DNA from: Sphingomonas sp. SUN039
GTDB lineage: Bacteria > Pseudomonadota > Alphaproteobacteria > Sphingomonadales > Sphingomonadaceae
DNA: 64,000 nt
Direction of reading: 5' to 3'
Assembly: GCF_024758725.1 (NCBI RefSeq)
Contig: NZ_CP096972.1
Span: 2,400,001 to 2,464,000, forward strand
Part shown: piece after piece, positions 1 to 64,000 of the stretch
Layout of the letters: every line of letters starts with the position of its first letter
Position numbering within the stretch: position 1 is the stretch's first letter
Made by a program: the position numbers and the translations under genes
Notes under the pieces: generated by a model
What the model was told of the DNA's origin: nothing
The model's input: the letters and a program-made list of their open reading frames with translations, nothing else
Database searches by the model: none

Positions 1-476
1 CCGCCCGCCATAAAGGCCGCCGAAAGCATCGCGCGCATGCGTGCGGGAAAGACGGCGATGACGAGCGCGATGCCGACGCTGCCATAGGCGGCCTCGCCCA
101 CCCCGACGAGGATGCGCCCGATCAGCATCTGTTCGTAACTGCGCGCGACGCCGCAGAGCAGGGTCGCTAGGCTCCACAGCACCGCCATTACCGTCAGGCT
201 CTTTATCCGGCCCCAGCGGTCGGCGAGGAGCGACAGCGGAAAGGTCAGCAGCCCGACCATCAAGGCGACCGCGCCGCTGAGCGTGCCGAGCTGCGCGTCG
301 CTCAGCGCCCATTCGGCCTTGAGCAGCGGAAACACCGCATTGAGCACCTGCCGCGCCATATAGTCGGAGATCAGCAGCCCGAAGCAGAGCGCGAAAACCA
401 GCCAGGCATAGGCGACCGGACGGGCATCCCCGTCCGCCCGGTCGCCATCCCCCCCGGAGAAAAAATAGTGCGCCAT
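1..476 (-). CDS. MFS transporter, N-terminal part (runs off window edge)
   Basis: About 158 N-terminal residues of a secondary transporter are visible. A short charged N-terminus is followed by regularly spaced hydrophobic helices. The helix 2-3 loop carries an MFS signature, LADRWGRI at about residues 84-91, and a GVGEAAYG-type motif lies in helix 4. The ATG is at 476-474. The gene is the last visible member of the minus-strand operon quinone oxidoreductase, TauD dioxygenase, keto acid cleavage enzyme, transporter, and follows the previous stop by 9 bases. It probably imports the substrate or exports a product of that pathway at the inner membrane. The substrate cannot be read from this part. 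Confidence 0.85.
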   Translation of the reverse strand, partial: MAHYFFSGGDGDRADGDARPVAYAWLVFALCFGLLISDYMARQVLNAVFPLLKAEWALSDAQLGTLSGAVALMVGLLTFPLSLLADRWGRIKSLTVMAVLWSLATLLCGVARSYEQMLIGRILVGVGEAAYGSVGIALVIAVFPARMRAMLSAAFMAG

Positions 477-485
477 TTGTCGGCG

Positions 486-1541
486 CTACGCCGCGATCCT
501 GAGCCCGTCGGTCGGTCGCGCGGGCGTGCGGTTGGGCAGCCAGCCATTCTCGCGCAGCGTCTCGTCGATGCTCGAATAAAAGGTGCCGATCTTGTAGATG
601 CGCCGTGCGTCCGCGGCGGTCGCGATGGGGCGGTAGAGTTCCTCAGAAATCCGCACCATCTTCTCGATCTGCTGGACCGAGGTCGCGCGCTCGCCCTTGC
701 GGCCCCAGAGATTGTCTTCCTGCCCGACGCGGACGTGGACGCCCATCGCGATACCCATCGTACACAGCGGATAGACGTTCCGCATCAGCCCCTCGACCGT
801 GAACACCGCATTCTGCGGCAGGCGGTTGATGAATTCCATCAGGTTGCGCGGGTTGGGCCCGTCATGGCCGCCGCCGATCGCGACCCAGTTGATGACGAGC
901 GGCCCCATATAATGCCCGTTCCGCACCAGCCGTTCGACGGTTTCGAGGTCGCGTGAACAGCCGACCATGAAGTGCGTCTGGATGCCCGACGCGGTCAGCC
1001 GCTTCATGTGCTCCTTCATGAACTTCGGCCCGGCCTCGTAGTACATCTCCGTATAGGCTTCGCGATAGGCGGGCTCGTCCATGCTGGTGCCCGCGACGTC
1101 GCTGTCGCTCATGATCTCCATCACGTTCATCTGGTTGGTGTTGACCGCAAGGGTGACCTGATCGGGTGCGGGGTTCAGATCGGCGAGCATGTGGCGCGTG
1201 TCGTCGGATAGCCACAGGGCTTCCTGCCCCTCCCCCTTCGGCGCGAAGCTGATCGATCCGCCGACCTGGAGGATCATGCCGGGCACCGCGCTCCGCAGCC
1301 GGTCGAGCATCTCGTTGAAGCGGTCGAGGTCTTTCGATCCGTTGCCGTCGGGTTCGCGGACATGGACGTGGAGCACGGTTGCGCCTGCATTGTAGCAGTC
1401 GACCGCCTTTTGCACCTGCTCGGCATAGCTCAGCGGAATGTCGTCGCTGTCACGCGGAAAGAAGCTCGGCGCATAGGGCGCCACCTGGATGACCAGCGGA
1501 TCCTGCGTTTCGGGAAGCAGGCTGTCGTCGAAGAACTGCAT
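486..1541 (-). CDS. BKACE / DUF849 family beta-keto acid cleavage enzyme
   Basis: This 351-residue protein has the TIM-barrel signatures of the 3-keto-5-aminohexanoate cleavage enzyme family. These are the metal-binding HVHVREPDG motif (His58, His60), the QVGGS strand at about 92-96 and the C-terminal GVHVRVGQEDN block at about 267-277. Family members are zinc enzymes that condense a beta-keto acid with acetyl-CoA to give acetoacetate and a new acyl-CoA. Length is slightly above the usual 275-320. The gene follows the TauD gene by 18 bases in the same operon, so its keto acid substrate is probably made by the dioxygenase and oxidoreductase upstream. The exact keto acid (dehydrocarnitine-like or other) is unknown. 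Confidence 0.88.
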   Translation of the reverse strand: MQFFDDSLLPETQDPLVIQVAPYAPSFFPRDSDDIPLSYAEQVQKAVDCYNAGATVLHVHVREPDGNGSKDLDRFNEMLDRLRSAVPGMILQVGGSISFAPKGEGQEALWLSDDTRHMLADLNPAPDQVTLAVNTNQMNVMEIMSDSDVAGTSMDEPAYREAYTEMYYEAGPKFMKEHMKRLTASGIQTHFMVGCSRDLETVERLVRNGHYMGPLVINWVAIGGGHDGPNPRNLMEFINRLPQNAVFTVEGLMRNVYPLCTMGIAMGVHVRVGQEDNLWGRKGERATSVQQIEKMVRISEELYRPIATAADARRIYKIGTFYSSIDETLRENGWLPNRTPARPTDGLRIAA

Positions 1542-1559
1542 CGTTCGTCTCCTCGGGGT

Positions 1560-2408
1560 TCAATAGGGCCGGTCGCCGGTGATGCTCGCGCGCTCCATGC
1601 GGCGGATCGTCGGCGGGTAATCCATGACGGCGTAATGCTGGGTGCAGCGATTGTCCCACACGGCCACGTCGCCGGGCCGCCAGCGCCAGCGCACCTGATA
1701 TTCGGGAATTGCGGCGCGGCCGATGAGATACGCCAGCAACTGCGCACCGCCCGGCGCATAATCCTGGCCGTAGCGGACGTTGGCGCTGGTGTGGAAATTG
1801 GTGAAATGCGTCGCGAAACCGCTAACGAACAGCACCTTTTCGCCCGTTTCGGGATGCGTCCGCACGACCGGGTGCTCGGCATCGGGAAATTGCGCCTTGA
1901 GCGCATGGCGTCTGTCCTCGGGCATGCGTGCGCCGAAGGTCGCCTCGATCGAATGCCGCGCTTTCAGCGGCGCGATGGTGTCCTTCACATGCGGCGGCAA
2001 ATCGGCATAGGCCTTGGCCATATTCGCCCACATCGTGTCGCCGCCGACGTCGGGGCAGGCGACGCAGCGCAACACCGCGCCCATCGGCGGTGCATCGCGC
2101 CAGGTCGCGTCACAGTGCCATGCGTTCTCGAAATGATCGGGCGGGCTGTTTTCGTCCTTGTAGATCTGGATCAGGCCCGGATGGTCGGGATGGCTGCCGA
2201 CGACGGGATGGCCCTCGAGCGGCGCGAAACGCTCGGCAAAGGCCGCGTGATCGGCGGGCGTGATGTCCTGGTCGCGGAAGAAGAGCACCTTGTGCGCGAG
2301 GAGCGCCGCTTTCACCTCACCGAACAGCGCGTCGTCGCGGGCGGCATCGGCAAGGCCGACGCCCTGCACCTCGGCACCGATATGGCAGGTGAGGGCGGCG
2401 ACTTTCAC
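1560..2408 (-). CDS. TauD/TfdA-family Fe(II)/2-oxoglutarate dioxygenase
   Basis: A 282-residue non-heme iron dioxygenase. The facial triad is visible: WHCD (His98, Asp100) and the distal His in CTQHYAV (His258), with Arg residues at about 269-273 that would bind the 2-oxoglutarate carboxylate. Family members hydroxylate next to a heteroatom (sulfonates, aryloxyalkanoates, betaines), releasing an aldehyde or ketone. The start is taken as the GTG at 2408, which overlaps the stop of the upstream oxidoreductase (GTGA). Longer readings run back into that gene in another frame and are not credible. Partnership with the keto acid cleavage enzyme suggests an oxygenative side-chain degradation step. 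The substrate is not determinable. Confidence 0.88.
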   Translation of the reverse strand: MKVAALTCHIGAEVQGVGLADAARDDALFGEVKAALLAHKVLFFRDQDITPADHAAFAERFAPLEGHPVVGSHPDHPGLIQIYKDENSPPDHFENAWHCDATWRDAPPMGAVLRCVACPDVGGDTMWANMAKAYADLPPHVKDTIAPLKARHSIEATFGARMPEDRRHALKAQFPDAEHPVVRTHPETGEKVLFVSGFATHFTNFHTSANVRYGQDYAPGGAQLLAYLIGRAAIPEYQVRWRWRPGDVAVWDNRCTQHYAVMDYPPTIRRMERASITGDRPY

Positions 2409-3382
2409 AGCACGAATACCGAGGCACCGATAGTCTTGCCGGCTTCGAGATCGCGGTGTGCCTGCACGCAGTCTTCGAGCGCGTAACGCTGCCCGATATC
2501 GACCGTGACGCGCCCCGCCGCCAGATGATCGAACCAGAAGGCGGCGAGCTCGGCACGCTCGACCGGGTCGGCGTAATAATCGGCAAAGGCGGGCCGGGTA
2601 AAATAGACCGAACCCTGCAGCACCAGCTGCATCGCATCGACCGGCGGGAATGCCCCCGACGCGGTGCCGCACGCGACCAGCACCCCGCGCCGCCTGAGCG
2701 ACTTCAACGACCCCTCGAACGTGTCCTTCCCGACCGAGTCGAACACGGTTTGCACGCCCTCGCCGCCGGTCAGTTCCGTGACCCGCGCCGCGACATCCTC
2801 ACGCCGGTAGAAGATGATCTCGTCGCACCCATAGCTGCGCGCCTTGGCTGCTTTTTCCTCGCTCGATACCGTCCCGATGACGCGCAGGCCCATCAGCTTG
2901 GCAATCTGGATCGCGAGCAAGCCGACCCCGCCGGCCGCTGCATGCAGCAAAATCGTGTCGCCCGCCTTGAGCCTCGGATCGGTCTTGCGGAGCCAGTAGG
3001 TTGCCGACAGCCCGCGCATCGTCGATGCCGCCGCCGTCTCGAAGGCGATGTTGTCGGGGAGTTTGAACAGCGGAGCCGCAGGCATGACACGCTCGGAGCT
3101 ATAGGCTCCGAGCGGGCTGCCGTTATAGGCGACGCGATCCCCCACTGCGACGGCTGTCACGCCCTCGCCCACGGATTCGACCACGCCCGCGCCCTCGACA
3201 CCTATCGAGTTCGGTACGGGTACGGGGTAGTAGCCCGAGCGGAAATAGGTGTCGGCGAAATTGCAGCCGACCGCCGCGTGGCGGATGCGGACCTCGCCCG
3301 GCGCTGGCGTGCCGACATCGACCTGCTCGACCCTGAGCACATCGGGTCCGCCGGCCTCGTAAAATCGGACGGCTGTGGCCAT
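2405..3382 (-). CDS. NADPH:quinone oxidoreductase, zinc-independent MDR family
   Basis: A 325-residue medium-chain dehydrogenase/reductase of the quinone oxidoreductase type. It has an N-terminal GroES-like domain, the cofactor motif HAAAGGVG (about 145-152) at the start of the Rossmann fold, and no structural-zinc cysteine cluster. The ATG at 3382 is preceded by a GGAGAGGAAG-like ribosome-binding site; the frame stays open upstream to 3463 but without support. First gene of the operon that also encodes TauD, the keto acid cleavage enzyme and the MFS carrier, and divergent from the AraC regulator. It may reduce an enone or quinone intermediate. The precise substrate is unknown. Confidence 0.88.
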   Translation of the reverse strand: MATAVRFYEAGGPDVLRVEQVDVGTPAPGEVRIRHAAVGCNFADTYFRSGYYPVPVPNSIGVEGAGVVESVGEGVTAVAVGDRVAYNGSPLGAYSSERVMPAAPLFKLPDNIAFETAAASTMRGLSATYWLRKTDPRLKAGDTILLHAAAGGVGLLAIQIAKLMGLRVIGTVSSEEKAAKARSYGCDEIIFYRREDVAARVTELTGGEGVQTVFDSVGKDTFEGSLKSLRRRGVLVACGTASGAFPPVDAMQLVLQGSVYFTRPAFADYYADPVERAELAAFWFDHLAAGRVTVDIGQRYALEDCVQAHRDLEAGKTIGASVFVL

Positions 3383-3492
3383 CTCGCTTCCTCTCCAAAA
3401 CTGGCAATGACCTACCGCGCGGCGCGCTTGCAGTTTTCGCAGTTCGTGACATTCTTTTGGCATTCGGCGCCAGACGTCACAGGAGAACGGGT
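3383..3492. promoter_or_regulatory. Divergent promoter region, oxidoreductase operon / AraC regulator
   Basis: This 110-base spacer separates two divergent transcription units and must hold both promoters. A tandem GCAGTT repeat with a 9-base period (3430-3435 and 3439-3444) is a possible half-site pair for the AraC-type regulator. An AGGAGA ribosome-binding site for that regulator lies at 3481-3486. No convincing -35/-10 pair can be assigned by eye. Confidence 0.45.
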
Positions 3493-4506
3493 ATGGCCGA
3501 AGTCGTCCGCGTAGCGGCGCTGACCGGCTATTTCGATGCGATGGCGGCGCTCGGCGTCGATCCCCGCCCGCTGCTCGCCGAACAGGGGCTCACCGCCGAC
3601 CTGCTCATCAATCCCGAGCAGCTCATCCCGGCGCGGGCCACGATCCGGCTGCTCGAGCGCAGCGCCCAGGCAACGGGTTGTGTGACACTCGGCCTGCGCA
3701 TGGTCGAGGCGCGCGCGCTTGCCGACCTGGGGGCCACCAGCCTGCTGATCGCGCACCAGCCGACGCTGCGCGCCGCGCTCGCCACGCTTGCCGAGTTCAG
3801 GGCGAGGATCAATTCGACGCTGATTCTCCACCTTGAGGAAGCGGACGGCCAGGCGATCCTGCGCGAGGACTTCGCCCTGCGGCAGCCCGAGCCGTCGCGC
3901 CAGTCGTCGAACCTGGCGCTGGGCGTGCTTGCCCGGCTCTGCGGGTCGGCGCTCGCAGACAGCTGGTCGCCCCTGACCGTATGTTTTGCCCATGAAGCTC
4001 CGCCGGCCGCCGAGCTGGCGATCTTCACCCGCGTCTTTCGCTGCCGCCCCGAGTTCGACTGCGAGATGAACGGCATCGTTCTCGACGCGCGCGACCTCGA
4101 CCGGCCCAACGTCAAGGCCGACGACCAGCTCGCCCAGCACGCCCGGCGATTATTGGAGTCGGTGATGAGCCCGACGGCTCGAACCATAACCCAGGATGTG
4201 GAACAGCTGATCACGCTGCTCCTTCCCTCCGGAAAGGCGACCGTCCAGATGTGTGCCGCGTCGCTGGGCGTGACCGTCCGCACCCTCCAGCGCTCGCTCG
4301 ATGCCGAACAGATCAGCTTCACAAACCTCTTGCAACGCGCGCGGATGCAACTGGCCACGCAATATCTCGCCAATCCCCGTATGCGCGTGACCGATGTAGC
4401 CGAGCTGCTGGGCTATGGCTCGATCGGTGCCTTCACCCGTTGGCACACCAAGTCGTTCGGCGAGCCGCCGTTGCGATGGCGAAATGGAAAACGCGCTCTG
4501 ACGTAA
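3493..4506 (+). CDS. AraC-family transcriptional regulator with arabinose-binding-type N-terminal domain
   Basis: A 337-residue regulator. The N-terminal 200 residues match the layout of the AraC arabinose-binding domain family (LGVDPRPLLAEQGL start, then a mixed ligand-binding region). The C-terminal 90 residues form the double helix-turn-helix, with TVRTLQRSLDAE in the first unit and VTDVAELLGYGSIGAFTRW in the second. The ATG at 3493 is chosen because an AGGAGA site lies 7 bases upstream; an in-frame ATG at 3457 would extend it by 12 residues without such a site. Transcribed away from the BKACE/TauD operon, it is the obvious candidate activator of that operon, probably responding to its substrate. 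Confidence 0.9.
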   Translation: MAEVVRVAALTGYFDAMAALGVDPRPLLAEQGLTADLLINPEQLIPARATIRLLERSAQATGCVTLGLRMVEARALADLGATSLLIAHQPTLRAALATLAEFRARINSTLILHLEEADGQAILREDFALRQPEPSRQSSNLALGVLARLCGSALADSWSPLTVCFAHEAPPAAELAIFTRVFRCRPEFDCEMNGIVLDARDLDRPNVKADDQLAQHARRLLESVMSPTARTITQDVEQLITLLLPSGKATVQMCAASLGVTVRTLQRSLDAEQISFTNLLQRARMQLATQYLANPRMRVTDVAELLGYGSIGAFTRWHTKSFGEPPLRWRNGKRALT

Positions 4507-4629
4507 ATAAAAGGACAAGACTGCCTTCAATTTACCTCGTGAGCTGAGCACGCTCAAGGCGATGGACGGGACGCAACCGCCAACGTTGAAATAGTTCGAT
4601 AAGGCGAAATGTGTCCAACAAGGCGGCCG

Positions 4630-5343
4630 TTAGCGCCGACCGCAAATATTTCTGGCTGAGGTTGCCCGGCGCAAGTCGAACCAATCGATTTCCGACAGCT
4701 CGCCAAATGCTTTTCCGGATTTCGCGCGGTCGAGCATCGACCGACAGATCAAACTGATCGACTGTCTGCTGAGTTGGCCGCCCACGAGCCAGCGGCGGTC
4801 GATATCGTAGTCCATGGATGGGACGGAATACAGCCGACGAAAAACGTGACCGTCATTGTTGAATGTCCGCCACGCCCACAGCGCCGTCTTTACCTCTTTA
4901 CCCAGTCTGACCCTGAACATAACGGGCAAGGCTATATCGTCGGTTTCACCGGTGCTGCTGTCGTCGCATGCCACGATGTCGTGCCAATTCAACGCGACGA
5001 GTTCCGACGGACTGTAGCGCCCCTCGACAGCAAGGAGGAGCAGCGCACGATTGCGTGCGTCAGGCACCTCATGCCCCGCTTCTGTGCCTAACATAGCTGT
5101 GACGCATGCCTGGTTTGGCACGCCGTTGGATGTCAACCAGCGATGGCAATCCGCCTCTGGCCTCCGATTCGCGCGCTCCGATCGGACTTGAAGCAAATCA
5201 GCCGTCACCTGCGCTATCTTTGGCGAGGCGCACGGATCGACCTCCCCTGCCAGTCGGTGCAACTTCGAAATAGACCCGAGGCACAGATCGAAACTGCGGC
5301 CGGACACCGGGGCCAGGGCACCAATAACCGCCACTATCGTCAC
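4630..5343 (-). pseudogene. Degenerate tyrosine recombinase remnant (minus strand)
   Basis: The open frame reads like a phage or island integrase. A SAM-like core-binding segment (SKLHRLAGEVDPCASPKI at about 26-43) is followed by the catalytic-domain helix RNRALLLLAVEGRYSPSELVAL. The first catalytic Arg, expected just before SEL, is not at its usual place. The HxxR motif is replaced by FDLRR near the end, and no nucleophilic Tyr segment follows before the stop at 4632-4630. The first 18 or so residues are unrelated and antisense to the neighbouring integrase tail, so the real fragment begins near 5290. Base composition is visibly less GC-rich than the flanking genes. It is a decayed gene of horizontal origin and unlikely to be active. 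Confidence 0.6.
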
Positions 5344-5484
5344 ATTCGCCCAGAGTATCTCAAGCAGTTTATCGACGGAGTGGAGACACTTTGGAGCGAC
5401 GTCGGCAAACTGACTTCAGCGCACTTGCGATACCAGTGCGATACCAAAGTGTTCGACCCAGCACCATCGAGCCAGTCGTCGTAA
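5293..5484 (+). pseudogene. C-terminal fragment of a site-specific integrase
   Basis: About 63 codons ending at TAA 5482-5484 encode the tail of a tyrosine integrase: AGHRGQGTNNRHYRHIRPEY, with the conserved GH pair, the likely nucleophilic Tyr in RHYRH, and a family-typical extension ending HLRYQCDTKVFD. The rest of the gene is missing; sequence to the left belongs to the oppositely oriented recombinase remnant, so the two fragments meet near 5290. The fragment points at the 3' end of the tRNA-Thr gene 33 bases away, the usual place for the integrase of an element that targets a tRNA. Read as the scar of a lost genomic island. Confidence 0.6.
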
Positions 5485-5516
5485 GCTGAGAATGCTGCTT
5501 TTCTGCGGTAATCTAC

Positions 5517-5592
5517 TGGTGCCGCTTAGGTGACTCGAACACCTGACCCTCGCATTACGAATGCGATGCTCTACCGGCTGAGCTAAAGCGGC
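5517..5592 (-). tRNA. tRNA-Thr (anticodon CGT)
   Basis: A 76-nt tRNA including encoded CCA (5519-5517). The acceptor stem GCCGCTT/AAGCGGC is perfect, with D-arm AGCTCAGCCGGTAGAGC, a 5-bp anticodon stem, anticodon CGT at 5559-5557 and TTCGAGT in the T loop. It lies beside two integrase remnants, consistent with use of its 3' end as an attachment site. Confidence 0.95.
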
Positions 5593-5738
5593 TGAACCAG
5601 TGCGGCGGGCGCTTATCAGCGTCGCTGGCGCTCGGCAAGGGCATCGAAGCACCCCAATCCCTTAACGGCTTGGTAACCAAAGGCGGTGCATTCCCGGCGT
5701 CAGGATTTCTCAATGGACCAGTTTGGGGGTCGGCACCG

Positions 5739-7034
5739 ATGGACAGGCTTCAGGATTTTGCGCGGGAGACCGAGAGCGAAATCGGCACGACGGCAGACGC
5801 CGATACCGGTATCGACGCGCCGGTCGTGATCGGCACCGACGAGCGGCGCATGCATGTCCGCGCCTATAACTACTGGGTCTCGCTGCTCGATGGCCGCTCC
5901 TATCCGTCGGTCGAGGACATCGACCTCGACAATGCCACCGATTTCGGCCCGCAAAGCGTCCTGCTCGATTTCACCCATGCCGGCGAAGACCCCGCGATCG
6001 CCTGGCTCGGCGAGAAGCTGCGCGCCGAATGCGATCTGTCCGACAGCGTGGCCAGCGTCGTGTCCGAAGTACCGTCGCGCTCGCTGTTGTCGCGGCTGAC
6101 CGACCATCATCTGCAGATCATTGCCAACCGCGCGCCCATCGGCTTCGAGGCCGAATTCCAGAACGCGCGCGGTAACAACACCATGTATCGCGGGATCCTG
6201 CTGCCGTTCTCGTCGGACAACGACACGATCGATTTCATCTACGGCGTCATCAACTGGAAGGAAATCGCCGGCGAGGTCGAAGTCGATGCGATCGAGCGCG
6301 AGATGCGCGCCAGCGTTGCGACGGTGCCGTCGCGCCCGGTCGTGCCGGTCTGGGCCGATGGTCCGAGCCGCCTGGAGCAGGCTGCCAAAGATGCGGCCGC
6401 AGTCGAGGAATCCGTCGAGGAAGACATCGATGCGACGCCGCCGGGCGAAGGCGAGACGCTCGGCGACTGGCTCGCCGCCGCGCGCGCCAACGCCGATGTC
6501 GCGCTGACCGCCGATACGCGCAGCCGGGGTGCGCTGTATCGCGCCTTGTCGGGTGCCTATGATTTCGCGCTCGTGGCCGAACAGCGCGCCGACGAATATG
6601 CCGCGCTGCTGCGCGAAAGCAAAATCGGGTCGCAGGCGCGCGCGCCGATGACGCCCGTTGCCAAGCTCGTGTTCGGGGCAAGTTACGACAAGACCCGCCT
6701 GACCGAATTTGCCGCCGCGATGAGCTTTGCCCACCGCCGCGAATTGCCTGCAGGCGGTATGAAGCTGTTCCTCGAAAATTTCCCCGGCGGCCTCAAGGCC
6801 ATCGTCGCCGCCGAACGCCGCGAGCGGCGGCCCGAGGGGAAGGAAGCCAAGCCCGACACGACCCGCGAACGTGCCCGCGAACTGCCCGAGCAGGCCTATC
6901 TGACGCTGTCGGGTAACGACGAATTCGTCATCATGGTCGCCCGCCGTGTCGATGCCGACCGCGTCGCGATCATCGGCGTGGTCGGCGACGACAAGCCGCT
7001 GCTCGACCGCGCGCTTCGCCACGTTGTGGAATAA
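5739..7034 (+). CDS. PAS-domain-like protein of unknown function
   Basis: About 431 residues. The segment YNYWVSLLDGRSYPSVEDID (about residues 46-65) followed by FGPQSVLLDF is typical of a PAS-fold module seen in alphaproteobacteria. The middle (about 210-260) is acidic and Ala/Glu-rich, probably a linker. The C-terminal half has no family I recognise; it ends in a compact region with LTLSGNDEFVIMVARRV. No membrane helix, kinase or cyclase domain is seen. The ATG at 5739 follows a GGGGGT stretch; an upstream in-frame start at 5670 would add 23 residues and cannot be excluded. It precedes the glutamate dehydrogenase gene by 81 bases, and a regulatory link is possible but unproven. Confidence 0.7.
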   Translation: MDRLQDFARETESEIGTTADADTGIDAPVVIGTDERRMHVRAYNYWVSLLDGRSYPSVEDIDLDNATDFGPQSVLLDFTHAGEDPAIAWLGEKLRAECDLSDSVASVVSEVPSRSLLSRLTDHHLQIIANRAPIGFEAEFQNARGNNTMYRGILLPFSSDNDTIDFIYGVINWKEIAGEVEVDAIEREMRASVATVPSRPVVPVWADGPSRLEQAAKDAAAVEESVEEDIDATPPGEGETLGDWLAAARANADVALTADTRSRGALYRALSGAYDFALVAEQRADEYAALLRESKIGSQARAPMTPVAKLVFGASYDKTRLTEFAAAMSFAHRRELPAGGMKLFLENFPGGLKAIVAAERRERRPEGKEAKPDTTRERARELPEQAYLTLSGNDEFVIMVARRVDADRVAIIGVVGDDKPLLDRALRHVVE

Positions 7035-7091
7035 GGGCGTGGAATAAAATTACGCGAGCCTTGAGGCTGTAACCGCGCGGGCGCATAGAGG

Positions 7092-7114
7092 CGTATCGAC
7101 AAAAAAACGATACG
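7092..7114 (+). promoter_or_regulatory. Stem-loop at the glutamate dehydrogenase start codon
   Basis: CGTATCG (7092-7098) and CGATACG (7108-7114) form a perfect 7-bp stem around an A-rich 9-base loop. The stem ends one base before the ATG at 7116. There is no clear Shine-Dalgarno sequence here apart from the structure, so it may modulate translation or be a protein-binding palindrome. Confidence 0.4.
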
Positions 7115-7115
7115 G

Positions 7116-10100
7116 ATGCCCGACCCTATGGCTGCCACCCGCGCGACTTCGCCCGCGACAATTTCCGATTCACGCCACACCGATCTGCTGGCCAAGGCGC
7201 TGGTCGCCGGTGCCCTGCCCGGCGAAACCGCCGGGTTCACCAAGGACGACCGCCGCGCGGCGGCCGCACTGGCGCTGGATGCGCTCGACGGGCGGCGCGG
7301 CGACGCGCCCGCCATCCGCATCGAATCGGGCAGCGGGAGCGACGGACGGCGGCTGATGCGGCTGGCGGTCGCCAACAGCGACATGCCGTTTCTGGTCGAT
7401 TCGATCGCGGATGCAATCACCGCACAGGGCTTGGCCATCGACCGAATTTTGCATCCGATCGTGTCGGTCGGGCGCGGCAAGGACGGCGGCTTTGCCGGGC
7501 TGGGTGACGGCGGCGCGCGAACGTCGCTCGTCTATATGGAAACCGAACGTGCCGATGCGCGGGTGCGGCACGACCTGAGCGCGGCCATCGAAACGGCGCT
7601 CAAGCATGTCCGTGCAGCGGTCACCGATTGGACGGCGATGAAGGCGGCAGTCGCGATGGACGTTGCGCGCCTGGGCGACAGCGAGGGCGCCAAATTGCTC
7701 GACTGGTTCCTCGACCGCAATTTCACTTTGCTGGGATCGGCGACCTATCCGGCCAAGGGCGGGACGAAGGAAGCGCTGGGGATCGCGGCCGATATCGGCG
7801 ATGCCGTGCTCTCGCCCGAACAGCGGGCCAAGGCGCAAAGCTGGCTGAAAGCGCATGATGCGCCAATGCTCGCCAAGTCGAACTTCCTGTCGACTGTCCA
7901 CCGCCGCGCCCCGCTCGATCTGATTGTCGTGCCGTCGGATGGCGGCGTACGTATCCATGCCGGCCTATGGACCAGCGCCGCACTTGCCGCCGCGCCGCAG
8001 GATATCCCGGTGCTGCGCGACCGGCTTTCGGCATTGATGGCGAAGTACGGGTTCTCGCCCGATGGCCATGCCGGAAAAGCGCTGGCGCACGCACTGACCG
8101 ACCTGCCGCACGATCTGTTGCTGGCGATCGATGCGGCGACACTCGAACGGCTGGCGCTGACCGCGATGTCGCTGGCCGACCGGCCGCGCGCCGATCTGGT
8201 GCTGACCCGCGATGCACTCGACCGGCACATGTTTGCGTTCGTCTGGCTACCGCGCGACGAGCTGACGACGGCGCGGCGCATTGCGATTTCAGAGATGATC
8301 GCAACAGAGGCAGACGGCGATCTGCTCAGCTGGTCGATCGATCTGGGCGACGGCGAAGTCGCGCTGATCCGCTATACGTTCGACCGACGCGGCGCGCAGC
8401 GCGAACCCGATGAAGCGAGCTTGCGTGCAGCGCTTGTCGCGATGGTACGCGGGTGGCCCGAAGCAGTCGAAGCGAGCCTGATCGCAGCGGGCGAGGACAA
8501 AGGCGCGACGCGACTGGCATTGCGTTACGCCGAGGCGTTTCCGCCACTCTATCGCACCGGCGCCGGACCCGATGAGGCGGCGCGCGATATCGTGCGGCTG
8601 GCCGAACTCGACACCCCGACCGACAGGCAAGTGCGGCTCTATCGCCGTGCGACTGATGCCAAGGGGCGGTTGCGGTTGAAACTCTACAGCCTTGCGCCGG
8701 TCATGCTGTCCGACGTCGTGCCCGCGCTCGAATGTTTCGGGTTCCGCGTGGTTGAAGAGGTTTCGACGCTGATCGGCGACGGGACGTTGGGGCATATGCA
8801 CCGGTTCGTTCTCGATCTGGGTGCGGGCGATGCGGCGGCACTCCTAGACCGGGCGTCCGTCGTCGAAGGGGCGATTGCCGCGGTGCTCGAGGGATCGGCA
8901 GAGAACGACCGTTTCAACGAGCTGATCGTTGCCGCCGCGTTCGATCCGCGCGCCGTGGTGCTGCTGCGCGCCATGTTCCGCTATCTGCGCCAGACCGGAC
9001 TCACCTATGGCCTCATCACCGTGGTCGAGGCGCTGCGCCGCCACCCGCATATCGCGCGCGCCGTCGTCGATCTGTTCGCCGCCCTCCACGACCCGGCGGC
9101 CAAGAAGCGCGAGGCCGCGCGCGAAGCCGCCGAGCACGCCATCGAGCGCGGCCTGTCGCAGGTCGCCGCTATCGACGAAGACCGCGTTCTGCGCCTGCTG
9201 CGCGCGGTGGTGCGCGCGACGCTGCGTACCAATTTCTACGCGCCTGCCGGACAGACCGCGATTGCGTTCAAGTTCGACAGCGCGAAGGTGCCGGGTCTCC
9301 CCGCCCCGGTGCCGTGGCGCGAGATTTGGGTCTATAGCCCCCGTGTCGAGGGCATCCATCTGCGCGCGGGACCAGTCGCGCGCGGCGGCTTGCGCTGGTC
9401 CGACCGGCGCGACGATTTCCGCACCGAAATCCTCGGGCTGATGAAGGCGCAGCGCGTCAAGAACGCGGTCATTGTGCCGACGGGCGCAAAGGGCGGCTTC
9501 TTTCCCAAGATGCTGCCCAGTCCGGCAACCGACCGCGATGCGTGGCTGGCGGAGGGGACCGAGAGCTACCGCATCTTCATCCGCACCTTGCTGTCGGTCA
9601 CCGACAACATCGTGGGCGGCAAGGTCGTGCATCCGGCGCAGGTCGTCGTCCACGACGGCGAGGACCCGTATTTCGTCGTCGCCGCCGACAAGGGGACCGC
9701 AACTTTCAGCGATGTCGCCAACGCCATCGCGCTGGAGCACCACTTCTGGCTCGGCGATGCGTTCGCAAGCGGCGGGTCGGTCGGCTACGACCACAAGGCG
9801 ATGGGCATCACCGCCAAGGGCGCTTGGGTCTCGGTCCAGCGCCACTTTGCCGAACTGGGCACAGATGTGCAGGCGCAGCCGATCCGCGTCGTCGGGTGCG
9901 GCGACATGTCGGGCGATGTGTTCGGTAATGGGATGCTGCTGTCGAAGGCGCTGAAGATCGTCGCGGCGTTCGACCACCGCCATATCTTCATCGACCCCGA
10001 TCCCGACCCCTCCGCAAGCTGGGACGAGCGAGCACGGATGTTTGCGCTGCCGCGTTCGAGCTGGGCCGACTATGATACGAAGCTGATTTCGAAAGGCGGC

Positions 10101-11756
10101 GGCGTGTTCCCGCGTTCGGCCAAATCGATCAAGCTGTCGAAGGAAGCCCGCGCCGCGCTCGACATTGCCGAGGCCGAGATCGAGCCGACGATGCTGATTT
10201 CCGCCATTCTCAAAAGCCCGGTCGACCTGATCTGGTTCGGCGGCATCGGTACCTATGTGAAGGCGGCGAGCGAAACCGACGGGCAGGTCGGCGACCCTGC
10301 CAACGACATCCTGCGCGTCGATGCCGAGGACGTGCGCGCGCGCGCCATCGGCGAGGGCGCGAACCTGGGCGTTACCCAGGCGGCACGCATCGCGTTCTCG
10401 CTGAAGGGCGGGCGGATCAACACCGACTTCATCGACAATTCGGCGGGCGTCGATTGTTCGGACCATGAGGTCAATATCAAGATTGCGCTCAATGCCGAGG
10501 TTGCGGGCGGCGCGCTGACCATGCCGAAACGCAACACGCTACTGGCCAAAATGACCGATCAGGTCGCAGATCTGGTGCTCGAGGATAACCGTCTCCAGAC
10601 GCTGGCGCTGTCGATTGCCGAGCGCGGTGGGGCGAGCGCAGTGCCGTCGCTGGTTCGCCTGATCGAGACGTTCGAAGCGTCGGGTCGGCTCGACCGTGCG
10701 GTCGAGGGCCTTGCGTCGAACGACCTGCTCGCGCGGCGCGCACAGGACGGGCACGGACTGACCCGCCCCGAACTGGCGGTGGTGCTCGCGACGGCAAAGC
10801 TCGCGTTGCAGGACGCCATCGAACACACCGACCTCGCCGCCGACCCGGCGATGACGCCCGAGCTGCTCGCAGCGTTCCCGGCGGGGATGCGAAAGGGTCA
10901 TGCCGGGGCCATCGAGCATCACCAGCTGCGCGGCGAGATCGTCGCGACCAAGGTCGCCAACCGCATCGTCAACCGGATGGGCCTGATCCATCCGTACGAA
11001 CTCGCCGAGGAAGAAGGCGCGTCGCTGGGCGATATCGCCGGAGCCTTCGTCATTGCCGAGGCGCTGTTCGACGTGCGGTCGCTGTGGGCGGCGATCGACA
11101 GTGCCGACATCGGCGAAGGCGGGCGGCTGTTGTTGTTCGAACAGGTCGCGGTCGAATTGCGCGCCGCAATGGCAGACCTGCTTCGCGGTTCGGTCGCGGG
11201 GCGTTCTGTCGGCGATACGATTGCGGCGTTGACGCCGGGCGTCGTCCAGCTCGACGCGAACGTCGATGCCCTGCTGCTCGACGAAACCCGGATGCAGGCG
11301 CGCGGTTTCGCCGCGCGGCTGACCGATGCAGGCGCGCCGCGCAAGCTGGTCGAACGTGTCGTGCGCCTTGCCGAAATGGACGGCGCAGTCGGGCTGGCCG
11401 CGCTTGCCGAACGGTCGGGCACCGATGCCATCGTTCTGACCCGGGCGTTCGGTACACTTGGCAGTGCGCTCGGCCTCGACTGGGCACAGGGCGCCGCGAT
11501 GCGCGCCAATCCGGTCGATCCGTGGGAGCGGCTGCTCGTCGCGGGCCTCAGCCGGGATTTCCAGCAGATGCGCCTCGAGTGGCTGGCACGCGACGCGACC
11601 GATCCGGGCGCGCGGGTTACCGTTTGGCTCGGCACCCACACGACGCGTGTCGGCGACTTCCGGCGACTGGTCGACCGGGCGAAGCTCTCGGTCGCGCCCT
11701 CGCCTGCCATGCTTGCGCAGATCGCGGGGCAGGCGCGGGTGCTACTCGGCCGGTAG
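7116..11756 (+). CDS. gdhB: NAD-specific glutamate dehydrogenase, large (GDH-180 type)
   Basis: A 1546-residue cytoplasmic enzyme that deaminates glutamate to 2-oxoglutarate with NAD+. Its length matches the 1500-1620 residues of the large alphaproteobacterial/Streptomyces class. The N-terminal third holds the regulatory ACT-like region (NSDMPFLVDSIADAI at about 87-101). The catalytic core carries RGGLRWSDRRDDFRTE and the invariant PTGAKGGFFPK block at about 787-797. The NAD domain includes VGCGDMSGDVFGNGM. The start is the ATG at 7116; an in-frame ATG at 7128 is an alternative, and a stem-loop sits directly upstream. The 3' end overlaps by 15 bases the convergent PepSY gene, with no terminator between them. 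Confidence 0.96.
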   Translation: MPDPMAATRATSPATISDSRHTDLLAKALVAGALPGETAGFTKDDRRAAAALALDALDGRRGDAPAIRIESGSGSDGRRLMRLAVANSDMPFLVDSIADAITAQGLAIDRILHPIVSVGRGKDGGFAGLGDGGARTSLVYMETERADARVRHDLSAAIETALKHVRAAVTDWTAMKAAVAMDVARLGDSEGAKLLDWFLDRNFTLLGSATYPAKGGTKEALGIAADIGDAVLSPEQRAKAQSWLKAHDAPMLAKSNFLSTVHRRAPLDLIVVPSDGGVRIHAGLWTSAALAAAPQDIPVLRDRLSALMAKYGFSPDGHAGKALAHALTDLPHDLLLAIDAATLERLALTAMSLADRPRADLVLTRDALDRHMFAFVWLPRDELTTARRIAISEMIATEADGDLLSWSIDLGDGEVALIRYTFDRRGAQREPDEASLRAALVAMVRGWPEAVEASLIAAGEDKGATRLALRYAEAFPPLYRTGAGPDEAARDIVRLAELDTPTDRQVRLYRRATDAKGRLRLKLYSLAPVMLSDVVPALECFGFRVVEEVSTLIGDGTLGHMHRFVLDLGAGDAAALLDRASVVEGAIAAVLEGSAENDRFNELIVAAAFDPRAVVLLRAMFRYLRQTGLTYGLITVVEALRRHPHIARAVVDLFAALHDPAAKKREAAREAAEHAIERGLSQVAAIDEDRVLRLLRAVVRATLRTNFYAPAGQTAIAFKFDSAKVPGLPAPVPWREIWVYSPRVEGIHLRAGPVARGGLRWSDRRDDFRTEILGLMKAQRVKNAVIVPTGAKGGFFPKMLPSPATDRDAWLAEGTESYRIFIRTLLSVTDNIVGGKVVHPAQVVVHDGEDPYFVVAADKGTATFSDVANAIALEHHFWLGDAFASGGSVGYDHKAMGITAKGAWVSVQRHFAELGTDVQAQPIRVVGCGDMSGDVFGNGMLLSKALKIVAAFDHRHIFIDPDPDPSASWDERARMFALPRSSWADYDTKLISKGGGVFPRSAKSIKLSKEARAALDIAEAEIEPTMLISAILKSPVDLIWFGGIGTYVKAASETDGQVGDPANDILRVDAEDVRARAIGEGANLGVTQAARIAFSLKGGRINTDFIDNSAGVDCSDHEVNIKIALNAEVAGGALTMPKRNTLLAKMTDQVADLVLEDNRLQTLALSIAERGGASAVPSLVRLIETFEASGRLDRAVEGLASNDLLARRAQDGHGLTRPELAVVLATAKLALQDAIEHTDLAADPAMTPELLAAFPAGMRKGHAGAIEHHQLRGEIVATKVANRIVNRMGLIHPYELAEEEGASLGDIAGAFVIAEALFDVRSLWAAIDSADIGEGGRLLLFEQVAVELRAAMADLLRGSVAGRSVGDTIAALTPGVVQLDANVDALLLDETRMQARGFAARLTDAGAPRKLVERVVRLAEMDGAVGLAALAERSGTDAIVLTRAFGTLGSALGLDWAQGAAMRANPVDPWERLLVAGLSRDFQQMRLEWLARDATDPGARVTVWLGTHTTRVGDFRRLVDRAKLSVAPSPAMLAQIAGQARVLLGR

Positions 11757-12872
11757 CGGCGTCACGCTCCGGTCGTGCAGCTTCGCGTCGATGTCGGCAC
11801 GCCATTTACGCGTGCGGAGCCACATGACGATCCCGGTGATCGCGAGCAGCACCGGGATCAGGCCGCCGAGGAAGATGACGAGCTGAAACGCAAACCCCAT
11901 GTCGTGCCCGTCGTGCCAGCGCCGCATGGTGCGGGCGAACGTTTCGGGCTGCGGCGGCTTGAGCGGCTTCACGGTGCCGCGCGCATCGTCGACGACGACT
12001 TCGGCAGGGCCGCCGTCGCGCGCAAACGAGATTTTCCATTCGGCTGCCTTGTCGGTTGGGAAGGTCACTTGCACCGGTGCGCCGCCTGCGAGCGGGCGGG
12101 CGAGGGCAAAAGCGCCATCGACGCCCTGTACCGTCGCGGCCAGCGGACGGGCCGCCATCATCCGCGCGCGGTCGGCAGGATTGGGCGCCTTGGCCCCCGA
12201 CATATTGGCGAAGAACGCCGGGAAGCTGATCCAGATGCCGGTGAACGACAGCATCGCCAGTGGCACCGAAATCCAGAAGCCGGTCAGGTAATGCAGGTTC
12301 GCATTCGTCGTTGCCTGTCGCTTCCAGCGGAAACCACTGCGGAACGAGCCCGTAAGCGGCCACCACAGCCAGATGCCGGTCAGCGACGAAATCAGCATCG
12401 CAACGCCGAGCCAGCCGACGATCGACCGGCCGACGCCGGGGATCATGAGGGTACCGTGGAGCTGGTGGAGCACGCGGAGCAGTCCATCATTGCTCTTGGC
12501 GGTGTCGAGCACGCGTGCGGTCGGCGGATCGAGATAGAGGTTGGTCCGCTGCGGCGGGCCGGGCCGTGCGCCCTCCCTGGGCGGCGCGCTGGCCGAAACG
12601 ACGACCGGCCCACCCTCTTCGGGGAAGCGGATCGAGGCGACCTGCTCACCGGGCGCTAGCGCTTTCGAGGCAGCGGCAACATAGGCGGAAGGCGGCAAGG
12701 TCGCCGTTCCGCTGACCGCGAACCGCTGCGGGTTGACCGCTTTGTCGAGCGCGTGGTCCCACACCAGTGCCGCGCCGGTGAACGACAGCGGGATGACGAC
12801 GACCGCAAAGATGATCCCGAGCCATTTATGGACCGAAAACCACGTCCGCCGCATCTTGACCGCACTGGGCAC
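11742..12872 (-). CDS. PepSY-associated TM protein, probable siderophore/iron reductase
   Basis: A 376-residue inner-membrane protein of the PepSY_TM family. A first helix follows an HKWLG motif (about 15-19). HQLHGTLMIPG (about 139-149) and HYLTGFW precede the second and third helices, and RWHDGHDMG precedes the fourth near the C-terminus. The regularly placed His residues are typical of family members that bind heme and reduce ferric-siderophores. It is the third gene of an iron operon (TonB receptor, PKHD dioxygenase, PepSY), with a 14-base gap to the dioxygenase. Expression is expected to be iron-repressed via the Fur-like sites upstream of the receptor. The reductase role is inferred from family and context. 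Confidence 0.88.
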   Translation of the reverse strand: MPSAVKMRRTWFSVHKWLGIIFAVVVIPLSFTGAALVWDHALDKAVNPQRFAVSGTATLPPSAYVAAASKALAPGEQVASIRFPEEGGPVVVSASAPPREGARPGPPQRTNLYLDPPTARVLDTAKSNDGLLRVLHQLHGTLMIPGVGRSIVGWLGVAMLISSLTGIWLWWPLTGSFRSGFRWKRQATTNANLHYLTGFWISVPLAMLSFTGIWISFPAFFANMSGAKAPNPADRARMMAARPLAATVQGVDGAFALARPLAGGAPVQVTFPTDKAAEWKISFARDGGPAEVVVDDARGTVKPLKPPQPETFARTMRRWHDGHDMGFAFQLVIFLGGLIPVLLAITGIVMWLRTRKWRADIDAKLHDRSVTPLPAE

Positions 12873-12886
12873 GAGGATTGCTCCGT

Positions 12887-13558
12887 TCAGAGCTCCGCCC
12901 AGCGGCGGAGGAGGTTGTGATAAACGCCGGTGAGGCGGACGAGTTCGGCATCGTCGTTGCCGGTCGCGCCGGTCAACCCCTGAATGGCGGTGTCCAGCTC
13001 GAACAATATGGCGCGATCGCTGTCGCTGCGAACCATCGACTGCACCCAGAAAAACGACGCGACGCGGGTGCCGCGCGTGACCGGTGCTACCCGGTGCAAG
13101 GTCGAAGCGGGGTATAGGATCATGTCGCCCGCCGACAGTTTTACGCCCGGACGGTCCTCGACGAGCAGTTCGCCGCCGTCATAGTCGTCGGGATCGGACA
13201 GGAAGAGCGTCGCCGACACATCGCTGCGGATACGGAAATCGCTGCCGTACCGGATGCGGATGGCGGTATCGACGTGGGTGCCGAAAGCGTCGCCCGCTGC
13301 GTAGCGGTTGAACAGCGGCGGATAGACCTTCAGCGGCAGCGCGGCGGCCACGAACAGCGGCGACCGCCCGAGCGCGTCGAGAACGATCTCACCCGCAGTA
13401 TGCGCCGCCGCCGAGTCCTCGGGCAGTTGCGTATTGTGCTTAGCCTGCGCCGACTGGTGACCCGATGTCGCATTGCCGTCGATCCAGTCGGCGGCGTCAA
13501 TGGTAGCGCGCAGATGGGCGACCTCGTCGGGCGAAAGGACGGCGGGAACGGCCAGCAT
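12887..13558 (-). CDS. piuC: PKHD-type Fe(II)/2-oxoglutarate hydroxylase (PiuC/YbiX family)
   Basis: A 223-residue dioxygenase. The iron ligands are visible as HVD (about residues 98-100) in FGTHVDTAI and the distal His in STLHRVAPV (about 157), followed by the 2-oxoglutarate Arg in RGTRVAS. Lengths in the family are 220-230. In many proteobacteria the gene directly follows a catecholate-type TonB receptor gene (fiu-ybiX, piuA-piuC), exactly as here: the receptor stop at 13559 sits on the opposite side of the same junction, immediately after this ATG. The substrate, probably an iron chelate or a siderophore-uptake component, is not known even for the family. Confidence 0.92.
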
Positions 13559-16075
13559 TCAGTATTTCACCGATAGCGTCGCAAAGGCGCTGCGCCCCGG
13601 CGCGACGGTCGCGTAATGCGCGCTGTTTGCCGAGATGAAATAGGTCTTGTCGGTCAGGTTCTGCACGTTGACGCTCACTTCCAGTTTGTCGCTGAACTTG
13701 TAGCCCGCGCGCGCATCGAAGCGCCAGTAGCCGGGAATGGTGCGCGCGATAATCCGCGTGGCCGGGTTGACCACCGCTGCCGCGCCTACGCCGGTCACCG
13801 CACGGTTGTCGGCATAGGTGCCGAACACGCGGCCCGTGTAGAACGCGCCCCCGCCGACGCTGAGCTTCTTCGTCACCGCGACATCGGTCCAGAGCGTCGC
13901 GCTGTGTTCGGCGGTTTGGGGGAAGCGGCGACCGGTGTTGACCGACGGCTGGATGATGTTGCGCGCGGGCGTGACGGTCACGCCACCGACGACAACGGCG
14001 GGCACCACGAAGATCGTATTGCCGGCATCGAGGATGGTCGCATCGAGGTAGGTGTAGCCGCCGAACACCGTCCAGCCGGGCCGGATCTGTCCGTTGAAGC
14101 CGAATTCGATCCCGTTGACGCGCCGCTTGCCGATGAATTGCGGGTTGCCATCGGCCCCCACGACGCGGGCATTGTCGGTATCGGTGCGAAACGCGGCAAC
14201 GCTCAGCGACAGGCGGTTGCCGAACAGATCGGCCTTGGCGCCGACCTCCAACGAGCGGGTCTGTTCGACCTTCAGCGCGTCGAGAATATCGACCGACACC
14301 TGCCCGCTGGTGGTGGGCAGCGCGTTGCCCTCGAGTCCCTCGCCAAGCAGGCTGTTCGGTGGCGTCGCCGAAGTCGCGTAAGAGGCGTAGACGCTGGTGT
14401 TCGCCGTCGGTTTGAACACTAGCCCCGCCTGCCAGTTGAACAACGTATCGGTGCGGTCGAAGCTGAACGTCGATGTGGCGGCAATCGGCTGACCGGGGGT
14501 GGTCGTCGATTTGAACCGGTCGACCCGCGCGCCGAGGTTGAGGATCAGCGCCGGGGTGATCGTGATCGAATCGAACGCATAGGCTGACACCGTGCTGGCG
14601 TCGTTCTGCGTTTCGGCAATGGCGAGGTTGCGCGATACCGGCGCAGTGGCGGTCGAGGTATCGCTGGCGTAATTGACCCAGGGGTCGTTGGGGTTCGGGT
14701 TGCCCAAAGTCGTGCAGTAATAGCGTACCAGTGCCGCCGCCGTGCAGCGCGGCGAAATCAGCGCGCCCGTCGACAGGATTTCATTGCCGTTGGCCGGATT
14801 TACGTACCCGCGCGTCACGAAAATCCCCCGCCGCGCCTTTTCCCAGCTGAGTTCGAGACCCGCAGAAAAACTATGCTTGATACTGCCCGTGTCGAACGTC
14901 CCAATCAGGTCGGTCTGGTTGGTAAGGGTCGAGACATAGCCATAGCGCGTGTTCGCCCGCCGCCAGACATAGCCGCCTGCCGTCGCGGCATTGGCGGCAT
15001 TGGTGCCATAGACGTTGCCTTGGCTGTCGTCGGGTTGGGTGTAGATGTACGCTTGGTCGCTGTTGCTGAACCGCGATGTGTTGCGGAGCTTGATCGTCCC
15101 GAAATCATGCTCAGCGCGGATCGTAATCTGGTCGGTCGTGGTGTCGCGGAAGTCGCGGCTTTTAACACCGTAGAAGGCGTTACGCGGGATGCTCACGGTC
15201 GCTCCGCTGATTGTCGTGAATTGCCCGATGGCGGGTTCTGAGTAGCTGAACCCCAGCGGCGCATTGGCGGTGGTGCGCTGGTACGGAAACCCGCTGTCGG
15301 GCAGTTCGTGGCTGGTCAGGTGATAATAGCCGAGCGTCAGCGTCGTCGGCCCCTTGCCGCCGATCTTGATCGACGGCGCAATTCCCCAGCGATCCTGGAA
15401 CAGGGCATCGCGGCCTGCGACATTCTGGTCGTGCCACACGCCCGCAATGCGAACCGAGACCATGTCGGTCAGCTTGTAATTGATGTCACCGGTAAGGCGC
15501 TTGTAATCGGCGGTTCCATAGCTGGCGGTCGCTTCAGCGAACGTCCTGTCGCGCGGGAATTTCGACACGATGTTGATCGACCCACCCGCGCTGCCACGCC
15601 CGCCGAGCGTCGAATCGGAGCCGCGCACGATCTGGATCTGCTCGATGGCGAACACTTCTCGGCTTTGCGCGCTGGTATCGCGGATATTGTCGACAAAGGT
15701 CGACCCCTGCGAATCGAACCCGCGGATGAACGGACGATCGCCAATGGGGTTACCCCCCTCCGCCGCGCCGAAGGTGATGCCGGGGACAGTGCGAAGCGCA
15801 TCGACAAGCGTGGCAGAGCCGGTGTCCTTGATGATCTGCTTGTCGACGACGACGACCGAGCGCGGCGTGTTGAGCAGGGGAGCGACGGTTTTCGCATTGC
15901 TGTCGTCATCGCGGGTGCCGGTGACGACGATTGTCGCGCGAGCCTGTTCCTCGGCATCGGGCGCGGTGTCGGCAGCCAGCGAAGGCGCGCTCGCGATAAA
16001 GCCGACACAGCCGAGCGCCAGGAACGCTGCGGCGCGTGCGGGGTGGCGGGGCTGGACGGCATCGGTACGCGACAT
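13559..16075 (-). CDS. TonB-dependent siderophore receptor (Fiu/PiuA type)
   Basis: An 838-residue outer-membrane receptor. A signal peptide ends near ASAPSLAA (about 28-35). The TonB box/plug start is ATIVVTGTRDD and the plug includes LNTPRSVVVVDKQIIKDTG, typical of ferric siderophore receptors. The 22-strand barrel ends in SVKY. A ribosome-binding site (GGGAGAGAAG) lies just upstream of the ATG at 16075. It is the first gene of the iron operon with the PKHD hydroxylase and PepSY protein. Two Fur-box-like palindromes lie 32-74 bases upstream of its start. Catecholate siderophores are the likely ligands by family and operon context. Confidence 0.93.
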   Translation of the reverse strand: MSRTDAVQPRHPARAAAFLALGCVGFIASAPSLAADTAPDAEEQARATIVVTGTRDDDSNAKTVAPLLNTPRSVVVVDKQIIKDTGSATLVDALRTVPGITFGAAEGGNPIGDRPFIRGFDSQGSTFVDNIRDTSAQSREVFAIEQIQIVRGSDSTLGGRGSAGGSINIVSKFPRDRTFAEATASYGTADYKRLTGDINYKLTDMVSVRIAGVWHDQNVAGRDALFQDRWGIAPSIKIGGKGPTTLTLGYYHLTSHELPDSGFPYQRTTANAPLGFSYSEPAIGQFTTISGATVSIPRNAFYGVKSRDFRDTTTDQITIRAEHDFGTIKLRNTSRFSNSDQAYIYTQPDDSQGNVYGTNAANAATAGGYVWRRANTRYGYVSTLTNQTDLIGTFDTGSIKHSFSAGLELSWEKARRGIFVTRGYVNPANGNEILSTGALISPRCTAAALVRYYCTTLGNPNPNDPWVNYASDTSTATAPVSRNLAIAETQNDASTVSAYAFDSITITPALILNLGARVDRFKSTTTPGQPIAATSTFSFDRTDTLFNWQAGLVFKPTANTSVYASYATSATPPNSLLGEGLEGNALPTTSGQVSVDILDALKVEQTRSLEVGAKADLFGNRLSLSVAAFRTDTDNARVVGADGNPQFIGKRRVNGIEFGFNGQIRPGWTVFGGYTYLDATILDAGNTIFVVPAVVVGGVTVTPARNIIQPSVNTGRRFPQTAEHSATLWTDVAVTKKLSVGGGAFYTGRVFGTYADNRAVTGVGAAAVVNPATRIIARTIPGYWRFDARAGYKFSDKLEVSVNVQNLTDKTYFISANSAHYATVAPGRSAFATLSVKY

Positions 16076-16106
16076 GAACTTCTCTCCCTGAGGAGACTGT
16101 CGCTAT

Positions 16107-16121
16107 TGAGAGTCGTTCGCA
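16107..16121. promoter_or_regulatory. Fur-box-like palindrome 1
   Basis: TGAGAGTCGTTCGCA fits an inverted repeat TGnGAAnnnTTCnCA with one mismatch in the stem. It lies 31 bases upstream of the TonB receptor ATG, where iron-dependent repression would be expected. Identity as a Fur (or related) site is inferred from pattern and context. Confidence 0.55.
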
Positions 16122-16124
16122 GTG

Positions 16125-16379
16125 TCAACGCTCTTGCGAAACATTCTCATTTTGGGAGCGCGCAAACAGCCAGCAGCGGATGGCGCTGGCGAGATTGGGC
16201 GGATGGGGCGCGGTAATCCGCTCGGCATCGATGCGCGCGACGAGCGCGTTGAGCGGCAAATTCTGTGCGAGTGCAGCGGCGCGGAGCGCGTCCCAGAACA
16301 CCGGTTCCAGCGTGAGCGCGGTTTCGTGGCCGGCGATGGTGATCGAGCGTTTGACGGGGGGTGCGTAAAGGGGAGGCAT
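16125..16379 (-). CDS. Small ribbon-helix-helix protein (RHH_4 type)
   Basis: An 84-residue protein. After a short N-terminus, KRSITIAGHETALTLEPVFW (about 10-29) gives the beta strand and first helix, and LPLNALVARIDAER the second helix of a ribbon-helix-helix fold. NLASAIRCWLFAR closes the domain. This layout is typical of the short alphaproteobacterial family often annotated as a ribbon-helix-helix domain protein, usually of unknown target. Transcribed toward the TonB receptor, whose promoter and operator sites overlap its last codons. It lies next to a Uma2 gene, but the pair does not obviously form a toxin-antitoxin system. Confidence 0.75.
   Translation of the reverse strand: MPPLYAPPVKRSITIAGHETALTLEPVFWDALRAAALAQNLPLNALVARIDAERITAPHPPNLASAIRCWLFARSQNENVSQER
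16135..16149. promoter_or_regulatory. Fur-box-like palindrome 2
   Basis: TGCGAAACATTCTCA is a perfect match to TGnGAAnnnTTCnCA. It is centred 28 bases from the first site and lies inside the 3' end of the ribbon-helix-helix gene. With the first palindrome it makes a tandem operator for the iron operon. Confidence 0.6.
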
Positions 16380-16386
16380 GGGGGAA

Positions 16387-16956
16387 CTAGTTCAAGCCGC
16401 CCGTCTCCACCTCAACCCCCGCGAGCGTCGCGGCCGCAATCGGCTGACCGAACGGCACGATCCGCATCTCGCGATATTCATCGCCCGACGGCCCCCAGTT
16501 CTGATGGATCGTGCCCTGCTCGACATCGACAACCCAATATTCAGGAACGCCTGCGCGCGCATAGAGCGACCGTTTGCGCCCGAGATCGATGGCCAGCGTC
16601 GTGTCAGACACTTCGACGACCAGCGCGAGTTGGTCGAGTGGCACGGGGTCGTTGCCCGTGTACGACGTCACAGAAATATCGGGCTCTGGCATCGTGTTGT
16701 CAGACAGCTGCACCGACACCTCCGACAGGACTTCAAAGAGGCTACCAGCCTTGGCCAGCGCTGCGCTGAGCCGAATTGTGAGGCGGGTCTTGATGCGCGC
16801 ATGGCCGCTGTACTGCGCGTTCATTGCGTAGACGTCCCCCTCAATCAATTCGGTCTTGCCATGTGCGTCGAATGCACCCGCGCGCGCGATAAGGAGATAG
16901 TCCTCGACGCGGAGGCCCAGCTTTTCAGGCGTGCGAAGAGTGGTGACCGCGTTCAT
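16387..16956 (-). CDS. Uma2-family (DUF820) PD-(D/E)xK nuclease-like protein
   Basis: A 189-residue protein. The family pattern is complete: KTELIEGDVYAM in the N-terminal part, PEPDISVTS (about 104-112) with the catalytic Asp, ALVVEVSDTTLAIDLGRKRSLYA giving the Glu and Lys of the PD-(D/E)xK fold, and AGVPEYWVVDV. The Uma2 family is abundant in cyanobacteria and patchy in proteobacteria; its cellular role is unknown. The ATG at 16956 begins the conserved part; the open frame continues upstream to 17073 without support. It lies 7 bases upstream of the RHH gene on the same strand, so the two are probably co-transcribed. Confidence 0.85.
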   Translation of the reverse strand: MNAVTTLRTPEKLGLRVEDYLLIARAGAFDAHGKTELIEGDVYAMNAQYSGHARIKTRLTIRLSAALAKAGSLFEVLSEVSVQLSDNTMPEPDISVTSYTGNDPVPLDQLALVVEVSDTTLAIDLGRKRSLYARAGVPEYWVVDVEQGTIHQNWGPSGDEYREMRIVPFGQPIAAATLAGVEVETGGLN

Positions 16957-17038
16957 GGCTCGTGATGTTAGGGGAGATTGGGATAGGGAGGAAGGGGGTA
17001 AGAATAAGGGGATGTTCACCGCAGCCACGGCATCTCCT

Positions 17039-17365
17039 CTAACCAGTCCAATGCTTTGGCACGTATCGATCACCGTCGCCGCTCATTCCAGTCACTCGAA
17101 GAACATCAGCATAGCTAACGTAATATGTAGCTTGCGGCTGAGTTGCAGTTCGAACGACGTCAGCGACGACTGCTTCAAGCAAGCGCCCCCCGATGGCGTA
17201 AATGGTAAGCGGTTCCGTTGCAGCATTGCCGAGCGCCTTAGCGATAGTAAGGAGTGCAAGATCATCAATGACGACGCTTATCGGAGCTCTATCTACAGCC
17301 GCATCAAAACGAACGACCTTATCATGTCGATCATATTCTCCCGGAGAGGAGATTTTCACTTTCAT
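17039..17365 (-). CDS. DUF1488-like small protein
   Basis: A 108-residue protein. The pattern YDRHDKVVRFDAAVDRAPIS, then a helix, then YYVSYADV resembles DUF1488 proteins, which have unknown function. The ATG at 17365 gives the family-like N-terminus; a further in-frame start at 17407 would add 14 residues. The ribosome-binding site is weak and the base composition is lower in GC than the surroundings, so this may be acquired DNA. No membrane segment or signal peptide is seen. Confidence is moderate because the match rests on overall layout, not on a hallmark motif. Confidence 0.5.
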   Translation of the reverse strand: MKVKISSPGEYDRHDKVVRFDAAVDRAPISVVIDDLALLTIAKALGNAATEPLTIYAIGGRLLEAVVADVVRTATQPQATYYVSYADVLRVTGMSGDGDRYVPKHWTG

Positions 17366-17478
17366 TTGAGCACCACCCAAGAAGTCGATTCGACTAACCC
17401 GATACAAAAATCGCTAGATTGCCTATGTCTTCAACTGCGCCGGTCAAAGCGGTCGGCAAAGCCGCCGCTGTCGTCGGT

Positions 17479-17568
17479 CGGGGCTGCTGGCCCCGCCGGC
17501 CGTGCCGGTGGCTGCCAGCGACGCTCCGCTCGCTGGCACCGGGGCGGACGTGGCCGCCCCTGCCACCG
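17479..17568 (-). terminator. Cluster of hairpins just downstream of phbB
   Basis: Three strong stems follow the phbB stop. An outer stem CGGTGGC (17506-17512) / GCCACCG (17562-17568) encloses an 8-bp hairpin GCCAGCGA/TCGCTGGC (17514-17537) and a 7-bp hairpin GGGGCGG/CCGCCCC (17541-17560). A separate hairpin CGGGGC/GCCCCG spans 17479-17495. No T-run follows, so it may be a Rho-assisted stop, an mRNA-stabilising fold or a repeat remnant. Confidence 0.5.
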
Positions 17569-18291
17569 TCAGTACATATGCTGCCCGCCATTCAGGCTCA
17601 GCGTCGACCCCGTCACGAACCCGCCGTCTTCGCTCACCAGAAACGCGACTCCGCGCGCGATTTCGTGCGCCTGGCCCAGCCGCCCGACCGGGATTTTCGC
17701 GACGATCTTGGCCAGCACTTCAGCCGGGACGGCCGCGACCATGTCGGTGTCGATATAGCCCGGCGCGATCGCGTTCACCGTCACGCCTTTTTTCGCGCCC
17801 TCCTGCGCCAGCGCTTTCGTGAAGCCGTGGATGCCCGATTTGGCAGCGGCGTAGTTGACCTGACCATATTGCCCCGCCTGTCCGTTGATCGACCCGATGT
17901 TGACCACCCGGCCCCATCCTCGCGCGGTCATGCCGCCGAAGGTTGCCTTGGCCATGTTGAAACAGCCGCCCAGATTGACGCGCATCACGTCGTTCCAGTC
18001 GTCGAAGCTCATCCGCGCGAGCACGCCGTCGCGGGTGATCCCGGCGTTGTTGACGACGATATCGACGGGGCCAAGTTCGGCCTCAACCGCCGCACAGCCG
18101 TCGAGGCAGGCCTGATGATCGCCAACGTCCCATTTGAACACGCGGATGCCGGTCGCATCCTCGAACGCCTTGGCCTTTTCGTCGTTGCCCGCGTAATTCG
18201 CGGCCACGGTGATGCCCATGTCCTTGAGCGTGAGGCTGATCGCCTCGCCGATCCCGCGCGTGCCGCCGGTTACGATTGCAACTCTGCCCAT
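17569..18291 (-). CDS. phbB: Acetoacetyl-CoA reductase (SDR family)
   Basis: A 240-residue short-chain dehydrogenase that would reduce acetoacetyl-CoA to (R)-3-hydroxybutyryl-CoA for polyhydroxybutyrate synthesis. Visible features are the cofactor motif TGGTRGIG near the N-terminus, NNAG, and the catalytic Ser-Tyr-Lys in NIGSINGQAGQYGQVNYAAA followed by K. GQYGQVNYAAAKSG is characteristic of PhbB rather than FabG. The ATG at 18291 is preferred because an AGGAGG site lies 6 bases upstream; an ATG two codons earlier (18297) touches that site. Last gene of a run iorB-like, hemH, phbB; 28 bases separate it from hemH. No thiolase or PHB synthase gene lies nearby. Confidence 0.93.
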   Translation of the reverse strand: MGRVAIVTGGTRGIGEAISLTLKDMGITVAANYAGNDEKAKAFEDATGIRVFKWDVGDHQACLDGCAAVEAELGPVDIVVNNAGITRDGVLARMSFDDWNDVMRVNLGGCFNMAKATFGGMTARGWGRVVNIGSINGQAGQYGQVNYAAAKSGIHGFTKALAQEGAKKGVTVNAIAPGYIDTDMVAAVPAEVLAKIVAKIPVGRLGQAHEIARGVAFLVSEDGGFVTGSTLSLNGGQHMY

Positions 18292-18319
18292 GGTCATCCT
18301 CCTGTTGTTTTAGGGGAGC

Positions 18320-19330
18320 CTAACTGTGGGGCAGCCACCCTTCAAGTTCACGCCCAATGATTAAATGCATAAGTTCCATGCTTTCCGTAGAGGCATTGAG
18401 GCATTCGAGCGCCGCGAAATCGCTGCCGCCCGCCTCGACGAACGTCTCGCGGCCACGAATCGCAATCTCCTCAAGCGTTTCGAGATTGTCGGCGGCGAAT
18501 CCCGGCGTCACCACCGCGACCGATTTCACCCCTTCGCGTCCCAAGCGCGCCAGCGTCTCCTCGGTCGACGGTTCGAGCCATTTGGCGCGGCCGAGCTTGC
18601 TCTGGAAGCTGACGACGAGGTCGCGCCTTAACGCGTTGCCAAGCAGCCGTGCCGTTTTCTGGCACTGGCAGTGATAGGGATCGCCGTCCTCGAGCGTCGA
18701 CACCGGCATCGAATGGAAGCTGGCAACGATCGTGTCGGGCACGAACGACAGCGCCGCAATCTGCCGCTCGACCGACACCTTCAGCGCCTCGATATAGGCA
18801 GGATCGTCATGCCATGGCGGCAGGGTACGGAGCGCGGGCTGCCAGCGCATCTGCTTCAGCACGTCGAACACGCGGTCGTTGACCGTCGCAGTCGTCGCCC
18901 CCGAATATTGCGGATAGAGCGGCGCAATCAGGATGCGCTGGCAGCCGGCATCCTTCAGCGCCTTCACCCGGTCGGCAATCGCGGGCTTCCCGTACCGCAT
19001 CGCCCAGTCGACGATCACCGTGTCGCCGAACGACAGGCCACGCGCCTGTTCGGCCGTGATCGCGGCCAGCGGCGACCCTGCCTCGGTCCAGATCTGGCGA
19101 TAGGCATGCGCGGTGGTCGCGGGCCGCGTGTTGAGCACGAACCCCCGCAAGATGATCTGCCACAACAGCGGCGGCAGTTCGACAACGCGGCGGTCGGACA
19201 AAAATTCGCGCAGGTACGCCTTCACCGCGTCGCGCGTCGGTGCCTCGGGCGAGCCGAGGTTGACGAGCAGCACGCCGATTTTGGGCGGCGGAATAATCGG
19301 GTGGTCGCCGGGAAGCTGGGCAGCGCGCAT
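18320..19330 (-). CDS. hemH: Ferrochelatase
   Basis: A 336-residue enzyme inserting Fe(II) into protoporphyrin IX, the last step of heme synthesis. KIGVLLVNLGSPEAP opens the fold. The catalytic His is in VASFHSMP (about residue 207) and the conserved acidic helix is PGFAADNLETLEEI with its Glu residues. A CQCQ stretch lies at about 223-226. The ATG at 19330 overlaps the stop of the molybdopterin subunit gene (ATGA), so translation is coupled. Longer readings extend into that gene out of frame and are shadows. Peripheral membrane or cytosolic location is expected. Confidence 0.95.
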   Translation of the reverse strand: MRAAQLPGDHPIIPPPKIGVLLVNLGSPEAPTRDAVKAYLREFLSDRRVVELPPLLWQIILRGFVLNTRPATTAHAYRQIWTEAGSPLAAITAEQARGLSFGDTVIVDWAMRYGKPAIADRVKALKDAGCQRILIAPLYPQYSGATTATVNDRVFDVLKQMRWQPALRTLPPWHDDPAYIEALKVSVERQIAALSFVPDTIVASFHSMPVSTLEDGDPYHCQCQKTARLLGNALRRDLVVSFQSKLGRAKWLEPSTEETLARLGREGVKSVAVVTPGFAADNLETLEEIAIRGRETFVEAGGSDFAALECLNASTESMELMHLIIGRELEGWLPHS

Positions 19331-21543
19331 CAGGCGTCCTGAATGAGGGGAAGCTGGCGGTAGCGCATGCCCGTCGCCGCGAACAGGGCATTGGCAATGG
19401 CGGGCGCGACCGGCGGCACCGCGAGTTCGCCCGCACCGCCGGGATCGGCGCGGCTGACGATCAGCTCGATCTCGATCTTCGGGCAATCCGCCATTCGCGG
19501 CAGGCGCAAGTCGCCAAAGCGCTCGGGTCCGGCAAGGCCGCGATGGACCGAGACCGCCGCACTCGTCGCCGCCGACATGCCGAACACCAGCCCGCCGATG
19601 ATCTGCGCGCGCACAATGCCCGGGTGAATGACGCGCCCGACATCGGCAACCGCAAACAGCCGGTCGACCTGCACCCGCCCGCCGTCGCCGATCCGCGCTT
19701 CGGCCAGCACCGCGATATGGCTGCCCGTCATCGAACATACGGCCAGCCCCTGGTTCGAACCTTGCGCGCCGCCCTGCCAGCCGCCGGTCTCGGCAACTTT
19801 GGTCAGGCATTGGGCCAGTCGCGGGTTCTGGCCGAGCATCGCCATCCGCACCGAGAACGGGTCGTTGCCGGTCATGTGCGCGACCTCGTCGACGAAGCTT
19901 TCGGTGACAAAAGCGTTGGCGCCAAAAGCCCGCCCGCGCCAGTCGCCGACCGGGATTCCGAGCGCCGCCGGATGGTGATCGAGCGCATGGATCGGGATGT
20001 CATACGGCGTTGCCGCGCCCATGATCGCCGCCGGTTCGGCAACACCGGCGCTCGCTGCCATTGCCGCTGCCCCCGTCTTGCCCCCGAAAATCCGCGCATC
20101 GAGTTCGTGAAGTGCGGCGGGAGTCGCGACCTGTGCGAACAAGGCACCGATCCGTCCCTCGGCGGTCGTGCGTGCCGCGACCTTGACGACGGTGGCGGGG
20201 CGGAACGTGTCGCGACGCATTTCCTCGCCGCGCGAGCGCATGAGCTGGACGGGGCGTTTCAGCCGGTCGGCAAGCGTCGCGGCATGGCCGACCAGATCGG
20301 TCTCGTACCGCGCGCCAAAGGCCCCGCCGACCATCATCGGGTGGACGACGATCCGGGCCGCATCGATGCCGAGCACGCGTGCGGCGGCCGCGGCGGCCAA
20401 CCCCGGCACCTGCGTCCCGGTCCAGACCTGCACCCCGTTGCCGTCGATCTGCACGGTCACCGACGCCGTCTCGACGGCGGCATGCGGCGCAAGGCCGACG
20501 CGATAGCTCTGGGTCAGGACATCGGCCCCGGCGAACGCGCCGCCGATATCGCCAACCGCCGACAGCCGCTCGCCCCGGTCGAACGCGGCGTCCAGCGCGC
20601 GCGCGATGCTGCGGTCGTTGGCGGGCGTCCCTGCAACCACAAACGTCGGTTTTGCCGCGCGCAGCCCTTCGTTCGCTGCCCACCAGTTGGTGGCGGCGAC
20701 CGCGACCCAGCGCTCGGTTTCGACTACATCGGTGACGCCGGTCACCTTCTCCGCCGCCGCCCGGTCGATCGATTTCAGCCGGGTGTCGCCTACCGGCCCT
20801 TCGGCAATCGCGGCATAGACCATGTCGGGCAGGCGGATATCGGCGGCGAAATTGGCACTGCCGTCGACCTTCGACGGCAGGTCGAGACGCGGCACTTCGG
20901 TCGCGACCAGCCGGTTCGCGCTGCCCGTCCGCCATGCGACGTCGCCGGGCAGCTTAAGTCTAGCCGCCTCGGCAGCGACTTCGCCGAACCGCATCCGCTC
21001 GTCGCCGCGCCAGACGAAGCCGCCGTGCGTGTCGCATGCCCGCCAGTCGGCGTCCCAGCGTTCCGCTGCCGCCGAGCAGAGCAGCGCCCGCGCCGCCGCG
21101 CCCGCATCGCGCAGCACGCCTTCGAACCCGCGCACCGACGTCGATCCGCCGGTAGCCATCACGTCGTTACGCCGGTCGACCAGCCGCGCCGGCGCACTGC
21201 GTCCCAATCCTTCGTCCCATTCGCGCATTAACAGCGCACTGGCATAAAGCGGCCCCGCGTGTGCCGCCTCGACCGCGACCGTGCGCCAGTCTGCGCCGAG
21301 TTCATCGGCGATAATCTGGGCATGAGTTGTAAAGACACCGTGGCCGAGTTCGACCTGCGGCACGACGATGGCGACATGGCCGTCTTCGCCGATCTTCACG
21401 AAGCCGCCGAGCACATGTTCGCCGGGCGCGGTATTCAGGCCGGGCGCATAGGCACGCGGCCACAGGGCAAAGCCGACAACCAGGCCCAACCCAGCACCGC
21501 CGCCGACAAGCAAGTTACGGCGGGAGATTTTAGGCGCGGGCAT
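19330..21543 (-). CDS. Isoquinoline 1-oxidoreductase-type molybdopterin subunit
   Basis: A 737-residue large subunit of the xanthine oxidase family, in the IorB/aldehyde-oxidoreductase branch. The N-terminus has a twin-arginine-like signal (SRRNLLVGGGAG, residues 8-19), so the protein is probably exported folded. GGAFGARYETD and GRAFGANAFVTES mark the cofactor domain, and GGAGELAVPPVAPAIANA near the C-terminus contains the catalytic Glu motif. Such enzymes normally pair with a small [2Fe-2S] subunit (IorA) encoded next door, and none is present here, so the partner must lie elsewhere or the enzyme is unusual. Its stop overlaps the hemH start. Substrate unknown (N-heterocycle or aldehyde). Confidence 0.9.
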   Translation of the reverse strand: MPAPKISRRNLLVGGGAGLGLVVGFALWPRAYAPGLNTAPGEHVLGGFVKIGEDGHVAIVVPQVELGHGVFTTHAQIIADELGADWRTVAVEAAHAGPLYASALLMREWDEGLGRSAPARLVDRRNDVMATGGSTSVRGFEGVLRDAGAAARALLCSAAAERWDADWRACDTHGGFVWRGDERMRFGEVAAEAARLKLPGDVAWRTGSANRLVATEVPRLDLPSKVDGSANFAADIRLPDMVYAAIAEGPVGDTRLKSIDRAAAEKVTGVTDVVETERWVAVAATNWWAANEGLRAAKPTFVVAGTPANDRSIARALDAAFDRGERLSAVGDIGGAFAGADVLTQSYRVGLAPHAAVETASVTVQIDGNGVQVWTGTQVPGLAAAAAARVLGIDAARIVVHPMMVGGAFGARYETDLVGHAATLADRLKRPVQLMRSRGEEMRRDTFRPATVVKVAARTTAEGRIGALFAQVATPAALHELDARIFGGKTGAAAMAASAGVAEPAAIMGAATPYDIPIHALDHHPAALGIPVGDWRGRAFGANAFVTESFVDEVAHMTGNDPFSVRMAMLGQNPRLAQCLTKVAETGGWQGGAQGSNQGLAVCSMTGSHIAVLAEARIGDGGRVQVDRLFAVADVGRVIHPGIVRAQIIGGLVFGMSAATSAAVSVHRGLAGPERFGDLRLPRMADCPKIEIELIVSRADPGGAGELAVPPVAPAIANALFAATGMRYRQLPLIQDA

Positions 21544-21590
21544 GGAGGGGCGTTACGGGCGGGGAGCGCCGCTGCCAATCCCCTTGAGAA

Positions 21591-23312
21591 TCAGGCCGTC
21601 TGTTTCGCCTCGGCTTCGTGCACCGCACGGTATTTCGCGCGCAGCCCGACCTTGTCGATCTTTTCGGTGCCGAGTTTGGGCAGGGGGTCGGCCTCGAACC
21701 ACAGCCGCGCGGGCACTTTGAACGCCGCCAGCTGTTCGCCGAGGAAGAACAGCAGCGCTTCTTCGCTCAGATGCTCGCCGGGATGGACGTGCACGATGGC
21801 CCCGACAATTTCACCGAGCCGTTCGTCGGGCAGGCCGAACACGCACGCCTCGGCAATGGCGGGGTGCGCGTAGATCGCCGCCTCGACTTCCTGGCAGCTG
21901 ATATTCTCGCCGCCGCGGATGATGATGTCCTTCTTGCGGTCGACGATGAAGAGATAGCCGTCGGGATCGAGATAACCGATGTCGCCGGTGCGGAAATAGC
22001 CGTCGGCGGTCATGCACGCTGCCGTTGCAGTGGGGTTGTTCCAATAGCCGCTGAAATTGGCGACCGAGCGGATGCTGATTTCCCCGCGTTCGCCCTGCGC
22101 TTGCGGCTTGCCGTCATCATCAAGGATCGCGACATCGACCAGCGGCTTCGACGCGCGACCGGTGCTGTTGGGCTTGTCGAGATAATTGCTCGAGAACGAG
22201 CCGCAGCCGACGGCATTAGTCTCGGTCAAGCCATAGCCGAGCGCAGGCGGGGCCGGCATTTCGTCGTTCAACCGCCGGACGTGCTCGGGCGGACGCGGCG
22301 CGCCACCCGCCGCGAACGACTGTACGGTCGAGAGGTCGTAATTGCCGCGTTCGGGGTGGTTGAGAATTTCCCAGCTCATCAGCGGCACACCGGTGAAGTT
22401 GGTGACCTTTTCGCCCTCGATCAGCTTCATTGCCTCGAGCGCGTTCCATTTGGCCATCATCACCATCTTGCGCCCGATGGCGAAGCTGACGAGCAGCATG
22501 GGGATTTCACCTGTCACGTGGAACAGTGGCACCGTCATCAACACGGCGTGTTGCGGACGCGGTTCCTTGATCGTCCCGTCCTCGGTGCCGATCTGGAGCA
22601 TCATCAGCGCCATCGCGATGTAATTGAACGTACCCTGCACCACCGCGCGGTGCGTCGAATAGGCGCCCTTCGATTGGCCGGTGGACCCGGAGGTGAACAG
22701 GATCGTGGCCAGATCGTCGGGGCCGACGTCAGGGAGCCCCGCGTCCGCGCCGCCGCGTGCCAGCACCGGTTCCATTGCCTCGCCCAAGGGCAGCGCGACA
22801 TCGACGAGCACGATCTCGAACCCGGTTTCACGTCCGCATTCGGCGACCCGCTTGGCACGCGGCGGATCCGCGAAGACGAGTTTGGCATCGACCGCCGCGA
22901 TCCCGTCGCACAGCTCGCCGCCCTGCCACCAGCCATTGAGCAAGGTCGCAACGCCGCCTGCCATCAATATGCCCATGTAGAGCACGACCCAAGACGGCGC
23001 ATTCCGCATCGCGATGCCGATACGGTCTCCCTTTTTCACGCCGTATCCGCCGACCAAGGCGTGCGCGACCTTGACTGCTTCGGCGTGGACTGTGGCAAAG
23101 CTCAGCCGCTCGTCGCCGTCGACCAGAAAATCCGCATCGCCGTGCTGGGCGCAGAAATGCGCGAAATAGCCGATGAGCGTCGGCGGCGCGGCGGCGATGA
23201 CCGGCACATCGACCCCGCAGGGAAGCGTGAAGCTGCCGAGCGGCAACGGGCCGCCTTCGACCGAAAGCGCGCCGATGGCGCGGTCGATCCGCAGGTCGAG
23301 TTCGGACGGCAT
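21591..23312 (-). CDS. AMP-forming acyl-CoA ligase (class I adenylate-forming)
   Basis: A 573-residue ligase. The P-loop is [15 protein letters not shown] (about 205-219), motif YGLTETNA (about 345-352) forms the adenylate pocket, and [20 protein letters not shown] followed by [13 protein letters not shown] gives the hinge. The catalytic Lys lies in [11 protein letters not shown]. It activates a carboxylic acid to its CoA ester; chain length cannot be read. The ATG at 23312 has a GGAGAGGGAA ribosome-binding site; the open frame to 24239 is antisense to lgt. It lies 47 bases upstream of the molybdopterin gene and may head that operon, and is divergent from lgt across 69 bases. Confidence 0.93.
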
Positions 23313-23381
23313 GTGATTCCCTCTCCGCTTGGTCTTCGCCAATGCCGCTTGTATGGGGGCGAAAACCGGAAGGGAAAAGCC

Positions 23382-24278
23382 TTGCTGCACGAATTTGCAT
23401 TGAGTGTTGTTGCAAGTGCGGGTGCCGTAGCGTCGGCAGCCTCGGCGGGCGCGATCCGCTTTACCGATCTCGGCCTCGATCCGGTGGTATTCCGCATCGG
23501 CTGGTTCGCGCTGCGCTGGTACAGCCTGGCCTATATCGCCGGAATCGTGCTGGGCTGGTGGTATCTGTCGAAGTTGCTCAAACAGCCGGGCGCACCGATG
23601 GCGCAGCGCCACGCCGACGATTTCGTCTTTTATGCGACGCTCGGCATCATCCTCGGCGGGCGGCTGGGCTATGTCTTGTTCTACAAGCCCGAAATGCTTG
23701 GCACGCCGACCGATATCATCAAGCTGTGGGAGGGCGGTATGTCGTTCCACGGCGGGCTGATCGGGCTGGTGGCGGCGATCCTGTATTTTGCCTGGAAGAA
23801 CAAGCTGCCGCTGCTGCGTGTGCTCGATTATGTCGGCTGTGCGACGCCCTTCGGCGAGTTCTTCGTACGCCTCGCCAATTTCGTGAACGGCGAGCTGTGG
23901 GGCCGTCCGACCGACCTGCCGTGGGGCATCGTCTTTCCGGGCGGCGGAGATGTCGCGCGACACCCCAGCCAACTTTACGAAGCGGGTCTGGAGGGGCTTG
24001 GTCTGGGGCTGCTGCTGTGGTGGCTCTTCTGGAAGACCGATGCGCGTTACTATCCGGGGCGGCTGGCCGGGGCGGGGCTGACCTTTTACGCGCTGGTCCG
24101 CTTCGGGCTGGAGCGGGTACGCGCGCCCGATGCGGGCCTCGAGCATCTGTCGTGGGGGCTGACGATGGGGCAGACCCTGTCGTTGCCGGTGCTGCTGGTC
24201 GGGCTGTGGTTGCTGACGACGTCGAAGGGGCGGCGTCACCGGATAGAGCCGATTGCCGGAAACGCGAGCGTCGCGTGA
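23382..24278 (+). CDS. lgt: Prolipoprotein diacylglyceryl transferase
   Basis: A 298-residue inner-membrane enzyme that transfers diacylglyceryl from phosphatidylglycerol to the lipobox Cys of prolipoproteins. Seven or so hydrophobic helices are visible. Signature pieces are [20 protein letters not shown]-like [19 protein letters not shown] with the essential His, and [20 protein letters not shown]. The start is taken as the TTG at 23382, since GGAAGGGA lies just upstream and no ATG exists in frame before the first helix. The stop overlaps the GTG of midA. Together lgt-midA-pgeF are three overlapping genes likely translated as one coupled unit. Confidence 0.94.
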
Positions 24279-25339
24279 TCGAGGCCGAGGCGGCAGGCGA
24301 AGGGAGGCTGGCCGACCGGCTTGCCCGCGCCATCACGCTGGCGGGGCCGATCCCGGTGTCGCGGTTCATGGCGGCGGCCAACGCTGAATATTACGCGAAG
24401 GCCCGCGCCATCGGCGCGGCAGGCGATTTCATCACGGCACCCGAAATCAGCCAGATGTTCGGCGAAATGATCGGCGCGTGGATCGCCGATCTTTGGGGCC
24501 GCGCGGGGCGACCGGCGGTCCATTATGTGGAGCTGGGGCCAGGACGCGGGACGCTCGCGGCGGACGCCCTGCGAACGATGGCAAAAGCGAGCCTGACGCC
24601 GACCGTGCATTTCGTCGAGACCTCTCCGCGGCTGCGCGCCGAACAGGCAGCCCGGGTGCCGGGGGCGATCTGGCACGACGATGTGTCGACGCTGCCTGAC
24701 GACGCGCCGCTAGTCGTTGTCGCCAACGAGTTTTTCGATGCACTGCCCATCGAACAGATCGTGCGCGGCCAAGGGGGCTGGCACCGGCGGCTGGTCGCGT
24801 GTCAGGACACGCTGTTCCTGCCGATCGCAGGGCCGGTCATGCCCGAGGCCATCGTTCCCGAACATCTGCGCGATGCGCCCGTCGGCAGTCTGATCGAATC
24901 GTCGCCCGCGAGCGTCGGCGTGGTCCGCGAGCTGGCGGCGCGACTGGCCCGACAGGGCGGCGCGGCACTGATCGTCGATTACGGCTATGACGGGCCAGCG
25001 CTAGGCGAAACATTGCAGGCGGTGCGGGGGCATGGGTTCGCCAATCCGTTCGACGCGCCGGGCGAGGTCGATCTGAGCGCGCATGTCGATTTCGCGGTGC
25101 TGGGAGCGGCGGGGCAGGTTGCCGGGGCGACGGTACATGGTCCGGTGCCCCAACGCGATTTCCTTGGGCAGCTCGGCATCGCAACACGCGCGGCGGCGCT
25201 GGCCAAGGCATCGCCGCCCCGCGCCGACGAAATCGGCTCGGCCCACGCGCGACTGACCGGCGCGGACGCCATGGGCACGCTGTTCCGGGCGATGGCGCTT
25301 ACCGGCAGCGGATGGCCGCAACCGGCGGGGTTTGCGTGA
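24275..25339 (+). CDS. MidA/NDUFAF7-family SAM-dependent methyltransferase
   Basis: A 354-residue methyltransferase of the COG1565 family. Its mitochondrial homologue (NDUFAF7/MidA) methylates an Arg of a complex I subunit during assembly. Family signatures are [20 protein letters not shown] (about 50-69), motif [29 protein letters not shown] and [10 protein letters not shown]. The GTG at 24275 overlaps the lgt stop (GTGA). The following pgeF gene starts the same way at the other end. A role in respiratory complex I assembly is inferred from the family. Confidence 0.9.
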
Positions 25340-26097
25340 GCATCGATGTTGTCGCTTCACCGCTGTTGGATGGGGTTCGCCACGGCTTCCTCGGACGGCA
25401 GGGCGGCGTTTCGACCGGTCTTGTCGCGGGCCTCAACGTGGGGCTGGGCAGTGCCGACGATCCACTTGCGGTGGCGGAGAACCGCCGCCGTGCGCTGGCC
25501 GCCGTCGCGCCCGATGCGGCGCTGGTCACGGTGTTTCAGGTCCACGGGATCGAGGTTGTCACGCCAGATACCGCTTGGCCCGACGACGCCCGCCCGCCTG
25601 CAGATGCGTTGGTCACCGACCGCCCCGGCCTCGCGCTCGGCATCCTGACCGCCGATTGCGCGCCTGTGCTGTTCGCCGATGTCGACGCGGGCGTGATCGG
25701 TGCGGCGCACGCCGGGTGGAAGGGGGCGATCGGCGGCGTTACCGACGCAACGATTACCGCGATGGAAGGGCTGGGCGCGCGGCGCGACCGCATCAGCGCA
25801 GTCGTCGGCCCGTGCATCGCGCAGGCGAGCTACGAGATCGATGAAGGCTTTCGCGCGCGCTTTGTTGCAGTCGATATCGACAACGAACGCTTCTTTGTGG
25901 CGGGTCGCCCCGGCCATATGCAATTCGACCTGCCCGGCTATGTCGCGCAACGGCTGAGCGCCGCCGGTGTCGGCCGCGTCGAGGTACTCGGACTCGACAC
26001 GCTGGAACTCGACAGCCGCTTCTACAGTTTTCGACGCGCGACATTGGCCGGTGAACCGGACTATGGTCGGCAAATATCGCTGATCGCGCTCCGGTAG
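25336..26097 (+). CDS. pgeF: Peptidoglycan editing factor / multicopper purine nucleoside phosphorylase-like
   Basis: A 253-residue YfiH/PgeF protein. The metal and active-site residues are all visible: FQVHG (His about 71), TADCAPVLF with its Cys, and GAAHAGWKGAIGG with the second His. VVGPCIAQASYEI completes the family fold. Homologues hydrolyse misincorporated peptidoglycan precursors in E. coli, and related enzymes act on purine nucleosides. The GTG start at 25336 overlaps the midA stop (GTGA), making a coupled trio with lgt. Cytoplasmic. Confidence 0.92.
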   Translation: MSIDVVASPLLDGVRHGFLGRQGGVSTGLVAGLNVGLGSADDPLAVAENRRRALAAVAPDAALVTVFQVHGIEVVTPDTAWPDDARPPADALVTDRPGLALGILTADCAPVLFADVDAGVIGAAHAGWKGAIGGVTDATITAMEGLGARRDRISAVVGPCIAQASYEIDEGFRARFVAVDIDNERFFVAGRPGHMQFDLPGYVAQRLSAAGVGRVEVLGLDTLELDSRFYSFRRATLAGEPDYGRQISLIALR

Positions 26098-26140
26098 AGT
26101 CTGCTCGGACTCTGGGCGCGCTCGGCACCGGAGAGAAACC

Positions 26141-27445
26141 TTGGAAGACGAAGCTACACTGACCGGCACGCCCCAGCGTCGCCGGCCCAAACCCGACATC
26201 CTCGCCATCGACAACCGCCGCCTTGCACCCGAGACGCTCATGATGGGGCATGGCTTCGATCCCGCCCTGTCGGAAGGATCGCTCAAACCCCCGATTTTCC
26301 TGACCTCGACGTTCGTGTTCGAGAATGCGGCGGCGGGAAAACGCTTTTTCGAAGGCGTGACCGGCAAGCGCCCCGGCGGCGCGGAAGGCCTCGTCTATTC
26401 GCGCTTCAACGGACCCAATCAGGAAATCCTCGAGGACCGGCTCGGCATCTGGGAAGATGCCGAAGATGCGCTGGTCTTTTCGTCCGGCATGTCGGCGATC
26501 GCGACGGTGATGCTGGCGCTGGTCAAATCGGGCGACGTCATCGTCCATTCAGCACCTCTCTATGCCGCGACCGAAACGCTGATCGGTCGCATTTTCGGGC
26601 GGTACGGCGTGCACTGGCTGGATTTCCCGGCAGGGGCGACGCGCGAAGAAATCGATGCGGTGCTCGCCAAGGCAAAGACGCTGGGCAATGTCGCCATGGT
26701 CTATCTCGAAAGCCCGGCCAACCCGACCAATGCGCTGGTCGATGTCGAAGCGGTGCGCGACGCCCGCGATACGGCGTTCGATGGCGACAAGCCCCCCATC
26801 GTCATCGACAACACGTTCCTCGGGCCGCTCTGGGCCAAGCCGCTACGGCAGGGCGCGGACCTCGTGCTCTACAGCCTGACCAAATATGCCGGCGGGCACA
26901 GCGACCTCGTCGCGGGCGGCGCGGTGGGGGCAAAGAGCATCATCAACACCGTCCGCATGATGCGCAACACCATCGGTACGATCACCGATCCGCATTCGGC
27001 GTGGATGCTGCTGCGCTCGCTCGAAACGCTCGAACTCCGCATGAGCCGCGCAGGCGAGAATGCCGCCAAGGTCTGCGCCTTTCTACGCGAACAGCCGCAG
27101 GTCGAAACCGTCGGCTATCTCGGCTTTCTGGAACCCGGATCGCGACAGGCCGATATCTATGCGCGGCACTGCACCGGCGCCGGATCGACCTTCTCGCTCT
27201 ATCTGAAAGGTGGGGAGCGCGAGTCCTTTGCGTTCCTTGACGCGCTCAAGATTGCCAAGCTGGCGGTTAGTCTGGGCGGCACCGAAACACTGGCGAGTTG
27301 CCCGGCCGCGATGACGCATCTCTCAGTGCCGCAGGAGCGCAAGGACGCGCTCGGCATCGGCGACAACCTCGTGCGGATTTCGGTGGGGGTCGAAAATGCC
27401 GAGGACCTGATTGCCGATTTCCGACAGGCGCTACGGGCAATCTGA
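26141..27445 (+). CDS. Cys/Met-metabolism PLP enzyme (cystathionine gamma-synthase / methionine gamma-lyase family)
   Basis: A 434-residue PLP enzyme. LVYSRFNGPNQEILEDRL gives the phosphate-binding Tyr/Arg pair, SSGMSAIATVMLAL the cofactor Ser/Gly turn, VIDNTFLGPLW the Asp binding the pyridine N, and SLTKYAGGHSDLVAGG the Schiff-base Lys. The long N-terminus, with PQRRRPKPDILAI, is typical of the subgroup annotated as cystathionine gamma-synthase family protein. It may act in methionine or sulfur metabolism, but the exact reaction is not readable. The start is the TTG at 26141, with GGAGAG 6 bases upstream; no ATG is available before conserved sequence. It converges on the HAD gene with only 9 bases between. 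Confidence 0.9.
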   Translation: MEDEATLTGTPQRRRPKPDILAIDNRRLAPETLMMGHGFDPALSEGSLKPPIFLTSTFVFENAAAGKRFFEGVTGKRPGGAEGLVYSRFNGPNQEILEDRLGIWEDAEDALVFSSGMSAIATVMLALVKSGDVIVHSAPLYAATETLIGRIFGRYGVHWLDFPAGATREEIDAVLAKAKTLGNVAMVYLESPANPTNALVDVEAVRDARDTAFDGDKPPIVIDNTFLGPLWAKPLRQGADLVLYSLTKYAGGHSDLVAGGAVGAKSIINTVRMMRNTIGTITDPHSAWMLLRSLETLELRMSRAGENAAKVCAFLREQPQVETVGYLGFLEPGSRQADIYARHCTGAGSTFSLYLKGGERESFAFLDALKIAKLAVSLGGTETLASCPAAMTHLSVPQERKDALGIGDNLVRISVGVENAEDLIADFRQALRAI

Positions 27446-27454
27446 CCGGGCAAT

Positions 27455-28150
27455 CTAGCGCCAGTTGAATACCTGCCACCCCCGCTGCGCGGCCAGCGCG
27501 ACCAGCGGCGGGTGGGGGTTGGTGGCGAACGCCTCGTCCGCCCAGTTGAGACACGGCGCGTCGGAGACATGATCGCTGTAGAAGCGGATATGGCAATCCT
27601 CGCGCGCCAGCCCCTGCCGCACCAGCCACGCCTGCACCATTTCGAGCTTGGCGGTGCCATAGCAATTCTGCGCATCGATCCGCGCCAGCAGCGCGCCCGC
27701 CGTATCGGTACGGGTCATCGTCCCGATCACATCGTCGAAGCCGAGCGTGCGCGCGATGGCCCGCGCATAGAATTCATACGAGGCGGTCGCGAGCACCATC
27801 CGGTACCCGTCGCCCTTGTCGGCGAGAACGCGGGTCTGCGCTTGCGGCAATATGTTCGTGGCCAGTGTTTCGGCGGCAAAGCTTTCCGCGAGTGCCGACG
27901 CATCGGCGGGTGAAAGGGCCGGCCCAACGAGCAGGCTATGGTTGAGCTCTTTCAACCGCCCCCGGTCGATGATCCGCGCCGCGTACAGCAAAATCGTGAC
28001 GATCACGAAAGGAAGCAGCAACAAACGCCATGGTTTGCGCGTTCGGGCAGCATGGATGAGAAACGGGGTATATGTCGGACGGCGCGTGACCGTCTTGTCC
28101 ATGTCATAAATCGCCAGACGGATTTTGGCCGGGATTTCGGTTTCGCTCAT
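27455..28150 (-). CDS. HAD-family (IB) phosphatase
   Basis: A 231-residue haloacid dehalogenase phosphatase. Motif I is YDMDKTVTR (about 14-22, nucleophile Asp15), motif II is LATASYEFYA (about 119-128), and motif IV lies in FYSDHVSDAPCL (about 190-201). A hydrophobic segment PWRLLLLPFVIVTILLYAA at about 40-58 suggests membrane association, as in other IB members. The layout resembles SerB-like phosphatases acting on phosphoserine or lipid head-group substrates. Substrate unknown. It is divergent from the Mla-type transporter genes, 62 bases apart, and a lipid-linked role is possible. Confidence 0.88.
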   Translation of the reverse strand: MSETEIPAKIRLAIYDMDKTVTRRPTYTPFLIHAARTRKPWRLLLLPFVIVTILLYAARIIDRGRLKELNHSLLVGPALSPADASALAESFAAETLATNILPQAQTRVLADKGDGYRMVLATASYEFYARAIARTLGFDDVIGTMTRTDTAGALLARIDAQNCYGTAKLEMVQAWLVRQGLAREDCHIRFYSDHVSDAPCLNWADEAFATNPHPPLVALAAQRGWQVFNWR

Positions 28151-28212
28151 CGCCCTGCCCTATCGTTGCAACGTCTTGCCGCGCCAGCATTAATGCCGCA
28201 TCACCCATAACG

Positions 28213-29319
28213 ATGACAGGGGCCGATTTTTCCGAGATCGACCGCGATGGTACGCGGACGCTGGTGTTCACCGGCGCGCTCACCCTGTCGCAGTTGGGCG
28301 AATTGCCCAATCGGCTGGAGAACGACCCGCCGCACGCCGCCACCATCGACCTGTCGGACGTCGGTCAGATGGACACCATCGGGGCCTGGGTCGTCCACCG
28401 TCTGTCGCGCGACACCGGCGCAACGATTACTGGAGCAAGTGCCGATAACGCCCATCTGATTGCCCAGGTTTCGCGCAGCGACACCCCGATGAAAGTGCGC
28501 CCGGACCATGTCCTGCCGCTGGTGCGTGTGCTCGGCGAGATCGGCGAGGCGACGCAGATCGCCGGGCGGACCCTGCTCGGCCTGCTCGGTTTTTTCGGGG
28601 CGGTGTGCATCGCCTTTGCCAATGTCATCCGCCACCCGTCGCGGTTCCGACTCGACGCGGTCATCCAGCGGTTCGAGATCGTCGGGGTGAAAGCGTTCGG
28701 TATTATCGGTTTGATGAGCTTCCTGATCGGCTTTGTCATCGCGCAACAGGGTGCGGTGCAGCTTCAGCAATTCGGGTTCGAAAGTTTCACGGTCAACCTT
28801 GTCGGCCGGATCACCTTTCGCGAACTCGGTGTGTTGATGACCGCGATCATGGTTGCGGGGCGCTCGGGATCGGCGTTCGCCGCCGAACTCGGCACGATGA
28901 AGCTGACCGAGGAAATCGACGCGATGCGGACGATCGGCATCTCGCCGAACGAGGCACTGGTCCTGCCGCGCATCATCGCGACCGTGCTGATGATGCCGCT
29001 GCTGGGATTTTACGCGTCGATGGTCGCGGTGGTCGGCGGCGGGCTATTCTGCTGGACCGTGCTCGGTATCCAGCCGGTGACCTATATCCAGCGTATCCGC
29101 GAAGTCGTGCCCGCGACCGACGTCTATATCGGCCTGATCAAGGCCGTGGTGTTCGGCCTGATCATTTCCGCCTCGGGTTGTTTTCAGGGGCTGCAGGTCG
29201 AGGGAAATGCCGAACAGGTCGGGCTTCGCACCACGGCGTCGGTGGTGCAGGCGATCTTCCTGGTCATCGTGCTCGACGCGTTCTTTGCGGTGTTCTTCAC
29301 CGGGATCGGGTGGAAATGA
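28213..29319 (+). CDS. mlaE: MlaE-type ABC permease with N-terminal STAS-like domain
   Basis: A 368-residue permease of a phospholipid-trafficking ABC system. Residues 1-90 form a STAS-like soluble domain (TIDLSDVGQMDTIGAWVV), which is MlaB-like and here fused to the permease. The membrane part from about 110 carries the MlaE signatures ELGVLMTAIMVAGRSGSAFAA and MRTIGISPNEALVLPR. The ATG at 28213 starts the operon mlaE-F-D-lipoprotein, all joined by ATGA-type overlaps. The complex would shuttle phospholipids between the membranes, or import sterol-like lipids in some families. Confidence 0.92.
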   Translation: MTGADFSEIDRDGTRTLVFTGALTLSQLGELPNRLENDPPHAATIDLSDVGQMDTIGAWVVHRLSRDTGATITGASADNAHLIAQVSRSDTPMKVRPDHVLPLVRVLGEIGEATQIAGRTLLGLLGFFGAVCIAFANVIRHPSRFRLDAVIQRFEIVGVKAFGIIGLMSFLIGFVIAQQGAVQLQQFGFESFTVNLVGRITFRELGVLMTAIMVAGRSGSAFAAELGTMKLTEEIDAMRTIGISPNEALVLPRIIATVLMMPLLGFYASMVAVVGGGLFCWTVLGIQPVTYIQRIREVVPATDVYIGLIKAVVFGLIISASGCFQGLQVEGNAEQVGLRTTASVVQAIFLVIVLDAFFAVFFTGIGWK

Positions 29320-30179
29320 GCGAGGCCGGCACCCCGCCCGCCCCCGCAACCTCGCCCGCAATCCGGGACGATATCGTCGTTTCGGTCCGCGGTCTGCGGA
29401 ACAGTTTCGGCGATGCGGTGATCCACGACGGCCTCGACCTCGATGTGCGACGCGGCGAGATCATGGGCGTCGTCGGCGGGTCGGGCACGGGCAAGTCGGT
29501 GCTGATGCGCTCGATCATCGGGCTGCAAACCCCCGAAGCGGGCGAAGTCCATGTCTTCGGCGAGGATATGAGCCACGACGACGAGGACGGCAGCATCCGC
29601 CGCCGCTGGGGCGTGTTGTTTCAGGGCGGTGCGCTGTTCTCGACGCTGACGGTTGCGGAGAATGTCGAGTTTCCGTTGCGCGAATTCTATCCGAAGCTGT
29701 CGAAAACGCTGCTCGACCAGATCGCCGGCTACAAAGTCGAAATGGCGGGCTTGCCGGTCGACGCAGGCCCCAAATACCCGTCCGAACTGTCGGGCGGCAT
29801 GAAGAAGCGCGCCGGACTCGCCCGTGCGCTCGCGCTCGACCCCGAATTGCTGTTTCTCGACGAACCGACGGCCGGGCTCGATCCCATCGGTGCGGCGGCG
29901 TTCGACGAGCTGACCCGCGACCTGCAACGGACGATGGGCCTGACCGTTTTCCTGATCACCCATGATCTCGACACGCTCTATGCCATCTGCGACCGGGTCG
30001 CGGTGCTCGCCGACAAAAAGGTTATCGCCGTGGGCACGATCCCCGAGCTGCTCGCGCTCGACCATTCGTGGATCCAGGAGTATTTCAACGGCCCGCGCGG
30101 GCGGGCCGCCACAGCGGCGCTCGGCCGACAGGAAAACAAGCCGACTCCAGCCGCTCCCCAGAAAGAAAGTGCTGCCTGA
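29316..30179 (+). CDS. mlaF: MlaF-type ABC transporter ATPase
   Basis: A 287-residue ATPase. Walker A is GGSGTGKSVLMRSI (about 54-67), the Q-loop is LFQGGALFS, the signature is LSGGMKKRAGLARAL (about 155-169) and Walker B is LLFLDEPTAGLDP. The GGMKKR form of the signature is typical of Mla/Mce transport ATPases. A proline- and alanine-rich tail (about 265-287) is unusual and variable. The ATG at 29316 overlaps the permease stop (ATGA). It energises the MlaE permease. Confidence 0.95.
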   Translation: MSEAGTPPAPATSPAIRDDIVVSVRGLRNSFGDAVIHDGLDLDVRRGEIMGVVGGSGTGKSVLMRSIIGLQTPEAGEVHVFGEDMSHDDEDGSIRRRWGVLFQGGALFSTLTVAENVEFPLREFYPKLSKTLLDQIAGYKVEMAGLPVDAGPKYPSELSGGMKKRAGLARALALDPELLFLDEPTAGLDPIGAAAFDELTRDLQRTMGLTVFLITHDLDTLYAICDRVAVLADKKVIAVGTIPELLALDHSWIQEYFNGPRGRAATAALGRQENKPTPAAPQKESAA

Positions 30180-31120
30180 TGGAAACGCGATCGAACCAGG
30201 TGCTCGTCGGCAGCGTGGTGCTCACCCTGCTCGTTGCCATTGCGCTGTTTCTTGTCTGGCTGTCGGGCGTCTCGGGCGGCAAGACCAAGACCTATGACAT
30301 TTTCTTCAAGCAATCGGTCGAAGGGCTGGCCACCGGATCGACCGTGACTTTCTCGGGCGTGCCGTCGGGACAGATTACCGGTATCGAGCTGTGGAAAGAC
30401 AATCCCGAGTTCAAGCGTGTCCGCGTGGAGTTGAAGAACGATACGCCCATCCTACAGGGCACGACTGCAACGATTCTGGGCAGCTTTACCGGGCCGTCGA
30501 CGGTCGTGCTCGACGGGGCGATCAAAGGCGCACCGCCGATCACCGATCCGGGGCCGGCGGGTGTGCCGGTGATCCCGACCAAACGCGGCGGCCTCGGCGC
30601 GTTGCTCAATTCTGCCCCGCAGTTGCTCGAGCGCATTTCGACGCTGACCGAGCGGCTGACCGAAGTGCTCAACGACAAGAACCAGAAGTCGTTTTCGGGC
30701 ATTTTGGCCAATGTCGACAAGCTGTCGGGCGACCTCGCCAACCGCGGGCCGGAGATTGCCGCGACCATCGCCGAAACGCGGGTTGCCGTGCAGAAAGCAG
30801 GCGATGCGGCCGAAAAAATCGGCAATCTCGCGCAAACCGTCGACGGGCAGTCGGGTCCGCTGATTACCGACCTGCGCAGCGCCATTGCCTCGGCCAACCG
30901 CAGCATGACGACGCTCGACGCGACGCTGAAGGACGCCCAGCCCGGCGTGCAGGCCTTTTCCAAACAGACCCTGCCCGAAATCGGGCAGCTCGTCCGCGAT
31001 CTGCGGGTCATGGCCGAAAGCCTGACGGCGGTGGCTGGCAAGATCGATCAGGGTGGCGCCGGCAGCATTATCGGCAGCCCGCGCCTGCCCGACTACAAGC
31101 CTAAAGGAGACCGCAAATGA
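30179..31120 (+). CDS. mlaD: MlaD-type MCE-domain substrate-binding protein
   Basis: A 313-residue membrane-anchored periplasmic protein. One N-terminal helix (about 9-30) is followed by the MCE domain: YDIFFKQSVEGLATGSTVTF (about 38-57) then SGVPSGQITGIELW. The rest is helical, with many Ala/Gln/Leu heptads, probably forming a coiled-coil barrel. The ATG at 30179 shares one base with the mlaF stop (TGATG). It would hand lipids between the outer and inner membrane as a hexameric ring with MlaEF. Confidence 0.93.
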   Translation: METRSNQVLVGSVVLTLLVAIALFLVWLSGVSGGKTKTYDIFFKQSVEGLATGSTVTFSGVPSGQITGIELWKDNPEFKRVRVELKNDTPILQGTTATILGSFTGPSTVVLDGAIKGAPPITDPGPAGVPVIPTKRGGLGALLNSAPQLLERISTLTERLTEVLNDKNQKSFSGILANVDKLSGDLANRGPEIAATIAETRVAVQKAGDAAEKIGNLAQTVDGQSGPLITDLRSAIASANRSMTTLDATLKDAQPGVQAFSKQTLPEIGQLVRDLRVMAESLTAVAGKIDQGGAGSIIGSPRLPDYKPKGDRK

Positions 31121-31689
31121 TCCGTCCGGCTGCGATATGCGGACTCTTGTTGCTCGGCGGGTGCGTCAGCTTCGGGGGCAAGCCGCCCAAGATGCTGATG
31201 ACGCTGACCACCTCGGCGACGGTCCCGACCGATGCGGTCCGGCAGGCTTCTGCCGAGAATACCGTGCTCATCCTGACGCCCACCGCCAATGCTGCCGTCC
31301 AGACGGTGCGGATACCGGTCTATGACGGCACCGCGCTCGCCTATGTCGCCGATGGTGCGTGGAACGAGCCGCCGGTACGCGCGATCCAGCGGCTGCTGTC
31401 CGAGACGGTGACGGCGCGGACGGCCAAGATCGTGCTCGATCCCCGCCAATTCGGTGCCAGCCCCGCCATGCGGCTGTCGGGTCAGCTCCAGCGCTTCGGG
31501 ATCGACCCGAACGCCATGCAGGCGGTGGCAACTTTCGACGCGCAACTGTCGCGCGAGGGCGGGCGGGTCGAAACCCGGCGTTTCGAGGCACGCGCGCCGC
31601 TTGCCGCCGTCGATGCGGCACAGGCCGGAACCGCGCTCAACCGCGCGGCCAACGATCTGGCCATGCAGGTCGCCGATTGGGTAAAATAG
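31117..31689 (+). CDS. ABC-type transport auxiliary lipoprotein
   Basis: A 190-residue lipoprotein. The signal peptide ends in the lipobox LLGGC with Cys16, followed by a FGGKPP linker. The mature part matches the auxiliary lipoprotein that accompanies Mla/Mce/Pqi operons (PqiC-like, DUF330 type): WNEPPVRAIQRLLSETV and RRFEARAPL. The ATG at 31117 overlaps the mlaD stop. It would sit in the inner leaflet of the outer membrane and dock the lipid-transport complex. Last gene of the operon; a tRNA-Ala follows on the other strand. Confidence 0.87.
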   Translation: MIRPAAICGLLLLGGCVSFGGKPPKMLMTLTTSATVPTDAVRQASAENTVLILTPTANAAVQTVRIPVYDGTALAYVADGAWNEPPVRAIQRLLSETVTARTAKIVLDPRQFGASPAMRLSGQLQRFGIDPNAMQAVATFDAQLSREGGRVETRRFEARAPLAAVDAAQAGTALNRAANDLAMQVADWVK

Positions 31690-31704
31690 CACCGCGGAAA
31701 CATC

Positions 31705-31780
<76 letters not shown>

Positions 31781-31876
31781 TCACCAGATCTATCGCGTGC
31801 CGCATGGGGGCGGCGTCGCGGAGGCGGACCCCATAACGAGGGCGTGGCGGCGATGCAACGCCCTGTTTGTGCCGTG

Positions 31877-33187
31877 CTATTTCGCCGCGACCCGCCAGAT
31901 GCGGTTGCCGACATCGTCGGCGACGAGCAGGTCGCCCTTGCTGCGCGCGATCACCCCGACCGGGCGACCCTGCGCCTGACCGTCCTTGTCGAGAAAGCCG
32001 GTCAACACGTCGCGCATCGGTCCTTCGGGGAAGCCGCGCGCGTTGAAGCCGACGAACACGACCTTGTAGCCCGACGGCGGCTTGCGGTTCCACGATCCGT
32101 GCTGGCCGATGAACGCCCCCTTTTGAAAGGCACCGAGCGACCCGAATGCGAGGCCCAGCGACGCGGTATGCGCCCCCAGCGCATAGTCGGGACGGCGGGT
32201 ATATTGCAGCAGGTCGGGCCGGTCCTCAGCGCGTTCGTCGCGATAGCCGCCCCAATAGGTGTAGGGCCAGCCGTAGAACGCCCCGAAATCGGCACGCGTC
32301 AGATAATCGGGCGCAAGGTCGCCGCCGAGCATGTCGCGCTCGTTGACGACGGTCCACAGCGATTTGCTCTGCGGCTCCCACGCCATGCCGACCGGATTGC
32401 GAAGCCCCGCCGTCCACACGCGGAGCGCCTTGGTCGCAAGGTTGAGCTCGAGGATATTGGCACGGTTATCCTCGGCATCCATGCCGCCCTCGGCGATATT
32501 CGACGAGGAGCCGACCGAAATGAACAGCGACTGGTTATCGGGCGCGGCCACCACGTTTTTCGCCCAATGGTTGCCGCCGCCGGGGAGCGACATCACTTTT
32601 TTGGGGGTCGCGCCGATCTTCGTCTCGCCCGCAACATAGGGTACGACAACCAGTGCATCGTGGTTGCCAATGTAAAGCTGGTCGCCGACCAGCGCCATGC
32701 CGAACGGCGAATTGAGGCCGGTCAGAAACGGCGTCTTTACCTCGGCGACACCGTCGCCGTCGGCATCGCGGAGCAACGTGATGCGGTTGGCGCTCGGGAC
32801 GCCTGCGCCGGCGTAACCCATCAGCGTCGTCATGACCCAGCCGGTGATGCCGCCGCCTTCGCGCGGCGGCGAATTGGTCTCGGCAACCAGCACATCGCCG
32901 TTGGGGAGTTCGTACATCCAGCGCGGATGGTCGAGGTCGCGCGCGAACGCGGCGACCGTCAAACCGGCTGCGGCAACCGGCGCGGCCGTGCCGGTCCAGC
33001 CGACCGGCTTGGCAAGGCTCACCGTCGGCACCTTCTCCGTGCGGGCCGGTGTGATCTTCGGTCTGGTCCCCGACACGGCCTCGACCGGCAGTAACGCCGG
33101 CACCCCGCGCGAAAGATACCAGAGAGCCCCCGCGCCGATGAGCACGAGCAGCAGGACGGACGAGAGGATTTTGGCGCGAAAGGTCAT
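31877..33187 (-). CDS. PQQ-dependent sugar dehydrogenase-like beta-propeller protein
   Basis: A 436-residue secreted or membrane-anchored protein. An N-terminal hydrophobic segment (about 6-26) is followed by a propeller of the soluble aldose/L-sorbosone dehydrogenase type. FARDLDHPRWMYELPNGDVL opens the first blade, GNHWAKNVVAAPDNQSLFI and WTAGLRNPVGMAWEP are repeat motifs, and FIGQHGSWNRKPPSGYKVVF carries the PQQ-site-like His and Arg. The start is uncertain: ATG 33187 gives a clean signal anchor, whereas GTG 33208 would overlap the corC stop. It may oxidise sugars in the periplasm. PQQ binding is inferred from family only. Confidence 0.85.
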   Translation of the reverse strand: MTFRAKILSSVLLLVLIGAGALWYLSRGVPALLPVEAVSGTRPKITPARTEKVPTVSLAKPVGWTGTAAPVAAAGLTVAAFARDLDHPRWMYELPNGDVLVAETNSPPREGGGITGWVMTTLMGYAGAGVPSANRITLLRDADGDGVAEVKTPFLTGLNSPFGMALVGDQLYIGNHDALVVVPYVAGETKIGATPKKVMSLPGGGNHWAKNVVAAPDNQSLFISVGSSSNIAEGGMDAEDNRANILELNLATKALRVWTAGLRNPVGMAWEPQSKSLWTVVNERDMLGGDLAPDYLTRADFGAFYGWPYTYWGGYRDERAEDRPDLLQYTRRPDYALGAHTASLGLAFGSLGAFQKGAFIGQHGSWNRKPPSGYKVVFVGFNARGFPEGPMRDVLTGFLDKDGQAQGRPVGVIARSKGDLLVADDVGNRIWRVAAK

Positions 33188-33204
33188 GATGCCCGATATG
33201 GCAA

Positions 33205-34101
33205 TCACTTGCTCGCAGCGCCACCCTCTGGATCAACAATCGGCGGATGCAGCCGCAGCCGGGTAGCCCGGCGGGTGTCGCCCTCGGTCACCTCGATCCG
33301 CCAGCCGCTGTCATGCATCAGCATTTCGCCCGGCTGCGGCACATGACCTGCCAGCATGAAGGCCAGACCGCCGATGGTGTCGACATCCTCGTCGATAACG
33401 GCCAAGCGTGGATCGACGGTCTCGGCAATGTCTTCGAGCTCGGCTCGTGCATCGGCGTCCCACATCCCGTCCTCGAGCTGGACCAGCTGCGGCACGACCG
33501 CGTCGTCGGTTTCGTCCTCGATATCGCCGACGATTTCCTCGACCAGATCCTCGATCGTCACCAGTCCCTCTGTCCCCGAATATTCGTCGATGACGATCGC
33601 AAGGTGGACACGCTGGGCGCGCATTTCGGCGAGCAAGTCGAGCACGCCCATCGATTGCGGCACATAGAGCGGCTGACGGATCAGCCCCGATATCGTCTCG
33701 GGGAACGGTTCGCCGCGCGCCAGCAGCGCAAAGGCGTCCTTGATGTGGATCATGCCGACGACCTGGTCGAGGCTGTCGCGATAGACCGGCAGGCGGCTGT
33801 GCGGCGCGTCGGCCAGAACCGCGACCAGTTCGGCGAAGGTCGAAGTCTCGGGGATCGCGACGATATCGGCGCGCGGCACGCCCACATCGTCGACGGTGCG
33901 CTTGCCGAAGCTCAGCAGATTGCGGACCATCTGGCGCTCGACCGGGGACAGGTCGCCCTTCTCGTCGGGAGCGGGATCGTCCTCATGCTCGTCGATCGCT
34001 TCTTCGATCTGTTCGCGCAGGGTCGGCTCGGGGCCGTCGCCGAACAGCGAGCGGACCGTATTCCACAGGCCGCTCTCGCGGCTACTATCGCCTTCTTTCA
34101 T
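33205..34101 (-). CDS. corC: CorC/HlyC-type CBS-domain protein
   Basis: A 298-residue cytoplasmic protein with an acidic N-terminus. Two CBS motifs span about 75-200 (VPRADIVAIPETSTFAELVA, then QRVHLAIVIDEYSGTEGLVT followed by IEDLVEEIVGDIEDE), and a CorC_HlyC transporter-associated domain closes it (about 215-285). It lacks the DUF21 membrane part, so it is the short CorC form. The ATG at 34101 overlaps the ybeY stop (ATGA). Order miaB-phoH-ybeY-corC is the classical one, though lnt does not follow. Proposed roles in Mg/Co resistance come from the family. Confidence 0.93.
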   Translation of the reverse strand: MKEGDSSRESGLWNTVRSLFGDGPEPTLREQIEEAIDEHEDDPAPDEKGDLSPVERQMVRNLLSFGKRTVDDVGVPRADIVAIPETSTFAELVAVLADAPHSRLPVYRDSLDQVVGMIHIKDAFALLARGEPFPETISGLIRQPLYVPQSMGVLDLLAEMRAQRVHLAIVIDEYSGTEGLVTIEDLVEEIVGDIEDETDDAVVPQLVQLEDGMWDADARAELEDIAETVDPRLAVIDEDVDTIGGLAFMLAGHVPQPGEMLMHDSGWRIEVTEGDTRRATRLRLHPPIVDPEGGAASK

Positions 34102-34610
34102 TGGGGGGTTTCGTGGTCCTCATAGGGGTCGTGCAGACCCAGCGCGGACATGGCGGCCCGCTCGATATCTTCCATCGCCTCGGCCTCCGCGTCGTCGATA
34201 TGGTCGTACCCTAACAGATGGAGGACCCCATGCACAATCAGATGCGCGGCATGATCCGCCAGCGGCACCCCCTTCTCGGCCGCCTCGCGCGCGCAGGTCT
34301 CGTAGGCAAGGACGATATCGCCGAGCAGCACTTCGCCGTCGTCAGTGTTGCCAAGCGTCTCGATCAGGTCGGGCTGGACCATCGGGAAGGACAGGACATT
34401 GGTCGGCTTGTCCTGCTGGCGATACTGGAAGTTTAGCGTGCGGACCTCGGCGTCGGACGTGAGGCGGACAGCGATTTCGACGGTCGCAGCGGTTTCGGCC
34501 AGCGCTGACTGTACACTGGCAGATATCGCCGCTTCGACCGCCTTATCCGAAAGACTTTCCCAATCCGCTTCGGGCCAAGGGTCTTCGCGCAGGGCAGCAA
34601 CCTCGATCAC
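34098..34610 (-). CDS. ybeY: Endoribonuclease YbeY
   Basis: A 170-residue metalloprotein for 16S rRNA 3' maturation and ribosome quality control. The zinc motif HGVLHLLGYDH (about 123-133) is intact, and NVLSFP lies at about 72-77. The start is a GTG at 34610 that overlaps the phoH stop (GTGA). It lies between phoH and corC in a tightly coupled minus-strand operon. Confidence 0.95.
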   Translation of the reverse strand: MIEVAALREDPWPEADWESLSDKAVEAAISASVQSALAETAATVEIAVRLTSDAEVRTLNFQYRQQDKPTNVLSFPMVQPDLIETLGNTDDGEVLLGDIVLAYETCAREAAEKGVPLADHAAHLIVHGVLHLLGYDHIDDAEAEAMEDIERAAMSALGLHDPYEDHETPQ

Positions 34611-35599
34611 CCACCCCCCTCATACGCCTCGACGATCCGCCCCACCACCGGATGCCGCACGACGTCGCCGATGCCGAAGCGGACCGTGCCGATGCCCTCG
34701 ATCCCCTCCAGCTTGCCGACCGCGTCGTTCAGGCCCGATTCCTGGCCCTTGGGCAGGTCGGTCTGGTTGGGATCGCCGCACACCACCATGCGGCTGTTCT
34801 GGCCGAAGCGGGTGAGGAACATCTTCATCTGCGCGGGCGTGGTGTTCTGCGCCTCGTCGAGGATGATGAACGATTCCGCGAGCGTCCGCCCGCGCATGAA
34901 GGCGATCGGCGCGATCTCGATTTCACCGCTGGCGATGCGCCGCTCGACCTGTTCGGCGGGCAGGCAATCGTAGAGCGCATCGTACAGGGGCCGCAGGTAC
35001 GGATCGACTTTTTCCTTCATATCGCCGGGCAGGAAGCCGATCTTCTCGCCTGCCTCGACGGCGGGGCGCGACAGGATGAGGCGGTCGACGCTGCCAGTGA
35101 TAAGCTGCGACACGGCCTGTGCGACCGCGAGATAGGTCTTGCCCGTCCCCGCCGGTCCCAGTGCGAAGATGATGTCGTGCGCGATCAGCGCTTCCATATA
35201 GCGCGTCTGCGTCGCCGAGCGCGGGACAATCGTTTTCTTGCGCGTGCGGATCATGATGCTCGGCGGCGTCGCCACATCATGGCGGATGATGCCATCGAGC
35301 GTCGGTTCGGCAGACATTGCGATCACCGCATCGACTTCGCCGGTATCGATGTCCTGCCCCTGCACCACGCGGTTGTAGAGGCCGGTCAGTACGTCGCGCG
35401 CCCGCGCGCACGCTGCCGCCTCGCCCTCGATTTGGAGCTTGTTGCCGCGCGCCGCGATATAGACGCCCAGCCGGTTCTCGATGGCGACGAGGTTGCGGTC
35501 GTATTCGCCGAGCACCCGCGCGAGCAGTTGCGGCTTGTCGAACATGACTTCGATGCGGCTGCGGTCGCCGAGCGCGGCGGGAATGGGCTTTTTCGGCAC
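34607..35599 (-). CDS. ybeZ: PhoH-family ATPase (YbeZ)
   Basis: A 330-residue P-loop protein. The Walker A motif is GPAGTGKTYLAVAQ (about 147-160), Walker B is SFIILDEAQNTTPAQMKMFL and the sensor is RMVVCGDPNQTDLP. An N-terminal KH-like segment precedes (about 10-80). It partners YbeY in RNA metabolism in other bacteria. The start is a GTG at 35599 placed directly after the miaB stop (TGAGTG junction). Confidence 0.95.
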   Translation of the reverse strand: MPKKPIPAALGDRSRIEVMFDKPQLLARVLGEYDRNLVAIENRLGVYIAARGNKLQIEGEAAACARARDVLTGLYNRVVQGQDIDTGEVDAVIAMSAEPTLDGIIRHDVATPPSIMIRTRKKTIVPRSATQTRYMEALIAHDIIFALGPAGTGKTYLAVAQAVSQLITGSVDRLILSRPAVEAGEKIGFLPGDMKEKVDPYLRPLYDALYDCLPAEQVERRIASGEIEIAPIAFMRGRTLAESFIILDEAQNTTPAQMKMFLTRFGQNSRMVVCGDPNQTDLPKGQESGLNDAVGKLEGIEGIGTVRFGIGDVVRHPVVGRIVEAYEGGG

Positions 35600-36928
35600 T
35601 CAGGCGGCCAGTTTCATAGGAGCAGTACCTCGCAGGCTATTGGGTCCGGCATGGGTCAGGTCGACCTCGACGAGGTCGCCGATTTTGAGCGTCGGATCGA
35701 CGACATGCACCGATTGAAGCCAGGGCGACTTGCCGAGCATCTGCCCCGCAATCTTGCCCTTGCGTTCGATCAGCACGCTGGTGCGGCGACCGACGCTGGC
35801 GGTGTTGAACGCATATTGCTGTTCGTTGAGCAGCGCCTGCAGTCGTTGCAGCCGCTCGTCCATCACCGCTTTCGGCACCTGCGCGTCCATCGTCGCGGCG
35901 GGCGTGCCGGGGCGCGGGCTATAGGCAAAGCTGAATGCCTGTGCGTAGTTCACGGCACGGACGATGTTCAGCGTCTCCTCGAACTCGGCACCGGTTTCGC
36001 CCGGAAATCCGACAATGAAGTCGCCCGAGATCGCGATATCGGGGCGCGCCTCACGGACGCGCTCTATCAGGCGGAGATAGGATGCGGTGTCATGGCTGCG
36101 GTTCATCGCTTTCAAGACGCGGTCGCTGCCCGACTGCACCGGCAGATGGAGGAACGGCATCAGCTTTTCGACGTCGCGGTGCGCATCGATCAGCCCTTGG
36201 CGCATGTCGTTCGGGTGGCTCGTCGTATAGCGGATGCGCGCCAGCCCGGGGAGCTTGTCGAGCGCCACGATCAGGTCATGCAGGCCCCGCCCCGCATCGT
36301 CCCAAGCATTCACATTTTGCCCGAGCAGCGTGATTTCCCTCGCGCCGCCATCGACCAGCGCGCGCGCCTCGTCGAGAACCGCCTCGAACCCGCGCGAGAC
36401 TTCGGCCCCGCGTGTGTACGGCACCACGCAATAGGTGCAGAATTTGTCGCAGCCTTCCTGCACCGTCAGGAACGCCGAGGGGCGGCCTGGGCCGCGCGTC
36501 GGCAGCGCATCGAACTTGGATTCGGCAGGCATGTCGGTGTCGATCTGCGCCTTGCCCCTCGCGCGCGCCTCGGCGAGCAGCGCGGGCAAGCGGTGATAGG
36601 CCTGAGGGCCGACCACGACATCGACGTCCCTCGCGCGCTTCGCGACCTCGGCCCCTTCGGCCTGTGCGACGCAGCCCGCGACCGCGATCATCGGTCGCGT
36701 CCCGTCGTCGCGGCGCAGCGCGCCGATCTCCGAATAGACCCGGTGTACCGCGCGTTCGCGGATGTGGCAGGTGTTGAGCACCACGACATCGGCGCTGTCG
36801 GCATCGGTCGCCGCCGTCATGCCCTCGGCGCTCAGCAACTCGCCCATGCGGTCGCCGTCATAGACGTTCATCTGGCAGCCGAAGGATTTGACGTGGTAAG
36901 TCTTGGGAGAAGTCATTGCGCCTGTCAT
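35600..36928 (-). CDS. miaB: tRNA-2-methylthio-N6-dimethylallyladenosine synthase
   Basis: A 442-residue radical-SAM methylthiotransferase that modifies A37 of tRNAs reading UNN codons. The N-terminal UPF0004 domain has its three cluster cysteines ([26 protein letters not shown]), the radical-SAM motif is CDKFCTYC, and the C-terminal TRAM domain begins around [13 protein letters not shown]. The ATG at 36928 overlaps the acyltransferase stop (ATGA). A second in-frame ATG four codons later is possible. Expected length is about 440-470. Confidence 0.96.
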
Positions 36929-37845
36929 AGCGCCGCCGCCACCGAAGCTGAACTGCTTTCGTCGAGGCTTCCGGCGATACCCGAAGCCCAGGCCGCATGA
37001 CCGATAAAGGTTTCGACCGTTCGTCCGAGCACGGCCGCCAGCGCCGCTTCGATACGCGTCCGCGCCTCGGCAGCAATCGCCTTGCGCCCCGGAAAATCGA
37101 CCGGCGAAAACGGGTCGAGAAAATTGACCCCGACGCGAAAGCTGCCCGGCCGTGCCAGCACGCGCAAGGCGTTGTGCTGGCCGGCCTCGTCCCCCAGCCA
37201 GCCGATGTCGGGGCCGTCCGCGCCGTAATCGAGCATCAACGGCTGCACCACGACACCCGGCGGTGGCGGCTCCAGGATCTTGAGCAACGAAGACTTGAAC
37301 GGCAGCAGCGACCGCCCGTCGTCGGTGGTCCCTTCCGGAAAAATCGTCACCGACCAAGTGTCGGCCAGCGCCTCGCGGAGCCGCTCGATCTGGTCGCCCA
37401 CGCCCGTACGGTCTTCGCGCGTGACGAATACGGTGCGGTTCAGCGTCGACAGCCAGCCGACCACCGGCGCGTTGCGGATCTCGGCCTTGGCGACGAACGC
37501 GCTCCCGCTGGCACCCGCAATGACGAGTATGTCGATCCAGCTGACATGGTTGGAGATGAACACCACATTGCGTCGAACGGGGATGCCCGACCGGTCCGCC
37601 CGCGCGCCCGCAATCCAGCCGGTCCAGCCGAGGAACAGCCGTGGCCAGGGCGACGACTGCCGCAGAGCGCGCCACAGGTAATGCAGGACGATCAGCGGGA
37701 GCAGGATCGCCACGATCCCGGTGGCGCGAACGCCGATCCGGGTCCAGCCCATCGGCGATATCGGCGGCGGATTGCCCGCCGCAGCCGCGAGCCGTTCCGG
37801 ACTGAAAGCGGGTCGGTCAGGCCGGGCGGTCGAGGGCGACGCCAT
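36925..37845 (-). CDS. plsC: 1-acyl-glycerol-3-phosphate acyltransferase (PlsC family)
   Basis: About 306 residues. The acyltransferase motifs are NHVSWID (HX4D) and FPEGTTDDG, with a hydrophobic segment [13 protein letters not shown]-like just ahead of them and [13 protein letters not shown] between. It acylates lysophosphatidic acid at the inner membrane. The start is uncertain: ATG 37845, with GGAG upstream, overlaps the 3' end of fur by 29 bases, while ATG 37752 would give a shorter protein of 275 residues starting MGWTRIG. Both give the complete domain. It lies between fur and miaB in one operon. Confidence 0.88.
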
Positions 37846-38239
37846 AGAGCTCCATGCGATGGTCGACGAGCCGGAATCCCAGCTTTTCGGCAATCTGCTT
37901 TTGCAGGGCCTCGATCTCGGGATCGACGAACTCGATGACTTTCCCGGTTTCGACATCGATCAGATGATCGTGATGCGCCTCGGCGGCGGCTTCATAGCGC
38001 GCGCGCCCGTCGCCGAACTCGTGACGTTCGAGGATGCCCGCCTCTTCGAAAAGGCGGACCGTGCGATAGACGGTGGCAATCGAAATGCCGGGGTCGATCG
38101 CCGACGACCGCGCGTGCAGCGCCTCGACATCGGGGTGGTCGTCGGCCTCCGACAGGACGCGCGCGATGACACGCCGCTGCTCGGTGATGCGAAGGCCCTT
38201 TTCGGCGCAGAGCGCCTCGATATCGATTCTACGATGCAT
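37817..38239 (-). CDS. fur: Ferric uptake regulator Fur
   Basis: A 140-residue metal-dependent repressor. The winged helix includes RITEQRRVIARVLSEADDHP and ISIATVYRTVRLFEEAGILER. Metal-site residues are present in HHDHLIDVETGKVIEF with the following acidic residues, and the CxxC structural zinc pair is absent, as is usual in alphaproteobacteria. The ATG at 38239 gives a standard Fur length; ATG 38281 upstream adds 14 residues of low-complexity sequence. It is the plausible regulator of the iron operon at 11742-16075, whose palindromes are listed separately, although alphaproteobacterial Fur homologues can also act as Mur. Confidence 0.93.
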   Translation of the reverse strand: MHRRIDIEALCAEKGLRITEQRRVIARVLSEADDHPDVEALHARSSAIDPGISIATVYRTVRLFEEAGILERHEFGDGRARYEAAAEAHHDHLIDVETGKVIEFVDPEIEALQKQIAEKLGFRLVDHRMELYGVALDRPA

Positions 38240-38301
38240 TGCGGCGACGCTAGCCGAAGCCTGCGCCGCCGCAAAGTGCATTAACAGGGAGCCGGGGCGG
38301 A

Positions 38302-38724
38302 TTACTTCGCCTTGCGACGGCCCTTGGTGCCGAGACCGATGCTCTTGGCGAGCGTGCGGCGCTGTTCGGCATAGTTGGGCGCAACCATCGGATAGTCCGA
38401 CGGCAGGCCCCATTTGGCGCGATACTGGTCGGGCGTCATGCCGTAATGCGTCATCAGGTGGCGCTTGAGCATCTTGAGCTTCTTGCCGTCCTCGAGGCAC
38501 ACGACATAGTCGGGCTTGATCGACGAACGGATCGAGACGGCGGGCTCCTGCTTGGGTTCGGGCACGACCGGCGCCGGGCCGGCCAGCGCCGCCAGAGCAC
38601 CATGGACGTTGGAAATCAGGGTCGGCAAGTCGTTGACCGCGACGCTGTTGTTGCTGACGTGCGCGGCGACAATGTCGGCGGTCAGCGTGATGAAGGTTTC
38701 CTGCATTTCGTTTTCGTCGGCCAT
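38302..38724 (-). CDS. mucR: MucR/Ros-family zinc-finger regulator
   Basis: A 140-residue regulator with the alphaproteobacterial C2H2-type finger. [20 protein letters not shown] (about 73-92) carries the visible metal ligands, and the typical continuation [21 protein letters not shown]-type sequence follows in two blocks. A basic C-terminus (KGRRKAK) would contact DNA. MucR proteins silence AT-rich targets and control exopolysaccharide and cell-cycle genes. It lies 62 bases upstream of fur on the same strand but is probably its own transcription unit. Confidence 0.93.
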
Positions 38725-38833
38725 GAGCCAATCCGATCCTTGTTTTCAAATGACGAACATTACTGTCCGCGAGATGAGTCTGCGGCCAATAATGGCGCTA
38801 TAGGCGTGTCGTCTGAACTATTGCTGTCCAAAT

Positions 38834-39289
38834 TTAGCGCAAGGACAGCCGATAGGTCAGCGCGTCGCGCCGAACTCCGTTACCTGCCCGATAATAGTCC
38901 CGCCGAACACCGACCTGTCGCAAGCCGAATCTTTCGTAAAAATCTATGGCGGGATTGTCGCTGCGAACTTCGAGGAAATAACTTGTCGCGTTCGATGTTG
39001 TGGCCGTGTCGATGCTGTGCTGCAACAAGGCCCGGCCGATCCCTTGGCCGCGTGCTTCGGGTGCGACCGCAAGCAGCATCAGCTCGGCTTCGTCGATTAC
39101 CGTGCGAAGCAGGGCAAAGCCGACCGGCGCAGCGTTCCTGGCGATCAGCAAATGTGCGCCCGGCATCGCCAGCACACCGGTGCATTGTGCCGCTGTCCAC
39201 GCCTCGCCGAACTGCGGGTCGAAAGCGCTGACCATGACTGTCATCGCGTCGGCGAGTCCTTCGATGCCGTGCGAGGTGATGACCGTCAT
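38834..39289 (-). CDS. rimI: Ribosomal-protein-alanine N-acetyltransferase (GNAT)
   Basis: A 151-residue GNAT acetyltransferase. The acetyl-CoA loop is LAVAPEARGQGIGRALL (about 73-89), followed by FLEVRSDNPAIDFYERFGL, the classical RimI C-terminal signature. It acetylates the N-terminal Ala of ribosomal protein S18 in E. coli. The ATG at 39289 overlaps the tsaB stop (ATGA), matching the frequent tsaB-rimI pairing. Confidence 0.93.
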   Translation of the reverse strand: MTVITSHGIEGLADAMTVMVSAFDPQFGEAWTAAQCTGVLAMPGAHLLIARNAAPVGFALLRTVIDEAELMLLAVAPEARGQGIGRALLQHSIDTATTSNATSYFLEVRSDNPAIDFYERFGLRQVGVRRDYYRAGNGVRRDALTYRLSLR

Positions 39290-39897
39290 GTCGCGATCAT
39301 TGGCTTGGCATCCGCTCCCCGCCCGTAAAGCGGCACCGGCGGCAACGCGGCAAGACCGGGCGGCAACAGGATCGTTGCCCGCGCGTCCGGCGCAATGTCT
39401 AGGCACTGGGCCCGCACGCCGGCGGCAACGAGGCGCGCCGCCGCGTTGCCGATAATCCGGTCCGCGCAAATGCCGGACACCGCGGCATCGAACGGCATCG
39501 ACCGGACAGGATCGATCTCGCGCAGCGGATCGCCGCCATAGCGCCCGACGAACAGCTCGCCGTGCCCGCCCTCGATCGCCACCACCGTGTCCGCGCGTCC
39601 GCCGTCGGTCGCCGCCAGCAGTGCCAGCGACGCGTAACCCGCAACCGGCACGTCCCAGGCAAAACCCAGCGCGCGTGCCGCCGCAACACCGACCCTGATC
39701 CCGGTAAAGCTGCCCGGGCCGACATCGACGAGAATCGCATCGCCGCGCCCGCCGTCAGGGAGCGCGGCGATCATCGGTAGCAATCGCTCTGCATGCCCGC
39801 GCCCGACGACGACATGATCCGATGCAACGACGCGCCCGTCTTCGATCAGCGCGACCGAACAGGCAGAAGTCGCCGTCTCGATGGCCAGCAGCCTCAC
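39286..39897 (-). CDS. tsaB: tRNA threonylcarbamoyladenosine biosynthesis protein TsaB
   Basis: A 203-residue ASKHA-fold protein that assists TsaD in t6A37 synthesis. MRLLAIETATSACSVAL opens the fold, GPGSFTGIRVGVAAARALGFA (split over about 61-81) is the family hallmark. The start is a GTG at 39897 that overlaps the nitroreductase stop (GTGA). Coupled to rimI on its other side. Confidence 0.94.
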   Translation of the reverse strand: MRLLAIETATSACSVALIEDGRVVASDHVVVGRGHAERLLPMIAALPDGGRGDAILVDVGPGSFTGIRVGVAAARALGFAWDVPVAGYASLALLAATDGGRADTVVAIEGGHGELFVGRYGGDPLREIDPVRSMPFDAAVSGICADRIIGNAAARLVAAGVRAQCLDIAPDARATILLPPGLAALPPVPLYGRGADAKPMIAT

Positions 39898-40481
39898 AGT
39901 ACCGTGTTGAAGCGCCCGAATCCCGGTCGCGGCAGCCGCCCGAAGATGGTCGAGGGGTCGCCATGCCCAAGCGTCGAAATGAAGTTCGACCTGACCGGCG
40001 TCCCTGCGAAGAATTCGGCATCGACAGCGGCATTGTCGAAACCCGACATCGGTCCGGTGTCGAGGCCCAGCGCCCGCGCCGCCATAATAAAATAGGCACC
40101 CTGCAACGACGAGTTCCGCATCGCGGTGGCGGCAATCACGGCATCGTTTCCGGTGAACCAGCTGCGCGCATCAGCAGGCGGGAACAGGTCGGGCAGTTGT
40201 TCGTAGAATTCCATGTCCATGCCCACGATCACGGTCACGGGGGCGGCGAGGATCTTCGGCCCGTTGGTCCCGCCTGCATGTGCCGCGAGCCGCGCCTTGG
40301 CGGCGTCGCTCTCGCACCACACCAGCCGCGCGGGCAGGCAGTTGGCCGAGGTCGGCCCGAATTTCATCACTTCCCAGATCGCGTCCATTTCGGCGCGGGT
40401 GACCGGTTCGTCGGTATAGCCGTTATAGCTGCGCGCGGTGCGGAACAGCTGGTCGAGCGCAGCGTCGTCGAGTTTGGGCAT
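39894..40481 (-). CDS. Malonic semialdehyde reductase-like nitroreductase (RutE/HadB family)
   Basis: A 195-residue FMN-dependent nitroreductase-fold enzyme. RSYNGYTDEPVTRAEMDAIW and KFGPTSANCLPARLVW are characteristic of the RutE/HadB branch, while TAMRNSSLQGAYFIMAARAL and GFDNAAVDAEFF line the flavin site. RutE reduces malonic semialdehyde to 3-hydroxypropionate in pyrimidine degradation, but no rut genes are nearby. The ATG at 40481 has a CGGAGT ribosome-binding site. It lies 22 bases after the NifU-like gene and overlaps tsaB. Confidence 0.9.
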   Translation of the reverse strand: MPKLDDAALDQLFRTARSYNGYTDEPVTRAEMDAIWEVMKFGPTSANCLPARLVWCESDAAKARLAAHAGGTNGPKILAAPVTVIVGMDMEFYEQLPDLFPPADARSWFTGNDAVIAATAMRNSSLQGAYFIMAARALGLDTGPMSGFDNAAVDAEFFAGTPVRSNFISTLGHGDPSTIFGRLPRPGFGRFNTVL

Positions 40482-40503
40482 CGGAACTCCGGAAAAATGG
40501 CGA

Positions 40504-41076
40504 TCAGACAGCGAGGACTTCGGTGACCTCGGGCACATAATATTTGAGCAGCGATTCGATGCCGCCCTTCAGCGTAGCCGAGGACGAAGGACAGCCCGAG
40601 CACGCGCCCTGCAACTGCAGATAGACCTTACCCTCGCGGAACCCGCGATAGACGATGTCGCCGCCATCGCTCGCGACTGCAGGGCGGACCCGCGTTTCGA
40701 TCAGATCCTTTATCTGGTCGACAATGTCAGCGTCAGCAGGGTCATCGGCAAAGTTGTCTTCGACAGGGACCGCAATTCCCGACGCACTCGCGGGCTTGAA
40801 CAACGGCATGTTCGCCGAAAAATGGTCGAGCAGGACGTTCAGCACATCGGGCTTCAGTTGCGCCCACGCCACACCCGGCGCAGCGGTCACCGACACAAAG
40901 GCATGACCGAAGAACACCCCGGTCACATCGCCCAGCCCGAACAGCGCCTCAGCCAGCGGCGAGCTCTCCGCCTCCTCGGGCGTCGCGAAATCGCGCGTGC
41001 CCATATCCATGACGGTGCGACCCGGCAGGAATTTCAGCGTCGCAGGATTGGGCGTCGTTTCGGTTTCGATCAGCAT
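40504..41076 (-). CDS. NifU-like Fe-S scaffold / carrier (NfuA type)
   Basis: A 190-residue Fe-S carrier. The N-terminal Nfu_N domain starts IETETTPNPATLKFLPG, and the C-terminal NifU domain has GACSGCPSSSATLK with the cluster CxxC (about 157-160). It delivers [4Fe-4S] clusters to apoproteins. The start is ambiguous: ATG 41076 begins the family-typical N-terminus; ATG 41085 adds three residues. Head of the operon with the nitroreductase, tsaB and rimI. Confidence 0.93.
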   Translation of the reverse strand: MLIETETTPNPATLKFLPGRTVMDMGTRDFATPEEAESSPLAEALFGLGDVTGVFFGHAFVSVTAAPGVAWAQLKPDVLNVLLDHFSANMPLFKPASASGIAVPVEDNFADDPADADIVDQIKDLIETRVRPAVASDGGDIVYRGFREGKVYLQLQGACSGCPSSSATLKGGIESLLKYYVPEVTEVLAV

Positions 41077-41208
41077 GGGTGCCATGTGGGCTGTAAGTCG
41101 CAATGTATCAAGCGCCCGGTCCATGCGTCATCTGTAACCGGCGATGTCGCACGCTCGTAACCGCTTCACAGGTAGCAAAGAAGCGGCCTGCACAGATGGA
41201 GAGATGCA

Positions 41209-41463
41209 ATGATCCTCAAGGCAGTTATGGCCCTTGCCCTTGTCGCTGCCGCCGGCCCGTCGCTGGCCCAGATGAAATCGGGCGATGCCATGTCGAGCGG
41301 CGATGCGATGATGGCGTCCGGCGACAAGATGGCCGCGATGAAGCCCATGACGAAAGCCGAAAAGGCCGTAATGGCAAAATGCGCCAAAATGACGCCCGCA
41401 GCCGCTAAGAAGAATGCACAGTGCGCCAGACATTCGGCGATGCATCCCGCATCGCAAATGTAG
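41209..41463 (+). CDS. Small exported Met-rich protein with SGDAM repeats
   Basis: An 84-residue protein with a clear signal peptide (MILKAVMALALVAAAGPSLA, residues 1-20). The mature part is rich in Met, Lys and Ala, with three near-repeats (SGDAM, SGDAM, SGDKM at about 24-42) and two conserved-looking Cys (residues about 58 and 72). This resembles pentapeptide-repeat MxKDx-type small periplasmic proteins of unknown function; Met and Cys content hints at copper binding. A GGAGAG ribosome-binding site precedes the ATG. It stands alone and converges on the udgX gene, with a strong hairpin between. Confidence 0.7.
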   Translation: MILKAVMALALVAAAGPSLAQMKSGDAMSSGDAMMASGDKMAAMKPMTKAEKAVMAKCAKMTPAAAKKNAQCARHSAMHPASQM

Positions 41464-41513
41464 CTATTTCGACTGCGACCGCCCCGGTTCCGGGGTGAGA
41501 ACCGCAGCGAGAT

Positions 41514-41547
41514 GCGGACGGTCCGTTTCCCTTGCCGGACCGTCCGC
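41514..41547. terminator. Strong bidirectional hairpin
   Basis: GCGGACGGTCCG (41514-41525) and CGGACCGTCCGC (41536-41547) form a perfect 12-bp stem with a 10-base loop, in the 95-base gap between two convergent genes. No T-tract follows on either strand. Position and strength point to a transcription stop for both genes. Confidence 0.65.
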
Positions 41548-41558
41548 CCTTGGCGCGT

Positions 41559-42902
41559 TCATCCGAGGCGCGCGCCAATCGTCCGCAAATCCTCGACGAA
41601 CCGCGCATATTCCTCCCGCGCGGCACCTGCGTCCTCGATCCGCAGCAGATAGCTTGGATGGATCGTGATCCACGCCTCACCGCCGTCGGACAGTTCGAGG
41701 GCGCGACCGCGTTCGCGTGAGATCGTCATGACCTTGCCGAACAGGCTGCGCGCCGCCGTCGCGCCCAGCGCCACCGTCACGCGGGGCCGCACGATGTCGC
41801 GCTCCTGATCGATCCACCAGCGACACGCCTCGATTTCGCCCGCACCCGGCTTCGCATGGATGCGCCGCTTGCCCCGTTGCTCGAACTTGAAGTGCTTGAC
41901 CGCGTTGGTGACATACGCCCGCGTCCGATCGACGCCGGCCTCGGCCAGTGCCCGGTCGAACATCTGCCCTGCAGGCCCGACAAAGGGACGACCCGCCAGA
42001 TCCTCCTGATCCCCCGGCTGCTCGCCGATGAACATCAGCGGCGCGTCGACCGGCCCCTCGCCGAACACCGTCTGCGTCGCGGGCTTCCACAACGGGCAAC
42101 GGGTGCAGCCCAGCGCTTCCTCGCGCAGCGCGTCCCACGCGATCACGCTGTTGCCACCGCGTTCCTGTGCCCGTTCGATCATGCCGCTTTCCCGTGCCTG
42201 TGCCGCTGCCAATAGCTGCGGCACCAACGCGGTTTCGGGCATGTTTTTCCAGTATTTGCGCGGCATTTCCTTGAGCATCGCGCCGACCTTCACCCGCGCG
42301 GGGTTGAAGATGCTGGCGTAATAGGTCTTCCACACCTCCTCGACCGGATCGCCATCGGGCGCGTCCGCCTTCGACGCCCCCGGCCCCTCCGTCAGCTTCT
42401 TGCCGTCCCAATGGATCGACACTTCGGGCGTCAGGATCGACCATTTCATACTTGTGAAGCGGCGGACGAAGAATCCTGCATTGGCGCGAACGATGTGGTG
42501 ATCGGGCTCGAACCAAGCCACATAGACTCCGTTCAGTTCGCGAAACCGCACGAAGGCGCGCATCTTGTGGATGTCGCGCCGCACCGCCTTGGCCAGTTCT
42601 TCGCAGCGGCGCACTAATGGATCGGCATGGTCGTGGATCAGCGCCTTCTGGTCCTGCAACCGCCACAGCAGCGTATAGAGCAGGGCAAAGCGTTCGGGGT
42701 CCGAATGGCACACGACGCTTTGTGCCAGCTCGACGAAATTGCGCGGCACAGACAGCGTGCCGGTTGCGGCGGTGGTGGGCACCGCCTCGCCAAACAAATC
42801 CGCTTCGCCGCTCGTCCACACCACCGCCTCGGGCGGGACACCGTTCAGGATCAGCGCCCGCGCGACATCGCGCCACCCGTCGAAATCGTCGGGTTCCGAC
42901 AA
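41559..42902 (-). CDS. udgX: DUF4130 - UdgX fusion (uracil-DNA glycosylase family)
   Basis: About 447 residues in two modules. The first (about 1-245) is a DUF4130 domain starting SEPDDFDGWRDVARALIL and including RRFTSMKWSILTPE and YASIFNPARVKVGAMLKEMP. The second is a UdgX-type family 4/5 uracil-DNA glycosylase: CTRCPLWKPATQTVFGEG, the motif GEQPGDQEDLAGRPFVGPAG, the diagnostic RRIH loop in QRGKRRIHAKPG, and IHPSYLLR. UdgX forms a covalent bond with DNA through that His. No ATG exists upstream; the TTG at 42902 is the best start and lies after a small hairpin (42909-42923). Its usual radical-SAM partner is at 46141-47376. Confidence 0.85.
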   Translation of the reverse strand: MSEPDDFDGWRDVARALILNGVPPEAVVWTSGEADLFGEAVPTTAATGTLSVPRNFVELAQSVVCHSDPERFALLYTLLWRLQDQKALIHDHADPLVRRCEELAKAVRRDIHKMRAFVRFRELNGVYVAWFEPDHHIVRANAGFFVRRFTSMKWSILTPEVSIHWDGKKLTEGPGASKADAPDGDPVEEVWKTYYASIFNPARVKVGAMLKEMPRKYWKNMPETALVPQLLAAAQARESGMIERAQERGGNSVIAWDALREEALGCTRCPLWKPATQTVFGEGPVDAPLMFIGEQPGDQEDLAGRPFVGPAGQMFDRALAEAGVDRTRAYVTNAVKHFKFEQRGKRRIHAKPGAGEIEACRWWIDQERDIVRPRVTVALGATAARSLFGKVMTISRERGRALELSDGGEAWITIHPSYLLRIEDAGAAREEYARFVEDLRTIGARLG

Positions 42903-42925
42903 GGTAACAGCACGGAGCGTGCTGG

Positions 42926-43414
42926 CTATTCCTTCTCCTCCTTCTCGGTCGGGTCGGTCGCTGCCGCCTTCTTCGCCTCGGCCGGTTTGCGCGCCTCGAA
43001 AACCTTCGCCAGCCGCGCCTCGTCGGCGTCGCTCAACAGCTCCGCCGCCATCGGGAAGACTTCTTCCTCTTCCTCGGTGATATGGTGGTCGTAACGGGTG
43101 CGCAGCTTGTCGAACTCGCGCCGCCAAGCCGTGCCGTCGGTCTTGAGTCCGTAAAGCGTCGTCAGCATGTCCTCGAGTTCCTTGTGCTCGCTGACCGAGT
43201 GGCGCGCTTCCTCCTGCAATTCGGGATCGGCGAGCATCGTCGCGTAGAGCGACTGCTCCTCGGCGGCGGCGTGGCCCGACACATCGACGCGGAACGCCTC
43301 GATCAGCTCTGCCCGCTTGTCCGCATCGCCCGCGGCGTCTGCGATTTCAGCGAGCAATTCGCGGTGACGGTCGTGATCGGCTTTCAGATCGTCGAAGATG
43401 CTGGCGCTGGCCAT
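42926..43414 (-). CDS. Hemerythrin HHE-domain protein
   Basis: A 162-residue protein with an up-down four-helix bundle. Di-iron ligands are visible in KADHDRHRELL (about 10-20), HAAAEEQSLYA, SEHKELEDMLT and YDHHITEEEEEVFP. A Lys/Ala/Glu-rich tail ends in EKEEKE. Such proteins sense or store oxygen or detoxify NO and peroxides. The stop lies 23 bases from the udgX start, on the same strand, so the two may be co-transcribed. Confidence 0.9.
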   Translation of the reverse strand: MASASIFDDLKADHDRHRELLAEIADAAGDADKRAELIEAFRVDVSGHAAAEEQSLYATMLADPELQEEARHSVSEHKELEDMLTTLYGLKTDGTAWRREFDKLRTRYDHHITEEEEEVFPMAAELLSDADEARLAKVFEARKPAEAKKAAATDPTEKEEKE

Positions 43415-43456
43415 GGGGGTCCTCCTGTTTCGGCAGAGGAACGGTCGATCCGCGAA

Positions 43457-44233
43457 TTAGGTCCGCAGCCGCCATCCCGTGCGGAAGATGAAGGCGATCA
43501 CGCTGATACAGGCCACCAGAAACAGCGCCAGCATCCCCGCCGCGACGCCGATGTTCACGTCCGATTTGCCGTAGAAGGTCCAGCGCAGCCCGTTCACCAG
43601 ATAGACGATGGGGTTGAACAACGTCACCGTCCGCCACGGTTCGGGCAGCATGTCGATCGAATAAAAGGTGCCGCCCAGAAACGTCATCGGCGTGATGATC
43701 ATCAGCGGCACGACCTGCAATTTCTCGAACCCGTCGGCCCAGCAGCCGAGGATGAAGCCGAACAGGCAGAAACTGACCGTGATGAGCACGAGGAATACCG
43801 CGGCCCAAATGGAATGCTCGATATGGAACGGCACGAACAGCCGCGCGGTGGCCAGGATGATGAGCGCGAGAATGAATGACTTGGTCGCCGCCGCGCCGAC
43901 ATAGCCGATCACCGTCTCGACAGCGCCGATGGGTGCAGACAGCACTTCGTAGATCGTGCCGGTGAAGCGCGGCATGTAGAAACCGAAGCTCGCGTTCGAG
44001 ATGCTTTCGCTGAGCACCGTCAGCAGCATCAGCCCGGGGATGATGAACGCGCCGTACGGCACTCCGCCGACCTCGGCCATGCGCCCGCCGATGGCCGAGC
44101 CGAACACGACGAAATAGAGCGAGGTGGTCAGCACCGGCGTGAAGATCGACTGGAACAGCGTGCGGCGGAAGCGCGCGAGCTCGAACATGTAGATTGCGCG
44201 GATCGCGTGCCAATTTACGCTCAAAGCGTTCAT
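43457..44233 (-). CDS. ABC-2 type transporter permease
   Basis: A 258-residue inner-membrane protein with six hydrophobic helices. The ABC-2 signature is [20 protein letters not shown]-like around 95-115, [34 protein letters not shown] follows in two blocks, and the [12 protein letters not shown] motif sits before the last helices. The ATG at 44233 overlaps the ATPase stop (ATGA). It forms a two-gene exporter with that ATPase; the cargo is unknown. Confidence 0.92.
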
Positions 44234-45159
44234 GCCCGCTTCTCCACCAGATCGACGAATATGTCTTCGAGCGAGGACCGGTGCGTGTCGAGCGTCGTGA
44301 AATCGACGCCCGCCGCGTCGAGTGCCTTCACGAATTTGGCGACACCGCGCGTTTCGGCCTCCTCGGCGGTGACCGCGTAGGTCAGCTTCTGCCGATCCTC
44401 GCTCAGCGTCACCGGCCAGTCGTCGAACACGCCCGGCAGCGCGTCGATGGGCGCGGCGAGGCCCACCACCACTTCCGACTTGCCGAGTTTTGCCATCAGC
44501 GCGGCTTTCTCCTCGACCAGGATCAGTCTGCCCTTGTCGATCACGCCGATGCGGTCGGCCATTTCCTCGGCCTCCTCGATATAATGCGTGGTCAGGATGA
44601 TGGTGACGCCGTCATCACGCAGCCGCCCGATCATCGCCCACATGTCGCGGCGGAGTTCCACGTCCACGCCCGCCGACGGCTCGTCGAGGAACAGCAGGTC
44701 GGGCTCGTGCGCCAGCGCCTTGGCGATCAGCACGCGGCGCTTCATCCCGCCCGACAATTGCATGATTTTCGCGTCGCGCTTGTCCCACAGCGACAGCGAT
44801 TTGAGCACACGCTCGACCGTCCCGGGCGAACGCGGCTTGCCGAACAGCCCGCGAGAAAAAGCGACGGTGTCGCCGACCGTCTCGAACATGTCGGTCGCCA
44901 GCTCCTGCGGCACCAACCCGATCCGCCCCCGCGCCGCCCGCCATCCGTCGCGCATGTCGATGCCGTCGAAAGCGATCGTCCCACCGGTGGGGTTCACCAG
45001 CCCGCACACCGCGCCAATGAGCGTCGTCTTCCCCGCCCCGTTCGGCCCGAGCAACGCAAAAATCTCCCCCCGCACGATGTCGAGTGACACGTCGTCGAGC
45101 GCGACATGGCCGCCCGCATAGGTTTTGGAGAGGGCGGTGATGGAGAGGATGGGGGGCAT
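44230..45159 (-). CDS. ABC transporter ATPase (ABC-2 / CcmA-like)
   Basis: A 309-residue ATPase. Walker A is [17 protein letters not shown] (about 37-53), the Q-loop is IGLVPQE, the signature is [19 protein letters not shown] and Walker B is [14 protein letters not shown]-terminal extension of about 80 residues is typical of DrrA/NodI-like exporters. First gene of a two-gene exporter operon with the following permease. Confidence 0.94.
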
Positions 45160-45236
45160 GGTGGGGGCTTTAACTTATGGCTGACGCTCGTCTAGTTCGG
45201 CAAAGTTAAGCTTCGAACCGGCTGCATCGATAAACA

Positions 45237-46073
45237 TCATGGTCTGAAAGGCACTTCTGAAGTTCTGACTGGCACGTCGTAGCCCCTTGCAGCTAGAAAC
45301 GCCTGAACGCTCTTGGCGGTCAAAAGTTGATCGGGTCCAGGCCCGATCCGCACGGCAGTGATCGGCAACCGCTCGGAGCTGCTGCCGACGACGATGAAAG
45401 GCACAATCTTGTTTTTGGAAACCCGAAATTGGAGGGCCGAAGGATCGACTTTCCGCTGAATCACAAAGCGCCATTCTCGCTCATCTTGAAAACCGATATG
45501 TTTGAAGCGCGGCAGCAATGCCGAAACCCGTGAGCGCAGCTCGTCATATTTTTCCGCGGCGGTCAGGCTACCCACTAAATCGTCGAGGTCAGCGATCGCG
45601 CTTAGCTGCTCTTCAAGAGCGCTATGAACCTTGTTTACGGTGGAATATTTTGAGTAGCTCACTCGGAGGAATTTTGCCTCGTCGGACTTCAAGCGGCCAG
45701 CCAGGCTTGCCCGACCGAATGTGATACTGACACCCTGTTCAGTACCACCGTATCCACGCCACTGGCTGAGATTGTCGTCATCCCGACAGAAACAAGCAAC
45801 GTAGGTATTGGGTCGTTCTCCATCGTTCAGCTCTTTGAAAACGCGTTTCAGCATTGAGGACCAAGCCTTCAATGTCGTCTCCGAAGACAACTTTTGTATG
45901 ACTCGCTCTGACACGCTCAGGGCGTGCTCAAGTTCTGCACGATCATTCAAAAACGAGGCATTGGAAGCCCAAAGGGAGCCAGATTCAACTATCCCTTTCA
46001 AGCCTTCAAGTGTTGTATAGTGGCTAATTTCGCGCGGCGGCTTTTCTTTATCGGGTGATTTCAGGCTCACCAT
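45237..46073 (-). CDS. DUF2971 protein, probably acquired
   Basis: A 278-residue protein matching DUF2971: SHYTTLEGLKGIVESGSLWA (about 17-36), FLNDRAELEHAL, YVACFCRDDDNLSQWRGYGG and DEREWRFVI. DUF2971 genes have unknown function and are often found on mobile or defence-rich DNA. Base composition is visibly lower in GC than the surrounding genes, and the gene interrupts the spacing between udgX and its radical-SAM partner. It is a single gene without a recognisable toxin or nuclease partner here. Confidence 0.82.
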   Translation of the reverse strand: MVSLKSPDKEKPPREISHYTTLEGLKGIVESGSLWASNASFLNDRAELEHALSVSERVIQKLSSETTLKAWSSMLKRVFKELNDGERPNTYVACFCRDDDNLSQWRGYGGTEQGVSITFGRASLAGRLKSDEAKFLRVSYSKYSTVNKVHSALEEQLSAIADLDDLVGSLTAAEKYDELRSRVSALLPRFKHIGFQDEREWRFVIQRKVDPSALQFRVSKNKIVPFIVVGSSSERLPITAVRIGPGPDQLLTAKSVQAFLAARGYDVPVRTSEVPFRP

Positions 46074-46140
46074 AAAACATCCGCCTCCAATTGTCTTTAT
46101 CGCTCCCTACCCTAGTCGTGTCACCAAAACGAGCCGCTGC

Positions 46141-47376
46141 TCAAAACAACTCCATCTGCTCCGCCCTCGGCGCAACCACCTCCCGCAGATTGACCCGGTC
46201 CAATAGCACTGTCGGCCGCCAGTCCTCGGTTACGATAAACGGCCGCACCTTCGCCACCGACACGGTCAACCTGCCGACATCGTCCAACCGCAACCGCCGC
46301 CATTTGCGCGTCGTCAGGATGCGCGCAACCGCCTTAGTGCCGAGGCCGGGGACGCGGAGGAGCATCGACTTGGGCGCGCGGTTGATGTCGACGGGGAAGC
46401 TCTCGCGGAATTTGAGTGCCCAGGCGAGCTTGGGATCGATGTCGAGCGGGAGCATGCCGTCGGTGGTCGCGGCCTGCACTTCGCCCGGTGCGAAGCCGTA
46501 AAAGCGCATCAGCCAGTCGGACTGGTACAGCCGGTGTTCGCGCATCAACGGGGGGCGTTTGAGTGGCAGCACCGCACTCGCATCGGGGATCGGGCTGAAC
46601 GCGCTGTAATAGACGCGGCGCATCCCGAATGCGTCGTACAGGCCGCTCGCGCGTGACACGATATCGCTGTCGGTCGCGGCGTCCGCCCCCACGATCATTT
46701 GCGTCGATTGGCCGGCGGGGGCGTAGCGCGGCGCGGACTTGTATTTCTTGGTCGCGTCGCGCGCGTCAATGATCGAGGTCTTCATTGCCCCCATCGCGCC
46801 TTCGATCCGGCTTGCCGATTTTTCGGGTGCGAGCCGCTTCAGCCCGCCCACCGTCGGCAGCTCGACATTGATCGACACGCGGTCGGCATGCCGCCCTGCC
46901 GCCTCGACCAGTTCGGGGTCGGCATCGGGGATCGTTTTCAGATGGATATAGCCTCGGAAATGATAGTCCTCGCGCAACGACCGCGCGACCTCGACCATCT
47001 GTTCCATCGTATAATTTGAGCTGCCGATGATGCCCGACGACAGGAACAGTCCCTCGATGTAATTGCGCTTGTAAAAGGCGATGGTGAGGTCGACGACTTC
47101 CTTCGCGGTGAAGCGCGCGCGGCGGACGTTGCTGCTCTTGCGGTTGATGCAATAATGGCAGTCGAAGATGCAGCTGTTGGTCAGCAGGATCTTGAGCAGC
47201 GAAATGCACCGTCCGTCGGGTGCATAGGCGTGGCAGATGCCTATGCCCTCGGTCGACCCCAGCCCCTTGCCGTCTTTCGAATTGCGCTTGCTCGTCCCCG
47301 ACGAGGCGCACGACGCATCGTATTTCGCCGCATCGGCGAGGATTTCGAGCTTCTGCCGGACGTCGAGCTGGGCCAT
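46141..47376 (-). CDS. Putative DNA modification/repair radical-SAM protein
   Basis: A 411-residue radical-SAM enzyme of the type genomically linked to UdgX/DUF4130. The cluster motif is CIFDCHYCINRKSS (about 69-82). LFLSSGIIGSSNYTMEQM and YIHLKTIPDAD follow. A C-terminal helix-hairpin-helix DNA-binding segment is visible in DINRAPKSMLLRVPGLGTKAVARIL in two blocks. The ATG at 47376 begins the conserved start MAQLDVRQKLEIL. It presumably works with the DUF4130-UdgX fusion at 41559-42902, though 3.2 kb of other genes separate them here. The chemistry is unknown. Confidence 0.9.
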   Translation of the reverse strand: MAQLDVRQKLEILADAAKYDASCASSGTSKRNSKDGKGLGSTEGIGICHAYAPDGRCISLLKILLTNSCIFDCHYCINRKSSNVRRARFTAKEVVDLTIAFYKRNYIEGLFLSSGIIGSSNYTMEQMVEVARSLREDYHFRGYIHLKTIPDADPELVEAAGRHADRVSINVELPTVGGLKRLAPEKSASRIEGAMGAMKTSIIDARDATKKYKSAPRYAPAGQSTQMIVGADAATDSDIVSRASGLYDAFGMRRVYYSAFSPIPDASAVLPLKRPPLMREHRLYQSDWLMRFYGFAPGEVQAATTDGMLPLDIDPKLAWALKFRESFPVDINRAPKSMLLRVPGLGTKAVARILTTRKWRRLRLDDVGRLTVSVAKVRPFIVTEDWRPTVLLDRVNLREVVAPRAEQMELF

Positions 47377-47435
47377 GTGTTCGGTATATGTTCCGAAACA
47401 GGCTCTGTCGAGAAATTTACAGGGGTTTGAAAAAC

Positions 47436-49427
47436 TTAAGGCCGGAGGTCCGGTGGCACCGCCTCGGCGCGCAGCATGGCCACGGCCTCGTCGAGCGACA
47501 TCACCCGCTGCCCCTCTTCGCCCAAAGTCCGGATCGCCACCGTGCGCTCCTCTGCCTCGCGCCGCCCGACGACGAGCAGTTGAGGCACCTTCGCCAGCGA
47601 ATGCTCGCGCACCTTGTAGTTGATCTTCTCGTTGCGGATGTCGGTTTCGACCCTCAGCCCCGCCGCCGTCAGCGCCGCCGCCACTTCGCCCGCATAGCCG
47701 TCGGCATCGCTCACGATGGTCGCGACTACGGCCTGCACCGGCGCGAGCCACAGCGGGAAGCGCCCCGCATAATGTTCGATCAAAATGCCGATGAACCGCT
47801 CGTACGATCCGAAGATCGCCCGGTGGAGCATCACCGGACGGTGCTTGCCGCCATCCTCGCCCACGTAGCTCGCGTCGAGCCGTTCGGGCAGCACGCGGTC
47901 GGACTGGAGCGTCCCTACCTGCCAGGTGCGCCCGATCGCGTCGGTCAGGTGCCATTCGAGCTTCGGCGCGTAGAACGCCCCTTCGCCCGGCAGTTCCTCC
48001 CAGCCGTACTCGGCATTTGCCATCCCCGCGCGTGCGACCGCTTCGCGCAGTTCGGCCTCGGCCTTGTCCCAGTCGGCCTCGCTGCCGAAACGCTTCTCGG
48101 GCCGCAGCGCGAGCTTCACCGCATAGCTGAAGCCGAAATCCTTGTAGATGCGATCGGCCAGCGCACAGAATGCGCGCGCCTCCTCGACGATCTGGTCCTC
48201 GCGGCAGAAGATATGCGCGTCATCCTGCGTGAATTGGCGCACCCGCATCAGGCCGTGGAGGGCGCCGTGGGGTTCGTTGCGGTGGCAGCAGCCGTGTTCG
48301 TAGAGGCGCAGCGGCAGGTCGCGGTACGACTTGATCCCCTGGCGAAAGATCAGGACGTGCGCGGGACAGTTCATCGGTTTCAGCGCCATCCAGTCGGCGT
48401 CGCCGCTGATCACCGGACCTTCATCCTCGGTGTTCGGCACCTCGTCCGGAATGACGAACATATTCTCGCGATATTTGCCCCAATGCCCCGAAGCCTCCCA
48501 CTGGCGCGCGTCCATCACCTGCGGGGTTTTGACCTCGCGATAGCCCGCCGCGTCGATGGCCCGGCGCATATAGGATTCGAGCTGGCGCCAGATCGTGAAG
48601 CCGTGAGGATGCCAGAAGACGCTGCCATGCGCTTCCTGCTGCAAATGGAACAGGTCCATGTCCTGCCCAAGCCGCCGGTGGTCGCGCTTGGCGGCCTCCT
48701 CGAGCCGCGTCAGATGCTCGGCCAGCTGCTTCTTGTTGAGCCAGCCGGTGCCATAGATGCGGCTCAACTGCGGATTGTTCTGGTCGCCGCGCCAATAGGC
48801 CCCCGACACGCGCATCAGCTTGAACGCGGCGGGGTCGAGCTTCCCCGTCGAAGGCAGATGCGGCCCCCGGCACATGTCCATCCAGGTGCCCGCGCGATAG
48901 ACGGTCAGTTCCTCGCCTTGCGGCAGCTCGGCGGCCCATTCGGCCTTGAACGCCTCGCCCTCGGCCTGCCATTTCGCGATCAGGTCGTCGCGGTCCCACA
49001 CTTCGCGGACCAGCGGCTCGTTGCGGGCGATAATCGCGCGCATCTCGCCTTCGATGGCGGGCAGATCCTCGTCGGTGAACGGGCGATCCTTCGGCGCAAA
49101 GTCATAATAAAAGCCGTCGTCGGTCGACGGCCCGAACGTGATCTGCGTCCCCGGGAAAAGGTTCTGCACCGCCTCCGCCAGCACATGCGCGTAATCGTGG
49201 CGGGCGAGTTCGAGCGCATCAGCCTCGTCGCGCGCCGTCACCAGCGCGAGCGTCGCATCGGCCTCCAGCGGGCGACCCAGATCGCGCAGTTCGCCGTCGA
49301 CGCGCGCCGCCAATGCCGCTTTTGCCAGTCCCGGCCCGATGGCCGCTGCAATATCGGCGGGGGTCGTGCCGCGCGCAACTTCGCGCACGGAACCATCGGG
49401 CAGGGCGATCTTGAGCATCTCTGACAT
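47436..49427 (-). CDS. thrS: Threonyl-tRNA synthetase
   Basis: A 663-residue class II synthetase. The order is TGS domain (1-60, [19 protein letters not shown]), the editing domain with [12 protein letters not shown] and [15 protein letters not shown], motif 1-3 core with the zinc ligands [10 protein letters not shown] and the class II motif [20 protein letters not shown], and the anticodon-binding domain from about 565. The ATG at 49427 gives [12 protein letters not shown]; the frame stays open to 49463 but without support. It lies between a small conserved gene and the radical-SAM gene on the minus strand. Confidence 0.97.
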
Positions 49428-49481
49428 GTGCGCGCCTATGCCCGCGCGGCAACGCACGGGCAAGCCGGTGCCGCAATGGGT

Positions 49482-49832
49482 TTACAGGTCGCGCAGCTCG
49501 CGGCTGAGCTCCTCGACGCTCGGCCCTTTCTCGGCCATCGCCTCCATGTCCTGCTGCACGCCGCGCAGGATGCGCGCGAGATATTCCTTGTGGAGCAGCC
49601 CGCGTTCCGCGCCTGCCTGACGGTCGGGCGTGTAAGCCTCGATATCGGCACGGCTGATCGTGCCCTTGGCATCGAGCAGGCGTTCGACCGTATCAAGCCG
49701 CTCGCGCAGCACAGCAACTTCGCCCGCGATGGCCATGACAATCGACAAAGTGCGATCGACAGCGGGGTCTTCGAAATACTGCGGGCGTTTGCCCTTGGCC
49801 TTGGCCCCGGCGCGGGCGATCCAGTCTACCAA
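49482..49832 (-). CDS. Conserved hypothetical protein upstream of thrS
   Basis: A 116-residue soluble protein. GKRPQYFEDPAVDRTLSIVM (about 11-30) is followed by a long helix EVAVLRERLDTVERLLDAKG that looks like a coiled coil, and ADIEAYTPD. I recognise it only as a type of protein common in sphingomonads, with no known function. The start is taken as the TTG at 49832, just behind an AGGGAGGGGG tract which belongs to the flanking palindromic repeat; the open frame continues to 49889 through the repeat and would add residues of repeat origin. Thus the repeat appears to supply this gene's ribosome-binding site. Confidence 0.7.
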   Translation of the reverse strand: MVDWIARAGAKAKGKRPQYFEDPAVDRTLSIVMAIAGEVAVLRERLDTVERLLDAKGTISRADIEAYTPDRQAGAERGLLHKEYLARILRGVQQDMEAMAEKGPSVEELSRELRDL

Positions 49833-49835
49833 TTT

Positions 49836-49885
49836 CCCCCTCCCTGAAGGGGAGAGGGACAGGCGCGAAGCGCCAGGGTGAGGGA
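49836..49885. repeat. Palindromic repeat, copy A (family 1)
   Basis: A purine/pyrimidine-rich hairpin (CCCTCCC..GGGGAGAGGG) is followed by GGCGC-GAA-GCGCC and ends AGGGTGAGGGA. It points toward copy B only 12 bases away, in tail-to-tail orientation, the same geometry as copies C and D but without a cargo gene. Confidence 0.85.
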
Positions 49886-49897
49886 ACACTCCATCAT

Positions 49898-49953
49898 CCC
49901 CTCACCCCGCTTGCGCTTCGCGCAAGTCGACCCTCTCCCCTTCAGGGAGAGGG
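49898..49953. repeat. Palindromic repeat, copy B (family 1)
   Basis: Inverse orientation to copy A. It starts with CCCTCACCC, holds a 7-bp stem CTTGCGC-TTC-GCGCAAG (49910-49926) and ends with the CCCTCTCC..GGAGAGGG hairpin. It encodes the last 15 or so residues of the methyltransferase gene that stops at 49902. Confidence 0.85.
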
Positions 49954-51146
49954 CAAGATGGTTTCCACGCCCCATAGGCGCTCCACACTGCCGCGCGGCC
50001 ATGGTCTTCGACGCCGGTGTCCTGGCGCGGGAAAATCTCCTCGTCGACGACAGCGCGCACGCCCGTCACGAACAGGCTGTCGCGCGGCAGTCCCGCTTCG
50101 ACCATGATCGATTTCAGGTCGAGCGCGTGCATCGCCGACCAGAATGGCTCGTTGTTGTTGAACGCGTCCCAGTCGCGGATGAATTGTTCGTACAGCGGCA
50201 TGTCGTCCGAATATTGCGGCTGTTCGAGGTGGAGCATCAGCCCGCCGGGGGCCATCACGCGGACGCCCTCGCGGATCACGCGCGGCAGCGCGGTGCCGGA
50301 CAATTCGTGCAGGAACATCGTCGTCTGCACCCAGTCGAAATGGCCGTCGGGATAGGCGGACAAATCCTCGCCGCTCATCTGCACGAACTTCAGATTATAC
50401 GCGCCAAGCGACTGTGCGCGGGCATGACCGTAACGCAGCGAGGGTGCCGCCGTATCGATGGCGATCACTTCGGTGTCGGGAAAGGCGAGCGCCAGCGGTA
50501 CGATGTTATGGCCGATGGTCGCACCGATATCGAGAATACGTTTCGGCACCCAGCCGGGGCGTTCGCGCCTGATCCAGTCGACCAGCGCCGCCCCGCCGCC
50601 GTCGTTGAGTGCACCGAGGCCGCCGCCGGTCGTCGCGAAAATCCCGCAATCGTAGTTTGCGCCCGCCGAGACGTCGCCCGGCCGCTCCTCGCCGTGATAG
50701 CTCCCCGGCATGCAATGAATATCGATGGCGGACTGATAGCGCGGCACCGCAACCGACGGGTCCAGCACGAGCGTATCGCGCCCCTCGTTATATTGCCGCG
50801 CCTTGGCATCGAGTTCGTCCAACTGGCGCAGCACCATCGACCGCCCGTTCTGCTGGCGCATTTCCATCGAATTGCGCTTCAGCGCCGACCAGTAGCGGTG
50901 CCACGGATCGCGGTTCATCGCGTGGCGAATTTCGAACCGGTCCTTGGGCGCGCGGCCGTGTTCGGCCTCGAAGGCGGGCAGGACGCGCGTATCGTAAGCG
51001 AGCTTGTTACCCGCGCTGAACCCGGCGAGCGCCTTGTTCAGATTGGCGAGGAAATTGAACCGCGCGGCCTCGTCATGCGCGACGTCCGGACTCACGCCGT
51101 GGCGGGCGACCGCGCTATATGGCGGGGGAACATCGGTGGCGCTCAT
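49902..51146 (-). CDS. Class I SAM-dependent methyltransferase
   Basis: A 414-residue protein. An N-terminal region of about 190 residues has no recognised fold and contains RFEIRHAMNRDPWHRYWSAL. The methyltransferase domain starts with motif I ILDIGATIGHNIVPLAL (about 204-220), then VIAIDTAAPSLRYGHARA, and FDWVQTTMFLHEL. The C-terminus, LPEGERVDLREAQAG, is encoded by palindromic repeat B. The ATG at 51146 overlaps the stop of the nitrilase-like gene (ATGA). Last gene of the operon that starts with the TonB receptor at 58634; a modification step in substrate processing is possible, but the acceptor is unknown. Confidence 0.85.
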   Translation of the reverse strand: MSATDVPPPYSAVARHGVSPDVAHDEAARFNFLANLNKALAGFSAGNKLAYDTRVLPAFEAEHGRAPKDRFEIRHAMNRDPWHRYWSALKRNSMEMRQQNGRSMVLRQLDELDAKARQYNEGRDTLVLDPSVAVPRYQSAIDIHCMPGSYHGEERPGDVSAGANYDCGIFATTGGGLGALNDGGGAALVDWIRRERPGWVPKRILDIGATIGHNIVPLALAFPDTEVIAIDTAAPSLRYGHARAQSLGAYNLKFVQMSGEDLSAYPDGHFDWVQTTMFLHELSGTALPRVIREGVRVMAPGGLMLHLEQPQYSDDMPLYEQFIRDWDAFNNNEPFWSAMHALDLKSIMVEAGLPRDSLFVTGVRAVVDEEIFPRQDTGVEDHGRAAVWSAYGAWKPSCPLPEGERVDLREAQAG

Positions 51147-52168
51147 ATCAACCCATCCCTTGCCAGACGTTCCAGCGTTTCGGCCTGGACGCGATTGAAA
51201 TGGTCGCGGTCCGGAACCGAGACAACCCCGTCGGCATCGAGCAAAGTGTTCGCGCGCTGGTGATTGTCGGTCGTATAGGTGTTCGCGAAGGCGGCGAGCC
51301 GCTGGCGCGACAGCACATTGGTCATGCCCGGCCGACGCCGCTTTTCGCGCAAGGCGGCGAGATCGATGTCGGCAAAGGCGGTGAACGTCTCGCCCGCGTT
51401 GCTCTCGGCGAGCACATTGCCCTTCCAGTCCACCACCATCGAATTGCCGTCGGCGTCCGAAAAACCATCGATCCCGGCGGTATTCGCCGACACGACATAG
51501 GCCATATTCTCGAACGCGCGGGCCTGTTTGGCGATCATCTTGGGCGTTCGCAGCGGCGATCCGATTTCGGACGACGAATGTACGAATATCTCGGCACCGC
51601 GCAGCGCATGGGCGCGGGCGATTTCTGGGTAGAGAATTTCCTCCGACGCGATCGCCGCCAGGTTGCCGATCTCTGTCCGTGCAACCGGGAACACGCCGTC
51701 GAGCCCGTAAATATCGAGATATTTCGACCAGACATCGTGCGGCGTCGGCGCGTACATCGAATTGAGGCGGCGATAGCGCAGCACGACATCGCCCGATGGC
51801 GCAATGACGAAACTCGCCTGAAAATAGAGGCCGGGGAAATGCGTGTCGGTCTCATAGGCATTGCCAGCGACGAACAGACCCAGTTCCTGTGCGACTTTGC
51901 CCAGCGCCTCATACTCCGGCCCGTCCGCCGCCCAGCCGACCTTCGCCGCAAAATCGGGGATCGAGACGCGCGCCGGGTAGCTGGTGAACAGATATTCGGG
52001 CAGCACCGCGAGCTTGACCGGCGCGCCGCCATATTGCTCGATAAAGATCGCCGCTCCGCGCAGCCGCCCCGCGACCTCACCGATGTGCGCCAGCATCGCG
52101 GCGCGCGGATCGGCGGCGTTGATGGCGGACCGCGCAGCAAGCTGCATAGCGACGGCGGCGTAGGTCAT
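51143..52168 (-). CDS. Nitrilase-fold protein with altered catalytic triad
   Basis: A 341-residue carbon-nitrogen hydrolase-fold protein. The Glu of the triad is present in AVLPEYLF (about 58). The position of the catalytic Lys reads YRRLN, with Arg in place of Lys. The nucleophilic Cys position, in the block ending YPEIARAHALRGAEI, reads ASEE, where Ser replaces Cys. The remaining fold is complete and in frame, so this is not a decayed gene, and either the chemistry is non-standard or the protein is non-catalytic. The ATG at 52168 overlaps the DUF559 stop (ATGA). Its operon includes the FAD oxidase, MFS carrier and TonB receptor upstream and a methyltransferase downstream. Confidence 0.82.
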   Translation of the reverse strand: MTYAAVAMQLAARSAINAADPRAAMLAHIGEVAGRLRGAAIFIEQYGGAPVKLAVLPEYLFTSYPARVSIPDFAAKVGWAADGPEYEALGKVAQELGLFVAGNAYETDTHFPGLYFQASFVIAPSGDVVLRYRRLNSMYAPTPHDVWSKYLDIYGLDGVFPVARTEIGNLAAIASEEILYPEIARAHALRGAEIFVHSSSEIGSPLRTPKMIAKQARAFENMAYVVSANTAGIDGFSDADGNSMVVDWKGNVLAESNAGETFTAFADIDLAALREKRRRPGMTNVLSRQRLAAFANTYTTDNHQRANTLLDADGVVSVPDRDHFNRVQAETLERLARDGLI

Positions 52169-52662
52169 GACATGTCCCCTTTCCCTCTCCCTGAAGGGGA
52201 GAGGGACAGCGGCGAAGCCGCAGGGTGAGGGGCCCTCAGCGCAGCCAGAATGGCGTCGAGCACTTCGTCCGTCCGCGCGAGCACATCATTATTCCAGAAA
52301 CGGATCACTCGATATCCTTGGCGAGCAAGAAAAGCAGTCCGGTTGTCGTCATGATCCTTGTCATCGACATGTTGGCTCCCGTCGAGTTCGACCACGAGCC
52401 GTTCCTTCGAGCACAGAAAATCCGCATAGTAAGGGCCAATTGGTGCCTGGGTGCGAAACTTGTAGCCCCCCAAGCGGCGATCGCGAACTCGATGCCAAAG
52501 GTGTTCTTCCGCCTCGGTCATATCCCGGCGGAGTTGGCGCGAGCGGGTCAGGATATGGTCGGGGGTCTTGCCTCTTATCGTAACGTCGTTCCCCTCACCC
52601 TGGCGCTTCGCGCCTGTCCCTCTCCCCTTCAGGGAGAGGGAAGAATAGGCACGCCTTATCAC
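52165..52662 (-). CDS. DUF559 (VSR/PD-(D/E)xK-like) endonuclease-domain protein, repeat-flanked
   Basis: A 165-residue protein whose central 105 residues match DUF559: SRQLRRDMTEAEEHLWHRVR, YKFRTQAPIGPYYADFLCSK and LVVELDGSQH with the likely catalytic Asp and Glu, then YRVIRFWNNDVL. About 20 residues at each end are translated palindromic repeat (copies D and C). The start is a GTG at 52662 that overlaps the stop of the FAD oxidase gene (GTGA), and the stop overlaps the ATG of the nitrilase-like gene (ATGA), so the cassette sits seamlessly in the operon. DUF559 proteins resemble very-short-patch repair nucleases, but function is unknown. Confidence 0.85.
   Translation of the reverse strand: MIRRAYSSLSLKGRGTGAKRQGEGNDVTIRGKTPDHILTRSRQLRRDMTEAEEHLWHRVRDRRLGGYKFRTQAPIGPYYADFLCSKERLVVELDGSQHVDDKDHDDNRTAFLARQGYRVIRFWNNDVLARTDEVLDAILAALRAPHPAASPLSLSPSGRGKGDMS
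52183..52232. repeat. Palindromic repeat, copy C (family 1)
   Basis: CCCTCTCC..GGAGAGGG hairpin, then GCGGC-GAA-GCCGC (52209-52221) and AGGGTGAGGGG. It has the same orientation as copy A and faces copy D across 358 bases that hold the DUF559 core. It encodes part of the C-terminus of the DUF559 protein. Confidence 0.88.
52591..52640. repeat. Palindromic repeat, copy D (family 1)
   Basis: Inverse of copy C: CCCCTCACCC, then GGCGC-TTC-GCGCC (52602-52614) and the CCCTCTCC..GGAGAGGG hairpin. It is read through in frame at the N-terminus of the DUF559 gene. Confidence 0.88.
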
Positions 52663-54200
52663 AGCCCCAAAGCCCCCGGATTCATCCGGCCTTCCGGATC
52701 GACCTCGACCTTCATCGCCTCAAGGATGCGCCACCCGCGCGGATCGCTACCCGCCTTCAGCGGATAGGTGCGCCCGATCTGGAAGTGCATCCCGCCCGCC
52801 GCCTGCATGATCCCGATCACGGCCGCGCGCAGTTTTTCGACCAATGCGCGCGCTTGCGGCTCGGCGGGAAAGCGTTTCAGCTTTGCCCAATGCGCGGGTT
52901 CGACCGACCGTCGATGGATTTCGCCGAGCGCGTCCGGCCAGTAGAACACTGGCTCGATCAGGAACCCCGTCGTCGCGACCGTCAGGAACATATAGCCCGC
53001 GCCGACGCCCAGCCGCTCCATGTCGGCGGCGTTCGCTTCGTACAACGCCGTAATCGCCTCGATCACGCCCAGCGCCTTGGAATGCCGCACGATGCCGTGC
53101 ACCGGCACCCAGCGTTCGCCGTCCGGCCCGACCATCGAATTGACTGCCGGGAAGGGGTTGGCGCGCAGCACCTTGGGGATGGTGTTCTCGACCTTGCGCC
53201 CGCCAGCGCGCTCCACAATCGCATCGATCCGCCGCATCCGCTCGTCGGCTTCGGCCTGCGTCAGTCCTTCGGCAATCAGGTGGATCGAGAATTTGGCCTC
53301 GTCGAGGAAGCTGCGCCCCGCCACGACGACTTTTGCGCCCTCCTTCAAACCTTTCCAGAAGCCCCCCTGCGACTTCATCATGCCGACGAGCTGTTTGGCG
53401 TCGGTGGCAAGACTGTCGCGCTTCATGCGTTGGGCTTGCAGAAACGGGTCGAAGCCGAAGCTCTCGCTGGCCAGCCCGGACCGCCCGATCTCGCTCATCG
53501 CCGCGCAATATTGCGCGGGCGCGTCGAAGGCGAAACTGCCGTAAGAAAACGCCTCCGCAGCGCGCATCAACGGCAGGGTGATATGCGCCTTCACCCCGAA
53601 CGCACCCGCGTCGCTCGCGAACAGACCAGTGAGGTCGGGTCCATAGGGGCGCAGGAAGCCATTACCCGTTCGCACGACGCTGCCGTCGGCAAGCACGACG
53701 TCCATGCTTAGCGCGGTTCCCGATATCGTGCCGCGTGCCGCGCCCCAGAACAGCCCGTTCTGGCTCATGCCGCCGCCGACGCTCGCCTTGATACCGCTAA
53801 GCGTTCCCCACAGCGGCGTCTGCAACCCGCGCGGGTGCAGCGCTTCGTAGAGAGCACCCCAGGACACGCCCGCCTCGACCGTCACGGTCATGTCGGTCTC
53901 GTCGATCTCAAGGATACGGGTCATGCGCCCGGTATCGACGATCAGCGCGCCCGACTCTGCCGCGACGTAGCCCGACGTGTAAGACATGCCGCCACCACGC
54001 GGAACGATGGCCAGTCCTGCTGCGGCAGCGACCTTCAGCCCCGCTGACAGTTCGTCGATGTTGCCAGGGCGAAACACACCTGCGGGCACGGGACCTGCGG
54101 CAAACACGTCCTCGGCATAGAACGCGCATTCGGCGGCGTCGGTGATCAGCGACCCGGCGGGAAAACGATTTTCAAGGCGCGGTTCGGCGAGCGTGGCCAT
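52659..54200 (-). CDS. FAD-linked oxidase (VAO/PCMH-type)
   Basis: A 513-residue flavoprotein. The PP-loop is IVPRGGGMSYTSGYVAAESG (about 65-84), followed by TVTVEAGVSWGALYEAL and the second FAD-binding stretch GLFWGAARGTISGTALSMDVVLADG in two blocks. The C-terminal part resembles vanillyl-alcohol oxidase/D-lactate dehydrogenase substrate domains and includes FYWPDALGEIHRR. The family oxidises alcohols or 2-hydroxy acids. The ATG at 54200 overlaps the stop of the MFS gene (TAATG), and the stop overlaps the DUF559 GTG. Member of the TonB receptor operon, so it likely oxidises the imported compound. Confidence 0.9.
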   Translation of the reverse strand: MATLAEPRLENRFPAGSLITDAAECAFYAEDVFAAGPVPAGVFRPGNIDELSAGLKVAAAAGLAIVPRGGGMSYTSGYVAAESGALIVDTGRMTRILEIDETDMTVTVEAGVSWGALYEALHPRGLQTPLWGTLSGIKASVGGGMSQNGLFWGAARGTISGTALSMDVVLADGSVVRTGNGFLRPYGPDLTGLFASDAGAFGVKAHITLPLMRAAEAFSYGSFAFDAPAQYCAAMSEIGRSGLASESFGFDPFLQAQRMKRDSLATDAKQLVGMMKSQGGFWKGLKEGAKVVVAGRSFLDEAKFSIHLIAEGLTQAEADERMRRIDAIVERAGGRKVENTIPKVLRANPFPAVNSMVGPDGERWVPVHGIVRHSKALGVIEAITALYEANAADMERLGVGAGYMFLTVATTGFLIEPVFYWPDALGEIHRRSVEPAHWAKLKRFPAEPQARALVEKLRAAVIGIMQAAGGMHFQIGRTYPLKAGSDPRGWRILEAMKVEVDPEGRMNPGALGL

Positions 54201-55429
54201 TATGCAAGGGCCTCCTTGAGCTTCACATCCCCCGGATATCGCCCCATCGTCAGCAGCAACGCCCCGCCGAGAACGAACAGCACCGATGCGGCCATCAATA
54301 TCGGATCGTAGCTTTTGGCCGTAACGCGAACATAGCCGTAGATGAGAGGTGAGATCGCGGACATCAATCCAAACGGCATATATAACATCCCGTAGATGCG
54401 CCCGAAATGCGCCATCCCGAAATAGCGCGCAGCAAGGAACGCGATCAGATCGCTTTCAGCCCCCGCCGCGAAGCCCAATAAGAATGCCGCAGCGCTGATC
54501 ATGCCGAGGTCGCTCGCGGTGCCCATCAACAAATAACAGGCAAGCGCAGGCAGGCACAGCACCGGAAACGCTACCGCCGGTCCCCAGATGCGGTCGAGCA
54601 GGAAGCCGACGCCGATACGCCCGACCAACAGCCCAAGCCCGACGATCCCCATCATGCCCGCCGCCGTTTTGGCGTCGAAGCCGTGGTCCATCACAATCGG
54701 AATCATGTGAATGTGCGCCCCGCCATAGGCCATCGCGATGATGAAGATCGAACCCCAAAGCGTCCAGAATTGCCGCGTTTTGACCGCCTCGCCAAAGGTC
54801 ATGCCCGCAACCGCACCGTCGCTCGTGCTAAGTGCGGCAGGCCGTTCGTCGGCGCGCGGCTCGCGGAACAGGGCCAGCGCAACCGGCAGCGCCACCAGCA
54901 GCGGCAGCATTGCCACGATCAAAAACATCTGCCGCCAACCGTAATTGGCGATCGCCCATACTGCGAGCTGCGGGACAACGAAAGCGGCGGCACTCGTGCC
55001 GATCAGCATGATGCCGAGCGCAAGGCCGCGATTCCTGACGAACCACAGGCTAATCGCGCGGCTCCAGGTGACGGGGGTCGAGCCAATGCCGACCAACCCG
55101 ACCAGCGCCCAAAGCGCATAAAAACCGATCAGTGACGCGGGCGTCAATGACATCGCCGCGAACGAAGCGGCGAAAGCGACCAGCGACCAGATTGCGACCT
55201 TGCGGACGCCGTGCCGGTCAGCGAGCCAGCCAAAGACGGGGGCCATCAGCGACGCAATGATGCCGAAGACCGTAATTCCTGCGCTTACCTGAAACCTGTC
55301 CCACCCGAATTCGGCCTGCAGCGGCGCGAACAACAGCCCCAGAATGTTGAAGGGGATCGGCGAAGCGCCGCACATGACGCCGAGGAAGGCGGCGACCAGA
55401 ACTTTCCAGCCTTTGCCGAACTCGCTCAA
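54200..55429 (-). CDS. MFS transporter
   Basis: A 409-residue, 12-helix inner-membrane carrier. Helices start at about GWKVLVAAFLGVM. The cytoplasmic loop motif is GWLADRHGVRKVAIW (about 65-79), and helix 4-5 has GIGSTPVTWSRAISLWF. The branch resembles the monocarboxylate or oxalate/formate-antiporter-type MFS carriers. The start is taken as the TTG at 55429, overlapping the stop of the preceding gene; no in-frame ATG occurs before conserved sequence. It would move the TonB-imported compound across the inner membrane. Confidence 0.9.
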   Translation of the reverse strand: MSEFGKGWKVLVAAFLGVMCGASPIPFNILGLLFAPLQAEFGWDRFQVSAGITVFGIIASLMAPVFGWLADRHGVRKVAIWSLVAFAASFAAMSLTPASLIGFYALWALVGLVGIGSTPVTWSRAISLWFVRNRGLALGIMLIGTSAAAFVVPQLAVWAIANYGWRQMFLIVAMLPLLVALPVALALFREPRADERPAALSTSDGAVAGMTFGEAVKTRQFWTLWGSIFIIAMAYGGAHIHMIPIVMDHGFDAKTAAGMMGIVGLGLLVGRIGVGFLLDRIWGPAVAFPVLCLPALACYLLMGTASDLGMISAAAFLLGFAAGAESDLIAFLAARYFGMAHFGRIYGMLYMPFGLMSAISPLIYGYVRVTAKSYDPILMAASVLFVLGGALLLTMGRYPGDVKLKEALA

Positions 55430-56139
55430 GCGTTGCGCTCCAGCGACGCCAGTTCGAATGTCGAGTCCATATAACCCTCCACTTCGCCCTTCACGTAAAT
55501 GAACTCGCCGTCGCGGGTCAGCCACATGTCATAGGCGGGATGATCGTTGGTCAAGCCGACGAACGCAACACGGAAGCAGTCGAAGGTGCCTGCCTTCACC
55601 GTCACCGTCTCGTCGCCGACATAGCGCAATCCGCTGCCACTGGTGTGGATGAACGGTCCCGTCGCGCCGAAATGGTGGAGCGAATGGATAAGGTTGCGCC
55701 CGAAGAACTGGGTGTGGCCCGGTCCCTTGTCATAGGGAAATGTCGCCGCCAGCCAGCCGTCGCCCTGCACCGCATGGACGCCGAAACCGCGCGTCGGGCG
55801 TGAAATCGGGCAGCGCTGGCTGATCCGCCCGTAATCCACGCTCCAGCTTTCGCATTCGGCCTCGGTATCGGTGAAGCGGAACCAGCCGGTGCCGGTGACG
55901 CTGCCCTTGTTCATGATGCGGACGTAGGCGTCGTGCGGGTGGAAATCGGGGTGCACCGACAGGGTGTTATCGCGGACCACTTCGTCCTTGCCGAAACTCA
56001 TCTCGCAATGCGCCGAAAACACGCGGAGACCGTCGGCGCCGCGCGTGATCGACCAGTCCTCGAACCCCCAGACTTCGCCGTTGGCGCGGGCGATATACTC
56101 GACCCGCCCGCGCATCCTCGGCAGTGCGGCGAAACTCAC
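55426..56139 (-). CDS. Protein of unknown function in TonB-receptor operon
   Basis: A 237-residue protein of no recognised family. It lacks an obvious signal peptide or membrane helix. There are many aromatic and beta-rich stretches (EVWGFEDWSITRGADGLRVF, GWFRFTDTEAECESW, TVTVKAGTFDCFRVAF), suggesting a lipocalin- or calycin-like beta barrel, which would suit ligand binding, but that is only a guess. The start is a GTG at 56139 overlapping the TonB receptor stop (GTGA); the stop overlaps the MFS start. Its place between receptor and carrier suggests substrate handling. Confidence 0.75.
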   Translation of the reverse strand: MSFAALPRMRGRVEYIARANGEVWGFEDWSITRGADGLRVFSAHCEMSFGKDEVVRDNTLSVHPDFHPHDAYVRIMNKGSVTGTGWFRFTDTEAECESWSVDYGRISQRCPISRPTRGFGVHAVQGDGWLAATFPYDKGPGHTQFFGRNLIHSLHHFGATGPFIHTSGSGLRYVGDETVTVKAGTFDCFRVAFVGLTNDHPAYDMWLTRDGEFIYVKGEVEGYMDSTFELASLERNA

Positions 56140-58634
56140 CGGAAATTATACCGCGCGCGGATTTGCCACGACATTGGCGGATTGAGGTAGGTGGTGTTGA
56201 CCAGCGCCGACTGGACATAGGCCTTGTCGAAGCAGTTGGTGCATTGCACCGACAGCTGCCAGCGGTCGTCCATGCCGTTGAGCGCCAGCCCTGCATTGAC
56301 CAGCCATGCCGCCTTGCTGAACGATCCGATCACCGGCGTGCCGCTGTTCGGATTGTAGGTAAAGGTGCCGTTGGTGCCGGTAATGCCGCCGGTATAGATC
56401 GTCAGGTTCGACGTCGCGACCTGCTGGTCGGAGCGATAGCTCGCCGCAATCGAGGGCACCAGCGACATGCCGTTGCCGAGTTCGGCGCGGTAATTGCCGC
56501 CCAGTGCAATCGTCCAGTCGGGGGTACGGACCGGCGAGGCCAGCGTTCCCTGCGCGGTGACGATGCCCGCCGCGCACGCCGCAATCGACGGCTGCGTCGC
56601 GGGGACGTTCGGCCCGCCCGCGACCTTGCCCGCCGCCAGCGCCGCCTGACACGCGGCGAGCTGCCCCGCGACCGACTGGATGCCGTACTGGTCGAATGCA
56701 GGCGCGTTCGCCTGCAACAGATATTTGTCGTTCGAATAACCGAAATTGGCAAACAGGTTCAGCCCGCGCATCGGCACCAGCGTGAATTCCGCCTCGACGC
56801 CGGTGTTGCGGTAATCGGCGAAGTTGCGGGTGACGAAACTGATCGCGCCCGTCGTCGGATTGACGATGCCCGACAGCGTTTGCAGGTCGGTGACGTCCAT
56901 GCGGTACACGCTGATATTGGCGCGCAGTTTGCGGTCGAACAGCTCCGCCTTGATGCCCGCTTCATAGCTCCAGACTTTTTCCGGCCCGAACGGCAAGACC
57001 CCCGACGGCGTATAGCCGCGCGCGTTCCAGCCGCCCGATTTGAAGCCCTTGGTCGCCGAGACGAACAGCAGGATGTCGTCGGTCGGCTTCAGGTTGATCG
57101 CCACACGCGGCGTCCAGACCTTTGCCTGCTGGCGCAGCGGGATCGGCTGGTTGGTCAGCACCGTCACGCCATTGGCGGGCACGAAGAAATTCTGGTCGAA
57201 CAAACACGTTGTCGCCGGGACCGCGACCGCACAGGCCGGGCGGTTGTCGCTGAAACTGATCGTCTTGATCTCGTCGGTGTAGCGGATGCCGGCGGTCAGC
57301 TTGAGCATTCCCAGATTGACGTCGGCCTGGACATAGCCCGCAATCGCCTCGGTCGTGTTCTTGAGAACGCGGTCGCCGAGCGTCAGCGTGTTGGCGAAGA
57401 CATCGGCGAAGTCGGTCTTCACATTCTCCTTGATGTAATAGACCCCCGCCACATAATCGATCAGCTTGTCGCCCAGCGTTCCGGTGACCTTGACCTCCTG
57501 GCTGAACTGGTCCGACTTGCCGTCGTTGATGATCGTGAAACCGCCGCGCGGGAAACCGAGTACCGCCGGGAACGGCTGGGTCAGCGTCGGCCCCGAGCGC
57601 CCGTCGTAGAAATCGAGCGCGTAACGCTGCGATTGGTAGACGAAACCGGTGATCGCGGTCAGCGTCGCCTTGCCGATGTTCCAGTCGAGCTTCGACGTGA
57701 CGAGGTCGGTATCGGTGAAATTGCCGAGCTGGAAATTGGCCTTGCGTCCCTGGATCGGTACCGCCAGCCCCGCAAATTGCGAGCCGTTCTGTCCGATCCT
57801 GAGGCCCGTCGTCGCGTAACGGCCATTGCACTGCGTCGGTACGACGGGATTGCAGGCGAAGTTCAAGATATTCTCGCCATTGGCGGCGATATGGGCGTAG
57901 CTCGCATTCCATGTGATATCGGGGCTGAGTTCGCCGCGCAGCCCGATCCGCGCGCCCCAGCCGGTATCGTCGTTCAGCGTCTCGCCGGTCGTCACATTCT
58001 TGACGTACCCGTCGTCCTTCTGCGCGTAACCGCTGATCTTGACCGAGAATGTCGGCGCGAGCGGCACATCGACCGAGGCCCGGACCAGCATCTTGTTATA
58101 GCGCCCGAAGCCCGCCTCGACATAGCCGCCATATTCCTTGCCGGGCTCGCGCAGGATGACGTTGATCGCGCCGCCCGTGGTGTTGCGTCCGAACAAGGTA
58201 CCCTGCGGCCCGCGCAGCACTTCGACGCGTTCGACGTCGAACAGGTTCAAATTGTTGGCGTTCTGCCGCGACATGAACACATCGTCGATATAGGTGCCGA
58301 CCGGCGGATCGAAGGTCGGGATGGTTTCGGTATTGCCTAGACCGCGCAGATAATAGGCATTGGCCGAACCCAGGCCGGTGTTGTTCTGGGCAACTAGATT
58401 GGGCACGAACTGTCCGATTTCGAGCGCGCTCGACACGCCCTGTGCGCGGAGCTGGTCCGACGAAAATGCCGAGATCGAAATCGGCACGTCCTGCAGTTTC
58501 TCCGCGCGGCGCTGCGCGGTGACGACGATGTCGGTGACGCCCTCGCTCTCGTCAGCAGGTGTTTGGGCAAAGAGCGGCGCAGCGGCCAAAAGCGCGATGA
58601 ACGCAACTCCGGATTTCAGTGAAGTCCCCAGCAT
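56136..58634 (-). CDS. TonB-dependent receptor (non-siderophore type)
   Basis: An 832-residue outer-membrane receptor. A signal peptide ends at about AAPLFAQ (18-24). The TonB box is DIVVTAQRRAEKLQDVPISI, and the plug has FDVERVEVLRGPQGTLFGRNTTGGAINVI in two blocks. The barrel ends in ARYNFR. This plug type is the large sphingomonad class associated with uptake of organic substrates such as aromatics, steroids and plant glycosides rather than iron. It heads the minus-strand operon (unknown protein, MFS, FAD oxidase, DUF559, nitrilase-like, methyltransferase). Operator 58709-58720 lies 74 bases upstream. Confidence 0.93.
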   Translation of the reverse strand: MLGTSLKSGVAFIALLAAAPLFAQTPADESEGVTDIVVTAQRRAEKLQDVPISISAFSSDQLRAQGVSSALEIGQFVPNLVAQNNTGLGSANAYYLRGLGNTETIPTFDPPVGTYIDDVFMSRQNANNLNLFDVERVEVLRGPQGTLFGRNTTGGAINVILREPGKEYGGYVEAGFGRYNKMLVRASVDVPLAPTFSVKISGYAQKDDGYVKNVTTGETLNDDTGWGARIGLRGELSPDITWNASYAHIAANGENILNFACNPVVPTQCNGRYATTGLRIGQNGSQFAGLAVPIQGRKANFQLGNFTDTDLVTSKLDWNIGKATLTAITGFVYQSQRYALDFYDGRSGPTLTQPFPAVLGFPRGGFTIINDGKSDQFSQEVKVTGTLGDKLIDYVAGVYYIKENVKTDFADVFANTLTLGDRVLKNTTEAIAGYVQADVNLGMLKLTAGIRYTDEIKTISFSDNRPACAVAVPATTCLFDQNFFVPANGVTVLTNQPIPLRQQAKVWTPRVAINLKPTDDILLFVSATKGFKSGGWNARGYTPSGVLPFGPEKVWSYEAGIKAELFDRKLRANISVYRMDVTDLQTLSGIVNPTTGAISFVTRNFADYRNTGVEAEFTLVPMRGLNLFANFGYSNDKYLLQANAPAFDQYGIQSVAGQLAACQAALAAGKVAGGPNVPATQPSIAACAAGIVTAQGTLASPVRTPDWTIALGGNYRAELGNGMSLVPSIAASYRSDQQVATSNLTIYTGGITGTNGTFTYNPNSGTPVIGSFSKAAWLVNAGLALNGMDDRWQLSVQCTNCFDKAYVQSALVNTTYLNPPMSWQIRARYNFR

Positions 58635-58708
58635 GATCGAAGCTCCCTATGGATGCGCCCATCTTGAACGCGGCTGTTGCCCCTGCCCGGCAGTGTTGTT
58701 TTTATAAT

Positions 58709-58720
58709 TTGTCCGGACAA
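58709..58720. promoter_or_regulatory. TTGTCCGGACAA operator, copy 1
   Basis: A perfect 12-bp palindrome in the divergent spacer between the TonB receptor operon and the membrane-protein/citE operon. Outside the core, AAT and GTT extend the dyad in part. A TATAAT element lies directly next to it (58703-58708), so a bound repressor would block that promoter. The pattern is typical of GntR/FadR-family operators, but the regulator gene is not in the window. Confidence 0.75.
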
Positions 58721-58771
58721 GTTTTCATGGCTAGGCTCCCCTGTCAAGGGACCGAAAGGAGTTTGTGCGGC

Positions 58772-59452
58772 ATGGATTTTGCCCAATACGCCTATCCGAC
58801 GCTGGTTTACGTCCACCTGCTGCTGTTCGTGCTGTGGCTGGGTGCCGATGTCGGGGTGTTCCTGCTCGGCCAGCATTTCAGGAAGCGCGAGACCTACACG
58901 CTCGACCAGCGGATCGCGCTGCTGAAACTCCTCGTGATCGTCGATCTGACCCCGCGCGCCGCCTGGGCGCTGATGGTGCCGCTGTCGCTGACGGTGTCCT
59001 ACGCAGGGGGCTGGTGGGATGTGCCGGTTGCCATCGTCGGCGCGGCCTGGGCCATCGCGGCGTTCTGGCTGTGGCTGGTGTTCGACGCGCACACGCATGA
59101 CATGACGCCCCGCGCCGCGCGCAACCGCCAATGGGAGGGGTGGCTGCGCTACCTGCTGTGCGCCGCCTATTTGTGGCTCGGCGTCGAATCGGTGCTGACC
59201 GGTCATCCCATCGCGGTCGGCTGGCTGGCGTGGAAGGCGCTGCTGTTCGGCCTGATCTTTGCCGCTGCGATCATGATCGACGTGACGTTCAAGCCGGTGG
59301 GTCCGTTGCTCGGCAAGCTTCTGGCCGAGGGATCGAGCGAGGCGACCGAACTTCCGCTGCTTCGCGTCATGAACAACACGCGCTACTGGGTATGGGCGGT
59401 TTATGCGCTGCTGATCGTCACTTCGTGGCTCGGCGTCGTCAAACCGGGTTGA
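58772..59452 (+). CDS. Multi-spanning membrane protein (CopD/HemJ-like helices)
   Basis: A 226-residue inner-membrane protein with about six helices. The first helix, PTLVYVHLLLFVLWLGADVG (about 8-27), resembles the His-bearing helices of CopD and HemJ proteins, and a further His cluster lies in FDAHTHDMTPRAARNRQ. No clear family assignment can be made. The ATG at 58772 is chosen because AGGAG lies about 10 bases upstream; the frame stays open to 58649. First gene of the plus-strand operon, separated from citE by 46 bases holding the second operator. Confidence 0.75.
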   Translation: MDFAQYAYPTLVYVHLLLFVLWLGADVGVFLLGQHFRKRETYTLDQRIALLKLLVIVDLTPRAAWALMVPLSLTVSYAGGWWDVPVAIVGAAWAIAAFWLWLVFDAHTHDMTPRAARNRQWEGWLRYLLCAAYLWLGVESVLTGHPIAVGWLAWKALLFGLIFAAAIMIDVTFKPVGPLLGKLLAEGSSEATELPLLRVMNNTRYWVWAVYALLIVTSWLGVVKPG

Positions 59453-59462
59453 CCGATGTAAG

Positions 59463-59474
59463 TTGTCCGGACAA
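59463..59474. promoter_or_regulatory. TTGTCCGGACAA operator, copy 2
   Basis: The same 12-bp palindrome as copy 1. The flanks match the reverse complement of copy 1 in all but one of 18 positions. It lies 24 bases upstream of the citE-like start, so it probably controls an internal promoter for citE-maoC-acyl-CoA dehydrogenase. Confidence 0.75.
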
Positions 59475-59498
59475 ATTGGGCGGACCTGAGGAGCTGAA

Positions 59499-60308
59499 TT
59501 GAAACCCTATCAATCCCTGTTGTTCGTCCCCGGCAGTCGCCCCGAGCGTTTCGGGAAAGCGCTGGCGTCGGGTGCCGACCTTGTGACCATCGACCTCGAG
59601 GACGCGGTCGGCCCTGCTGACAAGGACGCAGCGCGGGACGCTGCGCTTGCAGCAATGGCACCGGCCAATCTCGGCATTCGCATAAACGGTGTTCGCACCC
59701 GGCAAGGGCTGGCCGATCTGGTCGCGATTGCCGCTGCCGGGACCGCGCCGCCCTTCGTCATGATCCCGATGGTCGAGGCGGTTGCCGAGATCGAGATCGT
59801 CCATGCCGTGCTGCCCGCAGTTGCGCTGCTCCCGCTGATCGAAACGGTTAAAGGACTTCGCAACGCCGACGCCATTGCGGCGTCGCCCGGCATTGGCGGG
59901 GTCATGCTCGGCGGCGCGGACTTTGCGGGCGAACTCGGCGTCGCGATGTCGTGGGACGCGCTCTACGCGGCGCGCGCGCATATCGCGATGGCCTGTGCCT
60001 CGGCCAAAGTGCCGTCGATCGACGTGCCGTATCTCGATCTCGACAATCTCGACGGCCTTGCCGACGACGTCGCGCGCGTCCGCGACATGGGGTTCACGGC
60101 AAAATCGGTGGTCCACCCCAAACATATCGAGGTCGTGCACCGCGTAATGCGTCCGACTGCCGAACAGATCGCCGAAGCGCATGACGCCGAGGCCGTGTAT
60201 GCGGCGGCGGGCGAAAGCGCGGTGCGCTGGAACGGCAAGATGCTCGAGGCGCCGGTGATGGCGCGCTACCGCAGAATATTGGCACTACAGGGAGTGGGTA
60301 ATGCGTGA
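59499..60308 (+). CDS. CitE-like acyl-CoA lyase (HpcH/HpaI family)
   Basis: A 269-residue TIM-barrel lyase. LFVPGSRPERF (about 8-18) binds CoA, VTIDLEDAVGPADK (about 29-42) starts the metal region, MIPMVEAVAEIE and LPLIETVKGL give the Mg ligands with the Glu/Asp pair, and GGADFAGELG follows. Relatives cleave citramalyl-, malyl- or 3-hydroxy-3-methylglutaryl-CoA. The start is the TTG at 59499 with GAGGAG upstream. The order citE-maoC-acyl-CoA dehydrogenase matches the mycobacterial Rv2498c-Rv2499c-Rv2500c arrangement (itaconate/leucine degradation). The 3' end overlaps maoC by 8 bases. Confidence 0.9.
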   Translation: MKPYQSLLFVPGSRPERFGKALASGADLVTIDLEDAVGPADKDAARDAALAAMAPANLGIRINGVRTRQGLADLVAIAAAGTAPPFVMIPMVEAVAEIEIVHAVLPAVALLPLIETVKGLRNADAIAASPGIGGVMLGGADFAGELGVAMSWDALYAARAHIAMACASAKVPSIDVPYLDLDNLDGLADDVARVRDMGFTAKSVVHPKHIEVVHRVMRPTAEQIAEAHDAEAVYAAAGESAVRWNGKMLEAPVMARYRRILALQGVGNA

Positions 60309-60810
60309 CGGTGTCAAGGAAGTTGCCCCCGGGCGGTTCCGCGAGGTGCAGGGGCGCTATTTCGAGGAATTCGAAGTCGGCCATGTCTACGAACATCGCC
60401 CAGGCCGGACGATCACCGACGCCGATAACGTTTGGTTCACGCTGCTGACGATGAACACGCATCCGGCGCATTTCGACTATGAATTCTCGAAGAAAACCGA
60501 GTTCGGCAAGCCGCTCGTCGTCAGCCCGTTTACCATCGCGCTGATGACGGGGATGAGCGTTTCGGACACCAGCGGAAAAGCCATCGCCAATCTCGGCTGG
60601 GACGAAGTGCGGATGACGCACCCGCTGTTCGTCGGCGACACGCTCTATGCCGAGAGCGAAGTGCTCGACAAGCGCGAGAGCAAGAGCCGCCCCGACCAGG
60701 GGATCGTGACGTTCAAAACCATCGGCAAGAATCAGGACGGCAAGGTTGTGAGCACCTACAAGCGCACCGTGCTGGTGTGGAAGCGTGGCCACGGACCGGC
60801 TGACGACTAA
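60301..60810 (+). CDS. MaoC-family acyl-CoA hydratase
   Basis: A 169-residue single hot-dog hydratase. GRTITDADNVWFTLLTMNTHP (in two blocks, about 35-55) and HPAHFDYEF carry the expected active-site Asp/His. The sequence is closer to the Rv2499c-type hydratase of the CitE operons than to PhaJ. It would hydrate a 2,3-unsaturated acyl-CoA to the beta-hydroxyacyl-CoA cleaved by the CitE-like enzyme. The ATG at 60301 overlaps the citE gene by 8 bases. Confidence 0.9.
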   Translation: MRDGVKEVAPGRFREVQGRYFEEFEVGHVYEHRPGRTITDADNVWFTLLTMNTHPAHFDYEFSKKTEFGKPLVVSPFTIALMTGMSVSDTSGKAIANLGWDEVRMTHPLFVGDTLYAESEVLDKRESKSRPDQGIVTFKTIGKNQDGKVVSTYKRTVLVWKRGHGPADD

Positions 60811-60821
60811 GGAGATAATAA

Positions 60822-62006
60822 GTGGCCACCGCTCTCGCTCTCGATACTTCGCGCCCTGCCATGGACCCCGACGAGGAAGCCGCCTTCCTCGATGCCATCG
60901 ATAAATGGGTGCAAAAGGAAGTCCGCCCGGTCGTGATGAAGCACGATCACGAGGATATCTGGCCGGCGGAACTCGTCGCGCAAATGGCCGAAATGGGCCT
61001 GTTCGGCGCGACCATCGGCCAGGAATATGGCGGGCTCGGGTTGCCGGCGGTCACCTATGCGAAGATCGTCGCGCATATCGCGTCCTACTGGATGGCGATC
61101 ACCGGCATCTTCAATTCGCACCTGATCATGGCGTGTGCGGTCGAACGCTTCGGGACGCCCGCGCAGAAGATGAAATGGCTGCCGAAGTTTGCCAGCGGCG
61201 AAATTCGCGGTGGCCTCGCATTGACCGAACCGAATGCGGGGACCGACCTGCAAGCGATCCGCACCACCGCTGTGCGTGACGGCGACGAGTATGTCATCAA
61301 CGGCACCAAGACGTGGATATCGAACGGCATCAACGGCAGCTGCTTTGCGCTGCTGGTCAAGACCGATCCCAAGGCCGACCCGCGCTACAAGGGCATGTCG
61401 ATGATGATCGCGCCCAAGGGGCCAGGATTCACGACGGGCAAGAAGTTCGACAAGCTCGGCTATCACGCGATCGACAGCGCCGAGTTGATCTTCGAGGACT
61501 ACCGCATCCCTGCCGACAACCTCATCGGCGGCGTCGAGGGGCAGGGTTTCTTCCAGGCGACCGGCGGCCTCGAACTCGGCCGTATCAACGTCGCGGCGCG
61601 CGGCGTCGGGCTGGCCGAAGGGGCGCTGCGCCTCGCCACAGAATACGCCCAGATGCGCCAGACGATGGGCAAACCGATTGCCGAGCATCAGGCGATCCAG
61701 CTGTATCTGGGCGAAATGGTGACCCGCGCCCGCGCCGCGCGGCTGCTGACTTTCGACGCGGCGGAGGCGTACGATCGCGGCGAACGCTGCGACATGCAGG
61801 CGGGCATGGCGAAGTATTTCGCGAGCGAAGCGGCGGTCGACAACAGCCAGACCGCGATGCGGATCTTCGGCGGCTATTCCTATTCGAAAGAATACGAAAT
61901 CGAACGTTTTTACCGCGACTCGATGCTGATGTGCATCGGCGAGGGCACGAACGAAATGCAACGCATGATCGTCGCCAAGCAGTGGCTGAAGGAGCACCGG
62001 ATTTGA
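60822..62006 (+). CDS. Acyl-CoA dehydrogenase
   Basis: A 394-residue flavoenzyme. GLALTEPNAGTDLQAIRTTA (about 131-150) is the N-terminal signature, NGTKTWISNG (about 161-170) binds flavin, and the catalytic Glu lies in GEGTNEMQRMI near the C-terminus. It would oxidise a branched or dicarboxylic acyl-CoA to the 2,3-enoyl-CoA for the MaoC hydratase. The start is a GTG at 60822 with AAGGAG upstream. The repeat-flanked DUF559 gene follows after 8 bases. Confidence 0.95.
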   Translation: MATALALDTSRPAMDPDEEAAFLDAIDKWVQKEVRPVVMKHDHEDIWPAELVAQMAEMGLFGATIGQEYGGLGLPAVTYAKIVAHIASYWMAITGIFNSHLIMACAVERFGTPAQKMKWLPKFASGEIRGGLALTEPNAGTDLQAIRTTAVRDGDEYVINGTKTWISNGINGSCFALLVKTDPKADPRYKGMSMMIAPKGPGFTTGKKFDKLGYHAIDSAELIFEDYRIPADNLIGGVEGQGFFQATGGLELGRINVAARGVGLAEGALRLATEYAQMRQTMGKPIAEHQAIQLYLGEMVTRARAARLLTFDAAEAYDRGERCDMQAGMAKYFASEAAVDNSQTAMRIFGGYSYSKEYEIERFYRDSMLMCIGEGTNEMQRMIVAKQWLKEHRI

Positions 62007-62014
62007 GGGAGCGC

Positions 62015-62524
62015 ATGTTCAAAACCCTCTCCGCTGTGCGGAGAGGGCGGCGAAGCGAAGCGAAGCCGGGAGAGGAACAGCCTGCGCCCTCCACGCTGGT
62101 CGGTCGCGCGCGCCTGATGCGACGGGAACCGACTGAGGCCGAAGACAAATTATGGCAGTATCTGCGGGCCAGCCGTCTCGACGGGTGGAAATTCCGGAAT
62201 CAACATCCCAAACCGCCATTTATTGCCGACTTCGTCTGCATCGCCGCCAAGCTGATCGTCGAGGTCGACGGCAGCCAGCATGGCGAAACCATAAATTACG
62301 ATTTTCGCCGAACGCGCCGCTTTGAACGTGATGGATTTCGGGTGCTGCGCTTCTGGAACAATGAGGTGCTGTTCAGCATCTATGCGGTGGTGGAGGCCAT
62401 TCGCGCCGAACTGGCACTGCCTCTCCCGACCGCTACGCGGTCGCCCTCTCCACAAAGTGGAGAGGGTTCAATCCTCTCCACTTCGCGGAGAGGACGGCGC
62501 GCAGCGCCAGGAGTGGAACGATGA
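62015..62524 (+). CDS. DUF559 endonuclease-domain protein, repeat-flanked (second copy)
   Basis: A 169-residue protein. The core (about 25-130) is DUF559: RARLMRREPTEAEDKLWQYL, WKFRNQHPKPPFIADFVC, LIVEVDGSQHGETINYDF and FRVLRFWNNEVL. By eye it is roughly half identical to the 52165-52662 protein, so the two are related but not recent duplicates. Both ends are encoded by palindromic repeats. The ATG at 62015 has a GAGGGAG site and lies 8 bases after the dehydrogenase stop; the TGA overlaps the CoA-transferase ATG (ATGA). The arrangement repeats that of the other DUF559 gene. Confidence 0.85.
   Translation: MFKTLSAVRRGRRSEAKPGEEQPAPSTLVGRARLMRREPTEAEDKLWQYLRASRLDGWKFRNQHPKPPFIADFVCIAAKLIVEVDGSQHGETINYDFRRTRRFERDGFRVLRFWNNEVLFSIYAVVEAIRAELALPLPTATRSPSPQSGEGSILSTSRRGRRAAPGVER
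62025..62068. repeat. Palindromic repeat, copy E (family 2)
   Basis: A 10-bp perfect stem CCCTCTCCGC-TGT-GCGGAGAGGG (62025-62047) followed by a stem CGGC/GCCG around GAAGCGAAGCGAA. It is related to, but not the same as, the family 1 units, and lies inside the 5' end of the DUF559 gene. Confidence 0.82.
62427..62508. repeat. Palindromic repeats, copy F (family 2, compound)
   Basis: Four adjacent hairpins: CGACCGC-TAC-GCGGTCG (62427-62443), CCCTCTCCAC-AAA-GTGGAGAGGG (62444-62466), TCCTCTCC/GGAGAGGA (62472-62494) and GGCGC-GCA-GCGCC (62496-62508). They encode the C-terminus of the DUF559 protein. AGGAG directly behind them serves as ribosome-binding site of the following CoA-transferase gene. 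Confidence 0.82.
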
Positions 62525-63699
62525 CCCTCCCCCTCGCAGGCACCCGCATCCTGTCATCCGAACAGTACGGCGCAGGCCCATATGGCACGATGTTCCTCGC
62601 GCAATTGGGGGCAGAGGTCATCAAGATCGAGCCACCCAAAGGCGGCGACAGCGCGCGGGCGACGGGGCCGTATTTCCTCGGCGACGATGACAGCCTGTTC
62701 TACCAGACGTTCAACCTCAACAAGCGCTCGCTGACCCTCGACACGCGCAGCGCTGCAGGCAAAGCGGTGCTGCACCGGCTGGTCGCCACCGCAGATGCGG
62801 TCACCAACAACGCGCGCGGCGATCTGCCTGCCAAGCTCGGGCTGGATTATGCCGCATTGGGCCAGATCAATCCGAAAGTCGTGTGCGTCCACGCCAGCGC
62901 TTATGGCCGCACCGGCCCGCGCGCGTCCTGGCCGGGCTATGACTACCTGATGCAGGCCGAGGCCGGGTTCATGTCGGTGACCGGCGAACCCGATGCGCCG
63001 CCGACGCGGTTCGGCCTGTCGATGGTCGATTTCATTACCGGCACCATGCTGGCGACCGCGACGCTCAGCGGGCTGATCGAGGCGCGCGCCACCGGCAAGG
63101 GCCGCGATTTCGATGTGGCGCTGCTCGATGCGGCGCTTCACCAGACCAGCTATCCCGCGCTCTGGTATCTCAACGAAAGCCATGTCGTCGGCCGCGCCCC
63201 GCGTTCGGCGCACCCGAGCGTCACCCCCAGCCAGACGTTCCGCACGGCCGACGGCTGGGTGTTCGTGATGGCGCAGATGGGCAAGTTCTGGACCCTGCTC
63301 GTCGATGCGCTGGGTGTCGCGCATCTGGCGACCGACCCGCGTTTCGCGACGATGGAGGCGCGTTTCGACCACCGCGCCGAACTGACGACGATCCTCGACG
63401 GCGTGTTCCTGCAGCATCCGACCGCGCATTGGGAGGCAGTGCTGGGCGGCAAGGTGCCGGTCGCGCCGGTCTATGACCTGAAACAGGCGCTCGACAATCC
63501 GCGCATGATCGACATGATCGACACGGTCGATCACCCGCAGGGGCCGCTGCGCGTGCTGTCCAACCCGATCAAGGTGGGTGGCGAACGCCTGCCGAACCGT
63601 GCCTCGCCCAAGCTGGGCGCGGATACCGATACGGTGCTCGACGAGGCCGGATTCACGCGCGCCGAAATTGCGGAATTGCGCGCCAGCGGAACGATCTGA
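62521..63699 (+). CDS. CaiB/BaiF (class III) CoA-transferase
   Basis: A 392-residue CoA-transferase. LSSEQYGAGPYGTMFLAQLGAEVIKIEPP in two blocks opens the fold, LNKRSLTLDTRS and NNARGDLPAKLGLDYAAL follow, and the nucleophilic Asp lies in PGYDYLMQAEAGF (about residue 141). It moves CoA from a donor thioester to a carboxylic acid, which would start or recycle the acyl-CoA pathway in this operon. The ATG at 62521 overlaps the DUF559 stop. A second paralogue follows at 63699, also overlapping. Confidence 0.93.
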   Translation: MTLPLAGTRILSSEQYGAGPYGTMFLAQLGAEVIKIEPPKGGDSARATGPYFLGDDDSLFYQTFNLNKRSLTLDTRSAAGKAVLHRLVATADAVTNNARGDLPAKLGLDYAALGQINPKVVCVHASAYGRTGPRASWPGYDYLMQAEAGFMSVTGEPDAPPTRFGLSMVDFITGTMLATATLSGLIEARATGKGRDFDVALLDAALHQTSYPALWYLNESHVVGRAPRSAHPSVTPSQTFRTADGWVFVMAQMGKFWTLLVDALGVAHLATDPRFATMEARFDHRAELTTILDGVFLQHPTAHWEAVLGGKVPVAPVYDLKQALDNPRMIDMIDTVDHPQGPLRVLSNPIKVGGERLPNRASPKLGADTDTVLDEAGFTRAEIAELRASGTI

Positions 63700-64000
63700 T
63701 GGGCAAACTCTCCGGCATCCGGGTCGTCGACTTGTCGCTGTTCCTGCCGGGGCCGATGCTGACGATGATGATGGCCGACCAGGGGGCCGAAGTCGTCAAG
63801 GTCGAGCCGCTGGCGGGCGATCCCGCGCGCGATCAGGCGCCGTTCGAGGGCGACCAGTCGGTTTGGTTCCGCAACCTCAATCGCGGCAAGAGCTGCCGTC
63901 GCCTCGACCTGAAATCGGACGCGGGGCGCGACGCGCTCTGGGCGTTGATCGACACGGCGGACGTGTTTGTCGAGGGGTTCCGCCCCGGCGTCATGGCGCG
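63699..64000 (+). CDS. CaiB/BaiF CoA-transferase, N-terminal part (runs off window edge)
   Basis: The visible 100 residues start MGKLSGIRVVDLSLFLPGPM and include QGAEVVKVEPLAGDPAR, NLNRGKSCRRLDLKSDAGRD and VFVEGFRPGVMA, the typical N-terminal half of a class III CoA-transferase. The ATG at 63699 overlaps the stop of the first CoA-transferase (TGATG). The two transferases may form a heteromer or act on different acids. Confidence 0.9.
   Translation, partial: MGKLSGIRVVDLSLFLPGPMLTMMMADQGAEVVKVEPLAGDPARDQAPFEGDQSVWFRNLNRGKSCRRLDLKSDAGRDALWALIDTADVFVEGFRPGVMA

Follow-up and report, generated by a model that had tools for sequence, protein, structure and literature searches.

DUF559 genes are associated with repeats of the intrastrand triplex motif type (TM, earlier PIT). 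A TM-type hairpin lies within 400 bp of the DUF559 gene at all 158 Pseudomonadota loci analyzed, the three of Sphingomonas sp. SUN039 included, and hairpins are present on both sides at 111 of them. Our reading, to which we give a probability of roughly 0.6, is that DUF559 is the cognate nuclease of TM/PIT repeats, the repeat-DUF559-repeat unit being an autonomous small mobile element and the scattered TM pairs its non-autonomous forms; that DUF559 nicks the folded TM and thereby drives its copying seems probable to the same degree. These repeats are common and have been tied to genome instability, yet the published account of them points to no known partner enzyme (PMC4666352).

DUF559 Units of SUN039

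The window (the whole stretch analyzed, 64,000 nt of the SUN039 genome) contains two DUF559 units and an inverted pair of the unit-1 motif that lacks a nuclease gene (Table 1); the second unit and the nuclease-free pair had escaped the first-pass annotation.

Table 1. Positions of the DUF559 units, their arms, and adjoining features in the window
Feature	Position	Strand	Remarks
Inverted pair of unit-1 motif, no nuclease gene (probable non-autonomous form)	49835..49953		At junction of two ORFs
Nitrilase-type hydrolase gene, downstream of unit 1	51143..52168	-	ATG overlaps DUF559 stop (ATGA)
DUF559 ORF, unit 1	52165..52662	-	165 aa; GTG start; arms encode both ends
Arm 1, unit 1	52181..52232	+	Hairpin 52183-52205; second hairpin ~52209-52221; third strand GGGTGAGGG 52223-52231, gene-facing
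Arm 2, unit 1	52591..52642	-	Hairpin 52617-52641; second hairpin ~52602-52614; third strand 52592-52600 (minus), gene-facing
FAD-binding oxidase gene, upstream of unit 1	52659..54200	-	Stop overlaps DUF559 GTG (GTGA)
DUF559 ORF, unit 2	62015..62524	+	Domain 62102-62413; stop overlaps ATG 62521 of CoA-transferase-like gene (ATGA)
Left arm, unit 2	62025..62076	+	Hairpin 62025-62047 and third strand
Right arm, unit 2	62419..62466	-	Hairpin 62444-62466 and third strand; further hairpin 62472-62494

The unit-1 ORF matches PF04480 with E=1.7e-41 (140.9 bits; gathering cut-off, 20.6), and its arms, of 52 nt each, are 92% complementary, which confirms the DUF559 core between inverted repeats described in the first-pass annotation; the start/stop overlaps with the FAD-oxidase and nitrilase genes that it reported are also correct. 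Each arm consists, in order, of the hairpin CCCTCTCCC-loop-GGGAGAGGG, a short second hairpin, and GGGTGAGGG toward the gene. The 23-mer hairpin has four matches in the window at three or fewer mismatches (mean of 0 in 100 shuffles), and the type-A hairpin is present in 58 copies in the SUN039 genome, with none in the reversed control; chance palindromes were rejected as the source of the arms on the strength of these shuffles and of the genome-wide control. Among the 51 of the 58 places that were listed, there are 16 close type-A pairs (94-161 bp from start to start) and six free copies each of the unit-1 arm 23-mer and of the unit-2 right-arm 23-mer.

GTG 52662 is the sole in-frame ATG, GTG, or TTG codon ahead of the unit-1 domain, so both arms are translated. 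The translation of repeats at both protein ends, as previously claimed, thus holds at unit 1; it is not a general feature of the 158 loci, where the nearest 5′ hairpin is necessarily translated in only 9 of 126, the reading frame runs past the nearest 3′ hairpin to its stop in 79 of 134, and an ATG or GTG overlaps that stop in 39 of the 79. Translation coupling as a general design of DUF559 units was rejected on these counts, and with it, as a general property, the proposal that the unit preserves such coupling. The arm purine strand GGGAGAGGGAAAGGGGA lies just 5′ of the nitrilase ATG (minus strand, 52168-52196) and resembles a ribosome-binding site; TM arms might therefore supply one to the following gene.

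A profile scan of five ORFs neighboring unit 1 identified an FAD oxidase, a nitrilase, an MFS protein, and a UbiE-like methyltransferase, with one ORF unmatched; no cytosine-5 methyltransferase gene was recognized among these five. The nuclease-free pair at 49835-49953 is found at the junction of ORFs 49482-49889 and 49902-51146 (minus strand), where the repeats are read through, encoding the N-terminus of one ORF and the C-terminus of the other.

The single 3.53-Mb contig of the SUN039 genome yields three DUF559 matches at E<=0.01, the third located 44 kb past the end of the window between genes read as lpdA and aceF. All three genes are bracketed by inverted arms, and the arms are of three different sequence types.

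Fit of the Arms to the Triplex Motif

The unit-1 arms fit the known TM as variants with one deviation, a kinship that the first-pass annotation did not note. The TM consensus is CCCTCNCCC-N3-6-GGGNGAGGG-N3-GGGNGAGGG (Holder et al. 2015, PMC4666352), and its hairpin part, CCCTCNCCC-loop-GGGNGAGGG, is matched by the hairpins of both arms (52183-52205 and 52618-52640). The deviation is in the spacing from hairpin to third strand, where the N3 of the E. coli consensus is replaced by 16-17 nt with the second hairpin; across loci this spacing is either 1-4 nt or mostly 9-42 nt. The window arms share with TM (TMECO/PIT) the pyrimidine-first hairpin with a G-rich third strand and the scattered intergenic copies, frequently in inverted pairs; they differ in bracketing a nuclease gene, whereas the account of the E. 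coli motif, as far as it was available, names no associated nuclease (PMC4666352).

The third strand is a mirror of the purine arm of the hairpin, with T allowed at A (GGGTGAGGG beside GGGAGAGGG in the unit-1 arms). Among 269 asymmetric arms, the mirror fits the third strand better in 146 and a direct copy in 13, with 110 ties; because the third-strand pattern of the hairpin finder is G-rich by design and favors G-rich strings, weight rests on this comparison and not on the raw fit. The mirror relation spans the types CCCTCTCC/GGGTGAGGG, CCTTCTCC/GGATGAGGG, CCCCTCCC/GGGGGTGGG, and CCTCCCCC/CGGAGGGGG, as would be expected for an antiparallel purine-motif triplex. Formation of a triplex in vitro has been demonstrated for the E. 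coli TM, of which the window arms are a sequence variant; the same source describes TM/PIT repeats in more than 260 prokaryotes and, in the portions available, reports no mobility-conferring activities or genes around the E. coli copies (PMC4666352). The same palindrome has been noted in Enterobacter sp. 638 (PMC2869309). In the openly readable literature, with subscription titles outside the scope of the search, no paper joining DUF559 to TM repeats was found.

DUF559 Genes beside TM-Type Hairpins across Genomes

A DUF559 gene is present in 126 of 149 genomes of the family, and a DUF559 match in 123 of 397 Pseudomonadota genomes. The loci from the family and Pseudomonadota searches are the best-scoring ones, and further batches were hand-picked, one of them to cover genomes with several copies. 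Left out were L073, L074, and L401, which lie at contig edges, and L123, a 100-bp stretch only. Among the first 118 loci, 195 of the 236 DUF559-adjacent 420-bp zones contain a hairpin, compared with 13 of 236 zones located 660-1500 bp off and 2 of 236 zones at unrelated loci. The hairpin finder was written after the first locus sets had been seen, and two later samples postdate its fixing. In the first of these, of 80 loci, 77 have a TM-type hairpin and 59 have one on both sides (control zones, 13 of 294); it includes records of Verrucomicrobia, Chloroflexi, Nitrospinota, and Myxococcales and was found with one protein as query, and its species may overlap with the other genomes used. In the second, 26 loci of 11 genomes, 25 have a hairpin and 21 have hairpins on both sides, the sole exception being the weakest DUF559 match of the sample.

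Of the 30 family loci whose flanks are complete, 28 have inverted arms scoring at least 30 (shifted controls, 0 of 180), and the family loci hold 47 hairpins within 250 bp of DUF559 and one in the other 83 kb. Outside the family, inverted-arm scores of at least 35 were obtained at 12 of 29 loci (shifted controls at a score of at least 30, 2 of 174) and, in a second set, at 38 of 59 (controls, 0 of 500); these scores are weaker because TMs outside the family are often paired on one side. Where a third strand is present on both sides, it points inward on both in 50 of 74 loci.

The arrangement extends to other groups. TMs adjoin DUF559 at four of four loci on Deinococcus plasmids and at one Synechocystis plasmid locus. 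A Pseudanabaena plasmid locus has long inverted arms with an inverted-arm score of 126, and a Picosynechococcus plasmid locus has a CCCCC..GGGGG-CTA-GGGGG variant recognized by eye; the hairpin finder scores neither. In N. gonorrhoeae the motifs begin 177 bp from DUF559, to one side. The genes of the four Deinococcus plasmids (L259-L262) lie amid hpa/paa aromatic-degradation genes, and their gene junctions differ. Two further loci are brackets with other arm sequences: a Gastranaerophilales record (L345; inverted-arm score of 95, no hairpin by the finder) and L101, with near-identical inverted arms of about 100 nt (score of 197).

Few plasmid records (46 of 72,556) and very few phage records (3 of 50,697) contain DUF559. 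Plasmid or phage cargo was set aside as an explanation on account of this rarity, which resembles that expected of a resident gene.

The Nuclease Fold

In the predicted model, DUF559 is a single-domain Vsr/EDxHD-type PD-(D/E)XK nuclease fold. The domain model has a pLDDT of 89.2, and its best fold match is 3HRL, a Neisseria DUF559 protein (Z 16.1, rmsd 1.0, 89 aligned residues); I-Bth0305I (3r3p), which we take to represent the EDxHD class of homing endonucleases, follows with Z 11.9, rmsd 2.2, 89 aligned residues, and 18% identity. The match to Vsr (Z 9.8, rmsd 2.0, 94 aligned) bears out the relationship to VSR-type nucleases that the first-pass annotation had named. E15, D44, E55, D57, and H61, the putative active site, are invariant in an alignment of 38 DUF559 sequences from which L303, with a stop inside the domain, was omitted. 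The fold search also matched mitochondrial ribosomal proteins of Toxoplasma and Tetrahymena (Z 8.2-9.6).

YcjD has already been linked to Vsr by profile (PMC1189080). A connection with cytosine methylation and the SOS response is described for VsrA, a DUF559 protein of Caulobacter, which triggers that response in cells without the ScmA methyltransferase; the vsrA gene is not linked to a methyltransferase gene (PMC12907096). The E73-D102-D115-H119 spacing of VsrA equals that of E15-D44-D57-H61 in DUF559, and the fold is shared with Vsr; unit 1 differs in that no cytosine-5 methyltransferase gene was recognized among the five neighbors scanned and in its bracketing repeats, which are absent from the description of Vsr (PMC12907096). 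With I-Bth0305I, DUF559 shares the fold of the catalytic domain, and it differs in being a single domain located between two intact genes, not within an intron or intein.

Arm Type and DUF559 Lineage

As judged from sequence comparison, arm type goes with the lineage of the DUF559 gene and not with the genome. Multiple DUF559 genes in one genome are accompanied by multiple arm types (11 of 77 same-genome pairs are alike in type), and the nearest DUF559 in another genome has the same TM type in 44 of 69, against a mean of 22.8 and a maximum of 41 when labels were shuffled within genomes (0 of 5000 shuffles reached 44). A tree of the 158 DUF559 domains requires 59 changes of arm type, compared with 89.5 after shuffling (0 of 200 as low), although 80 of its 155 inner branches are open and the branches of two rows are very long. 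Such agreement of type with lineage could result from linkage alone, with no recognition involved.

The same physical linkage is a point in favor of the leading alternative, in which DUF559 is passive cargo: the host's own replication slippage or template switching would spread the TMs, and a DUF559 gene caught early between two copies would now be co-inherited and co-recombined with them. TMs are palindromic and their loci are unstable in E. coli (PMC4666352). Fused single-hairpin alleles, too, need slippage only. On the other hand, a gene trapped in this way would not be expected between arms of many unrelated sequences, and the putative active-site residues of DUF559 are invariant; gene and repeat lie close together almost without exception in different phyla and with different repeat types, and TMs are scarce in genomes that lack DUF559 (23 such genomes have at most two type-A hairpins each). 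We consider passive carriage unlikely.

Copy Number

Across 149 related genomes, those with more DUF559 genes tend to have more type-A hairpins (Spearman 0.585). All 28 genomes with at least 10 type-A hairpins have DUF559, and within-genus pairs are concordant in 32 cases and opposite in 7. Subtracting two hairpins for every DUF559 gene lowers the correlation to 0.28 (p 6e-4) and the balance of within-genus pairs, by sign test, from 32:7 to 13:8 (p 0.38), figures that are over-corrected since many arms are of other types. Evidence from copy number beyond the copies flanking DUF559 is moderate. The first-pass annotation would have given up its idea of a unit if the unit were fixed at one place in all relatives, with no empty sites, and if arms lay free throughout the genome without a DUF559 gene. 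Only the second half holds: free arms there are, as the 58 hairpins of SUN039 illustrate, but arm number goes with DUF559 gene number, so they look like non-autonomous copies and not like a refutation. Agreement of type in trans is mixed: the free copies of the unit-1 and unit-2 arm 23-mers in SUN039 speak for it, and G096 has 26 type-B copies, of which those shown share the stem of its DUF559 arm, whereas G022 has 16 type-B hairpins and three DUF559 genes without B arms, and G140 has 39 type-A hairpins and two DUF559 genes with other types.

The copy numbers bear also on a role in host repair, in which DUF559 would be a Vsr-like mismatch or hairpin repair nuclease that limits TMs instead of spreading them, the TMs being its problem substrate or regulator. 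Such a nuclease should leave fewer TMs where there is more DUF559, and the raw counts run the opposite way; the inverted bracketing and the presence in one genome of several DUF559 lineages with different arms would both go unexplained. The Vsr fold, the SOS response to Caulobacter VsrA in cells lacking ScmA (PMC12907096), and the existence of deletion-type TM alleles are in keeping with repair, which we nevertheless rate as distinctly improbable.

Sites with and without the Unit

The comparison of the unit-1 locus in relatives, proposed in the first-pass annotation, revealed the unit-free state in four of them (L031-L034), where the FAD-oxidase and nitrilase genes are adjacent and their junction lacks both DUF559 and a TM hairpin. 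In L033 the two genes are joined by a GTGA overlap, as used by unit 1, which in SUN039 thus occupies precisely this kind of junction.

The aceF-lpdA gap contains DUF559 in 4 of 30 loci, and all four have exactly two hairpins there; among the 26 loci without DUF559, 25 have no hairpin and one has a single hairpin. DUF559 is found in this gap in several genera (L190, L062, and L003). In two genomes of one genus (G149 and G072), the genes at L190 and L062 are of different lineages and arm types, the L190 genes having been read by eye.

At hisZ-serA, 20 of the 121 genomes of genus g111 were compared, 6 with DUF559, all with TMs, and 14 without; as the genomes were chosen by state (14 apparently gapped, 6 filled), the ratio carries no meaning. 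Thirteen of the 14 DUF559-free genomes have no hairpin with third strand. The remaining one, G669, whose hisZ part shares 96% identity with that of G119, has a different, nuclease-less TM pair at this site.

Orthologous sites thus occur in both states, occupied by the unit and free of it, and gain and loss are alike possible as the direction of change. No target-site duplication was established at the unit-free sites, whose flanks are too diverged or are under selection at the start/stop overlap, and no excision, cleavage, or insertion event was seen. The self-contained unit inserting into operons that was originally proposed accordingly stands as a repeat-gene-repeat arrangement with nuclease cargo and with sites that lack it, and not as a case of active transposition. 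A homing-type element, whose nuclease cuts DUF559-free alleles so that the unit is copied into the same site by recombination with TMs as mere edges, would suit the homing endonuclease catalytic domain that comes next to 3HRL among the solved folds, and the occupation of aceF-lpdA in several genomes by DUF559 genes that differ in lineage between L190 and L062, but it is very improbable, given that units lie in many unrelated intergenic sites, with no interrupted conserved target gene at those inspected, and that free TM pairs would be left unexplained.

Proposed Mechanism and Known Systems

We infer that DUF559 cuts and mobilizes TMs. A TM made single-stranded during replication or transcription would fold into hairpin plus third strand; DUF559 would recognize the folded TM and nick at its edge; and the break would be copied or joined into other, mainly intergenic, sites, resulting in gain, loss, or fusion of TM pairs. 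Insertion at start/stop junctions may be tolerated owing to arms that are short, rich in purines, and in many cases open in frame.

The closest counterpart is the RAYT/REP system (REPtron), in which a small nuclease gene likewise lies beside inverted palindromes also found elsewhere in the genome, repeat abundance correlates with the gene, enzyme and repeat are paired, and the location is mainly chromosomal (PMC8266576, PMC3733652). The enzymes differ, DUF559 being PD-(D/E)XK/Vsr-like and RAYT being HUH (PMC8266576, PMC3733652). The unit-1 arm sequences have no GTAG tag, the third strand of DUF559 units mirrors the hairpin arm, and there are at most nine DUF559 genes per genome. By analogy, DUF559-TM would work like RAYT-REP and would not be a member of it, as enzyme superfamily and tag differ. 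RAYT itself was rejected as the driver of TMs, since PF01797 (HUH Y1 transposase) has no match in the SUN039 genome (G000) or, in all, in 7 of 12 TM-rich genomes.

More tentatively, and at somewhat less than even odds, these units may constitute a new class of mobile repeat system, triplex-ended elements, in which a single-domain Vsr-type DUF559 reads folded hairpin plus third-strand DNA, each lineage has its own cognate repeat, and TM/PIT have been seeded across Pseudomonadota, Deinococcota, Cyanobacteriota, and other phyla without a transposase of any known class. If so, the widespread DUF559 would gain a function, the task that RAYTs perform for REPs would have a second, unrelated solution, and the covariation would be evidence for selection on triplex geometry itself. 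The near-constant nuclease partner makes TM spreading directly testable; E. coli K-12 has both the repeats and ycjD.

TM Repeats and ycjD in E. coli

The DUF559 gene of E. coli K-12, ycjD, is flanked on a single side, by TMECO number 9 roughly 165 bp downstream. Of 5426 E. coli genomes, 3330 contain the sapF-ycjD-fabI stretch at a cover of at least 80%; in strains without ycjD, an efflux operon, described in PMC12817139, occupies the site at all three alternative loci fetched. A clean empty site at ycjD was therefore set aside, and the site says nothing clean on mobility.

At hrpB-mrcB and alx-sstT, the TM pairs of E. coli occur both as full alleles and as alleles with one fused hairpin; a TM-free allele exists at hrpB-mrcB as well. 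The fused alleles (L253-L257, compared with L250 and L252) look as if the interior had been lost via slippage or excision.
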